From NCBI RefSeq assembly GCF_900176355.1, contig NZ_FWXI01000004.1, forward strand, positions 124,001 through 188,000: a stretch of DNA of 64,000 nt, written 5' to 3'. The DNA comes from Sporomusa malonica (GTDB lineage Bacteria > Bacillota > Negativicutes > Sporomusales > Sporomusaceae). The translations under genes and the position numbers were made by a program. Every line of letters begins with the position of its first letter. The stretch's first letter is position 1. Under the pieces are notes generated by a model. The model ran no database searches and was not told the DNA's origin. It worked only from the letters and a program-made list of their open reading frames with translations. Below are positions 1 through 64,000 of this stretch, piece by piece.

Positions 1-78
1 CATAATAACTGTTAAAGAACAGCGACCAACACAGGAAATATCATGAACGGCGGCAACGCGCGGAATTACTGGTTTCAT
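1..78 (-). CDS. Pyridoxamine/pyridoxal kinase, N-terminal 26 residues (runs off the window)
   Basis: The minus strand carries an ATG at 78 preceded by GGGAG with 6 bases of spacing, and an open frame to the window edge. The 26 visible residues (MKPVIPRVAAVHDISCVGRC, then SLTVIM) match the N-terminus of the PdxY/PdxK-like pyridoxamine kinases of Firmicutes, which typically read RVAAIHDLSGFGRCSLTV. Such enzymes phosphorylate B6 vitamers in salvage. Only the start is visible, so the kinase active site cannot be checked. The gene is too short in this window to appear as a long reading frame. Confidence 0.75.
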   Translation of the reverse strand, partial: MKPVIPRVAAVHDISCVGRCSLTVIM

Positions 79-207
79 CTATTTCTCCCTTCGAAACTGC
101 TGCATTGTAATGACATATAATGCCTCAGATAAATCTCCAAAATGTTTTTATTCGGTGCAATTTTTTTTTTTCCTGCTGGCGACAGGTAAATTGAGTTAAA
201 TATGTCT

Positions 208-249
208 CAATTAGAATAAGCCAGGCATTTGCCTGGCTTATTCTAATTG
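208..249. terminator. Perfect 19-bp inverted repeat, terminator-like
   Basis: Arms at 208-226 and 231-249 are perfectly complementary with a 4-base loop. It lies directly after the stop of the chemoreceptor gene (minus strand). There is no strong U-run on either side, so termination efficiency is uncertain, but the position fits a transcription stop. Confidence 0.6.
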
Positions 250-257
250 TTCTCTAG

Positions 258-2036
258 CTAAACCCGGAATTTACCTACTGCCCCCTGGAGGTCTTGAGCC
301 AGCTTGGCTAACGCCTGACTGGAAGAAGCAATTTCTTCCATTGAAGCTGACTGCTCTTCAGTTGCCGCCGATACCGTCTGGGCTTCTCCCGCAACAGCTT
401 TACTCAAATCGTCAATTTTCTTTACCGAGTTGACAATTTGCCGACTAACACCCTCCACTTGCTCAATCTCAGTGGAAATCTCCTGTACTTGTGTTGACAC
501 TTCCGCTATCGTGTTTGCAATCTCCTGGAAGGCCTGCCCTGCAACCTGAACTACACTGGCTCCCATCTTTACTTCCCGAGTCCCGTCGTTCATTGCTATC
601 ACGGCTTTATCTGTATCTCCTCGAATCTCAGTGATAAGGTTCGCAATCTGTTTAGCAGCTTCCTGAGATTGTTCAGCCAGCTTTCTTACCTCTTCAGCCA
701 CTACAGCAAAGCCTTTTCCCTGTTCCCCAGCTCGAGCAGCCTCGATAGCAGCATTTAGTGCCAAAAGATTTGTCTGCCCAGCAATGCCGGAGATCGTATC
801 CACGATCTGCCCGATCTCATTAGAGCGTTCTCCCAGTCTTGCCACTACCTGTGCCGAGCTATTTACCGTTTGTTCAATCTGCGACATTTGGCTGACGGCT
901 TTGTCTACAGATTGCCTCCCGTCTCGTGCTTTGACTGCGGCCTCAGCTGTCCGGGAAGCTACTTTACCAGCATTAGCTGCCATATGCTTGATACTTAACG
1001 ACATTTCCGCAACCACGCCTGTGGTGTCATCTGCTGCAGCCAGTTGCTCCTCAGCCCCTTTTGCTACATCGGTAATGGATGCCGCCACTTGGTAAGCTGC
1101 CTGAGCAGACTGATCGGCACTTGCAGTAAATTGCTGCGATGCAGCTGCGATCTGGTCTGCCGATTGAGAGACATGGGTAATAATTTTACTTAAACTACCA
1201 TTCATGTCACTGATAGCTGTTGCCAAATGACCTATTTCGTCCTTACGGCCAAGTACATTACCATCTATGCTGACAGTCAAATTACCTGTTGACATCTCAA
1301 CAACCGCTTTTTGGGTATGAAGCAATGGATTAATTAAGGAACGTACCGCCACAAAAGCAAAACCACAAGCTAATAATAGCGAAACGAGCCCGATAATCCC
1401 CTGCATCATCATTGCTTGGGCCATAGCGTTTTCATACTCACGCTGACGTTCCAATACTGCTGCATCAATAGAATCAAACCAAGCCCCTGTACCAATCGTC
1501 CATCTATAAGGTTCAAACATCTTAACATAGCCTCGTTTAGGTAAAGGCTCAGATTGTCCTGGTTTAGGGAACCAATAATTACTAAAGCCCCCACCGCCAT
1601 TATTTTTAGCTGCATTAAAAAGATCTTGTATGACCGGGTTACCCTTTAGGTCTTTAAACTCCCAGCGTACTTTGCCTTCATAATTTTTATTACCTAACAA
1701 AACTATGTTAAAACCTTCGTAGGTATCAATCCACAAATAATTGCCGTTATCATAACGAATCTCGCGAACAATGTCAGCCGCTTTCTTTTTTGCTTCTTGC
1801 TCAGTTAGTACACCTTTCTGCTGTTCTTTATAAATAGATTCAATAATACTAACTGCACCCTCTACCTGAAGCTTTAGTGTCCGTTCAAACTGCGCCATCA
1901 TTGTTTGGCGCATTATAGCTATGTCCGATTGCGCATCCTGTTTCATACGGTATAAGTTGTAACCTACCAAGACTGCTGCTACAAAAAAGATAATCGCGCA
2001 GCTGATGGCTACCACCTTTGTACGTATACTATCCAT
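258..2036 (-). CDS. Methyl-accepting chemotaxis protein with single Cache sensor domain
   Basis: A transmembrane chemoreceptor of about 592 residues. The order is: TM1 near residues 5-25; an extracytoplasmic Cache-type domain (about 30-190) with the family pattern [16 protein letters not shown] and [12 protein letters not shown]2 near 205-230; HAMP; then a cytoplasmic signalling domain. The conserved hairpin tip reads [20 protein letters not shown], followed by [21 protein letters not shown]. Cache domains of this kind usually bind small organic acids, but the ligand cannot be read from the sequence. ATG at 2036 is chosen over ATG at 2060 because GGAGG lies 6 bases before it. The C-terminal motif ([19 protein letters not shown]) has a decayed counterpart at 46.4 kb. 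Confidence 0.95.
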
Positions 2037-2127
2037 ACAATACCTCCATCCAAAATCCATATTTTTATATAACAGAAAATTCCGATTCCAACTATATTCT
2101 ATAGCTTTTACCCCTCCAAATCAACTA

Positions 2128-2136
2128 ATTATATCA
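2128..2136 (-). promoter_or_regulatory. Extended -10 promoter element upstream of the chemoreceptor gene
   Basis: The minus strand reads TGATATAAT, an extended -10 (TGn plus TATAAT), about 95 bases before the receptor start. No good -35 lies at 17 bases, as is common for extended -10 promoters. This is a motif-only call. Confidence 0.35.
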
Positions 2137-2210
2137 AATTATGTAAACTTTTTTGTAAAATACTACATCTTTCTGTACCACAAGCAACTGCAGCAAATTG
2201 CCTTCAGCAA

Positions 2211-2255
2211 TAAAAAAGCAACGACCAAGCCCTGCAACCAGGACCTGACGTTGCT
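2211..2255 (-). terminator. Rho-independent terminator after the M20 amidohydrolase
   Basis: On the minus strand, AGCAACG pairs with CGTTGCT around an internal partly paired loop and is followed by TTTTTTATT. It lies 27 bases past the stop of the amidohydrolase gene. Confidence 0.6.
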
Positions 2256-2281
2256 CCGTATTACGACGCATTCCAGTTGAA

Positions 2282-3514
2282 CTACTCTGCTGCCAGCTTG
2301 ACAACTGCTTCAAATAGTAACCCCGTTCCGGCAGCAATATCCTCAATACTTGCCCACTCTGCCGGATTATGACTAATTCCGCCTTTGCAAGGTACAAAGA
2401 TCATGCCTGTTGGGGCAATAGCCGCCATATGCATGGCGTCATGCCCTGCTCCGCTGGGCAGCAGCATACAGGAAGATTTTTGCTGCTTCGCTATATCATG
2501 TAGAAATTCGACTATTTCCCGGGAAATCTCCACAGGCTTTTCGTCAGCCAGTATAGTTATTTCTGTTTGGACACCGCGCCGGTTTTGTATTTCAGCAATT
2601 TCCTTAAATAATGACTGCACTACCTGCTGTTTGCTGGTTTCGGAAATGCCGCGAATATCAATACCTAGTTCGACACGCCCAGGAATAACATTCATTACTC
2701 CTGGCTCAGCCTTGATAATTCCGGTTGTACCCACCGTACCGTTATGACCTTCCCGGCCTGCCAGCTGCTCCACTTGCAAAATAATCTCAGCAGCTGCTGT
2801 CAGCGCATCCTGACGCATATTCATAGGCGTTGCACCCGAATGATCGGCCTGCCCGCTCACCACTACCCGCAGCCGGGTTGGCGCTGCAATACCAGTGACT
2901 ATTCCAATTTGCTTTCCCATAGTTTCCAGAACCTTACCCTGCTCAATATGTAGTTCAAGAAATACTTTAATAGGATAAGGGTACTGCGCTAAGCCGATTT
3001 TTTCCGGAGCAAGACCTCGCTGACGCATGGCCTCGGCCAGTGTCATTCCTTGCTTGTCCGTATATTGTTCCAATTGTTCAGGCGAGAGTTTGCCGCAAAA
3101 CGCTTTACTCCCCAGAGTTGCCATACCAAAACGGCTGGATTCTTCGGCCATAAACACTACTACCTCAATTGGATGATAGGTTTTTATCCTGTTTGCCATT
3201 AAGCACTGTATGACTTCGATAGCAGCCAATACTCCAGCCACGCCGTCAAAATTGCCGCCGCAGGGCACACTATCAATATGCGACCCTACCATGACCGCAG
3301 GCGCATTAGGGTCAAACCCTTCACGCCGTCCGATAAGGTTACCGAAAGCATCAACCCGGACATCCAGCCCTGCCTGCTCCATTAGTTCAAGGATAATGGC
3401 ATGTGCTTCCCAGTCCTCATCACTAAAGGCCAGACGCGTTATGCCGCCATCAGCCTGCGCACCAATCATTGCTAATTTGCGAAAATTTTCTTCAAGGCGT
3501 TTAGCATTAATCAT
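2282..3514 (-). CDS. M20-family Zn amidohydrolase (N-carbamoyl-L-amino acid hydrolase / allantoate amidohydrolase type)
   Basis: A 410-residue metallohydrolase of the AllC/HyuC group, which cleaves N-carbamoyl or ureido groups from amino acids or allantoate. Metal-site patterns of the family are present: GSHIDSVPCGGNFDGVAG near residues 77-94, the EESSRFG acid pair near 128, and ELHIEQGKVLE near 188. The dimerisation lid region follows, with DIRGI in it. The start has AGGAG 7 bases upstream. It is the last gene of a minus-strand run with two EamA permeases and a MATE pump, which may move the substrate or product. No hydantoinase or allantoinase gene is adjacent, so the substrate stays open. 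Confidence 0.88.
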   Translation of the reverse strand: MINAKRLEENFRKLAMIGAQADGGITRLAFSDEDWEAHAIILELMEQAGLDVRVDAFGNLIGRREGFDPNAPAVMVGSHIDSVPCGGNFDGVAGVLAAIEVIQCLMANRIKTYHPIEVVVFMAEESSRFGMATLGSKAFCGKLSPEQLEQYTDKQGMTLAEAMRQRGLAPEKIGLAQYPYPIKVFLELHIEQGKVLETMGKQIGIVTGIAAPTRLRVVVSGQADHSGATPMNMRQDALTAAAEIILQVEQLAGREGHNGTVGTTGIIKAEPGVMNVIPGRVELGIDIRGISETSKQQVVQSLFKEIAEIQNRRGVQTEITILADEKPVEISREIVEFLHDIAKQQKSSCMLLPSGAGHDAMHMAAIAPTGMIFVPCKGGISHNPAEWASIEDIAAGTGLLFEAVVKLAAE

Positions 3515-3558
3515 GTAAATACTCCTTTACAATACATATGTGAAATCCAAGCCATTTT

Positions 3559-4500
3559 TTATAAATCTTGAGCCACCTGCCGTGGCCGCTCAAAATTTAT
3601 AATTACTATGGCCAGCAGTGTTAACAACCCGCCAACAAGCTGAATCGGCAACACGCTTTCACCTAAGATGAAATAGCCTCCCATCACCCCAACAACAGGA
3701 ACTAGGTTAAGATACAGGGTTGTAATGGCAACATCCAAATGCTTCAGCGCGTACATATATAATAAGTAGCAAATGACTGAACAGAAAATCGCTAAAAATA
3801 AGATGTGCCACAAGGCTGTCAACGAAAATACCTGCCACTCACTATATTCGGTCAATGACAGCGGCAATAAAAAAACCGTTCCTATAATCGTTTGATAAGT
3901 AGTCATATAGAGCCCCGAGTATTTATTTTGCAACGACTTATTAACAAGCGTATAAAACACCCAGGCCAGCATGGCTCCAACAACAAGCAGATTTCCGATA
4001 AAATTGGCAGAGTTAAAATCAAGCTCACCATTTGCTGTTACTGAGAGGTAAGTACCGCCGACAGCAATAACTATTCCCGCCAGTTTATAGGGTGATACTG
4101 GCGCCCCAAAAAACACTACATCCAGGGCTATGGCAATAATCGGAACGATTGTGACAATCAGCGAGGCATTGACGGCCGTTGTCAACTTTACGCCAATATT
4201 TTCAAAATAGAAATATAGCGTAATACCCAAGCACCCTGCCAATATCATTTTGGGGATATCAGCCTTCTCAATTTTTGTGTCAGGTTCAATTTTTTTGAGC
4301 AAAACCCACAACATCACCGAGGCAATAACAAACCGAAGCAGTGCCATGGTAACCGGCGGCACCTCTTCTACAGCTATTTTAATGCTTATGAAAGAAATTC
4401 CCCAGAATACAATTGTCACAAACATCATTATATTAGCAATTAAGTATGTCCGGTCCCGAAATTTAACACGCTCCTGTGTCTCTATAATATTCTCGTGCAT
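3559..4500 (-). CDS. EamA-family (DMT superfamily) permease
   Basis: A 313-residue membrane protein with about ten hydrophobic segments in two EamA repeats. The first repeat begins near residue 20 (IANIMMFVTIVFWGISFISI) and the second near 170. EamA members export or import amino acids, metabolites or nucleotide sugars; the substrate cannot be inferred. It starts at ATG with AGGAGG 5 bases upstream. It sits between the amidohydrolase and a second EamA gene on the same strand, with gaps of about 30-45 bases, so co-transcription is likely. Confidence 0.88.
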   Translation of the reverse strand: MHENIIETQERVKFRDRTYLIANIMMFVTIVFWGISFISIKIAVEEVPPVTMALLRFVIASVMLWVLLKKIEPDTKIEKADIPKMILAGCLGITLYFYFENIGVKLTTAVNASLIVTIVPIIAIALDVVFFGAPVSPYKLAGIVIAVGGTYLSVTANGELDFNSANFIGNLLVVGAMLAWVFYTLVNKSLQNKYSGLYMTTYQTIIGTVFLLPLSLTEYSEWQVFSLTALWHILFLAIFCSVICYLLYMYALKHLDVAITTLYLNLVPVVGVMGGYFILGESVLPIQLVGGLLTLLAIVIINFERPRQVAQDL

Positions 4501-4532
4501 AACGCCCTCCTTTTTGCCATCATCGACAATAC

Positions 4533-5453
4533 CTAATGAATACTCCCCGTGTTTGACTCTTCTGCCGTCTCCACCGCAACCGTTGACTGCATACTCTGCA
4601 GCTGGGTTAACAGCATGCCTGAGAGCATCAGGGCACTCCCTATTAATTCTTGAAGGCCTAAGCGTTCATCAAGGATCAAAAAGCCGCCAATAGTAGCAAA
4701 AACGGTTTCCATACTAAGAATAATAGCAGCATGAGAAGGCGGCGAATATTTCTGACCAACTACCTGCAGGGTATAAGCAATCCCCACCGAGCAGATCCCC
4801 CCATACAAAATAGGGATCAGTGCCTGGGTAATCCCCTCGGTAGTTATGGTTTCAAACAGAAAAGCTGTAGTTATGCTGAGTATCGCACAAGTGACAAATT
4901 GAAAAAAAGACAACTTCAATACATCCACTCTACTGGCAAAATAGTCGATAAGCAAAATATGAACAGCCCAAAAAAAAGCTCCTACTAACTGCAGCAAATC
5001 ACCGTAAGATATAGTAAAACTTTCTTTTACACATAACAAGTACAAACCAATAACAGCCAGCACCGAGCTCAGCCAAGTGATCATGCTGACATATTGCTTT
5101 AAGAATATCCCCAAGATAGGTACAAGTACAATATAAAGGCAGGTAATAAATGCCGCCTTACCCGCAGTGGTATAAATAAGTCCAATTTGTTGTAGAGACG
5201 CTGCGGTAAACAGGATTAACCCAGCCAAAAAACCGGCCCATATTACACAGCGCGGAGGATTACTGGTCACTTGCTGCGGCTTGTTCCGGTAGTAAAAGAT
5301 AAGCGGCAGTAACGAAAGACTACCTAGCGCGAATCTTACCCCATTAAACGTAAAAGGTCCTACATGTTCCATTCCCACCCGCTGAGCCACAAAGGCAACT
5401 CCCCATATGGCTGCCGCTAATAATAAAAGCATGTTTGATTTCAAAGCACTCAT
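4533..5453 (-). CDS. EamA-family (DMT superfamily) permease, second copy
   Basis: A 306-residue membrane protein with the EamA opening pattern (LLLLAAAIWGVAFVAQRVG) and ten predicted helices in two repeats. It is a distant paralogue of its downstream neighbour rather than a recent duplicate, because the sequences differ throughout. The start has GGGAG about 11 bases upstream, a loose spacing. It ends 32 bases before the next permease gene. The substrate is unknown. Confidence 0.87.
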   Translation of the reverse strand: MSALKSNMLLLLAAAIWGVAFVAQRVGMEHVGPFTFNGVRFALGSLSLLPLIFYYRNKPQQVTSNPPRCVIWAGFLAGLILFTAASLQQIGLIYTTAGKAAFITCLYIVLVPILGIFLKQYVSMITWLSSVLAVIGLYLLCVKESFTISYGDLLQLVGAFFWAVHILLIDYFASRVDVLKLSFFQFVTCAILSITTAFLFETITTEGITQALIPILYGGICSVGIAYTLQVVGQKYSPPSHAAIILSMETVFATIGGFLILDERLGLQELIGSALMLSGMLLTQLQSMQSTVAVETAEESNTGSIH

Positions 5454-5517
5454 TGTACATAAACTCCCTTTTTAAATTATTACCAACTAAGAATAGCGCA
5501 AAAACTTTACAAAGCCT

Positions 5518-6864
5518 TCATCGCTTATGCCTTTGCTGTAGCCGAATCAGTCTGGTGAGCAGCACTCCCGCCCCTACAGCCAAGCCTGCGATAAAGCCTA
5601 CCCAATAGCCATATGCCTGTAGTTCAGTAAACTTAGCAAGGAAATAGCCTATTGGCATACCAATAACCCAATAGGACAGGACTGCCATGAGAAAAGTCAC
5701 CTTAACATCCTTATACCCCCGCAGCGCCCCTTGAATAGGAGCAGCAATAGCATCAGACAGCTGGAAAAAGACAGCATATACCAGGAAGTTTTGGATGAGT
5801 TCCAATACATCTGCCTCTTGGGTATAAAGACCGGCAATTTGACTGTTAAACACAGATAAGCCGATCGCAAAAAAGACCGCAATCACAATCGCAAGCGCAA
5901 TACCAAGCTTACTATATTGCCTGGCATCACTATACCGGCGCGCACCGACCTCGAAACCAATGACAATTGTCAATGTCATCCCGATGCTGAGCGGCACCAT
6001 ATAGACTAAACCGGCAAAATTGATAGCTGCCTGATGGGCGGCTATAACAGCAGTTCCATATTCAGCCATCAGCAAGGCAACGACACCAAAGATGCTGACT
6101 TCGCAAAATATTGACAGGCCAATTGGCAAACCAACAATAAGCAGTTCCCGCCAGGTTCTAAGCGAAATTGAAGCAAAACAGCCAAACACTTTATAATCCT
6201 TAAAAGGCTTTAAATAATGAATAACTCCTATGCTGATCAGGGCAAGACACCAGTAGGTTATAGCAGAGGCATACCCGGCTCCCACCCCACCAAGACGGGG
6301 AAAACCCAAATTTCCAAGAATCAGCAGATAGTTTAGCGCAATATTAATCGGTACTGCACAAAGCGTGATCAGCATGGTTATTCGCGTATAGCCCAGCGCA
6401 TCAATAAAATTCCGCAAAACTCCAGAGACAAACAAGGGTAAAATCCCTATTGCCAGTGCAATCAAAAACTGATAGGCAATGTCATGGACAGCTGGTTCCA
6501 GGGTCATGAGGTTTAGTATTGGGGCAAGCACTACTGAACCTCCGCCAATAACAATGAGGGCCAGCGCCATAGATATATATATACTTTGTATTACCAAGAA
6601 CGGCATATCCTTTTTCCGCCCGGCCCCATTAAGCTGGGCAAGAATGGGCGTCATGCCGGCAAGAACTCCACCAATGCCCGTGAAAATAGGCATCCACAGA
6701 TTTGCCCCAATAGCAACTCCGGCTAAATCGTAGTGGCTCACTTGGCCTGACATCACTGTATCAAAAAAGCCTGTCGCCATCAGTGAAATTTGGGTAACAA
6801 ATATCGGCGAAAAAATTATAAAGAATTGCCGCGCTTTCTCCTGCAATGAACCGGTTTTTCTCAC
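5518..6864 (-). CDS. MATE family efflux transporter (DinF/NorM-like)
   Basis: An integral membrane protein of about 448 residues with twelve hydrophobic segments. The N-terminal half has the MATE pattern (PIFVTQISLMATGFFDTVMSGQ, shown here in part as FFDTVMSGQ). MATE pumps use Na+ or H+ gradients to export cationic drugs and metabolites. A TTG at 6876 is possible, but GTG at 6864 has GAGG 6 bases upstream and is preferred. It lies 65 bases after the stop of the upstream unknown gene, with a hairpin terminator between them, so it may have its own promoter. Confidence 0.88.
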   Translation of the reverse strand: MRKTGSLQEKARQFFIIFSPIFVTQISLMATGFFDTVMSGQVSHYDLAGVAIGANLWMPIFTGIGGVLAGMTPILAQLNGAGRKKDMPFLVIQSIYISMALALIVIGGGSVVLAPILNLMTLEPAVHDIAYQFLIALAIGILPLFVSGVLRNFIDALGYTRITMLITLCAVPINIALNYLLILGNLGFPRLGGVGAGYASAITYWCLALISIGVIHYLKPFKDYKVFGCFASISLRTWRELLIVGLPIGLSIFCEVSIFGVVALLMAEYGTAVIAAHQAAINFAGLVYMVPLSIGMTLTIVIGFEVGARRYSDARQYSKLGIALAIVIAVFFAIGLSVFNSQIAGLYTQEADVLELIQNFLVYAVFFQLSDAIAAPIQGALRGYKDVKVTFLMAVLSYWVIGMPIGYFLAKFTELQAYGYWVGFIAGLAVGAGVLLTRLIRLQQRHKR

Positions 6865-6879
6865 TTGGCACCTCAAACT

Positions 6880-6902
6880 AAAAAGCCAGACAATAGCCTG
6901 GC
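6880..6902 (-). terminator. Hairpin plus U-run between the unknown gene and the MATE gene
   Basis: The minus strand reads GCCAG, an 8-base loop, CTGGC, then TTTTT. It lies after the 6932-7696 gene and before the MATE start. Confidence 0.6.
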
Positions 6903-6931
6903 CTCGACTCTTTATCTGTAATTATATTACA

Positions 6932-7696
6932 TCAATCTACGTACTTCGTCCAGTTAAACCCAGAATGTAACACATTTGTCTTAGTCTCTAAAACATGATA
7001 ACTATACTGCGTGCCAGCATGTGAGCTTACACTAACCCGTCCACCATTAATTTGATCAATTGCGTAAAACCCCAGATTTGCAATAAAGGCGCACAAATGG
7101 TGGTGAATAAACTCTACGCTTTTCAACTCAACAGCAAGTGCCTTATCCATGTATTGGGGAATCACAGCAGGTTGCAGCAGGCTGCTGACAGTCCTTCCTT
7201 TATCGTCAATGTATTCCACCCATTCCCACTTAAGCGGCAGCGTTTGCTGGTATCTTCTCTTTATAAAGGAACGAGCCTGACAGACCCAAGTAAACGGGCT
7301 ATTTATGCCATACTGTTTGGCCTGCTCGGCTGATTGCGCCGTCTTTTCGGTATATGACAGCGCTACCCCCAAATGAGCAGGCAGTTTTGAGTCGGCGACT
7401 TCAACCCATATCGATTGCGCCAAAGGAGATAAATTTCCAAACTCCACATCACGCGCAAAAGAATTCATCGGGGGAGATGCTTTTGAAAAAGACTCCAACA
7501 GCGCTGAGGCATCAAAGATCTTAGCCTTCATATTATTTTTATAAACGTTCTGCCAAAATGAGGCTACCGTATCAACCACCCGTAATTTTCCATTTGATTG
7601 TTTTTCAGATGCTGCTGCCTGTTTTAGAATATCGCTGAGTATTTTCACTGTTATAACTACTCCTGTCACCTTTACTTTATATTCTAATTTTCCCAT
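6932..7696 (-). CDS. Uncharacterised protein, 254 residues
   Basis: I do not recognise this family. The frame is long, has ordinary codon use and is closed by its own terminator, so it is probably a real gene. The protein is soluble in appearance, without a signal peptide or membrane segment. It has a basic stretch (RSFIKRRYQQ) near the middle and ends with HSGFNWTKYVD. The ATG at 7696 has no good ribosome site. An internal GTG at residue 17, preceded by AGGAG about 11 bases upstream, is a possible alternative start and would give about 238 residues. Neighbours (MATE pump, MFS transporter) give no clue to function. Confidence 0.6.
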   Translation of the reverse strand: MGKLEYKVKVTGVVITVKILSDILKQAAASEKQSNGKLRVVDTVASFWQNVYKNNMKAKIFDASALLESFSKASPPMNSFARDVEFGNLSPLAQSIWVEVADSKLPAHLGVALSYTEKTAQSAEQAKQYGINSPFTWVCQARSFIKRRYQQTLPLKWEWVEYIDDKGRTVSSLLQPAVIPQYMDKALAVELKSVEFIHHHLCAFIANLGFYAIDQINGGRVSVSSHAGTQYSYHVLETKTNVLHSGFNWTKYVD

Positions 7697-7847
7697 CAGG
7701 CATTGTTATATGTAGCTAACAGCAATAGTCAAGCCAGAGGAGCGAGCAGCCATGTCTTCACCCCAAAAACATTATTGCCTATTTTTCAGCATTAAAACAT
7801 ACATCATTCTCCTTTAAAATGCCTGTTGTCCAAATTAATCTCACCTA

Positions 7848-7876
7848 TTGACGGTATATGAAACAATCTCTATAAT
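7848..7876 (+). promoter_or_regulatory. Sigma-A promoter for the MFS/LarA-family operon
   Basis: TTGACG at 7848-7853 and TATAAT at 7871-7876 are separated by exactly 17 bases. They lie about 50 bases upstream of the transporter start. The AGGAGG at 7916-7921 then defines the start codon. Confidence 0.8.
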
Positions 7877-7929
7877 GATTACCAAGTACTCATATCTGTG
7901 TACAATAAACATTATAGGAGGAAATGCAC

Positions 7930-9228
7930 ATGGAAACACCGCGAACAGCCTCTAGTGTACCTGCAGAGCCTGTGCAGCCGACAAGACAGCGGGTAGTGCT
8001 AGTGGCAATCTTGCTCTTAACCTTGCTTGTAGCTTACCTTGACAGGGTAAATGTGTCTGTTTTGCTTGCTGACCCTACTTTTCTTACCGACATGGGTATC
8101 AAAGGCCAACCGGTTCAAATGGGCCTCTTAATGACCTTATTCTTAATTGCTTATGGCGTAGCCAACGTGGTCTTAAGCCCGCTTGGTGACTATATCGGCC
8201 CCCGTAAAGCTATGTCGATTTCCATACTGCTGTGGACAATCTCGGTTGTCATCGGCGGCTGGGCCGCGACCTTTGGCACCATGCTTGTGGCCAGAGTCAT
8301 CTTAGGTATTGGCGAAGGCATGCACTGGCCAATGCAGAGCACCTTTGTCAAGAATTGGTTCCCGCCTAACGAACGTGGCAAAGCTAACGGTGTCTGGCTG
8401 ATTGGTCTTATGGGTGGTCCTGCCCTGGCAATGCCCTTCTTTACCTGGATTGTTTCCACCTGGGGCTGGCGGCCCAGCTTCTTTGTCCTTGGTGCCCTGG
8501 GCCTTATTCCCTTACTGTTACTCTGGTTTTATGTAACCGATCATCCCAGGCAGCATAAGCGGGTTAACGCGGCTGAACTGGAGCACATTGAAAGTGCATT
8601 AAAAATCGAGGCCGAAGAGGAAGCAAAAATCAAGACAGAAAGCCTCGGCGAGCGCATAAAATCCTTTGCCCTCAACTATCGTTTTTGGCTGCTGACAATT
8701 AACTATTTCTGTATAGCGTGCGTCTGGTGGGGTACCATGGCTTGGCTGCCTTCTTATCTCAAAGCAGCCCGCGGCTTTTCCTGGGCCCAGATGGGCGCTT
8801 TGTCCTCGCTGCCTTACATTCTCGGAACTATTAGCATTCTATTCTTCGGCCATTTGGCTGATAAGTACGGACGACGTGCTCCTTTTATCGCAATTGCGCA
8901 CCTTGGCTCAGCCTTGGGGATTTACTTTGGGGCAACAGCCACAGATAACATGACAGCAGCCCTGCTGATTTCGGTCGGCATTGCCTCTATTGCCATTGGA
9001 CTTCCTTCATCCTGGGCTATTCTTCAACGCATTGTACCTGGTAAAGCCATTGGTGCCGGCGCTGGTATGATGAATGGCCTAAGTAATGGCGGTTCAGCGT
9101 TTGCCCCTGTCTTAATCGGTTTTTTCATCAGCCTGACTGGCAGCTATGTAGGCGGCCTGATGTTCTTGGTCGGCATTGCTGCACTTGGGTGTCTGTGCAT
9201 GACAGTACTTTCTCTGCAAAAATATTAA
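7930..9228 (+). CDS. MFS transporter, anion:cation symporter (ACS) family, sugar-acid/hydroxyacid type
   Basis: A 432-residue, twelve-helix permease. The ACS-family pattern YLDRVNVSV occurs at the end of helix 1, and GDYIGPRKA and GHLADKYGRRAP form the cytoplasmic loops after helices 2 and 8. Known ACS members carry organic anions such as glucarate, galactonate, hexuronates or tartrate with H+. ATG at 7930 is chosen because AGGAGG lies 8 bases upstream; ATG at 7924 would be only 2 bases from it. It is followed after 74 bases by a LarA-family racemase gene, which suggests uptake of a 2-hydroxy acid that is then epimerised. Confidence 0.9.
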   Translation: METPRTASSVPAEPVQPTRQRVVLVAILLLTLLVAYLDRVNVSVLLADPTFLTDMGIKGQPVQMGLLMTLFLIAYGVANVVLSPLGDYIGPRKAMSISILLWTISVVIGGWAATFGTMLVARVILGIGEGMHWPMQSTFVKNWFPPNERGKANGVWLIGLMGGPALAMPFFTWIVSTWGWRPSFFVLGALGLIPLLLLWFYVTDHPRQHKRVNAAELEHIESALKIEAEEEAKIKTESLGERIKSFALNYRFWLLTINYFCIACVWWGTMAWLPSYLKAARGFSWAQMGALSSLPYILGTISILFFGHLADKYGRRAPFIAIAHLGSALGIYFGATATDNMTAALLISVGIASIAIGLPSSWAILQRIVPGKAIGAGAGMMNGLSNGGSAFAPVLIGFFISLTGSYVGGLMFLVGIAALGCLCMTVLSLQKY

Positions 9229-9302
9229 TCTGGAAATTTCACCTAGCTTTTGCAGGAAATAGTCACTTCAATCTAGTATATGGTTACCTGGAGGGATGAA
9301 AC

Positions 9303-10598
9303 ATGCTAAAAGAATTTGCTTTAGGTCTTGGTGACAGCGAGGTCAACATCTCGCTGCCAGAAGAACAGGTGATTCATGTTGTCGAAGGTAAACACGCAGA
9401 CGCCATCACTGATGTTCCTGCAGCGGTAAAAGCGGTGTTAAACAATCCGATCGACTCGCCACCTTTAAAAGAAGTAGTTAAAGCCGGTGATACGGTTGCC
9501 ATTATTGCTAGCGATATTACCCGGCAGTGGATAAAATATGATCAATTCCTGCCAACACTCTTAAATGAGCTCAATGCCGCAGGCGTACCTGACAGCAATA
9601 TCAAGCTGGTCGTCAGCCTAGGCGCTCACCGTCATCATACTGACAAAGAAAATGTGCTGGTCTACGGCCAAGAAGTTGTTAACCGTGTCCAAATCGTGCA
9701 AAGTTACGCCCCAGCCAGTGAAGATTTTACCCATGTTGGCAAGACTTCACGCGGAGTTGAAGTGTATCTTAACAAGCATGTTGTCAACGCCGATAAAGTC
9801 ATTATGACAGGCGGTATTGTTTACCACCTTATGGCAGGCTTCGGAGGCGGACGCAAAGCCATTATCCCAGGTATTGCAGGTTACTCATCGATTCAGGGCA
9901 ACCATAGCTTCTGCCTGCATGATGTTGTCGGCCAGGGCATCAGCTCAAGCTGCATCTCCGGCAAGCTGGAAGGCAATAACATGCATGAGGATATGACTGA
10001 AATGGCAGAGATGTTAAAGCCTGCCTTCCTCTTAAACGCCGTTTTCACCCCTGAAGGCAAATTTGCCCGGTTTGTGGCTGGTCACTGGCACACCGCCTGG
10101 CTTGAAGGCACAAAAACAGTGGAAGAAATTTTCGGCGTACCCATTAGCGCCAAGGCCGATTTGGTTATTGCCTCGGCTGGCGGCTTTCCCAAAGATATAA
10201 ACCTCTATCAGGGCTCAAAGACCACCGATAATGCGTATATGGCAGCCAAAGAAGACGGGGTTATCATCGTCTTATTAGAATGCCGTGATATTATGGAGCC
10301 GCCTGATTTCAGCGGCTGGTTCAATTATGAAACCCTCTACGATAGAGAAGTAGCCCTGCGCAAAGCCTTTACCGTCCCTGGCTTCATCGCCCTTAAAACC
10401 GGTATTATGGCTAGCAAAGTCCCCTTCATTATTGTTACACTCCCTGAAAACAAGGATTTCATCGAAAAAGCGGGCTTGATTGCAGCCACCACCATTGAAG
10501 AAGCTATGGCTATTGCTGAGCAAAAGCTGGGCCGCAAAGACTACACAATCACCGTTATGCCGCATGCAGCCAATACTGTCCCACTGCTGCAGGGATAG
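9303..10598 (+). CDS. LarA-family nickel-pincer-dependent 2-hydroxyacid racemase/epimerase
   Basis: A 431-residue DUF2088/LarA homologue. Residues matching Lactobacillus plantarum LarA are all present: Asp71 and Arg74 (SDITRQ), His109 (LGAHRHH), His175 and Lys185 (YHLMAGFGGGRKAIIPG), and His201 (QGNHSF). In LarA the lysine carries the nickel-pincer nucleotide, and the histidines act as Ni ligand and catalytic acid/base. The family racemises lactate, and other members act on other 2-hydroxy acids or on sugar acids such as gluconate. The paired ACS transporter points to a sugar acid or hydroxy acid; which one is inference. No larB, larC or larE cofactor genes occur in the window. A strong terminator follows. 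Confidence 0.88.
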   Translation: MLKEFALGLGDSEVNISLPEEQVIHVVEGKHADAITDVPAAVKAVLNNPIDSPPLKEVVKAGDTVAIIASDITRQWIKYDQFLPTLLNELNAAGVPDSNIKLVVSLGAHRHHTDKENVLVYGQEVVNRVQIVQSYAPASEDFTHVGKTSRGVEVYLNKHVVNADKVIMTGGIVYHLMAGFGGGRKAIIPGIAGYSSIQGNHSFCLHDVVGQGISSSCISGKLEGNNMHEDMTEMAEMLKPAFLLNAVFTPEGKFARFVAGHWHTAWLEGTKTVEEIFGVPISAKADLVIASAGGFPKDINLYQGSKTTDNAYMAAKEDGVIIVLLECRDIMEPPDFSGWFNYETLYDREVALRKAFTVPGFIALKTGIMASKVPFIIVTLPENKDFIEKAGLIAATTIEEAMAIAEQKLGRKDYTITVMPHAANTVPLLQG

Positions 10599-10614
10599 TT
10601 TTTTACTATAAGAA

Positions 10615-10654
10615 AACAGCCCGATCCCTGAAAACCAGGATCGGGCTGTTTTTG
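10615..10654 (+). terminator. Strong rho-independent terminator after the LarA-family gene
   Basis: AACAGCCCGATCC pairs with GGATCGGGCTGTT across a 10-base loop and is followed by TTTTT. It closes the transporter/racemase operon. Confidence 0.9.
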
Positions 10655-10751
10655 TAACATTTAATATGTAACCTGGAGGCAGCTTACAGTAGCTGATCTA
10701 TTTAAAGCAGTGCACCTAGTTGAATATGCCGTAATTTGGAGGTAAGAGACA

Positions 10752-11120
10752 GTGAAAGGGTTACAAATGCTTGGACAAGGCGTACTTCTGTGGATGGTTT
10801 ACTGGCTGGGAAACCAAATCAGCTTGGTTTCCGGATTGCCAATTCCGGGGAATGTATTCGGGATGATGCTGCTATTTGTACTATTGTTATTTGGTGTCAT
10901 AAAACTTCACTATATCCAAGATGCTGCCGATTTTTTACTTAAACATATGCTGTTCCTCTTTATACCCATCGCCGTAGGCCTAATGAACTGGGGCGCAGTA
11001 TTTTATGAGTATGGAATTATCTTGGCATTAGCGCTGGTTGCAGGTGCGGTTTTTCCCCTATTCGCAGTAGGTGTTCTTACACAGGCCCTGCATAAGGGGG
11101 ACAAAGAATGCAACCATTAA
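10752..11120 (+). CDS. lrgA: CidA/LrgA family membrane protein
   Basis: A small hydrophobic protein (122 residues, four membrane segments) of the LrgA/CidA holin-like family, with the conserved stretch GLPIPGNVFGMMLLF. It starts at GTG with GGAGG about 9 bases upstream. Its last 13 bases overlap the start of lrgB. In Bacillus and streptococci LrgAB-type pairs act as pyruvate transporters or affect cell lysis; either role is possible. The neighbouring hydroxyacid racemase makes a role in organic-acid flux attractive, but a terminator separates the two transcription units. Confidence 0.88.
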   Translation: MKGLQMLGQGVLLWMVYWLGNQISLVSGLPIPGNVFGMMLLFVLLLFGVIKLHYIQDAADFLLKHMLFLFIPIAVGLMNWGAVFYEYGIILALALVAGAVFPLFAVGVLTQALHKGDKECNH

Positions 11121-11797
11121 TGACTGTTTTTCTTATATTAATTACAGTGGGCGCCTATGTACTCAGCCGATATTTATATTTTAGATATAATAATCCGCTA
11201 GTAAATGTAGTTCTTCTAAGTACCTCCTTCATTATTGCTGTATTGCTACTCTGTAAAATACCCTATGAAGCCTATGCCCCGGTTCAAGCGCTTGCGTCCT
11301 TTTTACTTGGACCTGCTACTGTCGCCCTGGCTGTGCCGCTTTACCGAAATCGGCATTTGCTAAAACAATATTGGGCAGCCATATTTATCGGTGTTGGTAT
11401 CGGAACAATTGTATCTATGGTCACAGTTTTACTTATTACCCAAGCTGGCGGATTACCAAGGGAAGTCATTCTTTCGATTATTCCTAAATCCTCAACCATC
11501 CCTTTTGCAGTCGAAGTGGCCCGAATTGCAGGCGGCGATCCGGCTTTAGCAGCCGCTTTTGTTGTAGCCACAGGCACCTTCGGGTCTATTATGGGCTTGA
11601 CACTACTTACCTGGTTCAAAATGAAAAACCCTGTTGCCCGCGGATTAGCCATGGGCACAGTCTCACATGGTCAGGGTGTCGCTATGGCTTTCATGGAGGG
11701 TGAACAACAAGGCTCAATGGCAGGAGTAGCCATGGGTATGGCCGGAGTGTTCACATCAGTGCTGGCACCTATTCTTATCGCTTTACTAGTAAAGTGA
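11108..11797 (+). CDS. lrgB: LrgB family membrane protein
   Basis: A 229-residue multi-spanning protein. It has the LrgB hallmarks: FLLGPATVALAVPLYRN near residue 60, PKSSTIPFAVEVARIAGGDP near 125, and SHGQGVAMAF near 185. It forms the second half of the LrgAB complex with the upstream, overlapping gene. It ends 13 bases before the convergent stop of the EIIA gene; no clear terminator was seen in that gap, so transcripts from the two strands may overlap. Confidence 0.9.
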   Translation: MQPLMTVFLILITVGAYVLSRYLYFRYNNPLVNVVLLSTSFIIAVLLLCKIPYEAYAPVQALASFLLGPATVALAVPLYRNRHLLKQYWAAIFIGVGIGTIVSMVTVLLITQAGGLPREVILSIIPKSSTIPFAVEVARIAGGDPALAAAFVVATGTFGSIMGLTLLTWFKMKNPVARGLAMGTVSHGQGVAMAFMEGEQQGSMAGVAMGMAGVFTSVLAPILIALLVK

Positions 11798-11810
11798 AGC
11801 AGGCTCACTA

Positions 11811-12293
11811 TTACCTCCGGACTTCCACTTCCATTATGATGCCGTCAGCTTTATCCAAAAACTTACTGATACCTGCGACTTTCTCGGCCATGTTGGTGAT
11901 AACAATAGGCGTTATCAGCGACTTGCCCTGACTCTGTATATAGTCCTGGTTAAACGTCAGCAGCTTATCGCCGCGAGTCACTCTGTCTCCAGGCTGTACA
12001 TGAGCTATAAAGCCTTGACCACCTAACTCTACCGTATCCAAGCCTACATGAATTAATACTTCCAGCCCTTCACCGGTCTTGAGTGCCACAGCATGCAGGG
12101 TTTTGGGAACAAGCAGTATTTCGCCGCTGCACGGGGCATTTATCACGCCCTCTGCCGGCTCAACCCCTAGGCCATCTCCCATCATGCGTCCGGCAAAAAC
12201 CGGGTCTGGCACTTGTGTAATATCCATGAGTCGCCCTTTTACCGGAGAGTATAAGGTTACAACTGTCTTTTTGCTTTTAAATAAATTAAACAT
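11811..12293 (-). CDS. PTS sugar transporter EIIA component (glucose family)
   Basis: A free-standing EIIA-Glc-type domain of 160 residues. The phosphorylatable histidine lies in VLIHVGLDTVELGGQGF, and the other conserved histidine in LHAVALKTGEG. It takes phosphate from HPr and passes it to a IIB domain, here most likely that of the EIICB encoded at 16050-17447, which lacks its own IIA. ATG at 12293 is preferred over the longer frame to 12368, because GGTGGG lies 6 bases before it and the protein then begins at the usual domain boundary. It is the last gene of the amino-sugar operon. Confidence 0.9.
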   Translation of the reverse strand: MFNLFKSKKTVVTLYSPVKGRLMDITQVPDPVFAGRMMGDGLGVEPAEGVINAPCSGEILLVPKTLHAVALKTGEGLEVLIHVGLDTVELGGQGFIAHVQPGDRVTRGDKLLTFNQDYIQSQGKSLITPIVITNMAEKVAGISKFLDKADGIIMEVEVRR

Positions 12294-12315
12294 GCTTTTC
12301 CCACCCACTAGTAAG

Positions 12316-13233
12316 CTATACCCGCATGGCCATACGCCGGAAAGTATGCCTACGCCCGCGCACGGCAATCGAGTAGTTCATAATATTTTCTGGTACGGCT
12401 ATCCCCATATAGCCAGAGTCGCCAATATGATGGATGTCAGCACCAGCCATTTTGGCGTTGAGGGCAATTGTCCTGATGGTCTGCGTATCTGCGCCTTCTT
12501 GTGATGTGCCCACTGCGGTCATAACAAGTCCACCATGACCGTGCACATAGGCAGCCACCTCCCTGGCACTATCTACCGTTATTCCAGGTATTGTTCCAGG
12601 TGCTGGTATCAGGATAATGTCTGCCCCTGCTGACAGAAAGCCGCCCACTTCGGCTTGACTCAAAAAAATGTCTCCCGCCCCGCCGCCGACTCCGGCTGCA
12701 TGCATTTTACCTGCGGTAATAATAATGTTCTCACCTAACTCAGCGCGAATCTGTGTTACCGCTTGTTTAATCTGGCTGTTAGTTACCCCTGTCCCAGGAT
12801 TGCCAGTCACTGTTATCATACAGGCACCCTGTTCATAGGCCAGCCGGGCATTCTCCGGTGTAGCCAGCCTGCCTCGCTCTACCTTAACCCGTTCTCCCTG
12901 CACATCACTGTCCCAGTCAACAGCTTCTAGGTTAACCCCTACCGGGCGTCCTATCAGACCTTTGACTGCGTCAATAACGCTCTGCCCTGTCACCGGCGAG
13001 AGCCCGAACACAGCCGGTTGCTGTGCATTATAAAGGTTAAGTAAAATAATATCAGCGCCCATCGCTGCCACAAGTTCGGCGTTACCGACATCGTAAAGAA
13101 TGGGCATTACCGGGCAAATAACCTCAGCAAGAATTGTCCGCCCCTCGGCTGCCCTAATTGCCGCCAGCAGGTCTCTAGCTGTCACCTTAACTAATTCCTC
13201 AGGCCGTAAATCCAGGATTCTGGCAATGCTCAT
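12316..13233 (-). CDS. Uncharacterised DUF7916-like (beta/alpha)8-barrel-type protein in the amino-sugar operon
   Basis: A soluble 305-residue protein with repeated beta-alpha patterns (LAEVICPVMP, GADIILLNLY, VGVNLEA, ITVTGNPGTG, IITAGKMHAAG, ADIILIPAPGTIPG). These suggest a TIM-barrel related to PEP-mutase or class I aldolase-like folds, possibly the DUF7916 group. No activity can be assigned. Glycine-rich loops such as VTGNPGTGV and GVGGGAGD may bind phosphate. Its start overlaps the nagB stop by 4 bases and its stop lies 22 bases before EIIA, so it is embedded in the GlcNAc/MurNAc operon. It may act on an amino-sugar phosphate or a by-product such as the D-lactate moiety; this is speculation. 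Confidence 0.75.
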   Translation of the reverse strand: MSIARILDLRPEELVKVTARDLLAAIRAAEGRTILAEVICPVMPILYDVGNAELVAAMGADIILLNLYNAQQPAVFGLSPVTGQSVIDAVKGLIGRPVGVNLEAVDWDSDVQGERVKVERGRLATPENARLAYEQGACMITVTGNPGTGVTNSQIKQAVTQIRAELGENIIITAGKMHAAGVGGGAGDIFLSQAEVGGFLSAGADIILIPAPGTIPGITVDSAREVAAYVHGHGGLVMTAVGTSQEGADTQTIRTIALNAKMAGADIHHIGDSGYMGIAVPENIMNYSIAVRGRRHTFRRMAMRV

Positions 13234-13970
13234 GCAATCGTCTCCCTGATATATTTTGAAGCACTTTCCTCGACAATGACGGTAACATCTTGATGCAACT
13301 GCAGAATAGATGCTGGTGTTTCCGGTGTAATCCCCTGATACATTGCCCGGTATATAGCATCTGCTTTGCTCTCGCCATTGGCCAAAAGAAGTATCTTTTT
13401 GGCATGCATAATGGTCTTAATACCCATGCTGATAGCAAAGCGCGGCACTTCACTAATATCAGCAAAAAACCGGGCATTAGCACTAACTGTTTCCTGGTCT
13501 AACTTTACCTTGTGAGTTGTCGCCTCAAATTTTATGTCAGGCTCATTAAATCCGATATGGCCATTTGTGCCAATCCCCAGAATCTGCAAGTCAATCCCGC
13601 CACATTGCCGAATCTCCCGGTCATAACGGCGGCATTCCTGGTCAATATCCTGCGTCATGCCGTTTGGGATGTGAATGTTGCCACTGGCAATATTAATATG
13701 ATTAAAAAAATTGTGGTACATATACCAGTGATAGCTGTTTTGATCTTCTTTAGCCAACCCCAGGTATTCATCAAGGTTGAACGAAATGACATTAGAAAAG
13801 TCCAGTCCGGCCTTGTGGTGCATCTCAACCAGTTTATTATACATCAGCAAGGGTGTACTGCCAGTTGCCAGACCCAGCACACTGTCAGGTTTAAGACATA
13901 CCTGCCCGGCGACAATCATGGCAGCCCGCATACTCATATCCTCATACCCTCTGGCAATCACAATCCGCAT
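13230..13970 (-). CDS. nagB: Glucosamine-6-phosphate deaminase
   Basis: A 246-residue NagB: converts glucosamine-6-phosphate to fructose-6-phosphate and ammonia, feeding amino sugars into glycolysis. Family motifs are visible: LGLATGSTPLLMY (phosphate loop), SFNLDEYLGL (catalytic Asp), and GIGTNGHIGFNEP with the ring-opening His. GGAGG lies 7 bases before the ATG. It overlaps the nagA 3-prime end by 29 bases and the next gene by 4 bases (ATGA), so translational coupling is likely. Confidence 0.96.
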   Translation of the reverse strand: MRIVIARGYEDMSMRAAMIVAGQVCLKPDSVLGLATGSTPLLMYNKLVEMHHKAGLDFSNVISFNLDEYLGLAKEDQNSYHWYMYHNFFNHINIASGNIHIPNGMTQDIDQECRRYDREIRQCGGIDLQILGIGTNGHIGFNEPDIKFEATTHKVKLDQETVSANARFFADISEVPRFAISMGIKTIMHAKKILLLANGESKADAIYRAMYQGITPETPASILQLHQDVTVIVEESASKYIRETIA

Positions 13971-15111
13971 GCGTCCACCTCCGGTAAACAGTCCTACCTT
14001 TTATAATGGTCTCAAGTATGGTAATAGCTTCGTCAAAAATGACCATATCAGCCTGGTTCCCTGGCACAATACTGCCTTTACAATTTTCAAGCCTTAGTTT
14101 GCGGGCAGGATTTATTGTCACCATATTGACAACCTCATGCAGCGCTAACCCAGACGTCTTCCTAAAGTTGGCCACAGCTTTGTCAAGCGTCAGCACACTA
14201 CCGGCAATAACACCATTATCTAGCTGGGCTGTGCTGTCAGCTACATTGACCAGCTGCCCGCCTAATTCGTAGTACCCATCAGGCATGAGGCAGGCCCGCA
14301 TGGCGTCGGTAATTAAGATCAGCCGCTCACCACCTGTCAGCCGGTAAAGCAAACGCTGACTGGCAGGATGAACATGGATATTATCGGCAATCAATTCGCA
14401 CGTGACACCACTGTCAAGGATGGCCCCAAGTACCCCCGGACGGCGGTGATTGGAGCTTGCTATCGCATTAAACATATGGGTTACATGAGATGTTCCGGCG
14501 GCAATAGCCGCTAACGCCTGCTCGTAGGTTGCGGCACTATGACCAATAGACACAACAATGTTGTTCTCTACCGCCTCACGAATAAAAGCAAGACTGCCTG
14601 GCAGTTCTGGTGCAATTGTGGCGATTTTTATGACATCGGCAAAATCTGCAATCTTCGTAAAACTCGGAGTTGTGATATATTGTGCATCCTGCGCCCCTTT
14701 GTAGTCGGCATTGATAAACGGCCCTTCAAAATGGCAACCTAAAATCTCAGCGCCAGGGCAATGTCCCATTTTGGCTCTGACTCGTTCAAGCGCCGCTGTC
14801 ACAAGCTCGAACTTCATCGTCATGGTTGTTGGCAAAAAGGCTGTCACACCAGTCTGCGGCAGATTTTGACTCATAACTTCAAGAGTATTTCCCGCTTCAT
14901 CCATGGTGTCGGCTCCGGCACAGCCGTGAATGTGCAAATCTATGAAACCCGGGGCTAGATAATGCCCGCCAGCATTCATCCTGTCTGTCAGCGTGTAGGC
15001 GGCAAGCGCCGTGTCGGGAACAACAGCAATAATTTTATCAGAATAAACCACTGCGTGCTTTTCAAGCACGCCTAGCGTTGTGATGATTTTTGCATTATAA
15101 ATGGCTTTCAA
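13942..15111 (-). CDS. nagA: N-acetylglucosamine-6-phosphate deacetylase
   Basis: A 389-residue amidohydrolase-superfamily enzyme that removes acetate from GlcNAc-6-phosphate to give the NagB substrate. It has LAPGFIDLHIHGCAGADTMD (metal-binding HxH), HFEGPFIN (Glu metal ligand), SIGHSAATYEQA, THMFNA, and the catalytic Asp in LILITDAMRA. The start codon is TTG, with AGGA upstream. The gene overlaps murQ by 17 bases and nagB by 29 bases. Confidence 0.96.
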   Translation of the reverse strand: MKAIYNAKIITTLGVLEKHAVVYSDKIIAVVPDTALAAYTLTDRMNAGGHYLAPGFIDLHIHGCAGADTMDEAGNTLEVMSQNLPQTGVTAFLPTTMTMKFELVTAALERVRAKMGHCPGAEILGCHFEGPFINADYKGAQDAQYITTPSFTKIADFADVIKIATIAPELPGSLAFIREAVENNIVVSIGHSAATYEQALAAIAAGTSHVTHMFNAIASSNHRRPGVLGAILDSGVTCELIADNIHVHPASQRLLYRLTGGERLILITDAMRACLMPDGYYELGGQLVNVADSTAQLDNGVIAGSVLTLDKAVANFRKTSGLALHEVVNMVTINPARKLRLENCKGSIVPGNQADMVIFDEAITILETIIKGRTVYRRWTHADCDCQRV

Positions 15112-15988
15112 GCTGATCGTCCTTTATCGCTTTTTTTAAATAGCCCTTATGTTTCTCGATAAGCTCTATGGCTTCAGCAGGCTCCAGTCCGGTAAGCAGC
15201 ATCAAGATAGCTGCTTTTGTGTTCCCGTCTGTTTGTGCCAGCGCCTGCCGCGCCGACTCGGCACTACACCCAGCCGCGTCTTGGATAATGTCAAGCACTC
15301 TCTGTTTCAGTTTGGCGTTTATTGGCTTGACATTCACCATTAGACTGCCGTAGGTTTTTCCCAGCTTAATCATGGCACACGAGGAAAACATATTAATCAC
15401 CATCTTCTGCGCCGTGCCAGCCTTAAGCCTTGTCGAACCCTGAATAACTTCAGGGCCAACATCCACTATTATGGGTATATCAACTACAGCAGCGAGCTCA
15501 CCCTGGGGAAAGCAACAGACACCAATTGTCTTGGCCCTCTGTTCTCTTGCAAATTTTACAGCTGCCAATACATAGGGCGTGCTGCCGCTGGCGCTAATAC
15601 CGACGACAACATCCTGTGCCGATACCCCTTTAGCCGCGATATCCCGCACAGCCATGCTTTCATTGTCTTCTGTATCTTCACACCAGCCAGCAACAGCCGG
15701 TGCGCCCCCCGAGATGACCGCTGATATTAAATCATCAGCCACGCCAAAGGTCGGCGGACATTCGGACGCGTCCATGACGCCAATCTTCCCTGCAGTGCCT
15801 GAACCGATATAGATCATCCGTCCGCCTGCAGCAAGCGCCTCTGCAACCGCCTCAACCGCCTTGACAATAGAGCCGATGCTGGCCTCTACTGCTATTGCAA
15901 CCTTTTTATCCTCGCTGTTAAACAATTCTATCAGCTCGATTGTCGACATCTCGTCTATCTCTTTTATTGCTGGAATCGACTGCCGCAT
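15095..15988 (-). CDS. murQ: N-acetylmuramic acid 6-phosphate etherase
   Basis: A 297-residue SIS-domain lyase that splits the lactyl ether of MurNAc-6-phosphate to give GlcNAc-6-phosphate and D-lactate. Recognised by IYIGSGTAGKIGVMDASECPPTFGV (shown in part as GSGTAGKIGVMDASECPPTF), VVGISASGSTPYV, and the C-terminal UBA-like segment. Its presence shows that the operon handles cell-wall MurNAc as well as GlcNAc. It lies 61 bases downstream of the PTS gene. Confidence 0.96.
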   Translation of the reverse strand: MRQSIPAIKEIDEMSTIELIELFNSEDKKVAIAVEASIGSIVKAVEAVAEALAAGGRMIYIGSGTAGKIGVMDASECPPTFGVADDLISAVISGGAPAVAGWCEDTEDNESMAVRDIAAKGVSAQDVVVGISASGSTPYVLAAVKFAREQRAKTIGVCCFPQGELAAVVDIPIIVDVGPEVIQGSTRLKAGTAQKMVINMFSSCAMIKLGKTYGSLMVNVKPINAKLKQRVLDIIQDAAGCSAESARQALAQTDGNTKAAILMLLTGLEPAEAIELIEKHKGYLKKAIKDDQLESHL

Positions 15989-16049
15989 TATACCTGTATT
16001 CCCCCAAAGAAGTTGAAAATGGGGAGCCGGTCAGCTCCCGAATTTTCAA

Positions 16050-17447
16050 CTACATATTGATATTTTTATTCGAGGCAAGTAGTTTCTTGATTTCGTCAGC
16101 AATGATCTCGGCTTTGGTGCCAACTATAACCTGCAGGCTGTTGCCTTTGCGAATCATGCCACTGACGCCTAATGCTTTGAGTTCGGTTTCCTGAATGATA
16201 TCAGCATTTTTCACCGTCAACCGCAAACGGGTGATGCAGGAATCCAGACTTTCGACATTGGCACTACCGCCTAACTTAGCAAGCAGCACTGCTGGGAATG
16301 TGCCAAGATCGGCGTTTTGCAAAACAGCCTCTTCACTCTCGTCGTACCGTCCTGGAGTCATGATATCATACTTTTGGATGGCCCAAGAGAAGACACCATA
16401 ATAGACGCCGGCAAACACCAAGCCCACAGGAATAATCATGCCCGGACTTGTCGCTAGTTTCCAGTTAAGCAAATAGTCAATTAAACCAGCCGAAAAGCCG
16501 AAGCCGTGTAAAATGCCAAACGAATAGCAGACTGCCATAGCCACGCCTGTGAGGATGGCATGGAAGAAATACAGCATGGGTGCCAGAAACATAAACATGA
16601 ATTCAATTGGCTCGGTAATCCCTGTTAGAAAAGCGGTAAACGCCACCGAGAACAACACACCACCAATACCCTTACGATTTTGTGGTTTAGCACAGCGGTA
16701 AATGGCAAACGCCACTGCTGGCAAGGCAAACATGAATATCAGGTAGAACCCGGCCATAAAGTTGCCAGCTGTCGGGTCGCCGGCAAAAAAGCGGTTAAGA
16801 TCGCCTGTTACCACTTTACCGGCCTTATCGGTATAATTGCCAAAGACAAACCAAATAAAGCTATTAAGAATATGATGAAGGCCAAAGGGAATAAGTAACC
16901 GGTTACATACCCCGAAAATAAACGCACCTACTGCTCCAGCACCGATAATCCACTCGCCGATGGCATGAATCATATTCTGCAGCGGCGCCCAGATAACCCC
17001 GAAGACGCCGGCCAATACAATAGCTGAACCTGCCGTCACAATGGGGATAAAGCGGCGCCCCCCAAAAAAGCCAAGAAACTCGGGTAATTTGATATTATAG
17101 AACCGATTATAAAGATACCCTGCTAACAAACCACTAATAATACCGGCTAGTACACTCATATTGAGTCTAGGGTCAATGGCTTTTACTCCATTAGTAAGAA
17201 CAAGGTAACCTACACTACCGGCCAAACCGGCAGCACCATTGTTGTCATGAGCGATACCTACTGCAATACCGATAGCAAATAGCAGCGCCAGATTGTCAAA
17301 AACCGCCGCCCCAGCCTTCATGACAAACGGGATATTGAGGACATCGTTAGCACCAAACCTGAGGAGCAGGGCTGCTGCTGGCAGTACGGCAACAGGCAGC
17401 ATGAGTGCCTTGCCGATCTTTTGGAGTTTTCCAAACCAACCATCCAT
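16050..17447 (-). CDS. nagE: PTS EIICB transporter, N-acetylglucosamine (or MurNAc) type
   Basis: A 465-residue fusion of an IIC membrane domain (about 1-370, ten hydrophobic segments) and a IIB domain (about 385-465). The IIB phosphocysteine is Cys404 in LDSCITRLRLTV. IIC motifs of the glucose/GlcNAc superfamily include PFGLHHILN and GITEPIEFMFMF. It imports and phosphorylates the sugar. Unlike Escherichia coli NagE it has no IIA domain; the separate EIIA at the operon end supplies it. With murQ in the same operon, MurNAc is a possible second substrate. AGGAGG lies 10 bases before the start. Confidence 0.92.
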   Translation of the reverse strand: MDGWFGKLQKIGKALMLPVAVLPAAALLLRFGANDVLNIPFVMKAGAAVFDNLALLFAIGIAVGIAHDNNGAAGLAGSVGYLVLTNGVKAIDPRLNMSVLAGIISGLLAGYLYNRFYNIKLPEFLGFFGGRRFIPIVTAGSAIVLAGVFGVIWAPLQNMIHAIGEWIIGAGAVGAFIFGVCNRLLIPFGLHHILNSFIWFVFGNYTDKAGKVVTGDLNRFFAGDPTAGNFMAGFYLIFMFALPAVAFAIYRCAKPQNRKGIGGVLFSVAFTAFLTGITEPIEFMFMFLAPMLYFFHAILTGVAMAVCYSFGILHGFGFSAGLIDYLLNWKLATSPGMIIPVGLVFAGVYYGVFSWAIQKYDIMTPGRYDESEEAVLQNADLGTFPAVLLAKLGGSANVESLDSCITRLRLTVKNADIIQETELKALGVSGMIRKGNSLQVIVGTKAEIIADEIKKLLASNKNINM

Positions 17448-17503
17448 TACCTATGTACCTCCTGTTGTAGTTCTATTTGTCACACGGGTTATTCCGCATG
17501 CCA

Positions 17504-18235
17504 CTACCGACGCAAGGTGATTTCAAACTTGTATCTATCGCCCCGGTAAATGGCCTTAGTGACCTCCATCGGGACATTACTTTTGAGATAAGTCCGGCGA
17601 GAAAACAAAAGCGCCAAGGCCCCCTGCTTAACTTCCAGCAGTTCACTTTCATAATCATTGACAGCTACAGGTTCTATTGTCTGATAGGCATAGTCCATCT
17701 GTATACCGAATTCCCGGTTTAGCACCTCATAGAGTGATTTACCTTCAAGCTTTTCGGCGGTCAGCTGTTTGCACAAGAAAACGGGAAGATAGGCGGTTTC
17801 GAGCGCGAACGGTTGGCCAGACACATAGCGTAACCGGATGATTTCAAATACCTCCTGGTCTTTGTCTAAAGCCAGCTCCTGTTGCAGCCACTTAGTGGCC
17901 ATTTTTTTACGGAAGGAAATCTGCTTAGTAAATACGTCCAGACCTCGCTGCTGCATTTCTTCGGTAAAACCGAGCAGGCTGGATAGCGAATGCTTTTCCT
18001 TGCCCTTGGCAACGAACGTGCCTTTCCCCTGCTCTCGATACAGTATACCTTCGGTTACCAGACTGGTAATCGCCTTGTTGACTGTCATCCGGCTGATGTC
18101 ATGCTGCTCGCACAACTCTCGCTCAGAAGGGATGGGGTCATCAGGCTGTAATTCGTCATCTTCAATCATCTCGCAGATGATATCTTTTAACTGATAATAT
18201 AATGGTATTGGTGAATCTTTATCTATTTTTTTCAT
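17504..18235 (-). CDS. nagR: GntR/HutC-family regulator of the amino-sugar operon (NagR/DasR type)
   Basis: A 243-residue repressor with an N-terminal winged helix (about 10-75: IPLYYQLKDII, PSERELCEQHDISRMTVNKAI) and a C-terminal UTRA effector domain (about 90-240). Family members sense GlcN-6-P or GlcNAc-6-P and bind dre-type palindromes. ATG at 18235 is chosen over an upstream ATG at 18277 because GGAG lies 8 bases before it and the protein then begins at the normal domain edge. It is the first gene of the operon. An operator overlapping its promoter region indicates autoregulation. Confidence 0.92.
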   Translation of the reverse strand: MKKIDKDSPIPLYYQLKDIICEMIEDDELQPDDPIPSERELCEQHDISRMTVNKAITSLVTEGILYREQGKGTFVAKGKEKHSLSSLLGFTEEMQQRGLDVFTKQISFRKKMATKWLQQELALDKDQEVFEIIRLRYVSGQPFALETAYLPVFLCKQLTAEKLEGKSLYEVLNREFGIQMDYAYQTIEPVAVNDYESELLEVKQGALALLFSRRTYLKSNVPMEVTKAIYRGDRYKFEITLRR

Positions 18236-18277
18236 GCACGTCACTCCATTGCAGTTGTTATGTTTACATGTTGTCAT

Positions 18278-18291
18278 GTTGTATATACCAC
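18278..18291 (-). promoter_or_regulatory. dre-like NagR operator
   Basis: The minus strand reads GTGGTATATACAAC, a near-palindrome (TGGTAT/ATACAA) of the type bound by HutC-subfamily GntR regulators such as NagR and DasR. It begins 8 bases downstream of the -10 element, over the likely transcription start, as expected for repression. Confidence 0.65.
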
Positions 18292-18298
18292 TACATTC

Positions 18299-18326
18299 AT
18301 TATAACACCAATTTCTGCCAAATCAA
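18299..18326 (-). promoter_or_regulatory. Sigma-A promoter of the nag/mur operon
   Basis: On the minus strand, TTGATT (18326-18321), 16 bases, then TATAAT (18304-18299). It sits about 65 bases upstream of nagR. Confidence 0.7.
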
Positions 18327-18385
18327 TATTAATTTTATAATATTTTATTTATTCGTAAAATTCCACTGCCAAAAGGGCCTATACC

Positions 18386-19246
18386 TCAGCCATAATACAA
18401 CTGCATCAGGTGTTCTACCGCATTAGCCACACCATGGTTTTCATTTGTGTCTGTTACCATGTTGCAATTTTTTTTGATATCAGCCCGAGCATTGCCCATG
18501 GCCACACTAAACCCTGCTGCTTCAAACATTGACACATCATTATAGCTGTCCCCGATAGCCACAGCCCTGTCCACCGAAATCCCCAGCGTCTCGGCCAGGG
18601 TTTTCAAACCATTTCCTTTGCTGGCCGCCCGATTCATAAGTTCAAAATTATGATCCATTGAGGAAACCACAGTCAAATCCTCACTATCGCCGAACTTGGC
18701 ATAGCCAGCCTTTACCCGCATGGCATTTGCAGCAAAGACATACACCTTATAGTAGCTATCATTCTTTTCCAATATCTGTTGATACCGGTCAACCAGCTTG
18801 ATGGATCGGTAAATTTTTCCGGCTTCAGACCGAAGCTGGGATAAATCCTGCAGGGGATTGCTCTGCTCAAACTGTTGTATTTCCTGCTCTAGCCACTGCC
18901 GTCCATACTCCGGGCTCCAAATAGCCCCTTCAGCTGACACTTCATAGTAATACCGGTTCTCTTCGAGCCAGCTAACAATATGCGCTGTTGTTTGTTTATC
19001 AATCGTTACCGCTAATAGCTTGCGACCTGCCTGAGAGTGAACTAACGCTCCGTTTGAACTAATTACATGAGCTGTAATACCTGCCTGCCGACAAAAGTCA
19101 ACAGCCTCACGATATGTTCTCCCAGTGGCAATAGCTACTTCTACCCCCAGTGCCTGGGCGCGTTTAATGGCTGTTGCATTTTTCCGGCTAATTTGGTCCT
19201 GACGACCTAACAAAGTACCATCCAAGTCAATAGCAATAAGTTTCAA
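18386..19246 (-). CDS. HAD-superfamily Cof-type sugar/nucleotide phosphatase
   Basis: A 286-residue Cof/YbiV-type HAD hydrolase. Motif I is IAIDLDGTLLG at the N-terminus, motif II is AIATGRTYREAV, and motif III/IV is GNGLKTLAE followed by AVAIGDSYNDVSMFE. A cap domain of the IIB type occupies about residues 85-190. These enzymes dephosphorylate sugar phosphates or nucleotides with low specificity. TTG at 19246, with AGGTGG 5 bases upstream, gives the canonical N-terminus; the longer frame to 19321 adds 25 residues unlike the family. It lies upstream of nagR with separate regulation. Confidence 0.9.
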   Translation of the reverse strand: MKLIAIDLDGTLLGRQDQISRKNATAIKRAQALGVEVAIATGRTYREAVDFCRQAGITAHVISSNGALVHSQAGRKLLAVTIDKQTTAHIVSWLEENRYYYEVSAEGAIWSPEYGRQWLEQEIQQFEQSNPLQDLSQLRSEAGKIYRSIKLVDRYQQILEKNDSYYKVYVFAANAMRVKAGYAKFGDSEDLTVVSSMDHNFELMNRAASKGNGLKTLAETLGISVDRAVAIGDSYNDVSMFEAAGFSVAMGNARADIKKNCNMVTDTNENHGVANAVEHLMQLYYG

Positions 19247-19482
19247 AGATACCACCTCACATAGATAATACATTCGTCCTGACATAAAAAAGACCTGCCA
19301 ATTTTTACATTGACAGACCAACTCTCAATTAGACAACTACGGTTTTCTTGGACAAGTTTAAAAAATCAAGCAGGATTTTCTTGGTTTTTGTAGTAATTAT
19401 TAGATTGGAAACAGTTGCCGGAAAAATATATTCCGGCCAATTTGCTAATTCAAAAATTTTTATAAGAGAGGGAGCGACTCGT

Positions 19483-20067
19483 ATGAAATCTTTAAAAGGA
19501 ACTAAAACTGCCGAAAACTTGATGAAAGCATTTGCCGGTGAATCACAGGCTAGAACCCGTTACACCTATTATGCTTCCACAGCAAAAAAAGAAGGTTATG
19601 TGCAAATCTCCAACCTGTTCACCGAAACAGCTGACAACGAGAAAGAACATGCTAAACGTTTCTTTAAATTTCTGCTGGAGGACTTACAAGGAGAAATGGT
19701 CAATATTCACGCTGACTATCCTGTAGCTTGGGGCGACACCAAAGCCAACCTCTTAGCGGCAGCGAAGGGCGAAAACGAAGAATGGGCTGAGCTATATCCG
19801 CACTTTGCCGATGTTGCTGACCAGGAAGGTTTCCCAGCGGTTGCTACTGCCTTCAGAAAAATTGCCGAGGTAGAAAAACACCACGAAGCCAGATACAGAA
19901 AGCTGCATGATAATCTCGTGAACAATACTGTATACCAAAAAAACACTACAGTTGAGTGGAAATGTAATAACTGTGGTTATATTCACACAGGCGACAGCGC
20001 TCCTGAACTCTGCCCTGCCTGCGTTCATCCACAAGGACACTTCGAGGTGTTTGTCGAGACATATTAG
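19483..20067 (+). CDS. rbr: Rubrerythrin
   Basis: A 194-residue non-haem diiron peroxidase of anaerobes. The N-terminal ferritin-like domain carries the diiron ligands ([45 protein letters not shown]). The C-terminal rubredoxin domain has the Fe-Cys4 site in [10 protein letters not shown] and ELCPACVHP. It reduces hydrogen peroxide with electrons from rubredoxin or NADH systems. ATG at 19483 is preferred because GGGAG lies 8 bases upstream; an upstream ATG at 19348 adds a non-family extension. A terminator follows directly. Confidence 0.96.
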
Positions 20068-20070
20068 TCC

Positions 20071-20124
20071 TAGCAAAAGCAAAGCCGGTACCCTAATCAT
20101 CGAGGGTTCCGGTTTTTATTTTTT
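20071..20124 (+). terminator. Terminator after rubrerythrin, nearly identical to one at 29121
   Basis: CCGG-ACCCT pairs with AGGGT-CCGG across a short loop, then TTTTTATTTTTT follows. The whole element shares most of its bases with the terminator at 29121-29176. Confidence 0.8.
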
Positions 20125-20158
20125 CTTTAAATTGACACCATTTCTCATTTTTTTCATG

Positions 20159-20188
20159 TTGATGAAAATATTTCCAGTATGATACAAT
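20159..20188 (+). promoter_or_regulatory. Sigma-A-like promoter for the acyl ligase gene
   Basis: TTGATG (20159-20164), 18 bases, then TACAAT (20183-20188), about 40 bases before the start codon. Confidence 0.5.
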
Positions 20189-20227
20189 GAACCCATTAGA
20201 TTTATATAATTTGCGAGGAAGTCAACT

Positions 20228-21913
20228 ATGAGTCAATCGCCTTTTTATGATGTCCCAGAGCTAGCAACCTTACAAGATTTAGTTAGTTACTGCGCCAGCA
20301 AGTACGGTGATAAGACAGCCTTTAAATTAAAAGATGGTAAAGCTGTCATTAGCTATTCATACCAAGATCTACATCGAGACACAATGTCTTTTGGCGACAT
20401 GATGCGCCACCTAGACGCTGATGGCAAACACATCGCCGTTGTCGGTGCAACAAGCTACGAGTGGATTGTGACGTATTTAGGCTCTGTAAACGCTGGTAGT
20501 GTCATTGTACCTATCGATAAGGAATTGCCACTTGACGGAATCTGTGACTTGTTGGCCAGAAGTCAGGCCATGTGTTTATTTTTTGATAAGCATCTGGAAA
20601 AACATATCAGCGAAATCGCCAGCCAGGTTCCTGGAATCAAGTATTTCATCGCTATGCACCATCGAGATGATGACGGCAATATCTTGTCCTTTTGGCAAAA
20701 CATCAAAAGATACTGGGGTAACATCTCCAGCAGTAAGCCTGCCCTCATTGGCCCTGATACGATGGCGGCCATCCTGTTTACCTCTGGAACAACCGGTACC
20801 AGCAAAGGCGTTATGCTCAGCCATAGAAACATTATGAGCAGCACACTAGCTGGAGCTGCTGCAATCCAGCTTGACAGCAACCACATTGCCCTCTCTATTT
20901 TACCCATTCATCATACCTTTGAGTTTGGCATGGGCATACTTTGCTCCATGCTGTTCGGCGTGACCATTTGCATCAATGACAGCCTGAAAAACCTGTCCAA
21001 GAACTTCCGTCTCTTTCAACCAACAATGCTTGTGGCTGTGCCGCTAGTCCTCGAAACTATGCTTAAGCAAATCTGGTTTGAGGCCGAACGCAAAGGAAAA
21101 GCCAGGACGTTAGCCTTGCTGCTTACACTAAGCAACTTGCTGCTGAAACTGGGAATTGATGTAAGACGCAAGCTATTTGCCGAAGTACTTGCTGCCTTTG
21201 GCGGACGGCTTGCTGTTATCTTTTATGGCGGAGCCTACTCGCCCCCCACGCTGGTTAAAGAGTTTAATGCTTTCGGAATTAAACTAATCCAAGGCTATGG
21301 CATAACCGAATGCTCACCGCTTGTTGCCACCAACATCGACCGGCAGGTCAAAGCTGATTCTGTGGGCAGAATCGCCTCCTGCTGCCAGGTTAGGATTGAT
21401 GACCCAGACGAAAAAGGCGACGGGGAAATACTGGTTAAGGGCCCTAATGTCATGCTTGGCTACTATAATAATCAAGCAGCTACTGCCGAAACCTTCACTG
21501 GTGATTGGTTTAGAACAGGTGATTTAGGGCACTTGGACAGTGACAATTTCCTGTATATTAGCGGCAGAATAAAGAACCTGATTGTCTTAAAGAACGGGAA
21601 AAATGTTTCTCCTGAAGAAATTGAAGGATATTTTCAAGCTATCTCCTATATCAAGGAACTAGTAGTTTACGCCAAAGAAACAGCCACTGGGGATGAACTG
21701 GCTCTCTTAGCCGAAATTTATCCAGACCAAGACGTCCGAATAAGTATGACTGAAGACGCATTTAAGCAAAAGCTGACTGCTGATATTGAAGCAATCAACC
21801 GAAAATTGCCCATATATAAGCAAGTAAGCGATTTTATTCTGCGCGATACTGAGTTTGAGAAAACCACTACCAAAAAAATCAAGCGGTTTACAGTAAAAAA
21901 AGGGGGTAATTAA
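20228..21913 (+). CDS. AMP-dependent acyl ligase (long-chain acyl-CoA/acyl-ACP synthetase family)
   Basis: A 561-residue ANL-superfamily enzyme that adenylates a carboxylic acid and transfers it to a thiol. Motifs: AAILFTSGTTGTSKGVMLSH near residues 178-197 (P-loop), IQGYGITECSPL near 357, and WFRTGDLGHLD followed by GRIKNLIVLKNGKNVSPEEI near 430-465. A C-terminal Lys-rich segment (TTTKKIKRF) carries the candidate catalytic lysine. An ACP gene starts 1 base after its stop, so the acyl acceptor is probably that ACP rather than CoA. The acid is unknown. It is the first gene of the atypical 20-27.7 kb block. Confidence 0.9.
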   Translation: MSQSPFYDVPELATLQDLVSYCASKYGDKTAFKLKDGKAVISYSYQDLHRDTMSFGDMMRHLDADGKHIAVVGATSYEWIVTYLGSVNAGSVIVPIDKELPLDGICDLLARSQAMCLFFDKHLEKHISEIASQVPGIKYFIAMHHRDDDGNILSFWQNIKRYWGNISSSKPALIGPDTMAAILFTSGTTGTSKGVMLSHRNIMSSTLAGAAAIQLDSNHIALSILPIHHTFEFGMGILCSMLFGVTICINDSLKNLSKNFRLFQPTMLVAVPLVLETMLKQIWFEAERKGKARTLALLLTLSNLLLKLGIDVRRKLFAEVLAAFGGRLAVIFYGGAYSPPTLVKEFNAFGIKLIQGYGITECSPLVATNIDRQVKADSVGRIASCCQVRIDDPDEKGDGEILVKGPNVMLGYYNNQAATAETFTGDWFRTGDLGHLDSDNFLYISGRIKNLIVLKNGKNVSPEEIEGYFQAISYIKELVVYAKETATGDELALLAEIYPDQDVRISMTEDAFKQKLTADIEAINRKLPIYKQVSDFILRDTEFEKTTTKKIKRFTVKKGGN

Positions 21914-21914
21914 C

Positions 21915-22148
21915 ATGTTTGAACAAGTACGGGATATTATCGCCACCTATAAGCGAATTGATCCCAAATCAGTCACTATGGATTCGGCCCTGGTCAAGGA
22001 TTTGGGCCTAAGTTCTCTCGACCTTGTCAGCCTTGTGTCAATTTTCGAAGATACGTTTGACTTTGAGCTGGATGAAGAAGCTATTCCAAAAATCAGCAAA
22101 GTCGCCGACATTGTTCAACTTTTGGAAGAAGCACTAGAAAACAACTAG
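21915..22148 (+). CDS. Acyl carrier protein (stand-alone)
   Basis: A 77-residue acidic four-helix carrier protein. The phosphopantetheine serine is Ser34 in KDLGLSSLDLVSL; the usual DSL motif reads SSL here. It follows the acyl ligase gene without a real gap (GGGGG ribosome site inside the ligase 3-prime end). No fatty-acid synthase genes are near, so it is a dedicated carrier loaded by the neighbouring ligase rather than the housekeeping AcpP. Confidence 0.92.
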   Translation: MFEQVRDIIATYKRIDPKSVTMDSALVKDLGLSSLDLVSLVSIFEDTFDFELDEEAIPKISKVADIVQLLEEALENN

Positions 22149-22156
22149 CGAAAAAG

Positions 22157-23539
22157 TTATGAACTCTCTTTTCCCAGTCTGGAGACAATTGATTTTGTCT
22201 GCCATATGCCGCTTCTATAGCGCAACCAGAGGCCGATAGTGCCGGGAACCCACATGAACGGCTGCGACCACCAGATGCATTGATAACCAATCTGCGGTAT
22301 CACAGCCATCATGTAGGCGGCCGCAATACGCAGCACAAAAATAACAAGCGTACCAACAGTGCTAAACATAACATCACCACTGCCTCTGAGGACACCCGCA
22401 AGAATATTGGTAACAAACACAAAGGCAAAGAAGAATCCGGTTACCGCAAGGTATTGCTGTCCTTGCAGCATAACTTGCTCTGCCATCGCCATATTAGTGG
22501 TATCTGAACTGAGGAATATACCAATAATGCTTTCGCCGAAAACAATAACCAGGCCGCTGCAAAGCACACCGAGGATGCTCCCCATCATTAGGATACGCTT
22601 TACCCCTCTTTCTACCCTGTCAATGTTGCCTGCGCCTATATTCTGCCCGGTAAAAATACCCATGGCCCGGCTAAGATTTAGTGAAATCTGGCTAACTATC
22701 TGTTCGACCCGGAAAGCCACGCTGACAGCAGCGATCGTAACCTCGCCAAAGCTGTTAACAAGGCCCTGCAACGCCAAACCACCCATACCAAGAAATCCTT
22801 GCTGGAGGGCGTTAGGGACACCCTGCGCTAGAGCCATAGATAACAGTATTCTGTCAAAGGTAACCTCACTTAGCTGGATCCGGTAGACAGGCACCTTTAT
22901 GTAGGTATAGACAATCATCATCAGGCTTGCCACACCTTGGGCAATAAAGGTTGACCATGCTGCTCCGGCAACACCCAAACCCCATTCTTTGACAAAGAGC
23001 ACTGCCAACGCAACATTAATCAGCGAAGATATGATTAAGAAATACACTGGCGTCCTGGAGTCTCCCACCGAGCGCAAGAGAAAAGACACCGCATTATAAA
23101 GAAAAACAAATACTAGACCGCCAAAATAAATCTGCAAAAAGACTGTCGCATCTCCAATAATTGTTTCAGGAACTCTGAGCAGTTGTGTTAGTATTGGTTT
23201 TGCCGCAGCTACTCCACCTGCTGATAGGACAAGGCACATCGCAATAAGCGCCAAGAAAGTAGAAAATACGGTATTGCGCAATTCCACTATACGCTTGGCA
23301 CCGAAAAGCTGGGTAACAACAATGGCCATACCAGAGGCAAACCCATTCATGACTACCACTACAAAAAAGATGATTGGCATACTTGTTCCCACAGCAGCAA
23401 GAGCATGGGCCCCGATATATTTGCCGACAATCACGCTATCAATCAAACTATAGACCTGCTGAAAAAAACTACCAATAAACATCGGAATGGTAAACGTAAT
23501 AATCTGTTTTGTCTCATTTCCTTTAGTAAAATCCTGCAT
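22157..23539 (-). CDS. MATE family efflux transporter
   Basis: A 460-residue, twelve-helix MATE pump, unrelated in detail to the MATE at 5518. It begins MQDFTKGNETKQIITF and has FQQVYSLIDSVIVGKYIG in helix 1-2, typical of the bacterial NorM/DinF branch. ATG at 23539 has GAGGTG 4 bases upstream; the longer frame to 23578 is less likely. Its gene converges on the ACP gene (8-base gap) and diverges from the ATPase/GNAT gene, so it sits inside the acyl/amide cluster and could export the product. That link is inference. Confidence 0.88.
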   Translation of the reverse strand: MQDFTKGNETKQIITFTIPMFIGSFFQQVYSLIDSVIVGKYIGAHALAAVGTSMPIIFFVVVVMNGFASGMAIVVTQLFGAKRIVELRNTVFSTFLALIAMCLVLSAGGVAAAKPILTQLLRVPETIIGDATVFLQIYFGGLVFVFLYNAVSFLLRSVGDSRTPVYFLIISSLINVALAVLFVKEWGLGVAGAAWSTFIAQGVASLMMIVYTYIKVPVYRIQLSEVTFDRILLSMALAQGVPNALQQGFLGMGGLALQGLVNSFGEVTIAAVSVAFRVEQIVSQISLNLSRAMGIFTGQNIGAGNIDRVERGVKRILMMGSILGVLCSGLVIVFGESIIGIFLSSDTTNMAMAEQVMLQGQQYLAVTGFFFAFVFVTNILAGVLRGSGDVMFSTVGTLVIFVLRIAAAYMMAVIPQIGYQCIWWSQPFMWVPGTIGLWLRYRSGIWQTKSIVSRLGKESS

Positions 23540-23637
23540 AGCACACCTCAAGGTTCTACTCATCTTTGCCCATTCCATTCTTATTGCACATATACAGGCA
23601 AAATCCTGCTTAGCCGTTACATAATGGAGGATATGTT

Positions 23638-25119
23638 ATGGATATTAGCTGCAGTCCGGAAGTTTCCCTGGCACTGCCCTATAAATCGGAATTTCTCAAC
23701 CTAATCACCAGTTTTGTAACTGAAACTGGACAAGCGTTTGGCGCAAACGAAAAAGAGGCTTTTGCGCTACGTCTGGCTGCTGAAGAAATCTTTGCCTACA
23801 TTATGGAGGCATTTCCCGCTTCAGAAAAAGACGCTGTTTTTCATTTGAAATGCATGGCTGAAACGGACGGCGTTACATTTAGCTTTAGCAACCATGGCAC
23901 GCCGCTTAACGCCCGGTCAACACCGGATTTTACTGTAGACGACATTGAATCGACCATTGCCGGCCTAGGTCTTAGCCTTGTCCAAAAGGTTACAGATAAC
24001 TGCCAGTTTGTTAACTGCGGCAGTGACGGGTGGCTGATCGTCTTTACCAAGCGCCTTGTCGATTTTCATCCAATACTCGCTGGTGAACAACCTAACCCAG
24101 CAAGCGATGCAGCCTCGCCTGCAAACCAGAAGCTGCGCGTATACCGCGCTACCGCGGATCATGTCCCCAGCCTAATTAACCTAGTTTATCGCACCTACCG
24201 TTATTCCTACGCCAAAAGCTACTTTTATGATGATCACAGCCTAAAACAAGCCCTTGAGGAGGAACGCGTTGTTGCCCTAGTGGCCGAGAATGAGCAAGGC
24301 AATATTGTTGGCAACACAGCCGCCTTTTTCGATTCACCGCATGTTGCCGAAATTGGCGGTGTCATGATTGACCCCGAGTATCGTTCCAGTATGGGGATGC
24401 TGCTCTTAGTGAAAGAATCGAAAAAACTCTTTGGCGGCAATTCCTTTAACGACACCCTCTTTTATGCCAGAACAGTCACCACTCACACCTACTCCCAACA
24501 GCTAATGTCTGCCCTCAGATTTGCCCCCCTGGGCCTGCGTCTGTCAGTATATGGTCATGCCAAATTCATCGGCATCGAAGAACACCAGGGGAATCGGGAA
24601 AGCTTGGTTTTTGCCATACTCACCGCCAATCAACAGAACAAGCTGCTCGAAATCTATGCACCACTGTCACATAAAGAGATGATCGGTGAGCTTTTTGCCA
24701 ATACGCCGCTTACTACTACGGTACAGTGCGCTGAGGAAAACACTCTACCGGCCACGCCAACAACACTGACGGTTTCACCCAATGAAAAAGCTCAGTTTGC
24801 CGAAATCTATATTGACGAATTCGGGCAAGACTTTTCGGCTATCTTGAAAAAAGAAACCTTTCAACTGCAGCAGGACGGCTATCTGACCTGCCTTCTTAAT
24901 ATCCCTGCCGATAAACCACAGCCTGCCGACTTAGACAATATGCTAAAAGCAAACAAATTCTTCTTCAGCGGCTTACAGCTGAATAAGCAAGGCCAGTGGC
25001 AGCTAATGTATACTAATCTCTTTCATCAGCGCTTTCAGTTTGCCAATGTCAAACTCTATGACCTGCTAGCCCTGAAATTGCGCGACTATATCGAAGATCA
25101 ATATCTAAGCATCTATTAA
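23638..25119 (+). CDS. HATPase-like / GNAT fusion protein
   Basis: A 493-residue protein. Residues about 1-145 resemble the anti-sigma-factor-type HATPase fold (LRLAAEEIFAYIMEA near 45; GLGLSLVQKVTDNC near 108), although the usual N-box Asn is not obvious. Residues about 165-325 form a GNAT acetyltransferase domain (LRVYRATADHVPSLINLVYR; GGVMIDPEYRSSMGMLLLV). The rest (about 330-493) looks like a second, diverged GNAT-like or mixed domain. GGAGG lies 7 bases before the ATG. The next gene, the ATP-grasp/GH3 fusion, starts 17 bases downstream with its own AGGAGGT. The function is unknown; acyl transfer with nucleotide-controlled regulation is one reading. Confidence 0.75.
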   Translation: MDISCSPEVSLALPYKSEFLNLITSFVTETGQAFGANEKEAFALRLAAEEIFAYIMEAFPASEKDAVFHLKCMAETDGVTFSFSNHGTPLNARSTPDFTVDDIESTIAGLGLSLVQKVTDNCQFVNCGSDGWLIVFTKRLVDFHPILAGEQPNPASDAASPANQKLRVYRATADHVPSLINLVYRTYRYSYAKSYFYDDHSLKQALEEERVVALVAENEQGNIVGNTAAFFDSPHVAEIGGVMIDPEYRSSMGMLLLVKESKKLFGGNSFNDTLFYARTVTTHTYSQQLMSALRFAPLGLRLSVYGHAKFIGIEEHQGNRESLVFAILTANQQNKLLEIYAPLSHKEMIGELFANTPLTTTVQCAEENTLPATPTTLTVSPNEKAQFAEIYIDEFGQDFSAILKKETFQLQQDGYLTCLLNIPADKPQPADLDNMLKANKFFFSGLQLNKQGQWQLMYTNLFHQRFQFANVKLYDLLALKLRDYIEDQYLSIY

Positions 25120-25135
25120 CTACAGGAGGTATACC

Positions 25136-27703
25136 ATGTACGGCTGGATATTACATGACAATACCGAAATACACGAGATTAAACGGGCAGCTGATGAGGC
25201 AGCCAAAGCCAACGTGACCATTGAACTGGTTTATCCTAAAGACATTGACTTGATACTGGATAACACAAATAGCGGCGCAGTCTATGTAAAGGGTGTGAAG
25301 AAACAGCTGCCTGAGTTTGCTTTGGCCGCCTTTCTTGCTGAAGTAGACTATTATAACCTGGCCGTCCTGCGTCAGCTTGACGCTTTAGGCGTGCTATGTA
25401 TCAATACTGCCGATGCTTTGCTAAAATCAGGTGACAAGCTAGTAACATCGCAAATTTTGTTGCAAAAAGGAATTCCGGTCGCTAAAACAGCCTTACTGCG
25501 TCCTGGCAGTGACTTAAAGACCATTGAACGTGAATTTGGCTTACCACTAGTGGTTAAAGTGCTGCGCGGCAGCAAAGGAAAAGGCGTTCTGCTGATCAAT
25601 ACGCTGGGTGAGCTCAAAAACTTAGTTGAACTTTATGAAGCTGGCGGTTTTAGGGATGAGGTGCTTATTCAAGAGTATATTGCTACCACCAAGGGCAGAG
25701 ACCTGCGGGTATTTGTTTGTGGCGGCAAGGCCTTAGGCTGCTTCATGCGTCAAAACGCTGGTGATGGTTTTAAATCTAATATATCTGGCGGCGGGCACGG
25801 TAGCACCCACCCCCTTACTGACGAAATCAAGAATCTGGCCGAACTGGTGGCCCAAACCCTCGGACTCAACATCGGCGGCATTGATCTGCTCTTTGGCCCT
25901 AACGGCTTTATCGTCGGTGAGGCTAACTCACTTCCCGGTTTCCAAGGTCTAGAAGCCGCAACCGGGATGAATATTCCGGGGATGATTTTACGCAGTATTG
26001 CCGCACAGTTGGCATCCCGCCCGGCAGCCCGGTGGCGGATTCAGCAGGTGCTGGCTGAATCCCAGACAATACCACTGCCTCAAGTACTGCTTAGTCTGCC
26101 CAAAACCGTACTACCTGGAGTAGTCCGTTCACTGTTTAGCTCTTGCCCTGAGAGCCAGCAGACTGTGTTATTAGAGATGGTCAACCGCTGTCAGAATACT
26201 GAATTCGGCAAAAATCATAACTTCGCTGCCATCAAATCCATCGAGGATTTCCGTAACCATGTCCCCATTTCCAGTTGGCCTGACTATGAGGCCTACGCCG
26301 AGCGCTTGGCCAATGGCGAGGAAAACATCCTCTTCCCTGGCAAAGCAGAATACTTTATTACCAGCTCTGGTACTTCCTCCAATAAACCAAAAATGATTCC
26401 CGAAAGTACCGCTGGAGCTGCAGCCAAAAAAGCCATATCGGCAGTCCGGCGTTTAGTGACCTTTTCTCTATTTCCTAACTTAACAAAATTGGGGCATTTC
26501 CTGGCCTTATCTAACGCTGCTGCCAATTCAGTAACCCCTGCTGGCATTCCGGTGGGCTTTGCTTCAGGAATAACCCGCTCCCAAGCTGATGCTACCCTGG
26601 CAGCACTTGATGCTTATCCGCCGGAAATCATGGATATTACTGATAGCGAGAGCGTCGATTATCTCATTATGCGGTTTGCCCTATTACATAAAGATATGAT
26701 GGCCATTGTCGGCAACAATGCCGGGCGCATGCGGGTACTGGCCGAATATGCTCAAAAACACGCCCAAGAGTTAATTGACGATATTGCTGCCGGCACTATC
26801 AGCCAGCGTCTGCCAATCTCGCCTGATATCCGTAAGCTGCTGGAAGAAAAGCTGAATCCTGCACCGGAAAGGGCTGCCGAACTCCGTCAAATCCTCGAAG
26901 CTGAGGGAGGCGCGTTTCTTCCCAAAGACTATTGGCCGCACCTTATGATCGCCACCTTCTGGCTGGCAAGCACTGTAGGTACTTATGTTGACGATGTTCG
27001 TCCCCTTCTCGGCCCTAAGGTTACCTATTTGGATGTGGGCTATGGCTCCAGCGAGGTTAAAATAAATATCCCGTTAAAACCGAACGAGCCCTGTGCTCCC
27101 CTGGCGCCCTTCATCGCCTTCTTCGAGTTTTTGCCAGTCACAGGCGGTGAGCCGCTCTTGGCCCATGAGCTAAAAGACGGCGAAATCTATGAATTGATCG
27201 TCACAACCTATTCCGGACTGTACCGCTACAACATGCAAGATCTTATTAAAGTAGGCGGTTTTACCGGCAATACCCCCAATATTGAATTTGTCAGCAAAAG
27301 CACTGAAATTGCCAATATTGCGGATGAAAAAATCCCAGGCTCTGACCTCAATCAGTGTATCCGGGAAATAGCCGCCTCCATGGGCCTACCCTTACGCCAG
27401 TGCCAAATGTCCCCTGACCAAACAAGCAGGCAGTATGTTTTCCTAGCTGAACCGGAGACCCATACTGTGGATTTCCCTGTTGAACAACTCATCACAGAGT
27501 TTGATGAGGCTATGAAAAAAAAGCACTTCGGTTATTCGCTATTTCGTAACCAGCAACTGCTTAATCTGCCTACGCTGCGCCTAATGAAACAAGGCTGGCA
27601 GGAACACCTCTACCAGCAGAGGCTTAAGCCTGGTGTAACAATCGCACAGATTAAGCTGCCGTTTATTGTTAAAACTCTACCTGATTCGACCTGGTTTGTA
27701 TAA
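25136..27703 (+). CDS. ATP-grasp (RimK-like) / GH3 acyl-acid amido synthetase fusion
   Basis: A large two-enzyme protein of 855 residues. Residues about 1-295 form a RimK/LysX-type ATP-grasp ligase: VVKVLRGSKGKGVLLIN near 138, then GIDLLFGPNGFIVGEANSLPG ending near 267 (the family acid and Asn metal ligands, close to RimK NSSPGLEGIE). Residues about 320-855 form a GH3 domain: CQNTEFGKNHNF, the adenylation loop ITSSGTSSNKPKMIP near 407, and TTYSGLYRYNMQDLIKVGG further on. ATP-grasp enzymes make amide bonds through acyl phosphates; GH3 enzymes through acyl adenylates. The fusion therefore has two separate amide-forming activities. No characterised protein with this order is known to me. Substrates cannot be inferred. 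Confidence 0.85.
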   Translation: MYGWILHDNTEIHEIKRAADEAAKANVTIELVYPKDIDLILDNTNSGAVYVKGVKKQLPEFALAAFLAEVDYYNLAVLRQLDALGVLCINTADALLKSGDKLVTSQILLQKGIPVAKTALLRPGSDLKTIEREFGLPLVVKVLRGSKGKGVLLINTLGELKNLVELYEAGGFRDEVLIQEYIATTKGRDLRVFVCGGKALGCFMRQNAGDGFKSNISGGGHGSTHPLTDEIKNLAELVAQTLGLNIGGIDLLFGPNGFIVGEANSLPGFQGLEAATGMNIPGMILRSIAAQLASRPAARWRIQQVLAESQTIPLPQVLLSLPKTVLPGVVRSLFSSCPESQQTVLLEMVNRCQNTEFGKNHNFAAIKSIEDFRNHVPISSWPDYEAYAERLANGEENILFPGKAEYFITSSGTSSNKPKMIPESTAGAAAKKAISAVRRLVTFSLFPNLTKLGHFLALSNAAANSVTPAGIPVGFASGITRSQADATLAALDAYPPEIMDITDSESVDYLIMRFALLHKDMMAIVGNNAGRMRVLAEYAQKHAQELIDDIAAGTISQRLPISPDIRKLLEEKLNPAPERAAELRQILEAEGGAFLPKDYWPHLMIATFWLASTVGTYVDDVRPLLGPKVTYLDVGYGSSEVKINIPLKPNEPCAPLAPFIAFFEFLPVTGGEPLLAHELKDGEIYELIVTTYSGLYRYNMQDLIKVGGFTGNTPNIEFVSKSTEIANIADEKIPGSDLNQCIREIAASMGLPLRQCQMSPDQTSRQYVFLAEPETHTVDFPVEQLITEFDEAMKKKHFGYSLFRNQQLLNLPTLRLMKQGWQEHLYQQRLKPGVTIAQIKLPFIVKTLPDSTWFV

Positions 27704-27780
27704 AAAGCGACCTGCTTCACCGGGGTATGTCCACCCGTTGAACTGCACTCTGAAGCAGGCAGCACAATAAAAATAGTTTA

Positions 27781-27824
27781 AGCAGCCTTAGTTCGAACAT
27801 TCCATCGGACTGAGGCTGTTTTTC
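27781..27824 (+). terminator. Rho-independent terminator after the ATP-grasp/GH3 gene
   Basis: GCAGCCTTAGT pairs with ACTGAGGCTGT around a 16-base loop, followed by TTTTT. A second, longer-looped repeat (CCTGCTTCA at 27710-27718, TGAAGCAGG at 27751-27759) lies just before it. Confidence 0.65.
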
Positions 27825-27827
27825 GTT

Positions 27828-28589
27828 CTATCTGCGGCCACTATGTTGTCCCCGCTCTAAAATCGGGAACAAAATTTTGAATACACTTCCTGCCCCCAAA
27901 GTTGAAACTATTTTAATTTTGCCGTGATGCCTTTCAACAATACTGCGGCTCACAGCAAGTCCCAGGCCTGTATTGCATTCCTTTGTAGTATAAAACGGGT
28001 CAAAAATTTGTTCTAGCTGCTCCGGTGGAATGCCGCTGCCTTCATCTTGAATATATAAAATTACTCTGCTTGACTTGCGAACGGCACCGATGGTTAATCT
28101 ACCATTAGCCTGCATAGCTTCTATACCGTTACAAGCCAGATTCACTACCAGTTGCTCTATCTCCTCTGCATTTAAGTCCAGCATAGGCAAGTTATCGCCC
28201 AGCAACAGTTCAGTCACAATACCGTTTTTGAGCGCAGCACTTTGAATAACCGGATAAATCTTTTTAAGCAGGCCATTAAGATTTACCGGAGACTTTTTAA
28301 TGGCTTTGTTTTGGGCTAATGCTATAATGTTGGTCGCTAATGCTTCAATCCGGTGTAATTCCTGATAGATAATACCCAACGACTCACCTGTACAGTATGC
28401 TGATTTTCTTTCTTGCAACTGCAAATATCCTTTAATGACAGTCAGTGGATTTCTAATTTCGTGCGCTACACCCATAGCAATTCGGTCAATTAACTCCCGG
28501 CGGGAAGTCTTTGCGGACTTGTTATCCCTTGACTTTTGACAAATACTATTCACCGAAAACGCCCCCTTGTCTATAGACCCTTTTCTCAA
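27828..28589 (-). CDS. Soluble sensor histidine kinase without a sensor domain
   Basis: A 253-residue cytoplasmic kinase made almost only of HisKA and HATPase_c modules. The phospho-acceptor is in MGVAHEIRNPLTVIKGYLQ near residue 42. ATP-site boxes follow: VNLACNGIEAM (N), DEGSGIPPEQ (G1), DPFYTTKE (F), GLGLAVS (G2). It has no transmembrane or PAS segment and no adjacent response regulator, so it is an orphan. In spore-formers such kinases often feed Spo0A or an NtrC-like regulator; that is only a possibility here. It is divergent from an XRE gene across a palindrome-rich intergenic region. Confidence 0.9.
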   Translation of the reverse strand: MRKGSIDKGAFSVNSICQKSRDNKSAKTSRRELIDRIAMGVAHEIRNPLTVIKGYLQLQERKSAYCTGESLGIIYQELHRIEALATNIIALAQNKAIKKSPVNLNGLLKKIYPVIQSAALKNGIVTELLLGDNLPMLDLNAEEIEQLVVNLACNGIEAMQANGRLTIGAVRKSSRVILYIQDEGSGIPPEQLEQIFDPFYTTKECNTGLGLAVSRSIVERHHGKIKIVSTLGAGSVFKILFPILERGQHSGRR

Positions 28590-28657
28590 TAGTGTCTTTG
28601 AGACACTTTATTCGCCAATTGTTTCCAATTTTCCTTCCGTAAAATGTCTTATAGACA
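28569..28657. promoter_or_regulatory. Three TGTCT/AGACA palindromes between the kinase and XRE genes
   Basis: Palindromes occur at 28569-28578 (GTCTATAGAC), 28591-28607 (AGTGTCTTTGAGACACT) and 28645-28657 (TGTCTTATAGACA). All share the half-site TGTCT. Centre spacings are about 25 and 52 bases. The first overlaps the start of the kinase gene. They are the likely operators of the divergent XRE regulator. Confidence 0.65.
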
Positions 28658-28719
28658 CAACAATTGAATCTGGGGCATAATCGCGTTATTGTAAGCAGTA
28701 AGGTGAGGAGTGTTATTCT

Positions 28720-29109
28720 ATGGAAAGCCTTGGAGAAAAAATCAAACTACTAAGAAATAAATTGACACAAGAGGAATTGGCAGCAATCCTAAAAGTAGAA
28801 CGCTCAACCTTGGCTTCCTGGGAAGTTAACCGCCGCGAACCGGATATAGCAACCCTGTGCCGCATTGCAGCTTACTTCCAAATAAGTATTGACTGGCTTG
28901 TTGGCCATACATTTGACAAAGAAGCTTCATCTTCAAGAACAGCCAAATTTCATGAGACTACCGGCGACTACCATGCACCGCTCGACAGCTCATGGCTAAA
29001 AGTAATCGAAACTGCTCAATCCAATGGATTCAAGCCTGATGCTGTTCAACAATTGATTGAATTAAACGCTAAAATTGCGCTGTCATTGAAAGACAATAAA
29101 TCAAAATAA
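28720..29109 (+). CDS. XRE-family transcriptional regulator
   Basis: A 129-residue DNA-binding protein with an N-terminal Cro/C1 helix-turn-helix (about 5-63: LGEKIKLLRNKLTQEELAAI, STLASWEVNRREPDIATL, YFQISIDWLVG). The C-terminal half (about 75-129) is helical, ends NAKIALSLKDNKSK and may serve dimerisation. GGAG lies 9 bases before the start. The architecture resembles SinR-like or phage-type repressors. Palindromes between it and the divergent kinase gene suggest autoregulation and joint control of the kinase. Confidence 0.9.
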   Translation: MESLGEKIKLLRNKLTQEELAAILKVERSTLASWEVNRREPDIATLCRIAAYFQISIDWLVGHTFDKEASSSRTAKFHETTGDYHAPLDSSWLKVIETAQSNGFKPDAVQQLIELNAKIALSLKDNKSK

Positions 29110-29120
29110 GTAAAGTCTCT

Positions 29121-29176
29121 TAGCAAAGCAAAGCCGGAGCCCTTATCTCATCGAGGGTTCCGGCTTTTATATTTTC
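29121..29176 (+). terminator. Terminator after the XRE gene, copy of the rubrerythrin terminator
   Basis: AAGCCGGAGCCCT and AGGGTTCCGGCTT pair across an 11-base loop, then TTATATTTTC follows. Sequence flanking the stem is also shared with 20071-20124. Confidence 0.75.
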
Positions 29177-29195
29177 TAATTTGTATTATCCTATC

Positions 29196-29561
29196 CTAAA
29201 ACCGCTCAGGGAGAACCTCCAGCCAATAGCCGTCAGGATCTGAGATAAAATAAATCCCCATCTCTTTATTTTCGTAACAAATACAGCCCATGGCCTTGTG
29301 ATGCTGGTACGCCTTTTCAAAATCACTGGTGGTAAAGGCTAGGTGAAACTCGTTTTCCCCCAGCTTATAGGCTTCTTTCCGGTCTTTAATCCAGGTAAGC
29401 TCTAGTTTATGCGGTGTCTGGCCATCACCCAGGTAAACAATAGTGAAGTTCGGCTTTTCAATGCGCCGGGTTTCTGTGAGCTTAAGTGCCTCGTTGTAGA
29501 AAGCCATACTTTTTTCCAGGTTTAGTACGTTGATGTTATTATGAGCAAATTTAAAATCCAT
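29196..29561 (-). CDS. VOC-family glyoxalase I-like protein
   Basis: A 121-residue single-domain vicinal-oxygen-chelate protein with paired beta-alpha-beta modules. Likely metal ligands match lactoylglutathione lyases: His near residue 7 (FAHNNINV), Glu near 54 (HKLELTW), His near 73 (NEFHLAF) and Glu near 115 (YWLEVLPE). It probably detoxifies methylglyoxal using a thiol other than glutathione, or binds a related substrate. AGGAG precedes the ATG. It lies 27 bases upstream of nothing but shares strand and close spacing with the MBL hydrolase gene, which starts upstream at 30323, so the two may form an operon. Confidence 0.88.
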   Translation of the reverse strand: MDFKFAHNNINVLNLEKSMAFYNEALKLTETRRIEKPNFTIVYLGDGQTPHKLELTWIKDRKEAYKLGENEFHLAFTTSDFEKAYQHHKAMGCICYENKEMGIYFISDPDGYWLEVLPERF

Positions 29562-29588
29562 ATTGCTTCTCTCCTTTTTAATTTTAAT

Positions 29589-30323
29589 CTATTCTTGCTG
29601 GCTTTGCGTTCCGCTTAGCCACATAGATTTTACAAAAGTCTGAATATCATCTCGGAGCACAATACCGTGTCCGGTACAAAAGAACTCAGACTGAAAAGGA
29701 ATCAGCCTGCTTAGCCCCTCGATAAACTTACCAAACTCTGCACTGCCGTCTTCTGCTTGGCCTGCCACATACTGGCAAGATCCTTGTCGACAGTATTCAC
29801 AGTAGTCTACAAGCTCGCCTCCTGGCAGAGCTTCGCCAAAGTAGCAGAAAAAATCACCAACAAACAAGGCTTTTGATATGTGGTCAAAGATGGCGACAGA
29901 GCCAGGTGAATGCGTGTTGACAAGCATGATTTCCAGCTCGTTCAACCCCTCTGCCACCAGTTTTGACTTGTCCGCAAGCGGTGTATATCGCGTAAACTGT
30001 TCGCAGAGCGGCACTGCCAGCATCGGCCAGTCAGCACTATGTACAAATTTCCTGGCATTCTTAAACAGGTCTGACCCTTCGGCGTGATCATGATGGCCAT
30101 GAGTTAAGAGTACATGGGTAACCATATCAGGCTCTATACCGATTGTTGACAACGCTTCAATAATGGCTGGCTGATATGCCTTAAGCCCTGCATCAATTAA
30201 GATTGTTTGCCCGTTCCGCTGTAATACATATAGGTTGGTATATGATGTTACATCCCAGGTGTGGGCATCTTCAACAGCGATAACATACGCCCCAGCCGTT
30301 AACGGCGCTAGTAAGTAATTCAT
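29589..30323 (-). CDS. MBL-fold metallo-hydrolase
   Basis: A 244-residue metallo-beta-lactamase-fold protein. The binuclear metal motif is THVLLTHGHHDHAEG near residues 70-84, with further ligands in NTHSPGSVAIF, FVGDFF and CTGHG. The order fits glyoxalase II-like or general MBL hydrolases. The downstream VOC protein, 27 bases after its stop, suggests a glyoxalase I/II-like pair, although both substrates are unproven. An unusual Cys cluster (CEYCRQGSCQY, near 175) is not typical of glyoxalase II. AGGA precedes the start. Confidence 0.85.
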   Translation of the reverse strand: MNYLLAPLTAGAYVIAVEDAHTWDVTSYTNLYVLQRNGQTILIDAGLKAYQPAIIEALSTIGIEPDMVTHVLLTHGHHDHAEGSDLFKNARKFVHSADWPMLAVPLCEQFTRYTPLADKSKLVAEGLNELEIMLVNTHSPGSVAIFDHISKALFVGDFFCYFGEALPGGELVDYCEYCRQGSCQYVAGQAEDGSAEFGKFIEGLSRLIPFQSEFFCTGHGIVLRDDIQTFVKSMWLSGTQSQQE

Positions 30324-30418
30324 GGTTCACCGTCCTTTCGTTTACAAACAAAGATCATCTGTGTTTGTTCGAGCTACTAACTATATATTATAACCACGCT
30401 TCTCCTCAACACAAGTTA

Positions 30419-30454
30419 GAATACCAAAAATAGCTATTTTTAGGTATGGTATTC
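30419..30454. promoter_or_regulatory. Nested inverted repeats upstream of the DUF401 gene
   Basis: GAATACCA (30419-30426) faces TGGTATTC (30447-30454), and the space holds a second palindrome, AAAAATAGCTATTTTT (30426-30441). It lies in the intergenic region between two divergent genes and could be an operator. No regulator gene is adjacent. Confidence 0.4.
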
Positions 30455-30475
30455 CTTCGAATAAGCAGGTATGAT

Positions 30476-30505
30476 TATAAAGAAAACACGGCTTGCGCCG
30501 AGCCT
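30476..30505 (-). repeat. Fragment of the dispersed repeat found in tandem at 56.3-56.5 kb
   Basis: These 30 bases are an exact reverse-complement match to the 3-prime part of the 88-bp repeat unit (56456-56485), covering GGCTCGGCGCAAGCCGTGTT and its flanks. It lies 35 bases before the DUF401 start. Confidence 0.8.
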
Positions 30506-30539
30506 CAAGTCCTACCCTTTACGAATGGAGTTGTAGCAC

Positions 30540-31748
30540 ATGCTAGCTGTACTCAAAATACTTATCACACTTGCCGTTATTGTTTTTCTGCTCAACCGCA
30601 AAGTGAAAATGGGTAACGCAATGTTTGCTGGCTCAGCCACATTATTTCTTCTCACAGGTCTTAATTTGCAGTATTTGCGCACTGCTGTGATCACCACCAT
30701 TACTAGCTATAGCACCTGGGAGATCCTGTTGGCTTTATATTTTGTTATGTGCCTTGAATACCAGCTTCGCACCAGCGGGACTATTGACGGCTTGATGGCG
30801 GCTGCCCGCAAGCTGCTCCGCAGCGAACGAATCTTACTGCCGCTGATGCCTGCTTTTCTTGGTTTTTTACCCTCCCTAGGCGGGGCTATATTTTCCGCAC
30901 CATTGGTGGAGAACGCCAGTAAACCCTTTATCCTGGCAGCTGAAAGCAAGACAGCCATCAACTATTGGTTCCGTCATGTCTGGGAGTGTACCAACCCAAT
31001 TTTTACCGGTATGCTGCTGGCCAGTCAGCTGTCAGACATCCCACTCAGTGCCCTGATTGCTCATATGTCTTGGGTTACAGTGCTCTCCATTCTTATCGGC
31101 TGGCTGCTTTTTATTTCACCGCTTAAAAAACAAAACGCCATTCCTAGTGACGATAATCCAGATACCACTGTGGGCGGCTATCATCACATTGCACTAGCTA
31201 CAGGCCCCATCCTGGCAAACTTTTCACTTGTTGTCTTTTTCAAACTTCCCGCCTCTGTTTCCATGGCAATAGTTGTTGCAACTATGGTATTTATCCTGAG
31301 ACAGAATGTAAGCGATATCCGCGCCATGCTCATTCACGCCTTTGACCGCAAACTCTTATGGGGCATTGTTGGTATTCTGTTTTTCCAAAATATCCTGCGG
31401 CCAAGTGGTTTAATAAAGGATATTGCCGTACTCCTTAACAGCATGGATGTATCAAACGCAGTTGTTATTGGAGCTATTGCCTTTGTATCGGGCCTCTTAT
31501 TAGGTACATCACAGGGTTTTGTGGCCATCACCTTTCCCTTCATTGCCGTTTTGTCTCCCAATGATCTTAATTTGGCGATGCTTTGTTTTGTCATGGGTAC
31601 GGCAGGGCATATGCTGTCTCCTACGCACCTCTGTTTATTGGTAACACTGGATTACTTTAAGGCTGATTACTTAAAGACACTTCGTCCTATTGTCTTCCTA
31701 GAGATCATTATGGTTGCGGCAGCCTATATTGCCGTATCAATAACCTAG
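30540..31748 (+). CDS. DUF401 family membrane protein (putative permease)
   Basis: A 402-residue integral membrane protein with about ten to eleven hydrophobic segments. It matches the DUF401/TIGR00529 group by its layout and by stretches such as FLPSLGGAIFSAPLVENAS and GTAGHMLSPTHLCLLVT. The family resembles ion-transporter-superfamily permeases, and no substrate is established. GGAG lies 9 bases before the ATG. It is transcribed alone, divergent from the MBL gene, and stopped by a bidirectional terminator. Confidence 0.85.
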   Translation: MLAVLKILITLAVIVFLLNRKVKMGNAMFAGSATLFLLTGLNLQYLRTAVITTITSYSTWEILLALYFVMCLEYQLRTSGTIDGLMAAARKLLRSERILLPLMPAFLGFLPSLGGAIFSAPLVENASKPFILAAESKTAINYWFRHVWECTNPIFTGMLLASQLSDIPLSALIAHMSWVTVLSILIGWLLFISPLKKQNAIPSDDNPDTTVGGYHHIALATGPILANFSLVVFFKLPASVSMAIVVATMVFILRQNVSDIRAMLIHAFDRKLLWGIVGILFFQNILRPSGLIKDIAVLLNSMDVSNAVVIGAIAFVSGLLLGTSQGFVAITFPFIAVLSPNDLNLAMLCFVMGTAGHMLSPTHLCLLVTLDYFKADYLKTLRPIVFLEIIMVAAAYIAVSIT

Positions 31749-31781
31749 CTTGAAAAAAATTAGCCATCTGGCAACATTCCC

Positions 31782-31812
31782 AAAACGGCAGGATAAGAAT
31801 CCTGCCGTTTTG
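31782..31812. terminator. Bidirectional terminator between convergent genes
   Basis: AAAACGGCAGGA and TCCTGCCGTTTT form a perfect 12-bp stem with a 6-base loop. A/T-rich ends on both sides serve the DUF401 gene (plus) and the MBL-rhodanese gene (minus). Confidence 0.85.
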
Positions 31813-31823
31813 GCTTGTTTCAG

Positions 31824-32900
31824 TTATTCACCATGCCCGGCTTTCCATGAAGCCATACCACCTTCAAGGACAACTACCTTTTCAAAACCTGCCTTTTTCA
31901 GGATCTGAGCGCCGGTAGTAGCTCTGGCACCAGAGTGACAAACCACCACTATATCTTTCTGCTTATACGCCTCTAGGTCTTTAAGTTTCCCTGTCAACTG
32001 ACCTATTGGAATGTGGGTAATCCCCTCAATCTGCCCTAACAGGCCAGCGAGCTCACGTTTTTCCCGTACATCAATAAGCAGCAACTCTCGTTCATTTGTT
32101 TGCAGCCAGCTATTTAGTGTTTTGGCGCCTATGTATTCAACCTCCAGCTCGTTTACACCCTTTTCCATGGTTCCCTTGATTTCACAGGCAGGGGTATCGA
32201 TGGGAATCCAGGCCGCATTCGGGTCCTTAGCACATGCGTAATTTGCCTGCAGAACATCTTTCATCCAGTCTGCAGGGCCAAGACGGAGATCTTCAAGATA
32301 TTTTACAAACTCTTCTTTACTCCGTTTTTGTAGATGAGGATTACTTTGACGCTGCTGTCCAAGCGTAGACGGCTGCCGGTTTCTATATTCATGGGCAGGA
32401 TAGATCATTAGATTATCGGGAAGCTCATCCAACTTTTGTAAGCTCTCCCAATGGTCACCCGGATCACCGCCTGGAAGATCATCTCTTCCGGCTCCAGCAT
32501 CATCAAGGAAAAGAAAATCGCCTGTCAAGAGTTTATCATTCACAATAAGACTGATAGAATCTTTGGTGTGTCCAGGAGTGTGCAGCACCTTAATCTCAAA
32601 TGTATTAAGCTGTAGAACATCACCATCTTTGACACGAATACTGACACACTTAGGTGGCGAAGTCTCGTACATCACATATTCACATCCAGTTGCATCCCTT
32701 AGGGATGACCCAGCAGAAATATGGTCTGCATGAATATGGGTATCAATAACATGGGTAAGTGTAAAACCTTCCTCCTTTAATAAGTCAAGGTAATCGGTAA
32801 AATGATCGATGACAGGATCTACGAGAATGGCAGTTTTGTTTTCCTCATTACCGATAAAGTACGTACGGCAAGCATGTGGATTTACCTGTTTAAATATCAT
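31824..32900 (-). CDS. MBL-fold (persulfide dioxygenase-like) / rhodanese fusion
   Basis: A protein of about 358 residues. Residues 1-250 form an MBL domain with THIHADHISAG near 56 and the ETHE1-type GHTKDSISL and LTGDFLF motifs. Residues about 265-355 form a rhodanese domain with the active-site loop VVCHSGARATTGA (Cys persulfide site). ETHE1-like enzymes oxidise persulfides; in an anaerobe the fusion may instead serve sulfur trafficking or detoxification. ATG at 32900 is preferred because the longer frame to 32981 adds a non-family leader; GGGAG lies about 11 bases upstream, so the start is not certain. Confidence 0.88.
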   Translation of the reverse strand: MIFKQVNPHACRTYFIGNEENKTAILVDPVIDHFTDYLDLLKEEGFTLTHVIDTHIHADHISAGSSLRDATGCEYVMYETSPPKCVSIRVKDGDVLQLNTFEIKVLHTPGHTKDSISLIVNDKLLTGDFLFLDDAGAGRDDLPGGDPGDHWESLQKLDELPDNLMIYPAHEYRNRQPSTLGQQRQSNPHLQKRSKEEFVKYLEDLRLGPADWMKDVLQANYACAKDPNAAWIPIDTPACEIKGTMEKGVNELEVEYIGAKTLNSWLQTNERELLLIDVREKRELAGLLGQIEGITHIPIGQLTGKLKDLEAYKQKDIVVVCHSGARATTGAQILKKAGFEKVVVLEGGMASWKAGHGE

Positions 32901-33024
32901 GTTATTCAACACTCCCTCGCTTTCGAAGTACCTATATAAAGTATACCATTTTTGGATAACAATTCCATATACACTTTGCAATGGAACTGTTTGTTACAGC
33001 TCTTTGCTTCAAATAAATAAGAGA

Positions 33025-33056
33025 GATCGTCTAAAAGCTTGGGCCTTTAGACGATC
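33025..33056. terminator. Hairpin downstream of the SPOCS-domain gene
   Basis: GATCGTCTAAA and TTTAGACGATC form an 11-bp stem with a 10-base loop, 27 bases past the stop of the minus-strand gene. The U-run is weak (TCTCTTATTTATTT), so it is a moderate terminator call. Confidence 0.5.
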
Positions 33057-33082
33057 AACATTCACTCTTTGCAGGATATTTA

Positions 33083-33826
33083 CTACCCTTTTGGTTTAAC
33101 CGGTAGCCCCTGGTGATATAACATGACTTCCCGGTCTGTCATTACTTTCGCAGTAATCCTCAATACCACTGACACGTCAAATTTCCGGGTGCAGCGGCGC
33201 GGTTTTTTATGTGGTTTACAATGATGCTCACATTCAGGTTCGCATTTAGGCTTGCACTTATGTTTTTTAGGCGGCTTATGTTTATGATCACAGTCATCAT
33301 CATAATCGTCGTCATCGTAATCGCAATCGCAGTCGTAATCATCATAATCGTCGTCACAATCATCATCGTAGTCATCGTAATCATGGCCTTTTTTCTTATG
33401 CCAGTGAGCGCGAGTATGTTCATCACAATCATAATCCACAAACTCGACCATAACACTGGCGTCAGCCTCCATACCCCGCCGCGCCCCTCTGATATCAGCA
33501 AAAGCAGTAAACCGGATAGGCCATACTTCAACAGCATGCACAGGCTGCCTTGGCCGGCAGGCAACATATAAAGCCTTAACCTCAAATTCGCCTCTGACAA
33601 TTACTTTATTGGGAATAACATCCACGCTGGTAATGTGCAGCTTTTTAACAAAAACATCTACAATTTGCTCAATACCTGGTTTTCGCGGCGGAACGACCAC
33701 ATGAATATCAATCGATTTTTGAACCTCCCGTGCACCCAGCACCTGCTGTACAACAATCGATTTAGGGCCGGTACTAGACCCCGCCGTGCAATAATTGGGC
33801 CGATCCCATGGTTCTATATGTGTCAT
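33083..33826 (-). CDS. SPOCS (DUF3794)-domain protein with Asp/Tyr/Cys-rich insert
   Basis: A 247-residue protein with a SPOCS-like beta-rich domain (about 20-135: KSIVVQQVLGAREVQKSID, VIPNKVIVRGEFEVKALYVA). A remarkable low-complexity segment follows. Residues about 148-180 are almost only Asp, Tyr and Cys (GHDYDDYDDDCDDDYDDYDC). Residues about 182-215 are Lys/His/Pro/Cys-rich (HKHKPPKKHKCKPKCEPECE). The C-terminus returns to SPOCS-like sequence (RKFDVSVVLRITAKVMTDRE). SPOCS domains occur in spore-coat or cortex-associated proteins, and the insert could bind metal or Ca2+. No signal peptide. Start is ATG at 33826 with a GGGGGG stretch upstream. Confidence 0.75.
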   Translation of the reverse strand: MTHIEPWDRPNYCTAGSSTGPKSIVVQQVLGAREVQKSIDIHVVVPPRKPGIEQIVDVFVKKLHITSVDVIPNKVIVRGEFEVKALYVACRPRQPVHAVEVWPIRFTAFADIRGARRGMEADASVMVEFVDYDCDEHTRAHWHKKKGHDYDDYDDDCDDDYDDYDCDCDYDDDDYDDDCDHKHKPPKKHKCKPKCEPECEHHCKPHKKPRRCTRKFDVSVVLRITAKVMTDREVMLYHQGLPVKPKG

Positions 33827-33907
33827 GATTCCCCCCCTTTCGCATCCTATAACATATATATGCGAAAAGTGGAGAAGAAGACAACAGCTATCTGCTATAA
33901 TGTAACT

Positions 33908-34816
33908 CTATTCGCTCTTAGTTCCCTTCCCCCGGAAGCTGGGAGACTTTGCATAAGAAACAATAAAATCGCTAAAGGCTTGAGCCGCCTTTGATAGATA
34001 TTTGCCCTTTTTCCAGGCTAGACCAATCGTGATTGACAGCGGCTCAGCAAGTGATACGCCAACCAGGTTAGGATGGTTGCGAACTACCATGTTCATGAGA
34101 AAGGAAACACCTACATTGCTGGCCACCATAGCCTTAATCGTTTCAATCTGATTGGACGAAAACACAATATGGGGGGCAAAGCCGTGGCGGGCACATTCGT
34201 CAAGCACCAGCTGCCGATGAAAGAATTCTTCCTTTAGCAGAACAAAGGGCTCTTCTTGTAATTGGTTAAAATCAACCACCTTGGCGGTACTTAAATGGTG
34301 TTTAGGCGACAAACAGAGCATAATCTCTTCTTGGGTAATTGGTACAGTATTTAGCATGGTTGCACACTCAGGAAGTATAATCATGCCTAAATCTAATTCT
34401 TCCCTTTCCAACATCGCCCGCGCAGCCAGAGACCCTTCTTCATACACTACTAAATCCAAATTTGGATAAGCAGTCTTAAAAAGATTAAAAATATCGGGGA
34501 ATAGATAGGCCCCAATCATCGGCGGTGCCGCAAACTTAATTGTGCCTTTGTTTAATTTGCGGAAGTCCTCCATTTCATGAATAGACTGGCGAATGTCAAA
34601 CAGAATTTTTTCTATTCTGGCATAAAAAGCCTTTCCTTCTGCAGTTAGGCTGACTTTTTTCTGGCTGCGGTCAAACAGGAGGACCCCCAACTCCTCCTCC
34701 AGCTTTTGTATGGAGTTAGTAATTGATGGCTGAGCTACGTGCAGTTCTTCGGCAGCTCTTGTGAAATTTTGCAATCGGCTGACGGCTTGAAAATATTCAA
34801 GTTGGCGCAGTTCCAC
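33908..34816 (-). CDS. LysR-family regulator divergent from the C4-dicarboxylate operon
   Basis: A 302-residue LysR regulator: winged helix at residues 1-60 (VELRQLEYFQAVSRLQNFTR, VAQPSITNSIQKLEEELGVL) and a periplasmic-binding-protein-like effector domain at about 90-295. GTG at 34816 is chosen because GGAGG lies 7 bases before it. The gene diverges from the DASS transporter/fumarase/fumarate reductase operon with a 143-base intergenic region, so it likely controls that operon in response to a C4-dicarboxylate. It is a clear paralogue of the LysR at 52537. Confidence 0.92.
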   Translation of the reverse strand: MELRQLEYFQAVSRLQNFTRAAEELHVAQPSITNSIQKLEEELGVLLFDRSQKKVSLTAEGKAFYARIEKILFDIRQSIHEMEDFRKLNKGTIKFAAPPMIGAYLFPDIFNLFKTAYPNLDLVVYEEGSLAARAMLEREELDLGMIILPECATMLNTVPITQEEIMLCLSPKHHLSTAKVVDFNQLQEEPFVLLKEEFFHRQLVLDECARHGFAPHIVFSSNQIETIKAMVASNVGVSFLMNMVVRNHPNLVGVSLAEPLSITIGLAWKKGKYLSKAAQAFSDFIVSYAKSPSFRGKGTKSE

Positions 34817-34959
34817 GGTATATCCTCCCATCCCAATAGTTACTACCTATTGTACCATAGATTATTAATATTTTGATTACTTATGTACCAGTGCTAAAGT
34901 ATAACTAGACTGTTATCAAAATCATCGAAAAATACATTATCAGGAGGAATTGTTTTTGT

Positions 34960-36363
34960 ATGAACAGTAAACTCATGAAAGCCCTAGCCGTTGTGGTCTT
35001 GGGCGCTGTCCTCTGGTTCTTGCCGGTGCCGCAAGGGCTCAAGCCGGAAGCCTGGCATTTGATGGCCATTTTTGTTGCCACTATCTTCGGATTCATTCTC
35101 CAGCCGCTCCCGATTGGTGCCGTAGCGCTTGCTAGTGTAACGTTTACAGCACTTGTCGGCGTTCTCAAACCGGCCGAAGCCATTAGTGGATTCGCTAACA
35201 CTACTATCTGGCTCATTGTTGCCGCCTTTTTGTTTGCCAAAGGGTTTATTAAAACCGGTCTTGGACGCCGCATTGCCTTTATACTTATAAAAGCAATTGG
35301 CGACAGCACGCTGAAATTAGGTTATACGCTTGTACTAAGCGACCTGATTATCAGCCCAGCCACCCCGTCAAACACAGCGCGCGCTGGCGGCATTCTTTTC
35401 CCCATTGTCCGCAGTCTCTGCACAGCCTTTGGCTCTGAACCTGGTCCAACGGCTCGCAAAGTCGGCAGTTATCTCATGCAGACAACCTACCAAGGCAATG
35501 CCATCACTTCGGCCATGTTCATGACCTCGATGGCCGGTAACCCCTTAATTGCCCTGCTTGCCGCCAAAACTCTGAATATCCAGCTTAGCTGGGGTCAGTG
35601 GGCTTTAGCTTCTGTCGTCCCGGGTCTAATCTCCATTCTCGTAGTTCCGTACTTCCTGTACAAGTTCTACCCCCCCGAGATTAAGAAGACACCAGAGGCT
35701 AAAGCTCTGGCGGCAAAAGAGCTTCAAAATATGGGTCCAATGTCCTGGGGCGAGAAAATTGTCGCCCTGGTATTTGTCGGCGCGCTTATTCTCTGGAGTA
35801 CTTCCCAGTACACCAAGATTGATGCCACTGTTGTCGCCCTCTTAGCCGTTGTTGTCATGCTAGCCACCCAGGTGCTTGAGTGGAAAGATGTTCTTGATGA
35901 AAAAGGAGCTTGGGATACCCTTATCTGGATGGGTGCCCTTGTCGGCCTGGCCGATTATCTCTCCAAGCTTGGCTTCATTCCCTGGTTTGCCAAAACCATG
36001 GCAGCCAGCATTGTTGGTATCCCCTGGCTGCAGGCCTTTATTGTCCTTACTGTCGTTTACCTGTATGCGCACTACGCTTTCGCCAGCCTGACTGCACATA
36101 TCACGGCCATGTATCCTGCCTTTATTGCGGTAGCCGTTGCTGCCGGTGCGCCCCCTTATTTGGTGGCCCTAGCACTAGCCTTTATGTCCAACCTCTGTAT
36201 GTCGCTTACTCACTATGCCGCCGGTCCATCTCCCATCTACTTCGGTGCCGGTTATGTCGACCAAGGTACTTGGTGGCGGCTTGGTTTTATGGTATCTATT
36301 ATCAACCTGGTTATTTGGGTGGGCTTAGGGTCCATGTGGTGGAAAGTCCTCGGCCTTTGGTAA
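34960..36363 (+). CDS. DASS-family anion permease (C4-dicarboxylate/2-oxoglutarate:malate type)
   Basis: A 467-residue divalent-anion:sodium symporter (SLC13/CitT/SODiT1 group) with about twelve helices. Family signatures: SNTARAGGILFPIV near residue 138 (the SNT motif), NAITSAMFMTSMAGNP near 186, and the C-terminal SLTHYAAGPSPIYFGAGYV. Plant and bacterial relatives exchange malate, fumarate, succinate or 2-oxoglutarate. In front of fumarase and fumarate reductase genes it probably imports malate or fumarate and may exchange succinate. AGGAGG lies 12 bases before the ATG, a rather long spacing. Confidence 0.93.
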   Translation: MNSKLMKALAVVVLGAVLWFLPVPQGLKPEAWHLMAIFVATIFGFILQPLPIGAVALASVTFTALVGVLKPAEAISGFANTTIWLIVAAFLFAKGFIKTGLGRRIAFILIKAIGDSTLKLGYTLVLSDLIISPATPSNTARAGGILFPIVRSLCTAFGSEPGPTARKVGSYLMQTTYQGNAITSAMFMTSMAGNPLIALLAAKTLNIQLSWGQWALASVVPGLISILVVPYFLYKFYPPEIKKTPEAKALAAKELQNMGPMSWGEKIVALVFVGALILWSTSQYTKIDATVVALLAVVVMLATQVLEWKDVLDEKGAWDTLIWMGALVGLADYLSKLGFIPWFAKTMAASIVGIPWLQAFIVLTVVYLYAHYAFASLTAHITAMYPAFIAVAVAAGAPPYLVALALAFMSNLCMSLTHYAAGPSPIYFGAGYVDQGTWWRLGFMVSIINLVIWVGLGSMWWKVLGLW

Positions 36364-36434
36364 TACCGAATTCATTTATCTGAAGCTAAGTCTACTTTAT
36401 ATTGATGTCCTAATAGTGGAGAGGAGATATTGTC

Positions 36435-37280
36435 ATGCGTACAATCCAAGCACAGCAAATCACTGATGCAGTTGCCAAATTGGCGATTGACGCCAATTAT
36501 TATTTATCTGAGGATGTTTTCAACGCCTTAATCGAAGGTAAAGAGAAAGAAGAGTCGCCACTAGGCAAGGAAATCTTTGACCAGATTATTAAAAACGCCT
36601 GTATTGCCAGAGATGAAGCCAAGCCTATGTGCCAAGATACCGGGCTTGCTGTAATCTTTGTTGAATTAGGGCAAGATGTCAGCATCGAGGGCAGTACATT
36701 GGAGACAGCAATTAATGCCGGTGTAGCCAAAGGCTATACCGAGGGATATTTACGCAAGTCGGCTGTTGCCGAGCCGCTGTTCAACCGTAAGAATACCGGC
36801 GACAATACCCCTGCCATTATCCATATTGAAAACGTTCCAGGCGACCAAATTAAAATTGTCCTTGCTCCCAAAGGGGCTGGCAGCGAAAACAAGAGCGCCC
36901 TTAAAATGCTTGTACCAGCCGATGGTGTGGCAGGAGTAAAGAAATTTATTGTCGAAACAATTGAAAATGCTGGCTCAAACCCATGTCCACCTATGGTAGT
37001 AGGTGTAGGCATCGGCGGTACTATGGAAAAGTCAGCATATCTTGCCAAGAAAGCCCTGATTCGTCCGATAACCAAGCAGAATGACCATCCTGACTATGCC
37101 AAACTTGAAGGCGAACTATTGGAGCTTATTAACAAAACAGGTATTGGACCTCAAGGTCTTGGTGGCCGCGTTACAGCCTTGGCCGTAAACATTGAGTGGT
37201 ATCCTACCCACATTGCAAGCCTGCCTGTAGCCGTAAACATTAACTGTCATGCTACCAGGCATGCAGAAGTAGTACTGTAA
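36435..37280 (+). CDS. Class I fumarate hydratase, alpha subunit
   Basis: A 281-residue N-terminal-type subunit of the [4Fe-4S] fumarase/tartrate dehydratase family. Cluster and active-site segments: KPMCQDTGLAVIFVELG near residue 60 (first cluster Cys), SAVAEPLFNRKNTGDNTPA, and ENAGSNPCPPMVVGVGIGGT near 185 (second Cys); the third lies in NINCHATRHAEV at the C-terminus. It interconverts malate and fumarate with the beta subunit encoded 13 bases downstream. Oxygen-sensitive enzymes of this class suit an anaerobe. Confidence 0.95.
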   Translation: MRTIQAQQITDAVAKLAIDANYYLSEDVFNALIEGKEKEESPLGKEIFDQIIKNACIARDEAKPMCQDTGLAVIFVELGQDVSIEGSTLETAINAGVAKGYTEGYLRKSAVAEPLFNRKNTGDNTPAIIHIENVPGDQIKIVLAPKGAGSENKSALKMLVPADGVAGVKKFIVETIENAGSNPCPPMVVGVGIGGTMEKSAYLAKKALIRPITKQNDHPDYAKLEGELLELINKTGIGPQGLGGRVTALAVNIEWYPTHIASLPVAVNINCHATRHAEVVL

Positions 37281-37293
37281 GGGAGACGAGAAC

Positions 37294-37851
37294 ATGGCCG
37301 AACAAATTCGTATTACTACACCACTTACCGACGAAACAATTAAAAACTTAAACGCTGGGGATAGTGTCCTTATCACCGGTGTAATCTACGCTGCACGCGA
37401 TGCGGCTCATAAATGCATGGTTGAGGCCCTTGACCGGGGCGAAGAGCTGCCTGTGGATTTCACCGGACAAATGGTCTACTATGTTGGCCCCTCGCCAGCT
37501 AAGCCGGGTGAACCGATTGGCTCTGCCGGCCCCACCACCAGCGGCCGGATGGACGCCTATGCGCCACGTCTACTGGACAAAGGCCTCAAAGGCATGATCG
37601 GAAAAGGCTACCGGTCTGACGCTGTTGTAGACAGCATGAAGAAAAATGGCGTTGCTTACCTTGTTACCACAGGTGGTGCAGCAGCTCTTATATCAAAAAC
37701 AATTAAATCTTATGAAGTAGTTGCTTACGGCGATCTTGGCCCCGAAGCGCTAGCTCGTATGGAAGTAGTAGATTTTCCCGCCATCGTAGCAATTGATAGC
37801 ACAGGTCGTAACTTCTATCATGTAGGTCAAAAGACTTACCGCCAAGATTAA
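37294..37851 (+). CDS. Class I fumarate hydratase, beta subunit
   Basis: A 185-residue C-terminal-type fumarase subunit. It has the swivelling-domain patterns GVIYAARDAAHKCMVEAL, YVGPSPAKPGEPIGSAGPTT and SGRMD, which provide substrate-binding residues. It pairs with the alpha subunit; the two correspond to the halves of single-chain class I fumarases such as FumA. GGGAG lies 8 bases before the start. FrdA begins 21 bases after its stop. Confidence 0.95.
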   Translation: MAEQIRITTPLTDETIKNLNAGDSVLITGVIYAARDAAHKCMVEALDRGEELPVDFTGQMVYYVGPSPAKPGEPIGSAGPTTSGRMDAYAPRLLDKGLKGMIGKGYRSDAVVDSMKKNGVAYLVTTGGAAALISKTIKSYEVVAYGDLGPEALARMEVVDFPAIVAIDSTGRNFYHVGQKTYRQD

Positions 37852-37872
37852 TATATATCCTTGAGGTGAATA

Positions 37873-39582
37873 ATGCTTAACTTTGACGTACTCGTTATCG
37901 GCAGCGGCGGCTCGGGAATGCGGGCCGCCCTGGAAGCCGGTCGTCAGCAAGGCCTCTCAGTTGGTCTGATGACTAAAATGTTCCCTACCCGCTCGGCCAC
38001 AGGCTGTGCTCAGGGCGGCATCAACGGTTCGCTGCAGAATGCCGATCCTAATGACTCAATCGAAAAACATATTTTCGACACAGTAAAAGGCAGCGACTAT
38101 CTGGGCGACCAGGATGCCATTGAGCATTTTATCAGTAACATGCCTGATGCAATCCGGGAACTTGACTACTTCGGCGTTCCTTTCTCCCGTGACACACAAG
38201 GCCGGATAGCGCAGCGCAACTTCGGCGGTGCCTCCTCACCCCGGACCTGCTTCTCGGCAGATGTGACCGGTCATGTCATTTTGCACACACTTTATGAACA
38301 GTGCCTGAAGCATGGCGTAAAGGTGCTGTCTGAATGGTATCTGCTGCAAATCGTCACAGAGGAAGGCAAGCTATGCGGTGTTGTTGCCTATGACTTAAAG
38401 GGTGGGCGTTTTGTTCCCATTGCAGCAAAAGCCATTGTTGTAGCTACAGGCGGCGCTGGCCGCATGTACTGGCTCCGCACTACCAACCCGTTTACCTCAA
38501 CTGGTGACGGTATTGGCGCTTGCTTTGATGCTGGCGTCCCCATCAAAGACCCTGAATTTGTTCAATTTCACCCTACCGGCCTCGCCGGCACTGGCATTTT
38601 GATGTCAGAAGCCTCCCGTGGTGAAGGCGGTTACCTCCTGAACAATAAAGGCGAACGCTTCATGTCCCGCTATGCGCCGGAGAAAATGGAACTTGCTACC
38701 CGCGACCTTGTCTCGCAAGCCATTGAGACTGAAATAAAGGAGGGACGCGGCTTTGGCGAGGGTCTGAGCGCCTACGTTCAACTGGATTTGCGCCATTTAG
38801 GACGCGAAAAAATCCTGGAACGCCTGCCCCAGATTCGCGATCTGGCCATCACCTTCGAACAAGTTGATCCCATTGAACAGCCTATCCCTATCCGCCCAAG
38901 CTGTCACTACTCCATGGGCGGCATTGACGTAATCGACTACCGTACCTGTGCAACAGCTGTTGAGGGTATCTTCGCCGCCGGTGAGGCCGCCTGTATCTCA
39001 GTCCATGGCGCTAACCGCCTTGGCGGCAACTCACTGGCTGATATCGTGGCTTTTGGCAAATTTGCCGGTCAAGGCGCGTCTGAATGCGCCAGAAAGCGCC
39101 CGGCTGTCAATCAGAGCCCTGTTAACCAGGCAGCACAAGCCTGGGAAGCCAAGTTCGATGCTGTCACCACCCGCAACACCGGTATTTCTACCTCGGCCAT
39201 CCGTGACCGCCTGGCCGAGATTATGTGGAACAATGTCGGCGTATTCCGTACAGGTGCCGAAATGGAAGAAGCGCTGAAGGTAGTGGATCGTCTGATGACA
39301 GAATATCAGGCTATCGAAGTACCTGACCAAAACAAGATTTACAATACAGCCTTCGTCAACTACATTGAACTTGGCAGTATGCTCACTGTGGCTAAAACTG
39401 TTGTTCTCGGAGCCCTTAACCGGAAAGAAAGCCGCGGCAGTCACTGCCGGGCAGATTTTCCTAACCGTGATGACGCCGATTTCCTGAAACACACCATCGT
39501 GTCCAGGGAAGGCCAGGCGTACAATATATCTTACCGGCCAGTCGTCATAACCAAATACCCGCCGGCAGAAAGGAAATATTGA
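37873..39582 (+). CDS. frdA: Fumarate reductase/succinate dehydrogenase flavoprotein subunit
   Basis: A 569-residue flavoprotein. FAD-binding GSGGSGMRAALEAGRQ lies at the N-terminus, and active-site segments FHPTGLAGTGILMSEASRGE, PSCHYSMGG and SVHGANRLGGNSLADIVAFG are intact. In SdhA/FrdA the motif RSHT carries the covalent FAD histidine; here it reads PTRSATGCAQGG, so that His is Ala42. The FAD is therefore predicted to be non-covalent, which in related enzymes lowers succinate oxidation and favours fumarate reduction. There is no Tat signal, so the enzyme is cytoplasmic. The frdB start overlaps its stop (TGATG). Confidence 0.94.
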   Translation: MLNFDVLVIGSGGSGMRAALEAGRQQGLSVGLMTKMFPTRSATGCAQGGINGSLQNADPNDSIEKHIFDTVKGSDYLGDQDAIEHFISNMPDAIRELDYFGVPFSRDTQGRIAQRNFGGASSPRTCFSADVTGHVILHTLYEQCLKHGVKVLSEWYLLQIVTEEGKLCGVVAYDLKGGRFVPIAAKAIVVATGGAGRMYWLRTTNPFTSTGDGIGACFDAGVPIKDPEFVQFHPTGLAGTGILMSEASRGEGGYLLNNKGERFMSRYAPEKMELATRDLVSQAIETEIKEGRGFGEGLSAYVQLDLRHLGREKILERLPQIRDLAITFEQVDPIEQPIPIRPSCHYSMGGIDVIDYRTCATAVEGIFAAGEAACISVHGANRLGGNSLADIVAFGKFAGQGASECARKRPAVNQSPVNQAAQAWEAKFDAVTTRNTGISTSAIRDRLAEIMWNNVGVFRTGAEMEEALKVVDRLMTEYQAIEVPDQNKIYNTAFVNYIELGSMLTVAKTVVLGALNRKESRGSHCRADFPNRDDADFLKHTIVSREGQAYNISYRPVVITKYPPAERKY

Positions 39583-40529
39583 TGCGCCAGATAACATATA
39601 AAATTGAGCGATTTGACGGAGCAAAAAGCTTCGTACAAGAATGTACCTTCCCCCATCAGCCAGGCAAGACTATTCTCTGGGGCCTAATCACAATTAAAGA
39701 AACAATGGACCCCACACTGGCTTTCACTGCAGCCTGCCGTGCGGCAGTATGCGGCGCCTGTGCCGTGCGTGTCAACGGCCAGGCTTTCCTGGCCTGTGAA
39801 ACGCCGCTTGATGGAATTTTAGACCGCTTCGGCGATACCCTTACCATTGAACCGATCAAAAACTTCAAAGTCATTCGTGACCTTGTCGTTGACTGGGAGC
39901 CAAAGGCTGAGCGTTTAATGACCTCCAGCCCCTGGCTTAAGCCCAAAGACGAATTCACTGCCAAGGAAGGCTGCCGTCAAGACGCCGCTGACTTTAAGAA
40001 AATTAACGTCCAGGCTGGCTGTATTCTGTGTGGTGCTTGCGCCTCTGAGTGTTCCAAACTTAGCGCCAATGACAAGGATTTCCTTGAACCCTTCACCTAC
40101 TCCAAAGTATGGAAATTTGTTGCCGACACCAGGGATAAGTCATCCACTGAACGCATCAAGGCTGTCATTGATAAAGGCCTCTGGAAATGCCTCCATTGTG
40201 TCGAATGCAGCACTAAATGCCCCAAAGGCTTAGCCCCTGGCGAAGACATTGCCCGTCTACGCCAACTGTCGATTAAGCTCGGCTATACCGATAATCCGGG
40301 TGCCCGCCATGCTTTGGCTTTCCTGCAAGACATCAAAGACACCGGCCGCCTCAATGAAACAAAACTATCGGTAAGAAGCATTGGTATGCTCGGCTCAATG
40401 GCCAAGTTTCCGTTTGCGCTCCGTCTCCTTCGCCGGGGCAAGCTCAATCCTTTCCATTTCCCTGGCAAGGTCAAAGGTCATGACCAGATTAAAGCTATCC
40501 TCAAAGCAGTAAGGGAGAGTGAGAAATAA
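39582..40529 (+). CDS. frdB: Fumarate reductase iron-sulfur subunit
   Basis: A 315-residue FrdB/SdhB. The plant-type [2Fe-2S] motif is CRAAVCGACAVRVNGQAFLAC (Cys pattern near residues 51-72). The first cluster motif after it is CILCGACASEC near 145. The second reads CLHCVECSTKCPKG near 204. Classical SdhB has CxxxxxC here with a [3Fe-4S] centre; the extra Cys gives CxxCxxCxxxCP and predicts a second [4Fe-4S], as described for type E enzymes. ATG at 39582 is used; a TTG at 39579 is unlikely. It overlaps the next gene by 1 base. Confidence 0.94.
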   Translation: MRQITYKIERFDGAKSFVQECTFPHQPGKTILWGLITIKETMDPTLAFTAACRAAVCGACAVRVNGQAFLACETPLDGILDRFGDTLTIEPIKNFKVIRDLVVDWEPKAERLMTSSPWLKPKDEFTAKEGCRQDAADFKKINVQAGCILCGACASECSKLSANDKDFLEPFTYSKVWKFVADTRDKSSTERIKAVIDKGLWKCLHCVECSTKCPKGLAPGEDIARLRQLSIKLGYTDNPGARHALAFLQDIKDTGRLNETKLSVRSIGMLGSMAKFPFALRLLRRGKLNPFHFPGKVKGHDQIKAILKAVRESEK

Positions 40530-41401
40530 TGAAATACGCATTTTTCCCTGGCTGTGTTCTTGAGGGAGCTGCCAAAGAAAACTATATAGCCACTATTGCT
40601 GTCGCCAAAGCGCTCGGGATTGAGCTGCTCGAGATTCCTGGCTGGACGTGCTGCGGTGCTTCTCATGTGCAAGATGTGGATGATTTGGCCGCAACTGCCA
40701 TTAATGCCCGCAACATCGCACTAGCTGAACAGATGGGCCTGCCGCTCTTAACAGTATGCAACACCTGCACCCTGATGCTGCGCAAAGCTAAGGCTAAACT
40801 GGACAACGGACAAAAAGAAAAAGTCAATGGCATCCTTAGTGCTGCCGGACTAAGCTATAAGGGTACCAGCGATATTACCCACTTACTCTGGGTTCTCCTT
40901 AGTGACTATGGTCTTGATAAACTGAAAGGCATGGTGAAACGCCCATTGGCAGGTCTAACAGTGGCTGGATATTATGGCTGCCATATTCTCCGTCCACCTG
41001 CTCTCATGGATTTTGAAGACCATGCAAATCCTCAGTCTCTTGAAAGTCTTATCTGCGCTCTCGGCGCGCAGCCTGCTGATTTTGATGCAAAACTCAAATG
41101 CTGCGGCTTCCATGCCACCTATACTGCCGAAGAGGATATGATCCGCATCACCGGCGAAACCAACCAAAGTGCGGTAAAAGCCGGTGCTGACTGCATCGTA
41201 ACCCCCTGCCCGCTGTGCCAAATGTCACTTGACATGAATCAGCCGGAAGGTCAGGCAGCAGTAGGCTGCCAACAAGAAATGCCTGTCCTGCATCTGTCTC
41301 AGTTAGTTGGACTGGCCCTCGGTCTCACGCCTGAACAACTCGGCATGAATATGCATATTGCTGGCCGTGAAATCATTAAGAGAAAAGTATCCTCCAGGTA
41401 A
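40529..41401 (+). CDS. CCG-domain (HdrB/SdhE-like) subunit of fumarate reductase
   Basis: A 290-residue protein with two CCG cysteine-rich domains. The first has FFPGCVLEG, GWTCCGASHV and CNTCTL; the second has GCHILRPP, KCCGFHATYT and CPLCQM. This is the HdrB-type fold that binds a non-cubane or [4Fe-4S] cluster and handles quinone or disulfide electrons. In type E succinate:quinone reductases (SdhABE, MfrABE) and in thiol:fumarate reductase it replaces the membrane cytochrome. No cytochrome b anchor is encoded nearby. The gene ends at a strong terminator. Its last 18 residues (GMNMHIAGREIIKRKVSSR) have a decayed copy at 46322. Confidence 0.92.
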   Translation: MKYAFFPGCVLEGAAKENYIATIAVAKALGIELLEIPGWTCCGASHVQDVDDLAATAINARNIALAEQMGLPLLTVCNTCTLMLRKAKAKLDNGQKEKVNGILSAAGLSYKGTSDITHLLWVLLSDYGLDKLKGMVKRPLAGLTVAGYYGCHILRPPALMDFEDHANPQSLESLICALGAQPADFDAKLKCCGFHATYTAEEDMIRITGETNQSAVKAGADCIVTPCPLCQMSLDMNQPEGQAAVGCQQEMPVLHLSQLVGLALGLTPEQLGMNMHIAGREIIKRKVSSR

Positions 41402-41413
41402 TTAAAACCAAAT

Positions 41414-41460
41414 AAAAACGGTCTGAATCTCTTCACGCCAGAGATTCAGACCGTTTTATT
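41414..41460 (+). terminator. Strong terminator of the fumarate reductase operon
   Basis: AAAACGGTCTGAATCTCT and AGAGATTCAGACCGTTTT form a perfect 18-bp stem with an 8-base loop and T-rich tail. Confidence 0.92.
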
Positions 41461-41604
41461 GTTATATCTTAGTGACTATATTCAGAAGTGCTTTGCTTGC
41501 AACCTTCTTCCCCTGCTCATAATATATTTTCTGGTCTCCCACAATCAATAAAGATCAAAAGGCAGAAACAGTTAGATAACCTGCGTCCTGAGTTTACCCT
41601 TTTG

Positions 41605-43014
41605 TTACATTCCCTTAGATTGCGAACCGTCGGCAGATTTTGGGGCCAGGGTACTATGTCTGCGGCTATAGGTAAAATACACAACCATACCGATTACATA
41701 CCAAATCCCGAAGAAGGTCAGAGTTTCCACCGGCAGATTGGCAATCAGGTAGCTGCACAACAACACAGCCAGCGGCACAACCACCCCGACGGCGGGGCAG
41801 CGGAACGGCCTGGGCATGTCGGGATGGGTCCTGCGAAGCACCCAGACGCCCACCGAAACTAAAATAAAAGCACAAAGTGTTCCCATATTGCATAGTTCAG
41901 CAATGATGTTGATCGGCAGTAAACCACTCAGCACGCTCACTACAGCGCCGGCAATCATTGTAATGATATGAGGGGTGCCATATTTGGGGTGGATCTTCAC
42001 CAGGCTTTGCGGAATCATCCCGTCACGGGCCATCGCCAAAAATACTCGGGTCTGACCATACATAAAGACCAAAAGTACGGTGGTAATGCCGCAAATGGCG
42101 CCTAATGCCACGAGAGCGCTGCCGAAATTCATGCCAATGGCGCGAAGTGCATAGGCTACCGGCTCACTGTTGTTCAGGCTTGAGTAAGGCACAACACCTG
42201 TCAGAACAGCTGCGACGGCAATATAAAGCACGGTACAGATAACCAGTGACCCGACAATCCCGATCGGAATATCCCGGTTGGGATTTTTACATTCTTCTGC
42301 AGCGGTGGATACAGTATCAAATCCGATATAGGCAAAGAATACGATCGCAGCACCGGTAGCCACCCCACCCCAGCCATAAGGAAGGAACGGCTGCCAGTTT
42401 AACGGATCGATATGAGGAGTAGCAACAAACAGGAAAAAAGCAATACATGCCAGTTTAATAAATACCAGGATTCTGTTCAGAGCAGCACTTTCTCTGGTAC
42501 CAAGCATCAATAAATAAGTGAGGATGGCAGTGATTAAAATTGCAGGGACATTCAGGATACCGCCATCAGCAGGGACTGCCGTCCACGCCGCAGGCAAGAC
42601 AATGCCCGCCGATTTGAGTAACCCGACCATATAGCCTGACCAACCGGCTGCTACCGCCGCTGACCCGATCGTATATTCACAAATCAACGCCCAACCTACC
42701 GCAAAAGCAACCACTTCGCCCATTGAGACATAAGCAAACGTGTAGGCACTACCAGTTACCGGCACCATAGATGCCAGTTCTGAATAGGCTAAGGCGGCAA
42801 AAGCGCAGGCAAGGCCTGATAATACAAACGACAGCATAATCCCCGGCCCTGCATAGTTTGCGGCAGCAACACCGGTAAGAACAAAAATTCCGGTACCAAT
42901 GATGCATCCGATTCCTAACAAAACCAAGTCTGTCGCGCCGAGAGTCTTCCTCAAACCATTTCTTTCAGTCCCTCGGATCAATTCCGCAATATTTTTCTTA
43001 CGAAACAAACTCAT
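41605..43014 (-). CDS. APC-family amino acid permease (cationic amino acid transporter type)
   Basis: A 469-residue, twelve-helix permease. The N-terminal pattern LVLLGIGCIIGTGIFVLTG is the APC substrate/Na-site helix, followed by SGLACAFAALAYSELASMVP and FFAYIGFDTVSTAAEECKNP. It resembles the YfnA/CAT branch, which often takes up branched-chain or cationic amino acids. ATG at 43014 is selected because GGAGG lies 7 bases upstream; the longer frame to 43068 adds a leader unlike the family. It follows leucine dehydrogenase on the same strand (151-base gap), suggesting branched-chain amino acid use. Confidence 0.9.
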   Translation of the reverse strand: MSLFRKKNIAELIRGTERNGLRKTLGATDLVLLGIGCIIGTGIFVLTGVAAANYAGPGIMLSFVLSGLACAFAALAYSELASMVPVTGSAYTFAYVSMGEVVAFAVGWALICEYTIGSAAVAAGWSGYMVGLLKSAGIVLPAAWTAVPADGGILNVPAILITAILTYLLMLGTRESAALNRILVFIKLACIAFFLFVATPHIDPLNWQPFLPYGWGGVATGAAIVFFAYIGFDTVSTAAEECKNPNRDIPIGIVGSLVICTVLYIAVAAVLTGVVPYSSLNNSEPVAYALRAIGMNFGSALVALGAICGITTVLLVFMYGQTRVFLAMARDGMIPQSLVKIHPKYGTPHIITMIAGAVVSVLSGLLPINIIAELCNMGTLCAFILVSVGVWVLRRTHPDMPRPFRCPAVGVVVPLAVLLCSYLIANLPVETLTFFGIWYVIGMVVYFTYSRRHSTLAPKSADGSQSKGM

Positions 43015-43165
43015 CTCTTTACCTCCCATTCCGGTCAGAAGATTCAGATAAATTTTTCTATTTTTCACCCTTTACTTACACAACAATCCCCTCCCCACCG
43101 TGTAGCAACAACCATACTTCTGGTACTCTTAACAACTATCCCGGTGCGGGAGGGGGTGGTAAAAA

Positions 43166-44224
43166 TTACGGTAATAGAGTTTTTTTCACCTTGCCAATCA
43201 GAGCAATTCGCGTTTCGGCCAGAATATCGGCAGCTTTATAGGTCGGAATCCCCTCCCGTTTGGAGATAGCAATGACCTGTTCAATATTATTATAAATGCC
43301 ATCTACTTTTTTTAGGGCCCGGTCATGGTTATAGCCGCCTTGCTGCAGCTCATCAGCCACGTTGATGACACCGCCGGCATTGATAATGAAATCAGGAGCA
43401 TAGAGAATGCCTTTGTCCTGCAGAATATCGCCATGCCGCATTTCCTTCAATTGATTGTTGGCAGCACCGGCGATAATCCGGCACTTTAGCCTAGGCAATG
43501 TTTCATCATTGATTACGGCGCCCAAGGCACAGGGAGCAAAGATATCGCAGTCAGCTCCGTAGATTTCATGGGGTCTGACTGCCCTGGCACCAAATTCAGC
43601 GACGATACGGCTGATATTTTCCTCGCTGATATCTGTTACAACGAGGTTAGCCCCTTCCTCATGAAGATGCTTGCAAAGGGTATAACCTACATGCCCCAGC
43701 CCTTGCACAGCCACTGTTTTTCCTTGGAGCGAACCGGTTCCCCAAACCTCCGCGGCGCAAGCTTTCATGCCTTTCCAGGTACCATAAGCAGTAACCGGCG
43801 AGGGATCGGCCACGCCACGGCCAACCACATGGGAGGTTTCCATGTGGATATAGTCCATATCTTCTACGGCAGTTCCGACATCTTCAGAGGTGATGTACCG
43901 TCCATTCAGACTCTGGACGAAGCGGCCGAATGCCCGGAAAAGTGCTTCACTTTTATCTGTCTTGGAATTGCCGATGATAACAGCTTTGCCGCCCCCTATA
44001 TTGAGCCCGGCGGCTGCGTTTTTATAGCTCATACCCCTGGCCAGACGCACTACGTCCGTAATTGCATCTTCTTCGCACTCGTACTGCCACATCCGGGTAC
44101 CGCCCAGCGCAGGACCAAGAGTGGTGTCATGAATACAGATAATGGCTTTTAAGCCGGAGGCCGGATCGTGGCAAAAAACCAGTTGTTCGTACCCATGCTG
44201 CTCCATCTTTTTAAAAATTCCCAT
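43166..44224 (-). CDS. Leucine (branched-chain) dehydrogenase
   Basis: A 352-residue Glu/Leu/Phe/Val dehydrogenase of the LeuDH group. The substrate domain has [10 protein letters not shown] and the catalytic lysine in [14 protein letters not shown]. The NAD domain has [17 protein letters not shown] followed by TDIS (acid for NAD preference). NNQL and [12 protein letters not shown] are also conserved. It deaminates leucine, isoleucine and valine to 2-oxo acids. A perfect sigma-54 promoter lies about 50 bases upstream, and a sigma-54 activator gene is next door, so expression is probably induced by the activator. Confidence 0.94.
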
Positions 44225-44275
44225 TTATAAATCCCCCTTGTAAAAATTAGTGTTCAATCTGGTAATATTCTAATC

Positions 44276-44290
44276 GCAAGAAATATGCCA
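44276..44290 (-). promoter_or_regulatory. Sigma-54 (-24/-12) promoter of leucine dehydrogenase
   Basis: The minus strand reads TGGCATATTTCTTGC: GG and GC exactly 10 bases apart, matching the consensus TGGCAC-N5-TTGC with one change. It lies 52 bases upstream of the gene start. Confidence 0.88.
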
Positions 44291-44340
44291 GTTTAAGAAC
44301 GCCTGACAAAACCAGCGATGACCGTCCAAGCAAAGAAAAT

Positions 44341-44379
44341 CACTGCAAGATTTTGCATGAATTGCAAAATCCTGCAGTG
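44341..44379. promoter_or_regulatory. Long palindrome: terminator of the activator gene and candidate enhancer site
   Basis: CACTGCA-GATTTTGCA and TGCAAAATC-TGCAGTG form a 16-bp stem with one mismatch and a 5-base loop. On the minus strand it follows the activator gene stop and precedes ATTTTCTTT, so it can terminate. It also lies 50 bases upstream of the sigma-54 promoter, where an enhancer (UAS) is expected. A similar TTTTGCAT lies at 44385-44392. Confidence 0.6.
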
Positions 44380-44391
44380 AACTGTTTTGCA

Positions 44392-46173
44392 TTATACAAA
44401 CGGAGGGCTGCCAGTTATCCCGTGTTTCTCCAGCTTATAATACAGGGTACGTAAAGAAACATTAAGGTGGCGAGCGGTTTCAGCACGGTTTCCGCCATAC
44501 ATAGTAAGAACGCCGGTGATAGCCCGCCGCTCCGCCTGCTCCATCGTTTCCGCCAGCGTACAGCAGGGCAAAACAGTTGTTTCTGTTGCTTTACGCTCGG
44601 CGTTTAACCTGGTCAAGGCTGTAAGAGGCGGCAGATGGGACACCATAATCGTATATTCATTAAAATGCATATTAATCAGGGCGCGGCCTAAAACATTCTC
44701 CAGCTCCCGCACGTTACCTGGCCAGCCGTATTCAGCTAATAGGGCTGCTGCGTCATCCGTGATCCCCTGAACGCAACGTCCGTACTCCCAGTTTAGTTTG
44801 GTCAACAGGTGCCTGGCTAACTCCGGCAGATCCCCGATACGCTGACGCAACGGCGGAATGTTTATCGGAAAAACATTAAGCCGGTAATAAAGGTCTTTGC
44901 GAAAACTACCCTTTTTGATCTCATCCTCCAGGTTTTTATTGGTAGCGGCGATAATTCTCAAATCAAGATCAAACGCTCTGACGCTGCCGACCCTCATAAT
45001 CTCCCGTTCCTGCAGTACACGCAGCAATTTTACCTGAATAGGCGGTGGAATCTCACCAATTTCGTCAAGAAACAGCGTACCACCATCAGCCTCTTCAAAA
45101 AGGCCTTTCTTGCCACTTTTAAGTGCCCCGCTGAAAGCCCCAGCCTCATAGCCAAACAACTCACTTTCCAGCAGCGTTTCTGGGATCGCAGCGCAATTTA
45201 CCCGGACAAACCTTCGGTATCTTCGCTGGCTGGCACTATGGATGGCATGGGCAAACAACTCTTTGCCCGTCCCGCTCTCCCCCGTCAGCAACACTGTGGC
45301 AGGCGTAAGCGCAGCCCGGCAGGCATACTCCACTGCCGCCTGCATCGCTGGACCCTGGGCCACAATATCGTCAAACGTATAGCGTGCCTGCCCGCGACCT
45401 ATAAGCGCTTCTACACTGGCAAGTTCCTCTGAGAGAAATTTTAATTCCGAAATATCATGCGCCATTGCCACACTGCCGCGCAACCGGCCATCAACAATTA
45501 GCGGTGCCGCGTTAATAATGACCTCACGATTGTCAGGGCCCACTTTTAGCGGTACTCCCCGCACCGCCTCCATCGATTGCATGACCCGCAAATGAACACT
45601 TTCCCCTTGGCGGATGTCGACAGTAGGCGGTTTACCCATGACATCTTCCTTCCGCATCCCAATTAGCCGCGTATAGGCTGGGTTGACCAGTATAATCTTC
45701 CCTTGGTCGTCCACAACTGAAATGACATCTTGGGACGTGTTGATGATGGCTTCCAATAACTTTTTCATTTCTTTGATGCAAGTCATTTCCTCGGCTAACT
45801 GATGGACTTCGGTCATATCTCGGAACACAGCCACCGCACCAACAATCCGGTTTTCTTCGTCCCTAACCGGAACACGGTTGGTAAGGATACAGGCATCACC
45901 AGTCTCCTGCCTTTGGTTAAGCTCGGGCTGCCCTGTTTCAAGCACGTTGTGTAGACGCGAGCCAGGAATAATATCCCGCGCATATTCGCCGTACGCCTCC
46001 CACGCCGCGACCCCCAACAGCCGCTCAGCCGCCGTGTTGAATAGTATGATTATCCCATTTTTATTAACAGCTACGACGGCATCATGGGTCGAATTTAAAA
46101 TATCTTGCATTTCCCTGCTACTGATACTCCAATCGTTGCTTGTAATTAATTTACGTACTTTCGCCACACACAC
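44392..46173 (-). CDS. Sigma-54-dependent PAS/AAA+/Fis transcriptional activator
   Basis: A protein of about 593 residues with two PAS domains (about 20-120 and 145-250), an AAA+ domain (about 265-500) and a Fis-type HTH (about 550-590: NRAETARHLNVSLRTLYYKL). Walker A is GESGTGKE near 296 and Walker B is GGTLFLDEIGE. The sigma-54 contact loop reads GAFSGA instead of GAFTGA, a conservative change. The open frame extends to 46482, but that part covers decayed gene remnants and a hairpin, so the start is placed at GTG 46173 with GGAGAGG 7 bases upstream. An ATG at 46239 is an alternative. It likely activates leucine dehydrogenase. Confidence 0.9.
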   Translation of the reverse strand: MCVAKVRKLITSNDWSISSREMQDILNSTHDAVVAVNKNGIIILFNTAAERLLGVAAWEAYGEYARDIIPGSRLHNVLETGQPELNQRQETGDACILTNRVPVRDEENRIVGAVAVFRDMTEVHQLAEEMTCIKEMKKLLEAIINTSQDVISVVDDQGKIILVNPAYTRLIGMRKEDVMGKPPTVDIRQGESVHLRVMQSMEAVRGVPLKVGPDNREVIINAAPLIVDGRLRGSVAMAHDISELKFLSEELASVEALIGRGQARYTFDDIVAQGPAMQAAVEYACRAALTPATVLLTGESGTGKELFAHAIHSASQRRYRRFVRVNCAAIPETLLESELFGYEAGAFSGALKSGKKGLFEEADGGTLFLDEIGEIPPPIQVKLLRVLQEREIMRVGSVRAFDLDLRIIAATNKNLEDEIKKGSFRKDLYYRLNVFPINIPPLRQRIGDLPELARHLLTKLNWEYGRCVQGITDDAAALLAEYGWPGNVRELENVLGRALINMHFNEYTIMVSHLPPLTALTRLNAERKATETTVLPCCTLAETMEQAERRAITGVLTMYGGNRAETARHLNVSLRTLYYKLEKHGITGSPPFV

Positions 46174-46321
46174 ACACCCACCTCTCCAAGCTACCTTCCT
46201 CTTGCCAAATCTTAAAGAGCCCACTCCTTCTACCATAATTCTCCATATTATATTTAATTCCTCTCCTGGTAGTGGACAACAACAAGAAAAATAGTTCTCG
46301 AAGGGACGGGTTATTGACATC

Positions 46322-46375
46322 ATGAACATACATATTGCTGGGCGTAAGCTCATTAAAACTGAAGTATCGCTGTAA
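46322..46375 (+). pseudogene. 3-prime remnant of a CCG (HdrB/SdhE-like) subunit gene
   Basis: In frame, this reads MNIHIAGRKLIKTEVSL then stop. It matches the C-terminus of the intact CCG subunit at 41345-41401 (MNMHIAGREIIKRKVSSR) at about 12 of 17 positions, and the DNA also aligns. As in the intact gene, a CTGTC-type terminator hairpin follows within 15 bases. Nothing upstream of it resembles the rest of the gene. Confidence 0.75.
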
Positions 46376-46380
46376 CCATA

Positions 46381-46422
46381 AAAAACTGTCAGAATTCCCA
46401 AGCGGGATTCTGACAGTTCTTT
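46381..46422 (+). terminator. Terminator hairpin of the lost CCG-subunit gene
   Basis: AACTGTCAGAAT-CCC pairs with GGG-ATTCTGACAGTT, followed by CTTTT. Its stem sequence resembles the terminator at 41414-41460. Confidence 0.75.
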
Positions 46423-46427
46423 TACGC

Positions 46428-46607
46428 AGAGGTCTTCCGCCATTTTTGCTAGTGCTTGACTGGATGCTTCAATCTCCTGCATAGCTGCCGATTATTGCTC
46501 ACCTGGATCTCAGTAATCCTCGCCTTCATTGTTTGGAATGAGGAAAAACAAATTACGCTTAAAAGTACAATTAGCAGCAGTTTGACGGCAAACCATCCTG
46601 CTATCTT
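46428..46607 (-). pseudogene. Chemoreceptor (MCP) gene reduced to its two ends
   Basis: On the minus strand, 46607 to about 46490 reads KIAGWFAVKLLLIVLLSVIC, then FSSFQTMKARITEIQVSNNR, like the first membrane helix and outer segment of an MCP. From about 46500 to 46428, in another frame, it reads EQ-stop-SAAMQEIEASSQALAKMAEDL, matching the extreme C-terminus of MCPs ([24 protein letters not shown] in the receptor at 258-2036). The central 500 or so residues are missing, the frames differ, and there is a stop codon. It is a deletion derivative. Confidence 0.75.
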
Positions 46608-47836
46608 TTTAAACTACAGTCAGTCTCAAGAGCAACCCCTGATTTTTTGATTCCTTGGATACTCTCTTCATAAACACGCAGCATGAAAAAAGTGGCCATT
46701 ACCGGGCCTGCCGCCAATATCCACCAGACAAAGCTAAAATTACCAGTGAGATCAATTACTTTTCCGATAAACCACGGACTGAGCAGCGAGGCCATTTGAA
46801 ATAAACAGTTTGCTACTCCATTGGCCGTCGCCGCCCTTTTGATTCCTGCAGTCTGAGATATTAACACAGTTAACTGAGGATTTGCCAGGTAGGAGCTGAA
46901 ACCAGAGGCAAAGCCTACGACACAGAGCATGGCCAAACTAGTTTGGTAACCAAACAATATTGTAAGCGGCACAACAAGGATAAATGCAGTAATAACCAGC
47001 CATTTCCGGCATCCCAGCATATCAGAGACAACACCTGAGATAAGCGGCGCTATTGCTCCCCCTAAACCGTAATATGCCATAACCCGCCCAGCCTCACTTA
47101 CCGAAAAACCAAGCCCCTTAATGTACACATTAGCCCAGGTAGCAGTCCCCAGTTGTAACCACATCAGGAAAAAGCCAGCAGCAGAAATAAGCTTGAAGTT
47201 CTTATTGTCCAATATGTATTTCAAACCAGCTGTAATGTTTTCGCTCTTCTCATCAGGCTGATCCTTGAATCTCATAAGAAAAAATACAAGAACACCAGCA
47301 ATTATGGTAAGCAAACCTACCGACTGAAAAGCTCCTCGCCAACCAAACATTGTGTTTAAATAGGGTACAAGTATGTTAGTTATCAAAATTCCGCTGGATG
47401 GGGCGGCTGTCAGTATACCGAAAGCAAGTCCCTGCTCTTTAGCCGGAAACCATTCAACTAAGGCACGTGAACAAGAGGAAAAAACGGCTCCCGAGCCTAA
47501 ACCTGCTAAGACTCGCAGGTTAAAGCCAAGTTCATAATTATCAATTAACGAAAACGATGATGTAGCTACCCCTTCGATAATTAAACATACTGAAAGAATA
47601 ATCCGCACACCAAATCTGTCAGCTAATAGTCCGGCAGGTATTTGCGTCAAAACATAGCCAAGATAAAATGCACTCATAAAGGCTCCAGCCTGCCCCATAT
47701 TCATACCTAAATCAGGAACTATCACCGAGATTAACGGCGGCCAAGTGAACCGGGTAATGAAACTGAATAAAAAACAGGAAACACAAAGTAGTAAGATAAT
47801 CCACCTGTATCTTGAAGCTGTAGCATTATTTTGCAT
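46601..47836 (-). CDS. MFS transporter
   Basis: A 411-residue, twelve-helix major facilitator. It has the loop 2-3 signature GLLADRFGVRIIL and a GVVSDMLGCRKW counterpart after helix 8, and begins with RYRWIILLLCVSCFLFSFITR. The layout resembles organic-anion (ACS/OFA-like) carriers; the substrate is unknown. ATG at 47836 is preferred (GGGGGG 5 bases upstream). It lies downstream of the corrinoid methyltransferase operon on the same strand but beyond a terminator hairpin, so it may bring in a methylated substrate under a separate promoter. Its 3-prime end abuts the MCP remnant. Confidence 0.88.
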   Translation of the reverse strand: MQNNATASRYRWIILLLCVSCFLFSFITRFTWPPLISVIVPDLGMNMGQAGAFMSAFYLGYVLTQIPAGLLADRFGVRIILSVCLIIEGVATSSFSLIDNYELGFNLRVLAGLGSGAVFSSCSRALVEWFPAKEQGLAFGILTAAPSSGILITNILVPYLNTMFGWRGAFQSVGLLTIIAGVLVFFLMRFKDQPDEKSENITAGLKYILDNKNFKLISAAGFFLMWLQLGTATWANVYIKGLGFSVSEAGRVMAYYGLGGAIAPLISGVVSDMLGCRKWLVITAFILVVPLTILFGYQTSLAMLCVVGFASGFSSYLANPQLTVLISQTAGIKRAATANGVANCLFQMASLLSPWFIGKVIDLTGNFSFVWWILAAGPVMATFFMLRVYEESIQGIKKSGVALETDCSLKR

Positions 47837-48001
47837 ATCTGCCCCCCATTTTCTAAATATAATCATTCAACCTTTCCTCGATATCATTCTTCTTTCTCTT
47901 GCAAAGAGTAGACGTGTAGACAACTACGTATTTATATACGCTGCACCACTTATATTATCCTTTTTTAATATTTAGATTTTTTATTGTTTTCACACAAAAC
48001 T

Positions 48002-48042
48002 AATGGTCTTGAACTCATGTTATAAAGTTCAAGACCATTTTT
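48002..48042. terminator. Hairpin between the methyltransferase operon and the MFS gene
   Basis: AATGGTCTTGAAC and GTTCAAGACCATT form a 13-bp perfect stem with a 12-base loop; TTTTT follows on the plus strand and AGTTTTG on the minus strand. It ends the minus-strand methyltransferase operon. Confidence 0.75.
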
Positions 48043-48048
48043 CAGTAA

Positions 48049-48960
48049 CTAACAACTCATTCTATTGCATTTCCTGGCAAATTCATAAACAGCCTTTATG
48101 CTTTCCAATCGCATTTTTTCAAAAAGACCACTACTTGTGCCAAAAATCAACCCGCTATCGTTGCCAGCCGCAGTAATAATCTGATTCACAGTATACTCAA
48201 GTTCACTCAGGCTACGCGGCTCAATTAATTCGGCAGGATCCAGGTTGCCCCACAGACATAGCTTATGACCGTACTGTTCTTTTATTGCCCCAATGTCCAT
48301 CCTCGCTAACGATTCAATGCATTGTAAGCCGTCAAAGCCTGCTGCCGCGATGTCCTCAAGTACCAACTCCAGATTACCATCAGAGTGAAAGAAAACCGGT
48401 AGACCTAACTGCTTGGCATGTTCAACCTGACGAACCAGTGAAGGAAACAATAATTGGCGCATAATTGCGGGACGAGCAATAACTCCCTGGTTAAATGCAA
48501 TATCGTCAGCGATAAGGATACCATTTACGCCGTTACCGGCTAGCCTGTTCATAAGAGACATATTCATTTGCTCAACTGCAGTCATTAAGCTCAAGAAGTC
48601 ATCATGACCGCGGACTAGTTTCCTCATCAACTGTTCAAAACCCAGCAACCTGCCGCCCCACCCCACGGGGCCATCCAGTACGGCAAATGTGAATAAATCT
48701 GTGTTAACCCACTTTTTCAAATCGCAAAAAACCACATCCTGAACACAGGGAATACCTTCAAGTCGTGAATCATAGCTTGGATGCAAACATACCGCATCCA
48801 AGCCCATGGTCTCAATGAATTCTAAACGGTGTTCAAACTGAGCAGCCTCTTGGCCAAACATGGTCTGCACAAGATCATCGGTAATAACCAACTCTGCACA
48901 GGGTGTCCGGTCAACTGGCTGACGTTTAATAGCAGATTCAACCCTTGTAATGTGATCCAT
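48049..48960 (-). CDS. Uroporphyrinogen-decarboxylase-family methyltransferase (MtaA/CmuA-like)
   Basis: A 303-residue UroD-fold protein. In corrinoid systems such proteins move methyl groups between a substrate, a corrinoid protein and a thiol or other acceptor. MtaA-type zinc enzymes carry HxC in the metal loop. Here the loop reads FFHSDGNLELVL near residue 188, so the Cys is replaced by Asp; GFDGLQCIE and CLWGNLDPAEL follow. This suggests a demethylase-type role on a methylated substrate rather than a CoM-type thiol methylation, or a different acceptor. GGAGG precedes the ATG by 4 bases. It is the last gene of the corrinoid operon. Confidence 0.85.
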   Translation of the reverse strand: MDHITRVESAIKRQPVDRTPCAELVITDDLVQTMFGQEAAQFEHRLEFIETMGLDAVCLHPSYDSRLEGIPCVQDVVFCDLKKWVNTDLFTFAVLDGPVGWGGRLLGFEQLMRKLVRGHDDFLSLMTAVEQMNMSLMNRLAGNGVNGILIADDIAFNQGVIARPAIMRQLLFPSLVRQVEHAKQLGLPVFFHSDGNLELVLEDIAAAGFDGLQCIESLARMDIGAIKEQYGHKLCLWGNLDPAELIEPRSLSELEYTVNQIITAAGNDSGLIFGTSSGLFEKMRLESIKAVYEFARKCNRMSC

Positions 48961-48975
48961 AATGCCTCCAACACC

Positions 48976-50844
48976 CTAACTGACTCGCGGAAATTTTAAT
49001 GCCTTGGCAAACTCCCGTTTAAATTCCGGCTGCACCGCCAAATCCAAGTGCTTAATAGTAGTCGCCAAACGTTCAGCCCGGCGGCGTTCCTGCTCAGATA
49101 CCAGACTCATACATGCCCCAGCGCCGGCAGCATTGCCAACCTGAGCGAACCGTTCAAGCGGAAGGTTTGGCAGCATGCCCACGGCAATAGCACTCTCAAG
49201 TCGCAAAAAAGAGCCAAAAGCACCAGCGATAATTACGTTTTCAATCTCTTCCACTTTAACGCCGCAGGCGCTCAATAATGTGCTAATCCCGCTGGCAATA
49301 GCCGCCTTGGCTAATTGTATCTCGCCAATATCTTTCTGGGTAATGACGATATCACTATTACAGCCGCTGTCTTCACGCGTCACAAGGAGAAACTCAGGCA
49401 CTTTCCCCGCCTCGGTTCTTACCCGCGGGTGATTAGGGTCAAGCCTGCCATTCACTGCAATGATACCTGCCCTGTTTAACTCGGCAATCGCGTCAATAAT
49501 ACCTGAGCCGCACAACCCGATCGGCTTCTGCCCGCCGATTGTCTGCCAGTTCACTTCTTCGCCATTATTTGAAAGCCTTACCTCGCTAATGGCTCCATTT
49601 ACTGCCCGCATTCCCTGATAAACATGAGCGCCTTCAAAGGCTGGCCCTGATGCACAAGAGCAGGAGGAAATCATTCTCTCGTTAACAGCCAGAACAACCT
49701 CGGTATTTGTTCCGATATCAATACCTAGTGTTATTCCTTGCGCTTCATCAACTCTACTGGACTGAATCATTGCAACATGGTCGCCACCGACAAAACCGCC
49801 GATTGGGGGCGTCATATAAACCCGTGCCTGCTCCCCTAATTTCAGACCAATCACCTCTGCTACCGTCTCAATAGGAAGAGTCGCCGCCGGGACATAGGGG
49901 GAGAAAGCCAGCTGCTTTATTGGCAGGCCTAACAATAAATGATGCATGGCCGTATTTGCAACAATGACAGCCTGACTGATCTGTTCAACACCTACACTCA
50001 TCGAGGCAGTCAGGCGCTGCGCCAACTCATTAATGCCGTCAGCAGCGGCACTGATCATCTGCCGGGCATTCTCTTCACTCTCCATTGCAAACGCTAACCT
50101 ACTCATCAAATCTTCGCCATAAGCAATCTGCGGATTCAAAACTCCTTCCGCAGCCACAGTTTCTCCGGTATCCAGCCTAATAAGAAAAGCTGCAATTTTG
50201 GTTGTGCCTAAGTCAACAGCTAAGCCTAATGGCTCATAATTGGTATCTAAGTCAGCTACGTCCACAATTTGGTTATCATGAACAGTAACCGCCAGCTCCC
50301 CGGCAACGGCAGCCGGATTCACACTACGTAACAAATTCAAACCAACCTTGAGTCCAGTCAGGTCATACCTATCTTTAAAGATTTGCTCCATCTGTTGCCA
50401 CAGTGAATAGGGGTAATGAATACTTGTCCTTACCAAACCTGAAATAATATACCGCTTTAGCCCATAATCAACCTCTACAGCCTGCAAGCAGCCTGCTACT
50501 TGTAACTGCTGACGGCCAATCAGGGATGTTACCGGAATCTCTATCTTGCAGGGGCCGTCAATTTTAGCCTGACAAGCTAAGCGGTATCCCTGTTCAAGGC
50601 GTTCTGGTGTAAGCATATTTTTTTCGGTCGGCGACACTGGTGCTAACTCGCCTGTTACCAGCCTTACCAAGCACCGGGCGCACAGTCCTTTGCCGCCACA
50701 GGGCGTACTAATGCCATGTTCAAATAGTTCTAAGCCTTGAGCCGCTTCTAAGACAGTTTGTCCAATATTTGCATACACCCGTTTGCCAATAGGTTGATAA
50801 TCGATAACTACTTTTGTGTTAACTCTCTGCTCCAGTCCAGGCAT
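48976..50844 (-). CDS. Reductive activator of corrinoid proteins (2Fe-2S / ASKHA, RACE type)
   Basis: A 622-residue protein that reduces inactive Co(II) corrinoid proteins back to Co(I) using ATP. The N-terminal ferredoxin domain has STPCGGKGLCARC and a later RLACQA (four Cys). A linker follows, then the C-terminal DUF4445/ASKHA ATPase domain (about 200-610) with GLAVDLGTTKIAAFLI, GIDIGTNTEVVLAV, SCSCASGPAFEGAH and AGAFGSFL. The gene overlaps the corrinoid protein gene by 37 bases, with GGAG 7 bases before its ATG. Homologues activate O-demethylase and methylamine systems of acetogens. Confidence 0.93.
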   Translation of the reverse strand: MPGLEQRVNTKVVIDYQPIGKRVYANIGQTVLEAAQGLELFEHGISTPCGGKGLCARCLVRLVTGELAPVSPTEKNMLTPERLEQGYRLACQAKIDGPCKIEIPVTSLIGRQQLQVAGCLQAVEVDYGLKRYIISGLVRTSIHYPYSLWQQMEQIFKDRYDLTGLKVGLNLLRSVNPAAVAGELAVTVHDNQIVDVADLDTNYEPLGLAVDLGTTKIAAFLIRLDTGETVAAEGVLNPQIAYGEDLMSRLAFAMESEENARQMISAAADGINELAQRLTASMSVGVEQISQAVIVANTAMHHLLLGLPIKQLAFSPYVPAATLPIETVAEVIGLKLGEQARVYMTPPIGGFVGGDHVAMIQSSRVDEAQGITLGIDIGTNTEVVLAVNERMISSCSCASGPAFEGAHVYQGMRAVNGAISEVRLSNNGEEVNWQTIGGQKPIGLCGSGIIDAIAELNRAGIIAVNGRLDPNHPRVRTEAGKVPEFLLVTREDSGCNSDIVITQKDIGEIQLAKAAIASGISTLLSACGVKVEEIENVIIAGAFGSFLRLESAIAVGMLPNLPLERFAQVGNAAGAGACMSLVSEQERRRAERLATTIKHLDLAVQPEFKREFAKALKFPRVS

Positions 50845-51452
50845 ATTTCCACTCCCTGCCGTGCATCATCTACCCAGGCGTCTGCCCCAGTATACTCTCT
50901 CACCTTTTCGTTGACTAATCCGCCGATGAGAATTTTAATTTTTGAGTTGCGTTCAATCAGCCGTACCAATTGAATTGTCCGTTTTAACGCTTCAAAACCG
51001 GGAGACAGCAAGGTGCACAGGCATAGTATTGGGGCACCTGACTCAGTCAAAGCCAACATGAACCGATCTGGTGGCACATCCACCCCCAGATCGTATACTT
51101 CAAAGCCATAGCATCTCAGCAATGAACCTACTAAATTTTTGCCAATATCATGAATATCGCCTTCGATAGTACCAAAAACAATCTTGCCAATGAATGGTTT
51201 TTTTTCGTTTGGTTCAACTACCGGCCCCAAAATATCCATTATTTGGGAAAAAATCTCTGATGAAAGGATTAAATCACCTAAAAAGTATTCTCCCCGAGAG
51301 TATCTATCGCCCACAGCTACCAAACCGGAGCGGCATTCCTCGACAATATCCAGCGGAGAAATACCAGATTCCAGACCATTTTTGACCAATTCGAGCGCCA
51401 GCGGCTCATCAAGCTCGCTAATGGCATTTGCCAGAAGTGCTAACACTTTCAT
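50808..51452 (-). CDS. Corrinoid (B12-binding) methyl carrier protein
   Basis: A 214-residue methyltransferase-cognate corrinoid protein. It has the N-terminal helical cap (about 1-85: VEECRSGLVAVGDRYSRGEY, LGDLILSSEIF) and the Rossmann B12 domain (about 90-210). The lower cobalt ligand is His101 in GDIHDIGKNLV, the DxHxxG signature. GADAWVDDA lies at the C-terminus. It shuttles a methyl group from the UroD-family enzyme to an acceptor. It overlaps the upstream GntR gene by 4 bases (ATGA) and the activator gene by 37 bases, so the three are translated together. Confidence 0.95.
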   Translation of the reverse strand: MKVLALLANAISELDEPLALELVKNGLESGISPLDIVEECRSGLVAVGDRYSRGEYFLGDLILSSEIFSQIMDILGPVVEPNEKKPFIGKIVFGTIEGDIHDIGKNLVGSLLRCYGFEVYDLGVDVPPDRFMLALTESGAPILCLCTLLSPGFEALKRTIQLVRLIERNSKIKILIGGLVNEKVREYTGADAWVDDARQGVEICLDWSRELTQK

Positions 51453-52195
51453 CGCTCTCCCTTCAACGGTTGAATATCTGAAACTAGCGAATACCGATCG
51501 CCGCGATAATAAAATACCCCAATGCCGATAGGTCTGTTATCGCTGTCATACAGAGCCTGTTGCAGCTTTAGGACAGGCGACCCCAGCGCTACAGTAAGTA
51601 AATTGGCATCAAATTCACTGGCGCTTTCAGCACTGAGAATGGCCTGACTTCGCACTGGCAGAATATCTGTATGGATGGTAATGATTTCGGAAAAAGCTTT
51701 ATACTGAAACTCATTTTCTAGAATAGGCCGTCCCTTGATATATGCCATATATTTGTGCTCAACCGCGACCGGTTCATCATCTGCCATAAGCAGCCGGCAA
51801 TAATATAAAATGCCCTGACTGGCCACCATGCCTAACTTTATAGCAAATTCCGGGAGTTCCTTGCGAAAACGCACATGGATCAGCCGGTATCCTGGCTCTT
51901 TCCCCATTTGCGCTACATGTACATTGAACTCATTCATTGAAAATTCAGCACGGTCCAAAGAAGGCCTTGATACAAAAGTCCCCCGGCCCTGCTGTGCACT
52001 GATAAGGCCGCGCTCGGCAAGCAAACTTAAACACTTACGGACAGTCGTCCGGCTGAGTTCATATTCACGTCCAAGATCGTTTTCTGACGGCAGCGGCTCG
52101 CCAGCTTTCAACTCCCCTGATAATATCCTTTTCTCTAGGATGGTTGCCAACTGATAGAAGGGAGGTGTAAATGAATTCTTATTAATTCTGTCCAT
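51449..52195 (-). CDS. GntR/HutC-family regulator of the corrinoid operon
   Basis: A protein of about 248 residues with an N-terminal winged helix (about 10-75: LPSENDLGREYELSRTTVRK) and a UTRA domain (about 90-245). It is the first gene of the corrinoid operon and overlaps the next gene. It probably senses the methylated substrate or a product. The start is uncertain: ATG at 52195 gives the usual family N-terminus, while ATG at 52210 has AAGGTGG directly against it, too close to work well. Confidence 0.9.
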   Translation of the reverse strand: MDRINKNSFTPPFYQLATILEKRILSGELKAGEPLPSENDLGREYELSRTTVRKCLSLLAERGLISAQQGRGTFVSRPSLDRAEFSMNEFNVHVAQMGKEPGYRLIHVRFRKELPEFAIKLGMVASQGILYYCRLLMADDEPVAVEHKYMAYIKGRPILENEFQYKAFSEIITIHTDILPVRSQAILSAESASEFDANLLTVALGSPVLKLQQALYDSDNRPIGIGVFYYRGDRYSLVSDIQPLKGER

Positions 52196-52304
52196 GAATT
52201 TTTTTTGCATCCACCTTATGATAGCATCTTTTATATGTAATGTTTTCTACGCTGCGACAATCTTCCCTTCTTAACAGTACAAATTTTGTAAATAATCAAC
52301 AGAG

Positions 52305-52328
52305 GCGACCCCGAAAGAACGGGGTCGC
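52305..52328 (+). terminator. Orphan plus-strand hairpin between divergent genes
   Basis: GCGACCCCG and CGGGGTCGC form a 9-bp GC-rich stem with a 6-base loop, then ATTATTGTTT. No gene ends upstream on the plus strand: the region 52211-52536 separates two divergent genes. The rest of that 326-base gap is AT-rich with no open frame that I can support. Confidence 0.55.
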
Positions 52329-52536
52329 ATTATTGTTTAATAGAAAAACTCAAATTTTATCATATAGGTTTTTTGTATGGTTGCCTACTTGTCTATGTTA
52401 AATTGTATTCTCCATTTCCCTTTGAATTCTTTCATGATTTCTAATTTTTCTCAATATTTTTTATATATATTTTTTTCTAAGCAACTTCACTAAAATATGT
52501 TACTATAATTATAGACTATCGCAAGGAGCTTATCTT

Positions 52537-53418
52537 ATGGATCTACGGCAATTAGAATACTTTCAAATGGCTAGCCGCTTAAAAAGCATCTCAAAAGCAG
52601 CCGAACAACTGCGTGTTGCTCAACCATCAGTGTCAATTGCAATTCAAAAATTAGAAGAAGAGCTTGGCGTCTTGCTTTTTGACCGCAGCCAACGACAAAT
52701 CCAATTGACTTCCGAGGGACTTATATTTATCCAGCGAGTTAACGAAATCCTCACTCGCCTTGATGACTCAGTAACAGAAATGAACGACCTGCGACTGTTG
52801 CAAAAGGGTTCGATTAAGATTGGAATTCCACCGATGATTGGGGCCTTTCTTTTCCCTCATATTTTTTCCCAGTTTCACCGACAATTCCCGCTGCTTGAGC
52901 TTAGCGCCATTGAAGGCGGTTCTTTAACCATCCAAAAGTTAGTCGAACAAGGCAAACTCGATATAGGGATTATCACTAAATCTACCACTACGGCCGAATT
53001 AGACTTGCTCCCTATTACCTCAGGTCAAATCCATGTCTGCTTGCCTCCAGACCATCCTTTCAGCAGCCTTCAAAACATCCCGTTCAACCAGCTCAGCGAT
53101 CAGCCATTTATCTTGTTAAAAGAAGATACCTATATCAGGCAAATCATTACAACAGAGTGTGCTAAGCATCAGTTTACACCGCAGATCGTCTTTGTCTCCA
53201 GCCAGATCGAAACCATCATCGGTCTTGTTGAACAGGGAGCAGGCATTGCTTTTCTCTTTGATGCAATTACCCGGAAGCATGATACTGTCCAAAGCCGCCC
53301 CCTTACGAATCCAATTTACTTTGAGATTGTTCTGGCCTGGAATCACAGCAGATACCTATCAAATGCCGCACGAGCCTTCATTAACTTTATTACAAGCTCA
53401 TTTCGCCCAGTAAACTGA
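52537..53418 (+). CDS. LysR-family transcriptional regulator
   Basis: A 293-residue LysR protein with N-terminal HTH (DLRQLEYFQMASRLKSISKA, VAQPSVSIAIQKLEEELGVL) and an effector domain from about residue 90. It is strikingly close to the LysR at 33908-34816 over the first 70 residues and keeps the same effector layout, so the two are paralogues and may sense related small acids. GGAG lies 9 bases before the ATG. Divergent from the corrinoid operon; no other obvious target is adjacent. Confidence 0.92.
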   Translation: MDLRQLEYFQMASRLKSISKAAEQLRVAQPSVSIAIQKLEEELGVLLFDRSQRQIQLTSEGLIFIQRVNEILTRLDDSVTEMNDLRLLQKGSIKIGIPPMIGAFLFPHIFSQFHRQFPLLELSAIEGGSLTIQKLVEQGKLDIGIITKSTTTAELDLLPITSGQIHVCLPPDHPFSSLQNIPFNQLSDQPFILLKEDTYIRQIITTECAKHQFTPQIVFVSSQIETIIGLVEQGAGIAFLFDAITRKHDTVQSRPLTNPIYFEIVLAWNHSRYLSNAARAFINFITSSFRPVN

Positions 53419-53474
53419 ATCTCGCCCCCAGTCCTCCGCTTAAGGCTACTCTCTAGATTATGTATAATAATATA

Positions 53475-53503
53475 TTGACGGACTCAAACCCCAATGATAT
53501 AAT
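53475..53503 (+). promoter_or_regulatory. Upstream sigma-A promoter of carD
   Basis: TTGACG (53475-53480), 17 bases, TATAAT (53498-53503). It lies about 70 bases before the gene start. Confidence 0.65.
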
Positions 53504-53516
53504 AATTGTTTTCGAG

Positions 53517-53545
53517 TTGATATTCTCTGATTATTGTGGTATACT
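53517..53545 (+). promoter_or_regulatory. Downstream sigma-A promoter of carD
   Basis: TTGATA (53517-53522), 17 bases, TATACT (53540-53545). Together with the element at 53475 it forms a tandem pair 42 bases apart in front of one gene. Confidence 0.65.
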
Positions 53546-53574
53546 TAGTTACATCGTTACTAGGGGGTGACTTC

Positions 53575-54060
53575 ATGTTTCAAATTGGCGATAAGATTTT
53601 TTACCCGATGCATGGTGGAGGTATTATTGAAAAGATCGAAGAAAAAGAAATCTTCGGTCAAACACAGCTTTATTATGTTGTGAACATACCTCACAGAAAC
53701 ATGCAGGTAATGCTCCCTTTTGATAAAACGGAGAAGCTGGGTATGAGACCAGTCGTAGATCCTGACAAGCTTGATGATGTACTGAGTACTTTCCATGATA
53801 ACGGCGAGACTGAGTTAGTAATGAATGACACACAAAGACAGCGACTGAACATGAGCAAGATGAAAACCGGCGACATCTATGATGAGATTGAGGTCATACG
53901 GGATTTGCTCAGAATCAAAAATAAGCGGAAATTGGGAATGGCTGACAAGAACATGCTTGATAATGTCCGGCAGATTCTTATCAGCGAAGTGGTATTGGTA
54001 AAAGACATTCCCCATGAACAGGCCACTCATTTCTTAGATGAAATGTTCAATGCCAAATAA
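53575..54060 (+). CDS. carD: CarD/CdnL-family RNA polymerase-binding regulator
   Basis: A 161-residue CarD-like protein. The N-terminal RNAP-interaction domain (about 1-58) reads MFQIGDKIFYPMHGGGIIEK and LYYVVNIPHRNMQVMLP. The C-terminal half is a helical bundle. CarD proteins bind RNA polymerase beta and the promoter edge and stabilise open complexes. ATG at 53575 is selected (AGGGGG 7 bases upstream) rather than 53536, because it gives the family N-terminus. The tandem promoters and strong terminator show it is a single-gene unit. Confidence 0.94.
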   Translation: MFQIGDKIFYPMHGGGIIEKIEEKEIFGQTQLYYVVNIPHRNMQVMLPFDKTEKLGMRPVVDPDKLDDVLSTFHDNGETELVMNDTQRQRLNMSKMKTGDIYDEIEVIRDLLRIKNKRKLGMADKNMLDNVRQILISEVVLVKDIPHEQATHFLDEMFNAK

Positions 54061-54070
54061 GACGGTCGGC

Positions 54071-54111
54071 AAAAACATCCTGGGCTAAATTGGCCAGGAT
54101 GTTTTTTTTTG
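54071..54111. terminator. Bidirectional terminator between carD and the phosphatase gene
   Basis: AAAACATCCTGG and CCAGGATGTTTT pair across a 10-base loop. T-runs follow on both strands. Confidence 0.88.
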
Positions 54112-54114
54112 CTT

Positions 54115-55392
54115 TTATTTAGTTGCTTTCCTGATCACCCAAGCATCAATTAATGTGCCACTTTGTTTAAATGATTTGACAGTAAGAACGTCCCCCATCA
54201 CCTCTACTGTGATGTAATTAGGTTCATCCACTGGACTGTAAAAAAATTCATTCCAATCTTTAGATATTGTATTTCTGTACGTTTTTGTACCACTACGGCC
54301 GGAAGCTACATAGACTGTTCCCTTCTCAGAAGTGTCGGTCCTAACACCATCGCGGAGGGGATAGGTACGGGAGTAGACATGGTCATGGCCTGTAAATACT
54401 ACATCAACATGGTATTGGTCAAAAAGCGGCCTAAATACCCTCTCGATATTTTCGTTAGCCTCAGTATTTTTATTATTATAAAGAGGCCGGTGGATAAAGG
54501 CTATCTTCCATTTTTTATTAGTCATTCTTAGATCTTTTTCAAGCCATATTCTCTGTTCGCTCAGCATGCCAGGTACAAACTTGGCTTGTTCTCCCGCCTG
54601 ACTGTCCAACATAACAAAATGCGCATCACCGTAGTCAAACGAGTATACCTGCCCTTTGAGTCTCTCAGGGCCATTAGGCGGCAAGTTAAATTGGGCAGTA
54701 AAAAATACCGGCATGGAAAACTGCCGTTCTAACGTATATGTCTCATGATTACCAGTGATCGGCATAGCCGGAATGGTATCAATAACCCCGCGCGCAGCCG
54801 AAAACCAATTATTCCATTCATTATAATCCTGCCCCACATCAACTAGGTCCCCAACATTAGCAAAAAATGCTGCCTCAGGATGCGCCTGGTAGGCATTTCT
54901 TATCGTAGACTTCCAAACATCATAGTTAATACTCTGGGAATCCCCAAATACAAGGAACTTAAATCCAGAAATGGCGGCAGACGCTGTAGTAAAAATTCGT
55001 GGTTCACTCCAACAACCTGGACCTCCCACCCGATAAACATAACGAGTGCCTGATTTGAGACCTGTTAATGTAACTGAATGAATGGCCATATCGCCTAGGT
55101 TAGTTTTTAATCCTGCGATGCCAGCAGCGGCAACCCTGGCATTATTAAGGAAAGAGTGCGTATTTGCTACCTCTGCATATTCCACCTGCCCGCCCACAGT
55201 AGTAACCCCTGTTCTCCAGGTGATGGTCTGGGTCGTCCGCGGATCATCTGCCCAGGTTAAAGTAACATGATCAGGGATGGCGGTAGCGCCATGGGCTATT
55301 GAGGAGAAAAGCACTGATGAAGAAGTTAATAATAAGACAATCACAAGAAAGAAAATCTGTAAAAAGGTTTGTGGTTTTCTCACCTTGCTCAC
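54115..55392 (-). CDS. Secreted purple-acid-phosphatase-like metallophosphoesterase
   Basis: A 425-residue exported enzyme. A signal peptide/anchor lies at about residues 10-36 (FLQIFFLVIVLLLTSSSVLF). A fibronectin-like domain follows (PDHVTLTWADDPRTTQTITW, about 40-130), as in purple acid phosphatases. The metallophosphoesterase domain has VFGDSQS, GDLVDVG, GNHE, FIHRPLY and FTGHDHVYSR, covering the five blocks that bind two metals. It probably releases phosphate from extracellular esters. The start is either GTG 55392 or GTG 55383; the latter has AGGTGA 5 bases upstream. Confidence 0.93.
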   Translation of the reverse strand: MSKVRKPQTFLQIFFLVIVLLLTSSSVLFSSIAHGATAIPDHVTLTWADDPRTTQTITWRTGVTTVGGQVEYAEVANTHSFLNNARVAAAGIAGLKTNLGDMAIHSVTLTGLKSGTRYVYRVGGPGCWSEPRIFTTASAAISGFKFLVFGDSQSINYDVWKSTIRNAYQAHPEAAFFANVGDLVDVGQDYNEWNNWFSAARGVIDTIPAMPITGNHETYTLERQFSMPVFFTAQFNLPPNGPERLKGQVYSFDYGDAHFVMLDSQAGEQAKFVPGMLSEQRIWLEKDLRMTNKKWKIAFIHRPLYNNKNTEANENIERVFRPLFDQYHVDVVFTGHDHVYSRTYPLRDGVRTDTSEKGTVYVASGRSGTKTYRNTISKDWNEFFYSPVDEPNYITVEVMGDVLTVKSFKQSGTLIDAWVIRKATK

Positions 55393-55404
55393 CTACTCTC
55401 GATT

Positions 55405-55956
55405 TTAAAATTCTCGAACAGCAATCTCCATCATATCAGTTAAATGCAAAAAGCTACTTGCCTTGGTGTCTGCCCTGGCTAAAAGTGCAATCATTGCACA
55501 GGTACGCGCGTCATGCAATGCATTGTGATGCTCGAAGTCGATCGAAAAACGCTTAGCCAATGTTGGCAGTTTGTAGTTGTCCAGATCTGTCCAAACGCGT
55601 CTGGCAATATCAACTGTGCAAGCATAACGAAAGGCAGGATGCGGGAGTCCGTACTCATTCAGCATACTGCGCAAAACACTGATATCAAAAGACGCATTAT
55701 GGGCAATCACGATTTTTTCTTCCAGATGGGGCCTTATTCTATCCCATAATTCGGCAAAGGTCGGTTTGTCGACAACATCGTCGACGGTTATTCCGTGAAT
55801 CTTAGTATTCCAATAATCAAATTTAAGTACAGGCGGCTGAATAAGCGAATACGCAGAGCGCACAATCTTCCCATTTTCCACCGTAATAGCAGCCAAACTG
55901 CAGGCGCTCGCACGGCTGCTATTGGCTGTTTCAAAATCGATTGCTACATAATTCAT
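55405..55956 (-). CDS. DEDDh 3-prime-5-prime exonuclease (DnaQ-like)
   Basis: A 183-residue exonuclease. Exo I is YVAIDFETANSSR (Asp/Glu), Exo II is IVIAHNASFDISVL, and Exo III is EHHNALHDARTCA with the general-base His. This is the stand-alone epsilon/PolC-like proofreading or RNA-trimming group. It lies 12 bases upstream of the phosphatase gene on the same strand, so the two may be co-transcribed. The ribosome-binding site is weak. Confidence 0.92.
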   Translation of the reverse strand: MNYVAIDFETANSSRASACSLAAITVENGKIVRSAYSLIQPPVLKFDYWNTKIHGITVDDVVDKPTFAELWDRIRPHLEEKIVIAHNASFDISVLRSMLNEYGLPHPAFRYACTVDIARRVWTDLDNYKLPTLAKRFSIDFEHHNALHDARTCAMIALLARADTKASSFLHLTDMMEIAVREF

Positions 55957-56094
55957 ATTAGGTTTAACAGCGCAGGCTTATCCTCTCCCGACAAGTTTGC
56001 GGCCTTTCTCTTATTAATATAATTAATTGTTCTATCTGATTCTAAACATATTTTAACTAGCACGTCAATAACGTTTTCTGGAATTATATTGAGT

Positions 56095-56133
56095 CAAAAA
56101 AAACTCGCGGCAGGCACAGTCCTTCGCGAGTCT
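56095..56133 (-). terminator. Terminator of the small Cys-rich gene
   Basis: On the minus strand, ACTCGCG pairs with CGCGAGT around a 15-base loop, followed by TTTTTTT. It lies 12 bases past the stop at 56145. Confidence 0.85.
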
Positions 56134-56144
56134 TTTTGGCCAGC

Positions 56145-56288
56145 TTAATCAACATCATTCACTGATAAACAGTCTGGACATAAAAGTTCTTTGATATGAT
56201 GTTTAACGCCACTTTTATCAACATACTCACTTTTTTGCACATAACAAGATTTCTTTTGCTTACAAACATCACAAATTCCTTCCTCCAT
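56145..56288 (-). CDS. Small Cys-rich (zinc-ribbon-like) protein, 47 residues
   Basis: A short gene on the minus strand with a good GGAGGT ribosome site 6 bases before the ATG and its own terminator. The protein reads MEEGICDVCKQKKSCYVQKS, then a basic middle, then a second pair, ELLCPDCLSVNDVD. Two CxxC pairs (ICDVC and CPDC) make a zinc ribbon or rubredoxin-like knuckle likely. Many Clostridia and Negativicutes carry such tiny proteins of unknown role. It is not part of the neighbouring repeat. Confidence 0.7.
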   Translation of the reverse strand: MEEGICDVCKQKKSCYVQKSEYVDKSGVKHHIKELLCPDCLSVNDVD

Positions 56289-56302
56289 ATTGCACCTCCT
56301 TT

Positions 56303-56479
56303 TTTATCCTGTTAGAAAGTATAACTTTCCGTCTGGATAAGGGCACATCGGCTTCCGCTTTCGCTAAGGCTCGGCGCAAGCCGTGTTTTCTTTATCCTGT
56401 TAGAAAGTATAACTTTCCGTCTGGATAAGGGCAACATCGGCTTCCACTTTCGCTAAGGCTCGGCGCAAGCCGTGTTTTC
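56303..56479. repeat. Two tandem copies of an 88-bp repeat
   Basis: Copy 1 (56303-56390) and copy 2 (56391-56479) differ by one inserted A and one G-to-A change. Each contains a small palindrome (GAAAGT-ATA-ACTTTC) and a CGGCTT/AAGCCG inverted repeat. The unit contains no convincing gene. A 30-base piece of the unit recurs at 30476-30505. Together with flanks it fills the 308-base gap 56289-56596; the remaining flank shows no other feature. Confidence 0.9.
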
Positions 56480-56596
56480 TTTATAGTAATGTGTTTGGCA
56501 AAGCCATGTTATTCTGAATTGTAACCTTGCAAAACTAGGGATTTATCACTGAAGAGTCCTTGTAATATTTCGCGTTACCAGGACTGTTACCGCGTC

Positions 56597-58051
56597 TCAC
56601 CTATTTGATAGATTCCTCGAAATAATCTCACCTAATATTTTTACTCCATGCAGTATTTCTTCTGAACAGACCACAGCAAAACTAAGACGAATAAAGCGGT
56701 CAGGCGCATGACGCGGAAAAAAGGCTGTTCCAGGCGTTAACAGTACCCCCTGCTTCTCGGCAGCTTGGGCAACCTTTTTCGCCGATACCCCTTCAGGCAA
56801 AGCTAGCCAGTAAGTAAGCCCTCCCCGGGGCCGGTGGCAGGTTACAGACGAAGGCAAAAACTGTTCGATAGTAGCCTGGGTTATCTGATAGCGCTCCAAA
56901 TAGATGCGCTGGACGGCAGCAATATGCTTTTGCCAAATGCCTTTGCGCAAATACAAATCAAAAGCCCGCTGGGTTAGTCCGGAGGTAGAAATATCAGAAT
57001 GATGTTTCACAGTTAATACTTGAGCTACCATTTGTGGTGGCATTAGTAAAAAAGCCAGCCTAAGGCCAGGCATAAAAATCTTAGAAAAACTTTTTAGATA
57101 GATTACCCTATGGTCACGGTCAAGCGCTTTTAACGGAGCCAGCGGCATATCAGAAAAATCGAGCTCGCTTATGTAATCGTCTTCGAGAATGACGGCATTA
57201 TACCGCCTGGCAAGACCGATGAGCCTGTTTCTTTTGATCAGTGAGTAGGAGTAGCCTGTGGGATTTTGAATATTAGCCATTACATAGATGAGTTTGGGAC
57301 GAAAACATTTTATTTTTGCTTCTAAGTCCTGAATGTCAATTCCATCGTCCTCCATGTTTATCTCAACAATCTTAGCCCCCCGCGAGCGGAAAGCAGCGAT
57401 TGCTCCAGGATATGTGGGATTCTCTGTAAACACATAATCGCCAAAATTCAGCAGGGATTTGGCAACAATATCAATCCCCTGCTGGGCACCTGATATAATC
57501 TGGACATTATCTGCCTGAGCTTTAATCCCCTGCTCTTTGAGATATGCGGAAATAGCTTCCCGTAACGGCCCAAACCCTTGACTATCCTGATAGCTGAAGG
57601 CGTTGCCCTTGTCTCTGTCCAGTACCTCAATCAATATATTTTTGAAGTCATCTATCGGCAATAAATCAGGCGGCGGCATAACGGTAGCAAAATCGATGCA
57701 ATTTTTATGTAACTTAACCGGTCTATAGGGAATGACCTCAGCCTCGTGGACATCTGGGACAGCCGGACACTCTTCATCCGGTCTCCCGGTTATTTCGGCA
57801 ACATAACTGCCGCTGCCGGCACGGGAAAAAATATAGCCGTTCTGTTCCAGCAGCTTATAAGCTCCCACGACGGTACTGGGATTAACCCCAAAAAAAGCAG
57901 CCAGTTTCCGTACAGGCGGCAACAGATAGCCATAGCTCAATTTACCAGTTACTATTAACTCCCGTAATTGATCATACAACTGAATATATAATGATTTTTT
58001 ATTTTCTTTTTCTAATTGTACCGATACAAAATCAAAAAAATCACGACTCAT
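56597..58051 (-). CDS. pdxR: MocR-family PdxR regulator (GntR HTH fused to aminotransferase fold)
   Basis: A 484-residue GntR-type winged helix (about 10-78: QLYDQLRELIVTGKLSYGYL, STVVGAYKLLEQNGY) joined to a type I aminotransferase domain (about 110-480). The PLP lysine lies in YLKSFSKIFMPGLRLAF near residue 320, and NPTGYSYS and EDDYISEL are also conserved. PdxR proteins bind PLP and control pdxST. The operator ACCGATACAAT/ATTGTATCGGT is found just upstream of this gene and upstream of pdxS, which supports the call. Six hundred bases to 3 kb of unrelated genes separate it from pdxST. Confidence 0.92.
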   Translation of the reverse strand: MSRDFFDFVSVQLEKENKKSLYIQLYDQLRELIVTGKLSYGYLLPPVRKLAAFFGVNPSTVVGAYKLLEQNGYIFSRAGSGSYVAEITGRPDEECPAVPDVHEAEVIPYRPVKLHKNCIDFATVMPPPDLLPIDDFKNILIEVLDRDKGNAFSYQDSQGFGPLREAISAYLKEQGIKAQADNVQIISGAQQGIDIVAKSLLNFGDYVFTENPTYPGAIAAFRSRGAKIVEINMEDDGIDIQDLEAKIKCFRPKLIYVMANIQNPTGYSYSLIKRNRLIGLARRYNAVILEDDYISELDFSDMPLAPLKALDRDHRVIYLKSFSKIFMPGLRLAFLLMPPQMVAQVLTVKHHSDISTSGLTQRAFDLYLRKGIWQKHIAAVQRIYLERYQITQATIEQFLPSSVTCHRPRGGLTYWLALPEGVSAKKVAQAAEKQGVLLTPGTAFFPRHAPDRFIRLSFAVVCSEEILHGVKILGEIISRNLSNR

Positions 58052-58093
58052 CTTGATTACCCTTTCTGACTTGCTTAATTACAAAAATTTATT

Positions 58094-58118
58094 ACCGATA
58101 CAATAAAATTGTATCGGT
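58094..58118. promoter_or_regulatory. PdxR operator at the pdxR promoter
   Basis: ACCGATACAAT and ATTGTATCGGT form a perfect 11-bp inverted repeat with a 3-base centre. It begins 6 bases downstream of the pdxR -10 element, fitting autorepression. Confidence 0.85.
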
Positions 58119-58124
58119 ACAATC

Positions 58125-58152
58125 ATTCTACCAGATAAATTGTTTTGTGCAA
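58125..58152 (-). promoter_or_regulatory. Sigma-A promoter of pdxR
   Basis: Minus strand: TTGCAC (58152-58147), 16 bases, TAGAAT (58130-58125), directly upstream of the operator. Confidence 0.55.
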
Positions 58153-58161
58153 AGCCATAAA

Positions 58162-58193
58162 GAAGTCGCTCACCCCGTAGGATGAGCGACTTC
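58162..58193. terminator. Hairpin after the Arg/His-rich secreted protein gene
   Basis: GAAGTCGCTCA and TGAGCGACTTC form an 11-bp stem with a 10-base loop, 13 bases past the stop of the minus-strand gene. It also sits just upstream of the pdxR promoter. The U-run is short. Confidence 0.6.
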
Positions 58194-58205
58194 TGAGCAG
58201 CTGCT

Positions 58206-58574
58206 CTAATCGTTTGACGAGCCAATTAAGATTCCAATTATCAGAGCTGCAATCTCACGCATTTCACGATCATGCCGGTCTCTTTCACGCGCTTGCCGCT
58301 CATGCCATTCTCGCCGACTCTCATGAGGGCGCCGCTTCATTTCTCTTTCATGCCGCTCATTTTCTATGCGGCGTCTTTCGTCGTGCTGCCGCCGCCGTTC
58401 ATCATTGTGGCGCCGACGGTCATGATCACGGTCATGACGATCAGATCTTAACTCTACTATTTGCCCTGAACCATTATTATATAATGCGGATGCCTCGGCT
58501 GCAGTAGCAAATATGCCTACTTGCATTATCCCGACCATTGAATAAATAATCGCTTTTTTAGCCAAACCGTTCAT
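58206..58574 (-). CDS. Small exported protein with Arg/His/Glu/Asp-rich middle
   Basis: A 122-residue protein. Residues 1-30 form a signal peptide (KKAIIYSMVGIMQVGIFATA, AEASA). Residues about 45-105 are almost only charged: RHDRDHDRRRHNDERRRQHD and similar, with Arg, His, Glu and Asp. The C-terminus is hydrophobic (REIAALIIGILIGSSND), possibly a second membrane anchor. AGGAGG lies 6 bases before the ATG. I recognise no family; His-rich, highly charged exported proteins often bind metals or polyanions. Confidence 0.7.
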   Translation of the reverse strand: MNGLAKKAIIYSMVGIMQVGIFATAAEASALYNNGSGQIVELRSDRHDRDHDRRRHNDERRRQHDERRRIENERHEREMKRRPHESRREWHERQARERDRHDREMREIAALIIGILIGSSND

Positions 58575-58698
58575 AACATTCCCTCCTATATTCCCCCCAC
58601 ATTTACTACTCTAATCATAATCTGGAAATGCGACAAAATTATGACAGCATAGGAAAATTATCCATCCCAGACCGAAGAGATGTGTACCACACGGCAGA

Positions 58699-59907
58699 CT
58701 AACGCTCATTCACGAGAGAAGGATTAGACTGGATTGACAGAACTTCTTTCTTTTGTGTTAGCACGAAATATTGAAGTACTGCGAAGACAATAAACACTGC
58801 TCCAACTAAATAAATACTGTGATAGCCAGCAACACCGGCTACAATCCCTAAAACATACGCACCAAGTGACATTCCCGCATCCAATGAGTTAAAGAATAAA
58901 GAAGTAGCAAATCCTACCCGATGCGGCTCTACCGAGTTAATAATTTGTGTTTGAAATATAGGCGTTACCGAACCATAACCGATACCAATAATAGCTGCAG
59001 CTACCAAGAACATGGCATTCGAGTGAACTTGGCTTAGCAAAAACATTCCGACCGTAAAAAGAATCAAGCAAGGATAAATAATAACTTTTGCACCCCGTTG
59101 ATCAAACCAGCGTCCTGTAAATGGGCGGGAAATCAAAATAAATACGGCCAGAACAATGAAGAAGTAGCTGGCTGTTTCTACTAACCCTAAATCTTTAGCA
59201 TATAACGGTAAAAAGACCGAAATACCTGAATATGCACACGCTAAAATAAATGTGGCAAAGGCGAACGGCGCAGCATTTTTATCAAATAAGTCATTCCACG
59301 AAATATCACCTTTTTCTAACAGAATATCTGATTCTTTTGTTCTTTCAGGAATTCTCATAGGCGGGGCAAGAACGATAGCCACGGCTGAACTAATCATGCA
59401 AATGATGAAAGCGGCATTATAAGCATTCATATTTACAAGAGTAATCCCAATGAATGGACCGAACACCATAGCCAGGCTCATAGCCATTGAGAAATAGCTT
59501 AACCCTTCTCCACGTCTTGAGGACGGAATGAGTTCAGCGCAGATCGTTCCCATTGCCGTTGTGATAATCCCAAAAGTCAACCCATGAAAAACACGTAGAA
59601 TGAGTAGCACCATCAGATTCGTTGCAAAGGGATAGAGCATTGTAGCTAATAAAAACGCAATAGCCGAATATATGAAAATCTTTTTCTGCGAACCTTTGCT
59701 AACCCACTGCCCAGCAAAAGGCCGAATTAGTATAGCGGCTACTAAGAAAAATGCAATCACCAATCCAACTTTATCGGTACCTGCATGAAATGTGCCTACC
59801 AGGTACAATGGGAGTACTGTAAGTAATATATAAAAGACGAGAAAAATGAAAAAGTTGATGATTGTTATGCTAATGAAATCCTTAGTCCATAATTTTTCGT
59901 TGTGCAC
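58699..59907 (-). CDS. MFS transporter with divergent LysR regulator
   Basis: A 402-residue, twelve-helix permease of the YfcJ/YwoG-like drug/metabolite efflux type. Signature loops include PFAGQWVSKGSQKK and SRPFTGRWFDQRGAK. The best start is GTG at 59907 with GGAG 8 bases upstream; the frame also allows GTG at 59916. It is divergent from a LysR gene across a 123-base region with an inverted repeat. The pair lies between pdxR and pdxST and has no evident B6 role. Confidence 0.88.
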   Translation of the reverse strand: MHNEKLWTKDFISITIINFFIFLVFYILLTVLPLYLVGTFHAGTDKVGLVIAFFLVAAILIRPFAGQWVSKGSQKKIFIYSAIAFLLATMLYPFATNLMVLLILRVFHGLTFGIITTAMGTICAELIPSSRRGEGLSYFSMAMSLAMVFGPFIGITLVNMNAYNAAFIICMISSAVAIVLAPPMRIPERTKESDILLEKGDISWNDLFDKNAAPFAFATFILACAYSGISVFLPLYAKDLGLVETASYFFIVLAVFILISRPFTGRWFDQRGAKVIIYPCLILFTVGMFLLSQVHSNAMFLVAAAIIGIGYGSVTPIFQTQIINSVEPHRVGFATSLFFNSLDAGMSLGAYVLGIVAGVAGYHSIYLVGAVFIVFAVLQYFVLTQKKEVLSIQSNPSLVNER

Positions 59908-59980
59908 CTTAATCACTCCAGATATAGTTTTTAAGTAACTTAACCATTATACCCTGAGAATCTATGCACACCTAATTGTC

Positions 59981-60016
59981 TTTGGTATGACTTTGATGCA
60001 TAATTGTAATACCAAA
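59981..60016. promoter_or_regulatory. Inverted repeat between the MFS and LysR genes
   Basis: TTTGGTAT (59981-59988) faces ATACCAAA (60009-60016) with 20 bases between. The layout fits a LysR-type binding region (recognition site plus activation site) for the divergent MFS promoter. Confidence 0.55.
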
Positions 60017-60039
60017 TAATTTAGTAGAGGTAATCATAC

Positions 60040-60957
60040 ATGGATTGGCATCAACTTAAATATTTTCAGACACTGGCTAATATATGTAACTTTTCAAAGG
60101 CTGCTGATGAATTAGTTCTTTCACAATCTGCACTGAGCCGGTCAATCTCCCGGCTCGAAGAAGAGCTAGGGGTTTCATTGTTTGAACGCAAGAGTCGTGG
60201 TGTAGTCTTAAACCGATATGGGGAGATCTTCCTAAAGCATGCGAACCGGGCTTTGTCGGAAATAGCCGAAGCAAAGCAGGAAATTAACAATTTGGTTGAT
60301 CCCTTTCATGGAACCATCTTACTTTCGTTCATTCAGCCACTTGGATCAAGTTTTATACCTGATTTGATTGGCGCATTTCAACAACAAGCACCAGGAGTAA
60401 AATTCCAGCTAACCCAAGATACAACAAAGATCATTCTGAGCCAGCTAGAGTCTGCGGAAATCGACATTGGCTTTTGCTCGCCGCAAGAACCAATTGAAAA
60501 TTTAAGCTCTTTCCCCATTATGAACCAAGAACTATTTTTAATTGTTCATAAAGACCATAGGCTAGCCGGCGCAGAGCAAGTTGATTTGTGCGAGGTAGCT
60601 AATGATCCCTTTGTGCTTTATAAACCTGAAATTGCATTACGCGATGTAATTGAGAAACTTTGCCATGATGCTGGGTTTCATCCAACAATGTCTTTCGAAG
60701 CTTTTGAAGACAGGACGGCTGCTGGTCTTGTCGGAGCTAAGCTTGGCGTTTCACTCATTCCGTTCATACCAGGACTTGATCTAAAAAAAGTTTCACTTAT
60801 TCGCGTCCGTAACCCTCTTTGTTTAGTAGGAATTCACATGGTTTGGCGAAAAAACGGCTATATGTCGCCTGCAGCGAAACACTTTAAGTCCTATGTTGAA
60901 AACACCATACCTTGGACAGACCCGTTATCTCAAGCTGTGGGCAAGTTCAACGTCTAG
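60040..60957 (+). CDS. LysR-family regulator, divergent from an MFS gene
   Basis: A 305-residue LysR regulator. The HTH begins MDWHQLKYFQTLANICNFSK and continues SQSALSRSISRLEEELGVSL. The effector domain runs from about residue 88. This branch differs from the two other LysR proteins in the window and resembles YwbI/GltR-like regulators. Divergent orientation and the operator-like repeat between the two genes suggest control of the MFS transporter. A terminator follows. Confidence 0.92.
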   Translation: MDWHQLKYFQTLANICNFSKAADELVLSQSALSRSISRLEEELGVSLFERKSRGVVLNRYGEIFLKHANRALSEIAEAKQEINNLVDPFHGTILLSFIQPLGSSFIPDLIGAFQQQAPGVKFQLTQDTTKIILSQLESAEIDIGFCSPQEPIENLSSFPIMNQELFLIVHKDHRLAGAEQVDLCEVANDPFVLYKPEIALRDVIEKLCHDAGFHPTMSFEAFEDRTAAGLVGAKLGVSLIPFIPGLDLKKVSLIRVRNPLCLVGIHMVWRKNGYMSPAAKHFKSYVENTIPWTDPLSQAVGKFNV

Positions 60958-61001
60958 GTATTGGCATGGGCTAAAGAAGCCCAGAGTCTAAATAATTGAA
61001 T

Positions 61002-61039
61002 GGAAAAACCCTAGAAGCTGTAAGCTTTAGGGTTTTTCC
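61002..61039 (+). terminator. Terminator after the LysR gene
   Basis: GGAAAAACCCTA and TAGGGTTTTTCC form a perfect 12-bp stem with a partly paired loop; the arms include an A-run and a T-run, so it can act on both strands. Confidence 0.85.
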
Positions 61040-61153
61040 ATTTCCACTTTCACGTAAAACAGATGATTATTTTTGCAAAAATTAATCATATTAATAATAG
61101 TTAATCATTCTTTATTCGGCTATCGAACAATTTTTATTCACATCACATATTAA

Positions 61154-61167
61154 TTGTATCGATACAA
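61154..61167. promoter_or_regulatory. Upstream PdxR-type site at pdxS
   Basis: TTGTATCGATACAA is a perfect 14-bp palindrome with the same GTATCG half-site as the other operators. It lies 24 bases upstream of the pdxS -35, a position suited to activation. Confidence 0.75.
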
Positions 61168-61190
61168 AACAATAAAAATCCCTTTACATA

Positions 61191-61219
61191 TTGAATTCCA
61201 TTTCTCATATTGCTATAAT
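61191..61219 (+). promoter_or_regulatory. Sigma-A promoter of pdxST
   Basis: TTGAAT (61191-61196), 17 bases, TATAAT (61214-61219), flanked by PdxR-type palindromes on both sides. Confidence 0.7.
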
Positions 61220-61233
61220 TACAAAAATTAATT

Positions 61234-61258
61234 ACCGATACAGAAAAATTGTATCGGT
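61234..61258. promoter_or_regulatory. PdxR operator downstream of the pdxS promoter
   Basis: ACCGATACA and TGTATCGGT arms around a 7-base centre. Only a few bases differ from the operator at 58094-58118. It starts 15 bases after the -10. Confidence 0.85.
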
Positions 61259-61307
61259 ACAATAAATTCAGCAAATCATTTTTTACGCAAATAGGAGGAA
61301 ATCAATT

Positions 61308-62186
61308 ATGCAACAACGGTATGAACTTAACAAAAACCTGGCCCAAATGTTAAAAGGCGGCGTCATTATGGACGTCACCAATGCAGAGCAGGCAAAAATC
61401 GCCGAAGCAGCCGGTGCTGTTGCGGTTATGGCTTTAGAGAGGGTACCTGCTGACATTCGTCGTGAAGGCGGGGTATCCCGGATGTCTGACCCCAAAATGA
61501 TTCGGGAAATCCAAGCGGCTGTTACTATTCCCGTTATGGCCAAGGCGCGGATCGGTCATTTTGTTGAGGCACAAATCCTGGAAGCCATCGGTATTGACTA
61601 TATTGATGAAAGCGAAGTCTTAACCCCTGCCGATGATTTATACCATATCAATAAGCGCGATTTCAAAATCCCCTTTGTCTGCGGCGCCAGAAACCTGGGC
61701 GAAGCCTTACGCCGAATTGGCGAAGGAGCGGCCATGATCCGTACCAAAGGAGAAGCCGGCACAGGTAATGTCGTCGAAGCTGTACGGCATATGCGGACAA
61801 TGTCGGCCGATATGCGGCGGGTTAAAGCAGCACCGCCGGAAGAACTCATGAGCCTCGCTAAAGAAATGGGTGCACCCTTTGACTTGATCCAATACATATG
61901 GGAACACGGCAAATTACCTGTCGTTAACTTTGCTGCAGGCGGCATTGCCACCCCGGCTGACGCTGCCTTGATGATGCAGCTTGGCTGCGACGGCGTTTTT
62001 GTCGGCTCAGGCATTTTCAAATCAGGCGATCCGGCTAAGCGTGCCAAAGCCATTGTTGAAGCCACTACCCACTATAATGATCCTGAACTACTGTCGAGAA
62101 TCTCCGAGAACTTAGGCGAACCAATGGTAGGTATTGAGATTGATAAGATTGACCCGTCTGAGCGACTGGCTGCCAGAGGGTGGTAA
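61308..62186 (+). CDS. pdxS: Pyridoxal 5-phosphate synthase, lyase subunit PdxS
   Basis: A 292-residue barrel enzyme that builds PLP from ribose-5-phosphate, glyceraldehyde-3-phosphate and ammonia. Near-invariant stretches are visible: [96 protein letters not shown] lies before the ATG. It forms a dodecamer with PdxT glutaminase, encoded 1 base downstream. Confidence 0.98.
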
Positions 62187-62187
62187 T

Positions 62188-62784
62188 ATGCTGACAATTG
62201 GTGTGTTAGCGCTGCAGGGGGCGGTACAAGAGCATCTTGACTGCCTCAATGCACTCCCAGATGTCACCGGAGTGATTGTAAAAAAAGCTGCAGATTTTGA
62301 GAGCATTGATGGTCTCATCCTGCCGGGCGGCGAATCTACCGCTATGGGCAAGCTACTGCGCCAGTTTGAGCTCACTCAAGTTCTAACAGATAAAATACAA
62401 TCAGGTATGCCAGTATGGGGAACCTGTGCCGGTATGATTCTGCTTGCAAAAAATATCGTCGGCGAAAAAAGCTGTCACCTTGGCCTTATGGATATTTCCG
62501 TACAGAGAAACGCCTACGGCAGCCAGCTAAATAGTTTTACCACTAACCTGCTGATCCCCAGCGTATCTTCCGCAATGATTCCCCTGGTGTTTATTAGAGC
62601 GCCTTATGTCGAAAGTGCGGGGCCTGGCGTAAACGTGCTAGCTACCGTCGATGATAAGATTGTGGCAGTTGAACAAAACAATATGCTGGCAACAGCCTTT
62701 CATCCGGAATTGACTGGCAACCTGGCTTTTCATAGTTATTTTGCGGAAAAAGTAAGAATCAACAATTCGTCATTCTCTTCATAG
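62188..62784 (+). CDS. pdxT: Pyridoxal 5-phosphate synthase, glutaminase subunit PdxT
   Basis: A 198-residue class I glutamine amidotransferase. The active-site Cys80 is in VWGTCAGMILLA, the oxyanion segment is LPGGESTAMGKLL near 46-57, and the His172/Glu174 pair is in AFHPELTGN. It hydrolyses glutamine and passes ammonia to PdxS. ATG at 62188 is used (GAGGGTGG upstream); an in-frame ATG at 62134 lies inside pdxS and would add 18 foreign residues. Its 3-prime end overlaps, antisense, the last bases of a small secreted-protein gene. Confidence 0.96.
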   Translation: MLTIGVLALQGAVQEHLDCLNALPDVTGVIVKKAADFESIDGLILPGGESTAMGKLLRQFELTQVLTDKIQSGMPVWGTCAGMILLAKNIVGEKSCHLGLMDISVQRNAYGSQLNSFTTNLLIPSVSSAMIPLVFIRAPYVESAGPGVNVLATVDDKIVAVEQNNMLATAFHPELTGNLAFHSYFAEKVRINNSSFSS

Positions 62785-62978
62785 ATATCAAACATCTTGG
62801 AATCGTTTTTTGCTGGTTCCGCGTAAGCTACCAGTGTTGGCTCGCTTAAACTAAAACTTTCAATTGACTCTGCGGGTTCTGACGCATAAACCACTGCCGC
62901 TATAGGCGAGGCCATGATTAAGAATGTTGTGACAAGGCTTAGAATGCTATTTAGTAGATGCTGTATTAGTCTTTTCAT
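62736..62978 (-). CDS. Small secreted protein, 80 residues
   Basis: An 80-residue protein with a typical signal peptide (MKRLIQHLLNSILSLVTTFL, cleaved after about residue 32, VVYAS). The mature part is acidic (EPAESIESF, IYEENDELL). AGGGGA lies 8 bases before the ATG, supporting translation. Its last 49 bases overlap the 3-prime end of pdxT on the other strand, which weakens the case for a full-length gene. No family is recognised. Confidence 0.5.
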   Translation of the reverse strand: MKRLIQHLLNSILSLVTTFLIMASPIAAVVYASEPAESIESFSLSEPTLVAYAEPAKNDSKMFDIYEENDELLILTFSAK

Positions 62979-63074
62979 GATTCATTCCCCTTTAGCTATT
63001 TGTTATCCGTTTAACTTATTCTTGGATTATATCTTAAGATTTTTAGTTTTCTTTTTGAAAATGCTGATTACCAT

Positions 63075-63118
63075 AAAATACAAGAAGCACTTGCAACCGC
63101 AAGTGCTTCTTGTATTTT
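63075..63118. terminator. Strong terminator after the duplicated-domain secreted protein
   Basis: AAAATACAAGAAGCACTTGC and GCAAGTGCTTCTTGTATTTT form a perfect 20-bp stem with a 4-base loop. It serves the minus-strand gene ending at 63128 and can act on both strands. Confidence 0.88.
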
Positions 63119-63127
63119 GCTTGTTAA

Positions 63128-63907
63128 TTAAGAGTTATCACTCTTTTGATGTCCATGCATAGGGCCATGGCCTTTATGCATTGGGCCTTGGCCATTAATC
63201 ATCTGCGACACGCGATCTACCATATCGGCTTTCATTTTTTCAGCCTTTTCGGCAGAAATGCGTCCTGCATTCACACCTTCGTCAATTCGCTGGGTCATTT
63301 GCTCAACAAGAAAATCCTTAAGTGCTTGTTCGGAAACACCATGTTCCCCGGCAATAGCAACTAACGTTTTATCAGCTTTAAGCTCATTTTTCAGGGTTTC
63401 TGCGTCAACCTTTAATAACTCTAAGAGTTTTGAGTCTCCAAACGGGGCGTGCCCAGCCATCCGCCCATGCCCTTGACCCATCGGGCCTTTACCATTAATC
63501 ATCTGTGACACACGCTCTGCCATATTGTCTTTCATTTTTTCTGCCTGTTCGGCAGAAATGCGGCCAGCCTTTACGCCTTCTTCAACATGCTGGGTCATTT
63601 GCTTAATTGCAAAGTCTTTCAAAACTTGTTCAGATACACCATGCTCGCCAGCAATGGCATTCAAGGTTTTTCCAGCCTTCAGTTCAGCTTTTAAGGTTTG
63701 TTCATCGATCTTCAGCAATTCAATCAGCTCACTAAAACCTTCCTTAAATCCTTTGTCCTTAAAATCACCTTTACCGACAAACGCATGTTTTTTCCCGTTA
63801 GGTGTGTCTTGTTGTGCTGGAGTAACAGCCGCCATGGCTATTCCATTCACAGTAATCATCGCAGCAACCCCTACTGCAAGCAGCCATTTTTTATTTGTGT
63901 TCATCAT
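63128..63907 (-). CDS. Secreted protein with two tandem about 90-residue repeats
   Basis: A 259-residue exported protein. A signal peptide covers residues 1-27 (KKWLLAVGVAAMITVNGIAM). Two repeats follow at about 59-150 and 158-250. Each has a LLKID/VDEQTLK helix, KTLxAIAGEHGVSEQ, a hydrophobic ALKDF helix, GRISAEQAEKMK, and MINGKGPM with Gly/His/Met-rich tail. The layout resembles DUF2680-like or metal-responsive exported helical proteins of Firmicutes; function is unknown. The Met/His-rich repeat ends could bind metal. ATG at 63907 fits GGAGG 9 bases upstream better than 63916. Confidence 0.75.
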   Translation of the reverse strand: MMNTNKKWLLAVGVAAMITVNGIAMAAVTPAQQDTPNGKKHAFVGKGDFKDKGFKEGFSELIELLKIDEQTLKAELKAGKTLNAIAGEHGVSEQVLKDFAIKQMTQHVEEGVKAGRISAEQAEKMKDNMAERVSQMINGKGPMGQGHGRMAGHAPFGDSKLLELLKVDAETLKNELKADKTLVAIAGEHGVSEQALKDFLVEQMTQRIDEGVNAGRISAEKAEKMKADMVDRVSQMINGQGPMHKGHGPMHGHQKSDNS

Positions 63908-64000
63908 ATTTAACATCCTCCAATTTTGTATTTCTTAGCAGAAGCTATGTTTGTATTATGAACCACTAATTTTAGAAAAACTTTTGAAAAGGGAAAAACA

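Follow-up and report, generated by a model that had tools for sequence, protein, structure and literature searches.

Three neighbouring genes, encoding a MATE family exporter, a HATPase-like/GNAT-like fusion (HG) and a RimK-type ATP-grasp/GH3 fusion (RimK-GH3), form one module beyond chance adjacency, as judged from sequence comparison. They lie within a 64-kb stretch of DNA (the window), and they may make and export a small NRPS/PKS-independent amide, either an N-acyl amino acid or a short pseudopeptide, a reading that we hold tentatively and rate slightly below an even chance. The adjoining acyl ligase and ACP genes are outside this conserved core and, by their distribution, accessory in this genome.

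Gene organization of the block

The initial annotation had placed five genes between positions 20228 and 27703 of the window, and all five ORFs are present there, with the Pfam matches given below:

20228..21913, + strand, AMP-forming acyl ligase, 561 aa (ORF and Pfam/NCBIfam)
21915..22148, + strand, small ACP, 77 aa (ORF and Pfam/NCBIfam)
22157..23578, - strand, MATE family exporter, 473 aa (ORF, Pfam/NCBIfam and a copy in genome G107)
23579..23637, no strand, divergent intergenic region between the MATE and HG genes, 59 bases
23638..25119, + strand, HG, 493 aa
23638..24057, + strand, HATPase_c_2-like domain of HG, residues 1-140
24085..25116, + strand, GNAT-like domain of HG (GNATx), residues 150-493
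25120..25135, + strand, spacer from HG to RimK-GH3, 16 bases, holding AGGAGG
25136..27703, + strand, RimK-GH3, 855 aa
25136..26011, + strand, ATP-grasp domain of the RimK-like alpha-L-glutamate-ligase type, residues 1-292
26126..27700, + strand, GH3 amido-synthetase-like domain, residues 331-855
27780..27821, + strand, terminator-like hairpin of 17 pairs, 3' of GH3 (pattern match only)

A single base separates the ligase stop (21913) from the ACP start (21915), the MATE gene occupies the opposite strand and the two fusion genes are tightly spaced, all as originally described. The AGGAGG in the spacer between the fusion genes is presumably ribosome-binding-site-like. The ACP and MATE genes are convergent with a gap of 8 bases, while the MATE and HG genes are divergent. 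The hairpin after GH3 is only suggestive of a terminator because the region has 17 such patterns where shuffled sequence gives 11.6 (sd 3.7). HMM searches of the 64-kb window detected neither ketosynthase III nor any adenylating enzyme other than the ligase and the GH3 gene. The exporter matches MatE at 168 bits (Pfam) and TIGR00797 at 187.9 bits, above the cut-off of 147.4.

Conservation of the MATE, HG and RimK-GH3 genes

Among 28 genomes of the order, a full-length RimK-GH3 together with this MATE is found only in the window genome (G000) and in G107, and G139 carries only a 90-residue GH3 fragment. In G107, the three genes are again adjacent, with HG and RimK-GH3 swapped in order and a MATE protein 71% identical to that of the window. 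Between the two genomes, pN is 0.18-0.29 and pS is 0.76-0.83, with silent sites saturated. The trio is considered more than a chance arrangement because it is kept in G107 in rearranged form and its protein change is well below its silent change.

The complete trio is present in two genomes of one genus, and among the genomes searched no other genus yielded a RimK-GH3 fusion. In the class sample of 300 genomes, which includes the window genome, a close HG gene occurs in four, namely, the window genome and three others at 46-53% identity. HG stands without RimK-GH3 in G074 and G016, at loci with an amidohydrolase neighbour (L065) and a chemotaxis-type operon (L066). Co-occurrence in the four HG-bearing genomes is incomplete, with RimK-GH3 in two of them and the ligase in one. 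The earlier view of the block as one unit holds for MATE, HG and RimK-GH3, which are co-inherited, and fails for the ligase-ACP pair, which is not in the core.

The RimK-GH3 fusion

RimK-GH3 matches RimK (117.3 bits) and GH3 (PF03321, 213.1 bits) as well as GH3_M and GH3_C in Pfam. Its N-terminal half is a RimK-type ATP-grasp ligase by family model and ligand region: it scores 189.6 bits against TIGR00768 (cut-off 143.4), matches glutamate ligases of known structure down to E 1e-39 and retains the ligand region GGIDLLF...GEANSLPG, whose D, E and N we take to be Mg/ATP ligands. It differs from RimK alpha-L-glutamate ligases in falling under the cut-off of every equivalog among the NCBIfam models listed and in its fusion to GH3, because of which a small molecule is its probable acceptor. 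RimK proper, the ribosomal S6--glutamate ligase, was considered and rejected at 136.2 bits against an equivalog cut-off of 331.

The C-terminal half belongs to the GH3 acyl-acid amido synthetase family by its fold and three nucleotide motifs (TSSGTS, YGSSE and GLYRY..QD). Homology to plant IAA- and JA-amido synthetases in the PDB spans the whole GH3 fold, with GH3.5, GH3.6, JAR1 and GH3.12 aligning at E 4e-26 to 2e-31 and sharing the motifs; these enzymes, however, use plant acids as substrates, and their aligned chains lack a fused ATP-grasp. The RimK and GH3 motifs are intact in the window protein, and G107 retains them apart from small changes.

The only GH3-type NCBIfam match is the lyso-ornithine lipid synthetase OlsH (E 2e-15), which raises a rather improbable alternative in which GH3 would use a fatty acid to N-acylate an amino acid, the product would stay in the envelope and MATE would serve as a flippase. 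In line with it, the MATE protein weakly matches the MurJ flippase (25.7 bits, below the cut-off of 27.4). OlsH consumes free fatty acid and ATP to form N-acyl ornithine; amide formation with an amino acid is thereby proven for a bacterial GH3 domain that has the nucleotide motifs, as the window protein does (PMC12493201). OlsH identity itself was rejected, however, since NF052613 scores 56.4 against a cut-off of 620. OlsH acts in an OlsH-OlsG-OlsI operon (PMC12493201), whereas a scan of eight proteins from the block and its surroundings showed neither OlsG nor an OlsI-like alpha/beta hydrolase, and the RimK domain of the window protein would have no role in the OlsH pathway.

The proposed formation of two amide bonds without NRPS by an ATP-grasp ligase and an adenylate-forming amide synthetase resembles E-64 biosynthesis, in which the ATP-grasp enzyme Cp1B acts before the amide bond synthetase Cp1D (PMC12568646). 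The E-64 system is fungal and uses separate proteins, an ANL-family synthetase and an ATP-grasp enzyme without detectable identity to characterised ones (PMC12568646), while the window combines RimK and GH3 in one polypeptide flanked by GNATx and MATE.

The HATPase-like/GNAT-like fusion

The N-terminal half of HG matches HATPase_c_2 in Pfam at 33.9 bits (cut-off 27.4), the anti-sigma type kinase fold. The N-box Asn is replaced by Tyr and the G1 Asp by Asn in the window protein; we assume these to be the key ATP-site residues of RsbW/SpoIIAB-type HATPase_c_2 kinases. The same ATP-site residue loss is seen in the HG proteins of L064, L065 and L066, and both residues are kept in 8/8 standalone HATPase relatives. 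With the key residues missing, the domain is probably no ATPase or kinase, so that the ATPase-like assignment stands for the fold and not for the ATP site. The predicted structure of HG (pLDDT 34.6) is too low in confidence for use.

The C-terminal half was originally called a GNAT domain, and it is GNAT-like with a borderline Pfam score: Acetyltransf_1 (PF00583) reaches 20.2 bits on full HG, just below the cut-off of 20.7, and 20.8 bits on the C-terminal part alone. PF00583 matches 15 of 31 GNATx family members at E <= 0.01. The acetyl-CoA loop motif of GNAT acyltransferases, R/QxxGxG/A, does not appear, with R or Q in first place in 0/31 members and K in one. GNATx is ~340 aa long and has a conserved C-terminal half of its own, and FeeM (2G0B) is absent from the 52 PDB sequences that its profile retrieved at E <= 1. 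In its presumed use of acyl thioesters it would resemble FeeM-type synthases, with which it shares a dedicated ACP nearby, and TyzA/TyzB. N-acyl amino acid synthases of bacteria draw on acyl-ACP (PMC8762209), with ACP reported for FeeM and CoA tested for TyzA (PMC8762209, PMC10404671). A ThiF protein, as with TyzA/TyzB, also accompanies GNATx in L068, the second GNATx cluster of the window genome. From FeeM, GNATx differs in its length, its conserved C-terminal half and, here, the degenerate HATPase domain.

Genomic context of GNATx and GH3

Twenty-eight hand-picked GNATx loci, from which L171 was excluded as a copy of the window, were compared within a 5-kb radius with 20 arbitrarily placed 20-kb control stretches. 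MATE was found in 12/28 loci against 2/20 controls, ACP in 10/28 against 0/20, ketosynthase III in 9/28 against 0/20 and AMP-ligase in 6/28 (including two self-fusions and one NRPS) against 1/20. Four loci (L065, L066, L069 and L070) have the fused HATPase only, and five (L078, L159-L162) show none of these four gene types and no HATPase either in that 5-kb range. Other GNATx clusters, including the second one of the window genome, hold a molybdenum hydroxylase and an aminotransferase, with ThiF in one case, and one GNATx/H430 locus has an NRPS and no MATE gene. The ACP, AMP-ligase and MATE neighbours of GNATx, the co-inheritance of the trio and the intact ATP-grasp and GH3 motifs fit the originally proposed acyl transfer, amide formation and export.

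Two loci of G022, L154 and L155, encode GNATx as a fusion with an AMP-ligase, and in seven loci an ACP gene lies 0-40 bases from GNATx; these features point to a role in metabolism. They speak against HG as a regulator whose HATPase-like half would bind a STAS/sigma-type partner and whose GNAT-like half would acylate proteins to control the neighbouring enzymes, as do the lost ATP-site residues and the lack of any STAS or SpoIIE gene in HMM searches of the 64-kb window. The kinase fold of the HATPase_c_2 domain would suit a regulator; related clusters hold STAS and SpoIIE phosphatase as well as standalone HATPases that keep the residues, and HG in L066 precedes the chemotaxis-type operon (CheR by Pfam, the rest by inspection). 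On balance, this explanation is rather improbable.

Among GH3 genes, RimK-GH3 and GT2-GH3 form separate groups in the tree. A MATE-HATPase_c_2 fusion adjoins GH3 in 5/9 GT2-GH3 loci and is absent in 4/9, and in a Ruminococcus MAG, GH3 stands in a row with ATP-grasp, MATE, SpoIIE, HATPase, PPTase and carrier-protein genes. No MATE or HATPase is near the standalone GH3s of other families (0/13 loci, L113-L125) or the GH3s of L131, L082 and L083. Some standalone GH3s of the phylum are accompanied by MarR and MFS in L115, L116 and L117 (Pfam), and by MFS in L118 (plus a PadR regulator) and L123.

These MarR/PadR-GH3-MFS sets resemble inducible conjugation and efflux, and they favour the main rival to a biosynthetic trio: that GH3 and RimK would link amino acids to a harmful acid and MATE would expel the conjugate, with no product made for its own sake. 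Plant GH3s likewise conjugate hormones, and MATE pumps are commonly multidrug pumps. Detoxification is nevertheless unlikely, as the eight proteins scanned from the block and its surroundings include no MarR/PadR, the RimK fusion, the GNATx fusion and the ligase-ACP pair exceed its needs, and ketosynthase III and ACP recur beside GNATx as counted above.

The acyl ligase and ACP

The ligase matches AMP-binding (226.7 bits) and the ACP matches PP-binding (35.6 bits) in Pfam. The ligase carries TSGTTG, YGITE, TGDLG and a C-terminal KKIKR, and Ser34 in LGLSSLD is the candidate phosphopantetheine site of the ACP, whose gene is 1490 bases from HG with the MATE gene in between. No ligase homologue was found at E <= 1e-60 in 11 other genomes of the family, G107 included, or at E <= 1e-75 in the remaining 299 genomes of the class sample (up to four candidates scored each), and no ACP was detected by HMM in the 1,063 bases past MATE up to the contig end in G107. 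The pair is regarded as accessory because the relative G107 lacks an equally close ligase.

Since no other genome of the class sample has the ligase, the pair may be an unrelated two-gene unit that adjoins the MATE end by chance, an explanation with nearly as much for it as against it and compatible with the main reading of the trio. It converges on MATE and is thus not in one transcript with the trio, and such pairs also stand beside an NRPS in L184 and on a 5.7-kb contig in L185, in both cases with no MATE, GNATx or GH3. Against this, other ligases and ACPs accompany GNATx and MATE elsewhere, and in L183 a related ligase (38% identical) adjoins a MATE gene (33% identical to that of the window).

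Proposed pathway and its significance

In the preferred reading of the trio as a biosynthetic and export module, the GH3 half would adenylate a fatty, aryl or short-chain acid and couple it to an amine, and the RimK half would add an amino acid, possibly Glu, via an acyl-phosphate; one polypeptide could form two amide bonds because the two halves are fused. GNATx would move an acyl group, with an ACP thioester as the probable donor, onto an amino group of the same product, and MATE would export the finished product. The HATPase-like domain may be a degenerate yet conserved partner-binding or structural domain, and the neighbouring ligase and ACP may supply acyl-ACP for GNATx in this genome. 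We infer all substrates, the reaction order, the ACP dependence and the export of the product.

It is also possible, if doubtful, that the block represents an unrecognised pathway class of anaerobes with a fixed chassis of MATE and GNATx/dead-HATPase and exchangeable acid-activating parts. The parts plugged in would be RimK-GH3 here and AMP-ligase or ketosynthase III with ACP elsewhere, with the molybdenum hydroxylase, aminotransferase and single ThiF as further ones.

NRPS-independent amide synthesis is already known; a single-polypeptide RimK and GH3 with a GNAT-like/dead-HATPase fusion and a pump was not found in the open-licence literature searched. RimK-GH3 would be a compact two-amide enzyme useful in biocatalysis. 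The finding also raises the question of why an anti-sigma-type domain without the usual ATP-site residues stays conserved in such clusters. The combination of GNATx, MATE and degenerate HATPase would provide a handle for finding overlooked small-molecule clusters in anaerobes, and the pathway class, if true, would produce small acyl amides for export that go unnoticed by standard cluster finders.

Gene content of the block

The five genes and their spacing, as read in the initial annotation, were confirmed on the window sequence with family models. The AMP-forming acyl ligase has the adenylation motifs, the acyl carrier protein (ACP) has a candidate phosphopantetheine residue (Ser34), and the MATE exporter passes its family cut-off. 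The 855-residue RimK-GH3 fusion is composed of a RimK-type ATP-grasp domain (residues 1–292), whose top known-structure matches are glutamate ligases (E 1e-39), and a complete GH3 domain (residues 331–855), whose top matches are plant amido synthetases that act on auxin or jasmonate (E 2e-31). Its nucleotide and metal motifs are present and also occur, with small changes (for example SSGTT and YGASE), in the copy of G107, a relative carrying the MATE, HG and RimK-GH3 genes (the trio). HG is a 493-residue fusion of an HATPase-like and a GNAT-like domain, for which single-sequence AlphaFold2 gave a mean pLDDT of 34.6. Elsewhere in the window, the minus strand encodes a second, weaker MATE-like protein distant from the block (5518–6876; E 1e-16 with an HMM built here) and a protein with a long low-complexity stretch rich in Asp, Tyr, Cys, His and Lys (33083–33826).

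Co-inheritance of MATE, HG and RimK-GH3

The three-gene core is real and conserved, with an unusual fusion architecture. Among 28 genomes of the order, RimK-GH3 was found at E ≤ 1e-15 in the window genome and G107, and G139, whose genome is 58% complete, has a C-terminal piece of 90 residues; the MATE protein at E ≤ 1e-80 was confined to the window genome and G107. The three genes are adjacent again in G107 with the order of the two fusion genes exchanged, the MATE gene being divergent from the GH3 gene there and from HG in the window, and this linkage, kept despite rearrangement, points to a shared function. Between the two genomes, pN is well under pS for the three genes and every domain, the silent sites being at or close to saturation. 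HG also occurs without RimK-GH3 in G074 and G016 of a 300-genome class sample (46–53% identity); its neighbour at L065, a short contig, is an amidohydrolase gene, and at L066 it precedes a chemotaxis-type operon (CheR by Pfam, the remainder by our reading). The co-occurrence foreseen in the initial annotation thus holds for HG and MATE wherever full-length RimK-GH3 is present (2/2), but not for HG generally (2/4). A genome-collection scan for the RimK-GH3 fusion, which reaches close relatives only, returned three GH3 relatives, none of them RimK-fused, and whole-genome searches that scored the best three or best two candidates per genome gave no RimK-GH3 beyond this genus. Chance adjacency of all five genes is ruled out for the trio by co-inheritance and the G107 linkage; for the ligase–ACP pair it may apply.

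The ligase–ACP pair

Searches of the 11 further genomes of the family at E ≤ 1e-60, and of 299 further class genomes at 1e-75 (at most the best four candidates scored in each), gave no match to the ligase. Among 347 further genomes of the phylum, seven had a match at 1e-60, with 32–40% identity (best four candidates per genome scored). Seven ligase neighbourhoods were fetched from five of these seven genomes; an ACP gene adjoins the ligase in two (L184, beside a nonribosomal peptide synthetase (NRPS), and L185) and a MATE gene in one (L183). The NRPS at L184:13760-19900, which adjoins a pair related to that of the window, has a terminal reductase domain. In G107, the ACP HMM built here found no ACP in the 1,063 bases past MATE, up to the contig end. 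The pair converges on the MATE gene and so does not share a transcript with the trio, and it resembles a neighbour that is recent or mobile. The first interpretation is partly right; the ligase–ACP pair falls outside the conserved core.

The HATPase-like domain of HG

The N-box Asn and the G1 Asp have their roles in the ATP site of HATPase domains. In an alignment of 30 HATPase-like domains, both residues are kept in all eight standalone relatives and in five of ten MATE-HATPase fusions, and both are lost in all six proteins of the H430 type, another class of HATPase-GNAT fusion. In the HG proteins of the window genome, G107, G074 and G016, the N-box Asn is replaced by Tyr and the G1 Asp by Asn or Tyr; L069 and L070 retain the N-box Asn and have Glu in place of the G1 Asp. 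The HATPase-like domain of the window gene is better conserved towards G107 than the GNAT-like half (60% versus 51.5% identity), which suggests that it has been retained for something other than ordinary ATP chemistry.

The GNATx family

The last 344 residues of HG, termed GNATx, represent a family approximately 340 residues long, of which 31 members were aligned. Its N-terminal half has weak GNAT structure matches (best E 3e-05), PF00583 is matched at E ≤ 0.01 by 15/31 members, and the R/QxxGxG/A loop starts with R or Q in 0/31 and with K in one. Two proteins of G022 combine GNATx and an AMP-ligase in a single chain:

L154:9241-11847, 868 residues, AMP-binding half by Pfam and GNAT half by an HMM built here
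L155:15032-17629, 865 residues, both halves by Pfam, with a MATE gene directly adjacent

At L164, GNATx lies beside a 2488-residue NRPS with condensation, AMP-binding and carrier domains. H430 proteins can be aligned to HG along almost all of their own length (hhalign probability 99.4%, from shallow alignments), implying that the HATPase-GNATx fusion is an old architecture, and a MATE gene is present in 9 of 16 fetched loci of the two types (HG 2/8, H430 7/8).

Context was counted within 5 kb of GNATx at 28 loci chosen by hand among the best HG-search matches (L171 was omitted as a repeat of the window; HG-type matches at G079:C14, G131:C34, G051 (two) and G054:C39 were left out). MATE was found at 12, HATPase at 15 (six fused in HG, hence by construction, as the query held the HATPase domain), ACP at 10, ketosynthase III at 9 and AMP-ligase at 6 (two in the same protein as GNATx, one the L164 NRPS), counts whose independence is overstated by sister-species loci (L158, L166, L168; L165, L172). 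Twenty 20-kb stretches at arbitrary positions, drawn from GH3 genomes rather than GNATx genomes, gave 2, 0, 0, 0 and 1, respectively. Proteins from the window and some fetched loci served as seeds of the neighbourhood HMMs, so that matches there arise by construction (ACP: window, L153, L155, L157, L158; ketosynthase: L079, L155, L157, L158); ACPs were recovered beyond the seeds at L154, L156, L163, L166 and L168, and key labels were checked with Pfam. The fused HATPase is the only such gene at L065, L066, L069 and L070, and L078 and L159–L162 have none of the five near GNATx.

A second GNATx cluster lies in the window genome (L068, G000:C22:40500-60000), with genes for STAS, HATPase, a molybdenum-hydroxylase trio (large, iron-sulphur and flavin subunits), GNATx, MATE, ThiF, an HisC-like aminotransferase passing its model cut-off, and H430. 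Related sets occur in L153, L157, L199 and L200; the last two, in the phylum outside the class, have MATE, large hydroxylase subunit (Pfam-supported in L199), GNATx, HisC-like and H430 genes. ThiF next to an acyltransferase, as in L068, is reminiscent of the TyzA/TyzB system, in which a ThiF homologue cyclises an N-acyl tyrosine (PMC10404671). By this analogy, the ThiF context of the L068 type supports putative N-acyl amino acid chemistry in the wider GNATx family.

GH3 genes elsewhere

Some class genomes possess GH3 fused to a GT2 glycosyltransferase (nine loci, two genomes having two each). A MATE-HATPase_c_2 fusion, Pfam-checked in L076, adjoins GT2-GH3 in five (L072, L074, L075, L076, L126) and is not its neighbour in four (L071, L073, L077 on a short contig, L127). 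An STAS-APH or APH-like gene was seen at several of the five. A Ruminococcus MAG (L081:1-10258) has consecutive genes for ATP-grasp, MATE, GH3, SpoIIE phosphatase, HATPase, phosphopantetheinyl transferase and carrier protein; the C-terminal HATPase-like part of its MATE was assigned by a seeded HMM alone, Pfam giving no HATPase match there at E ≤ 0.001. In the 28-row GH3 tree, RimK-GH3 and GT2-GH3 form separate groups (support 100/99 and 100/100), and L081 sits on a long branch whose placement is unsure. In that tree, the nearest GH3 relatives of the window protein are two tandem GH3s at L113. Beside them (L113:535-9137, G525) lie four tandem look-alike proteins of approximately 700 residues.

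Neither MATE nor HATPase was found at any of 13 standalone GH3 loci (L113–L125, some of them short stretches), which rules out a universal GH3-MATE-HATPase link; the link holds in some lineages only. GH3 lies between MarR and MFS genes at L115:8640-11957, L116:2631-5954 and L117:7893-11224; at L118 it accompanies PadR (by Pfam, not MarR) and MFS genes, and at L123 it adjoins an MFS gene, the only such partner seen there. These sets are likely inducible conjugation-and-efflux units. It is thus not unusual for an exporter to lie beside GH3, and this keeps detoxification alive as a rival explanation of the block.

Proposed role of the trio

The most economical reading of the trio is that RimK-GH3 would be a two-amide enzyme acting with an acyltransferase and a pump. 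This scheme resembles the joint use of an ATP-grasp ligase first and an amide bond synthetase second in the E-64 pathway (PMC12568646), and also the N-acyl amino acid synthases, which take their acyl groups from ACP (PMC8762209). OlsH is a bacterial GH3 able to form N-acyl amino acids (PMC12493201); identity of RimK-GH3 with OlsH was ruled out by score and gene context. The trio plausibly encodes a pathway for NRPS-independent amide synthesis, with putative substrates, reaction order and export.
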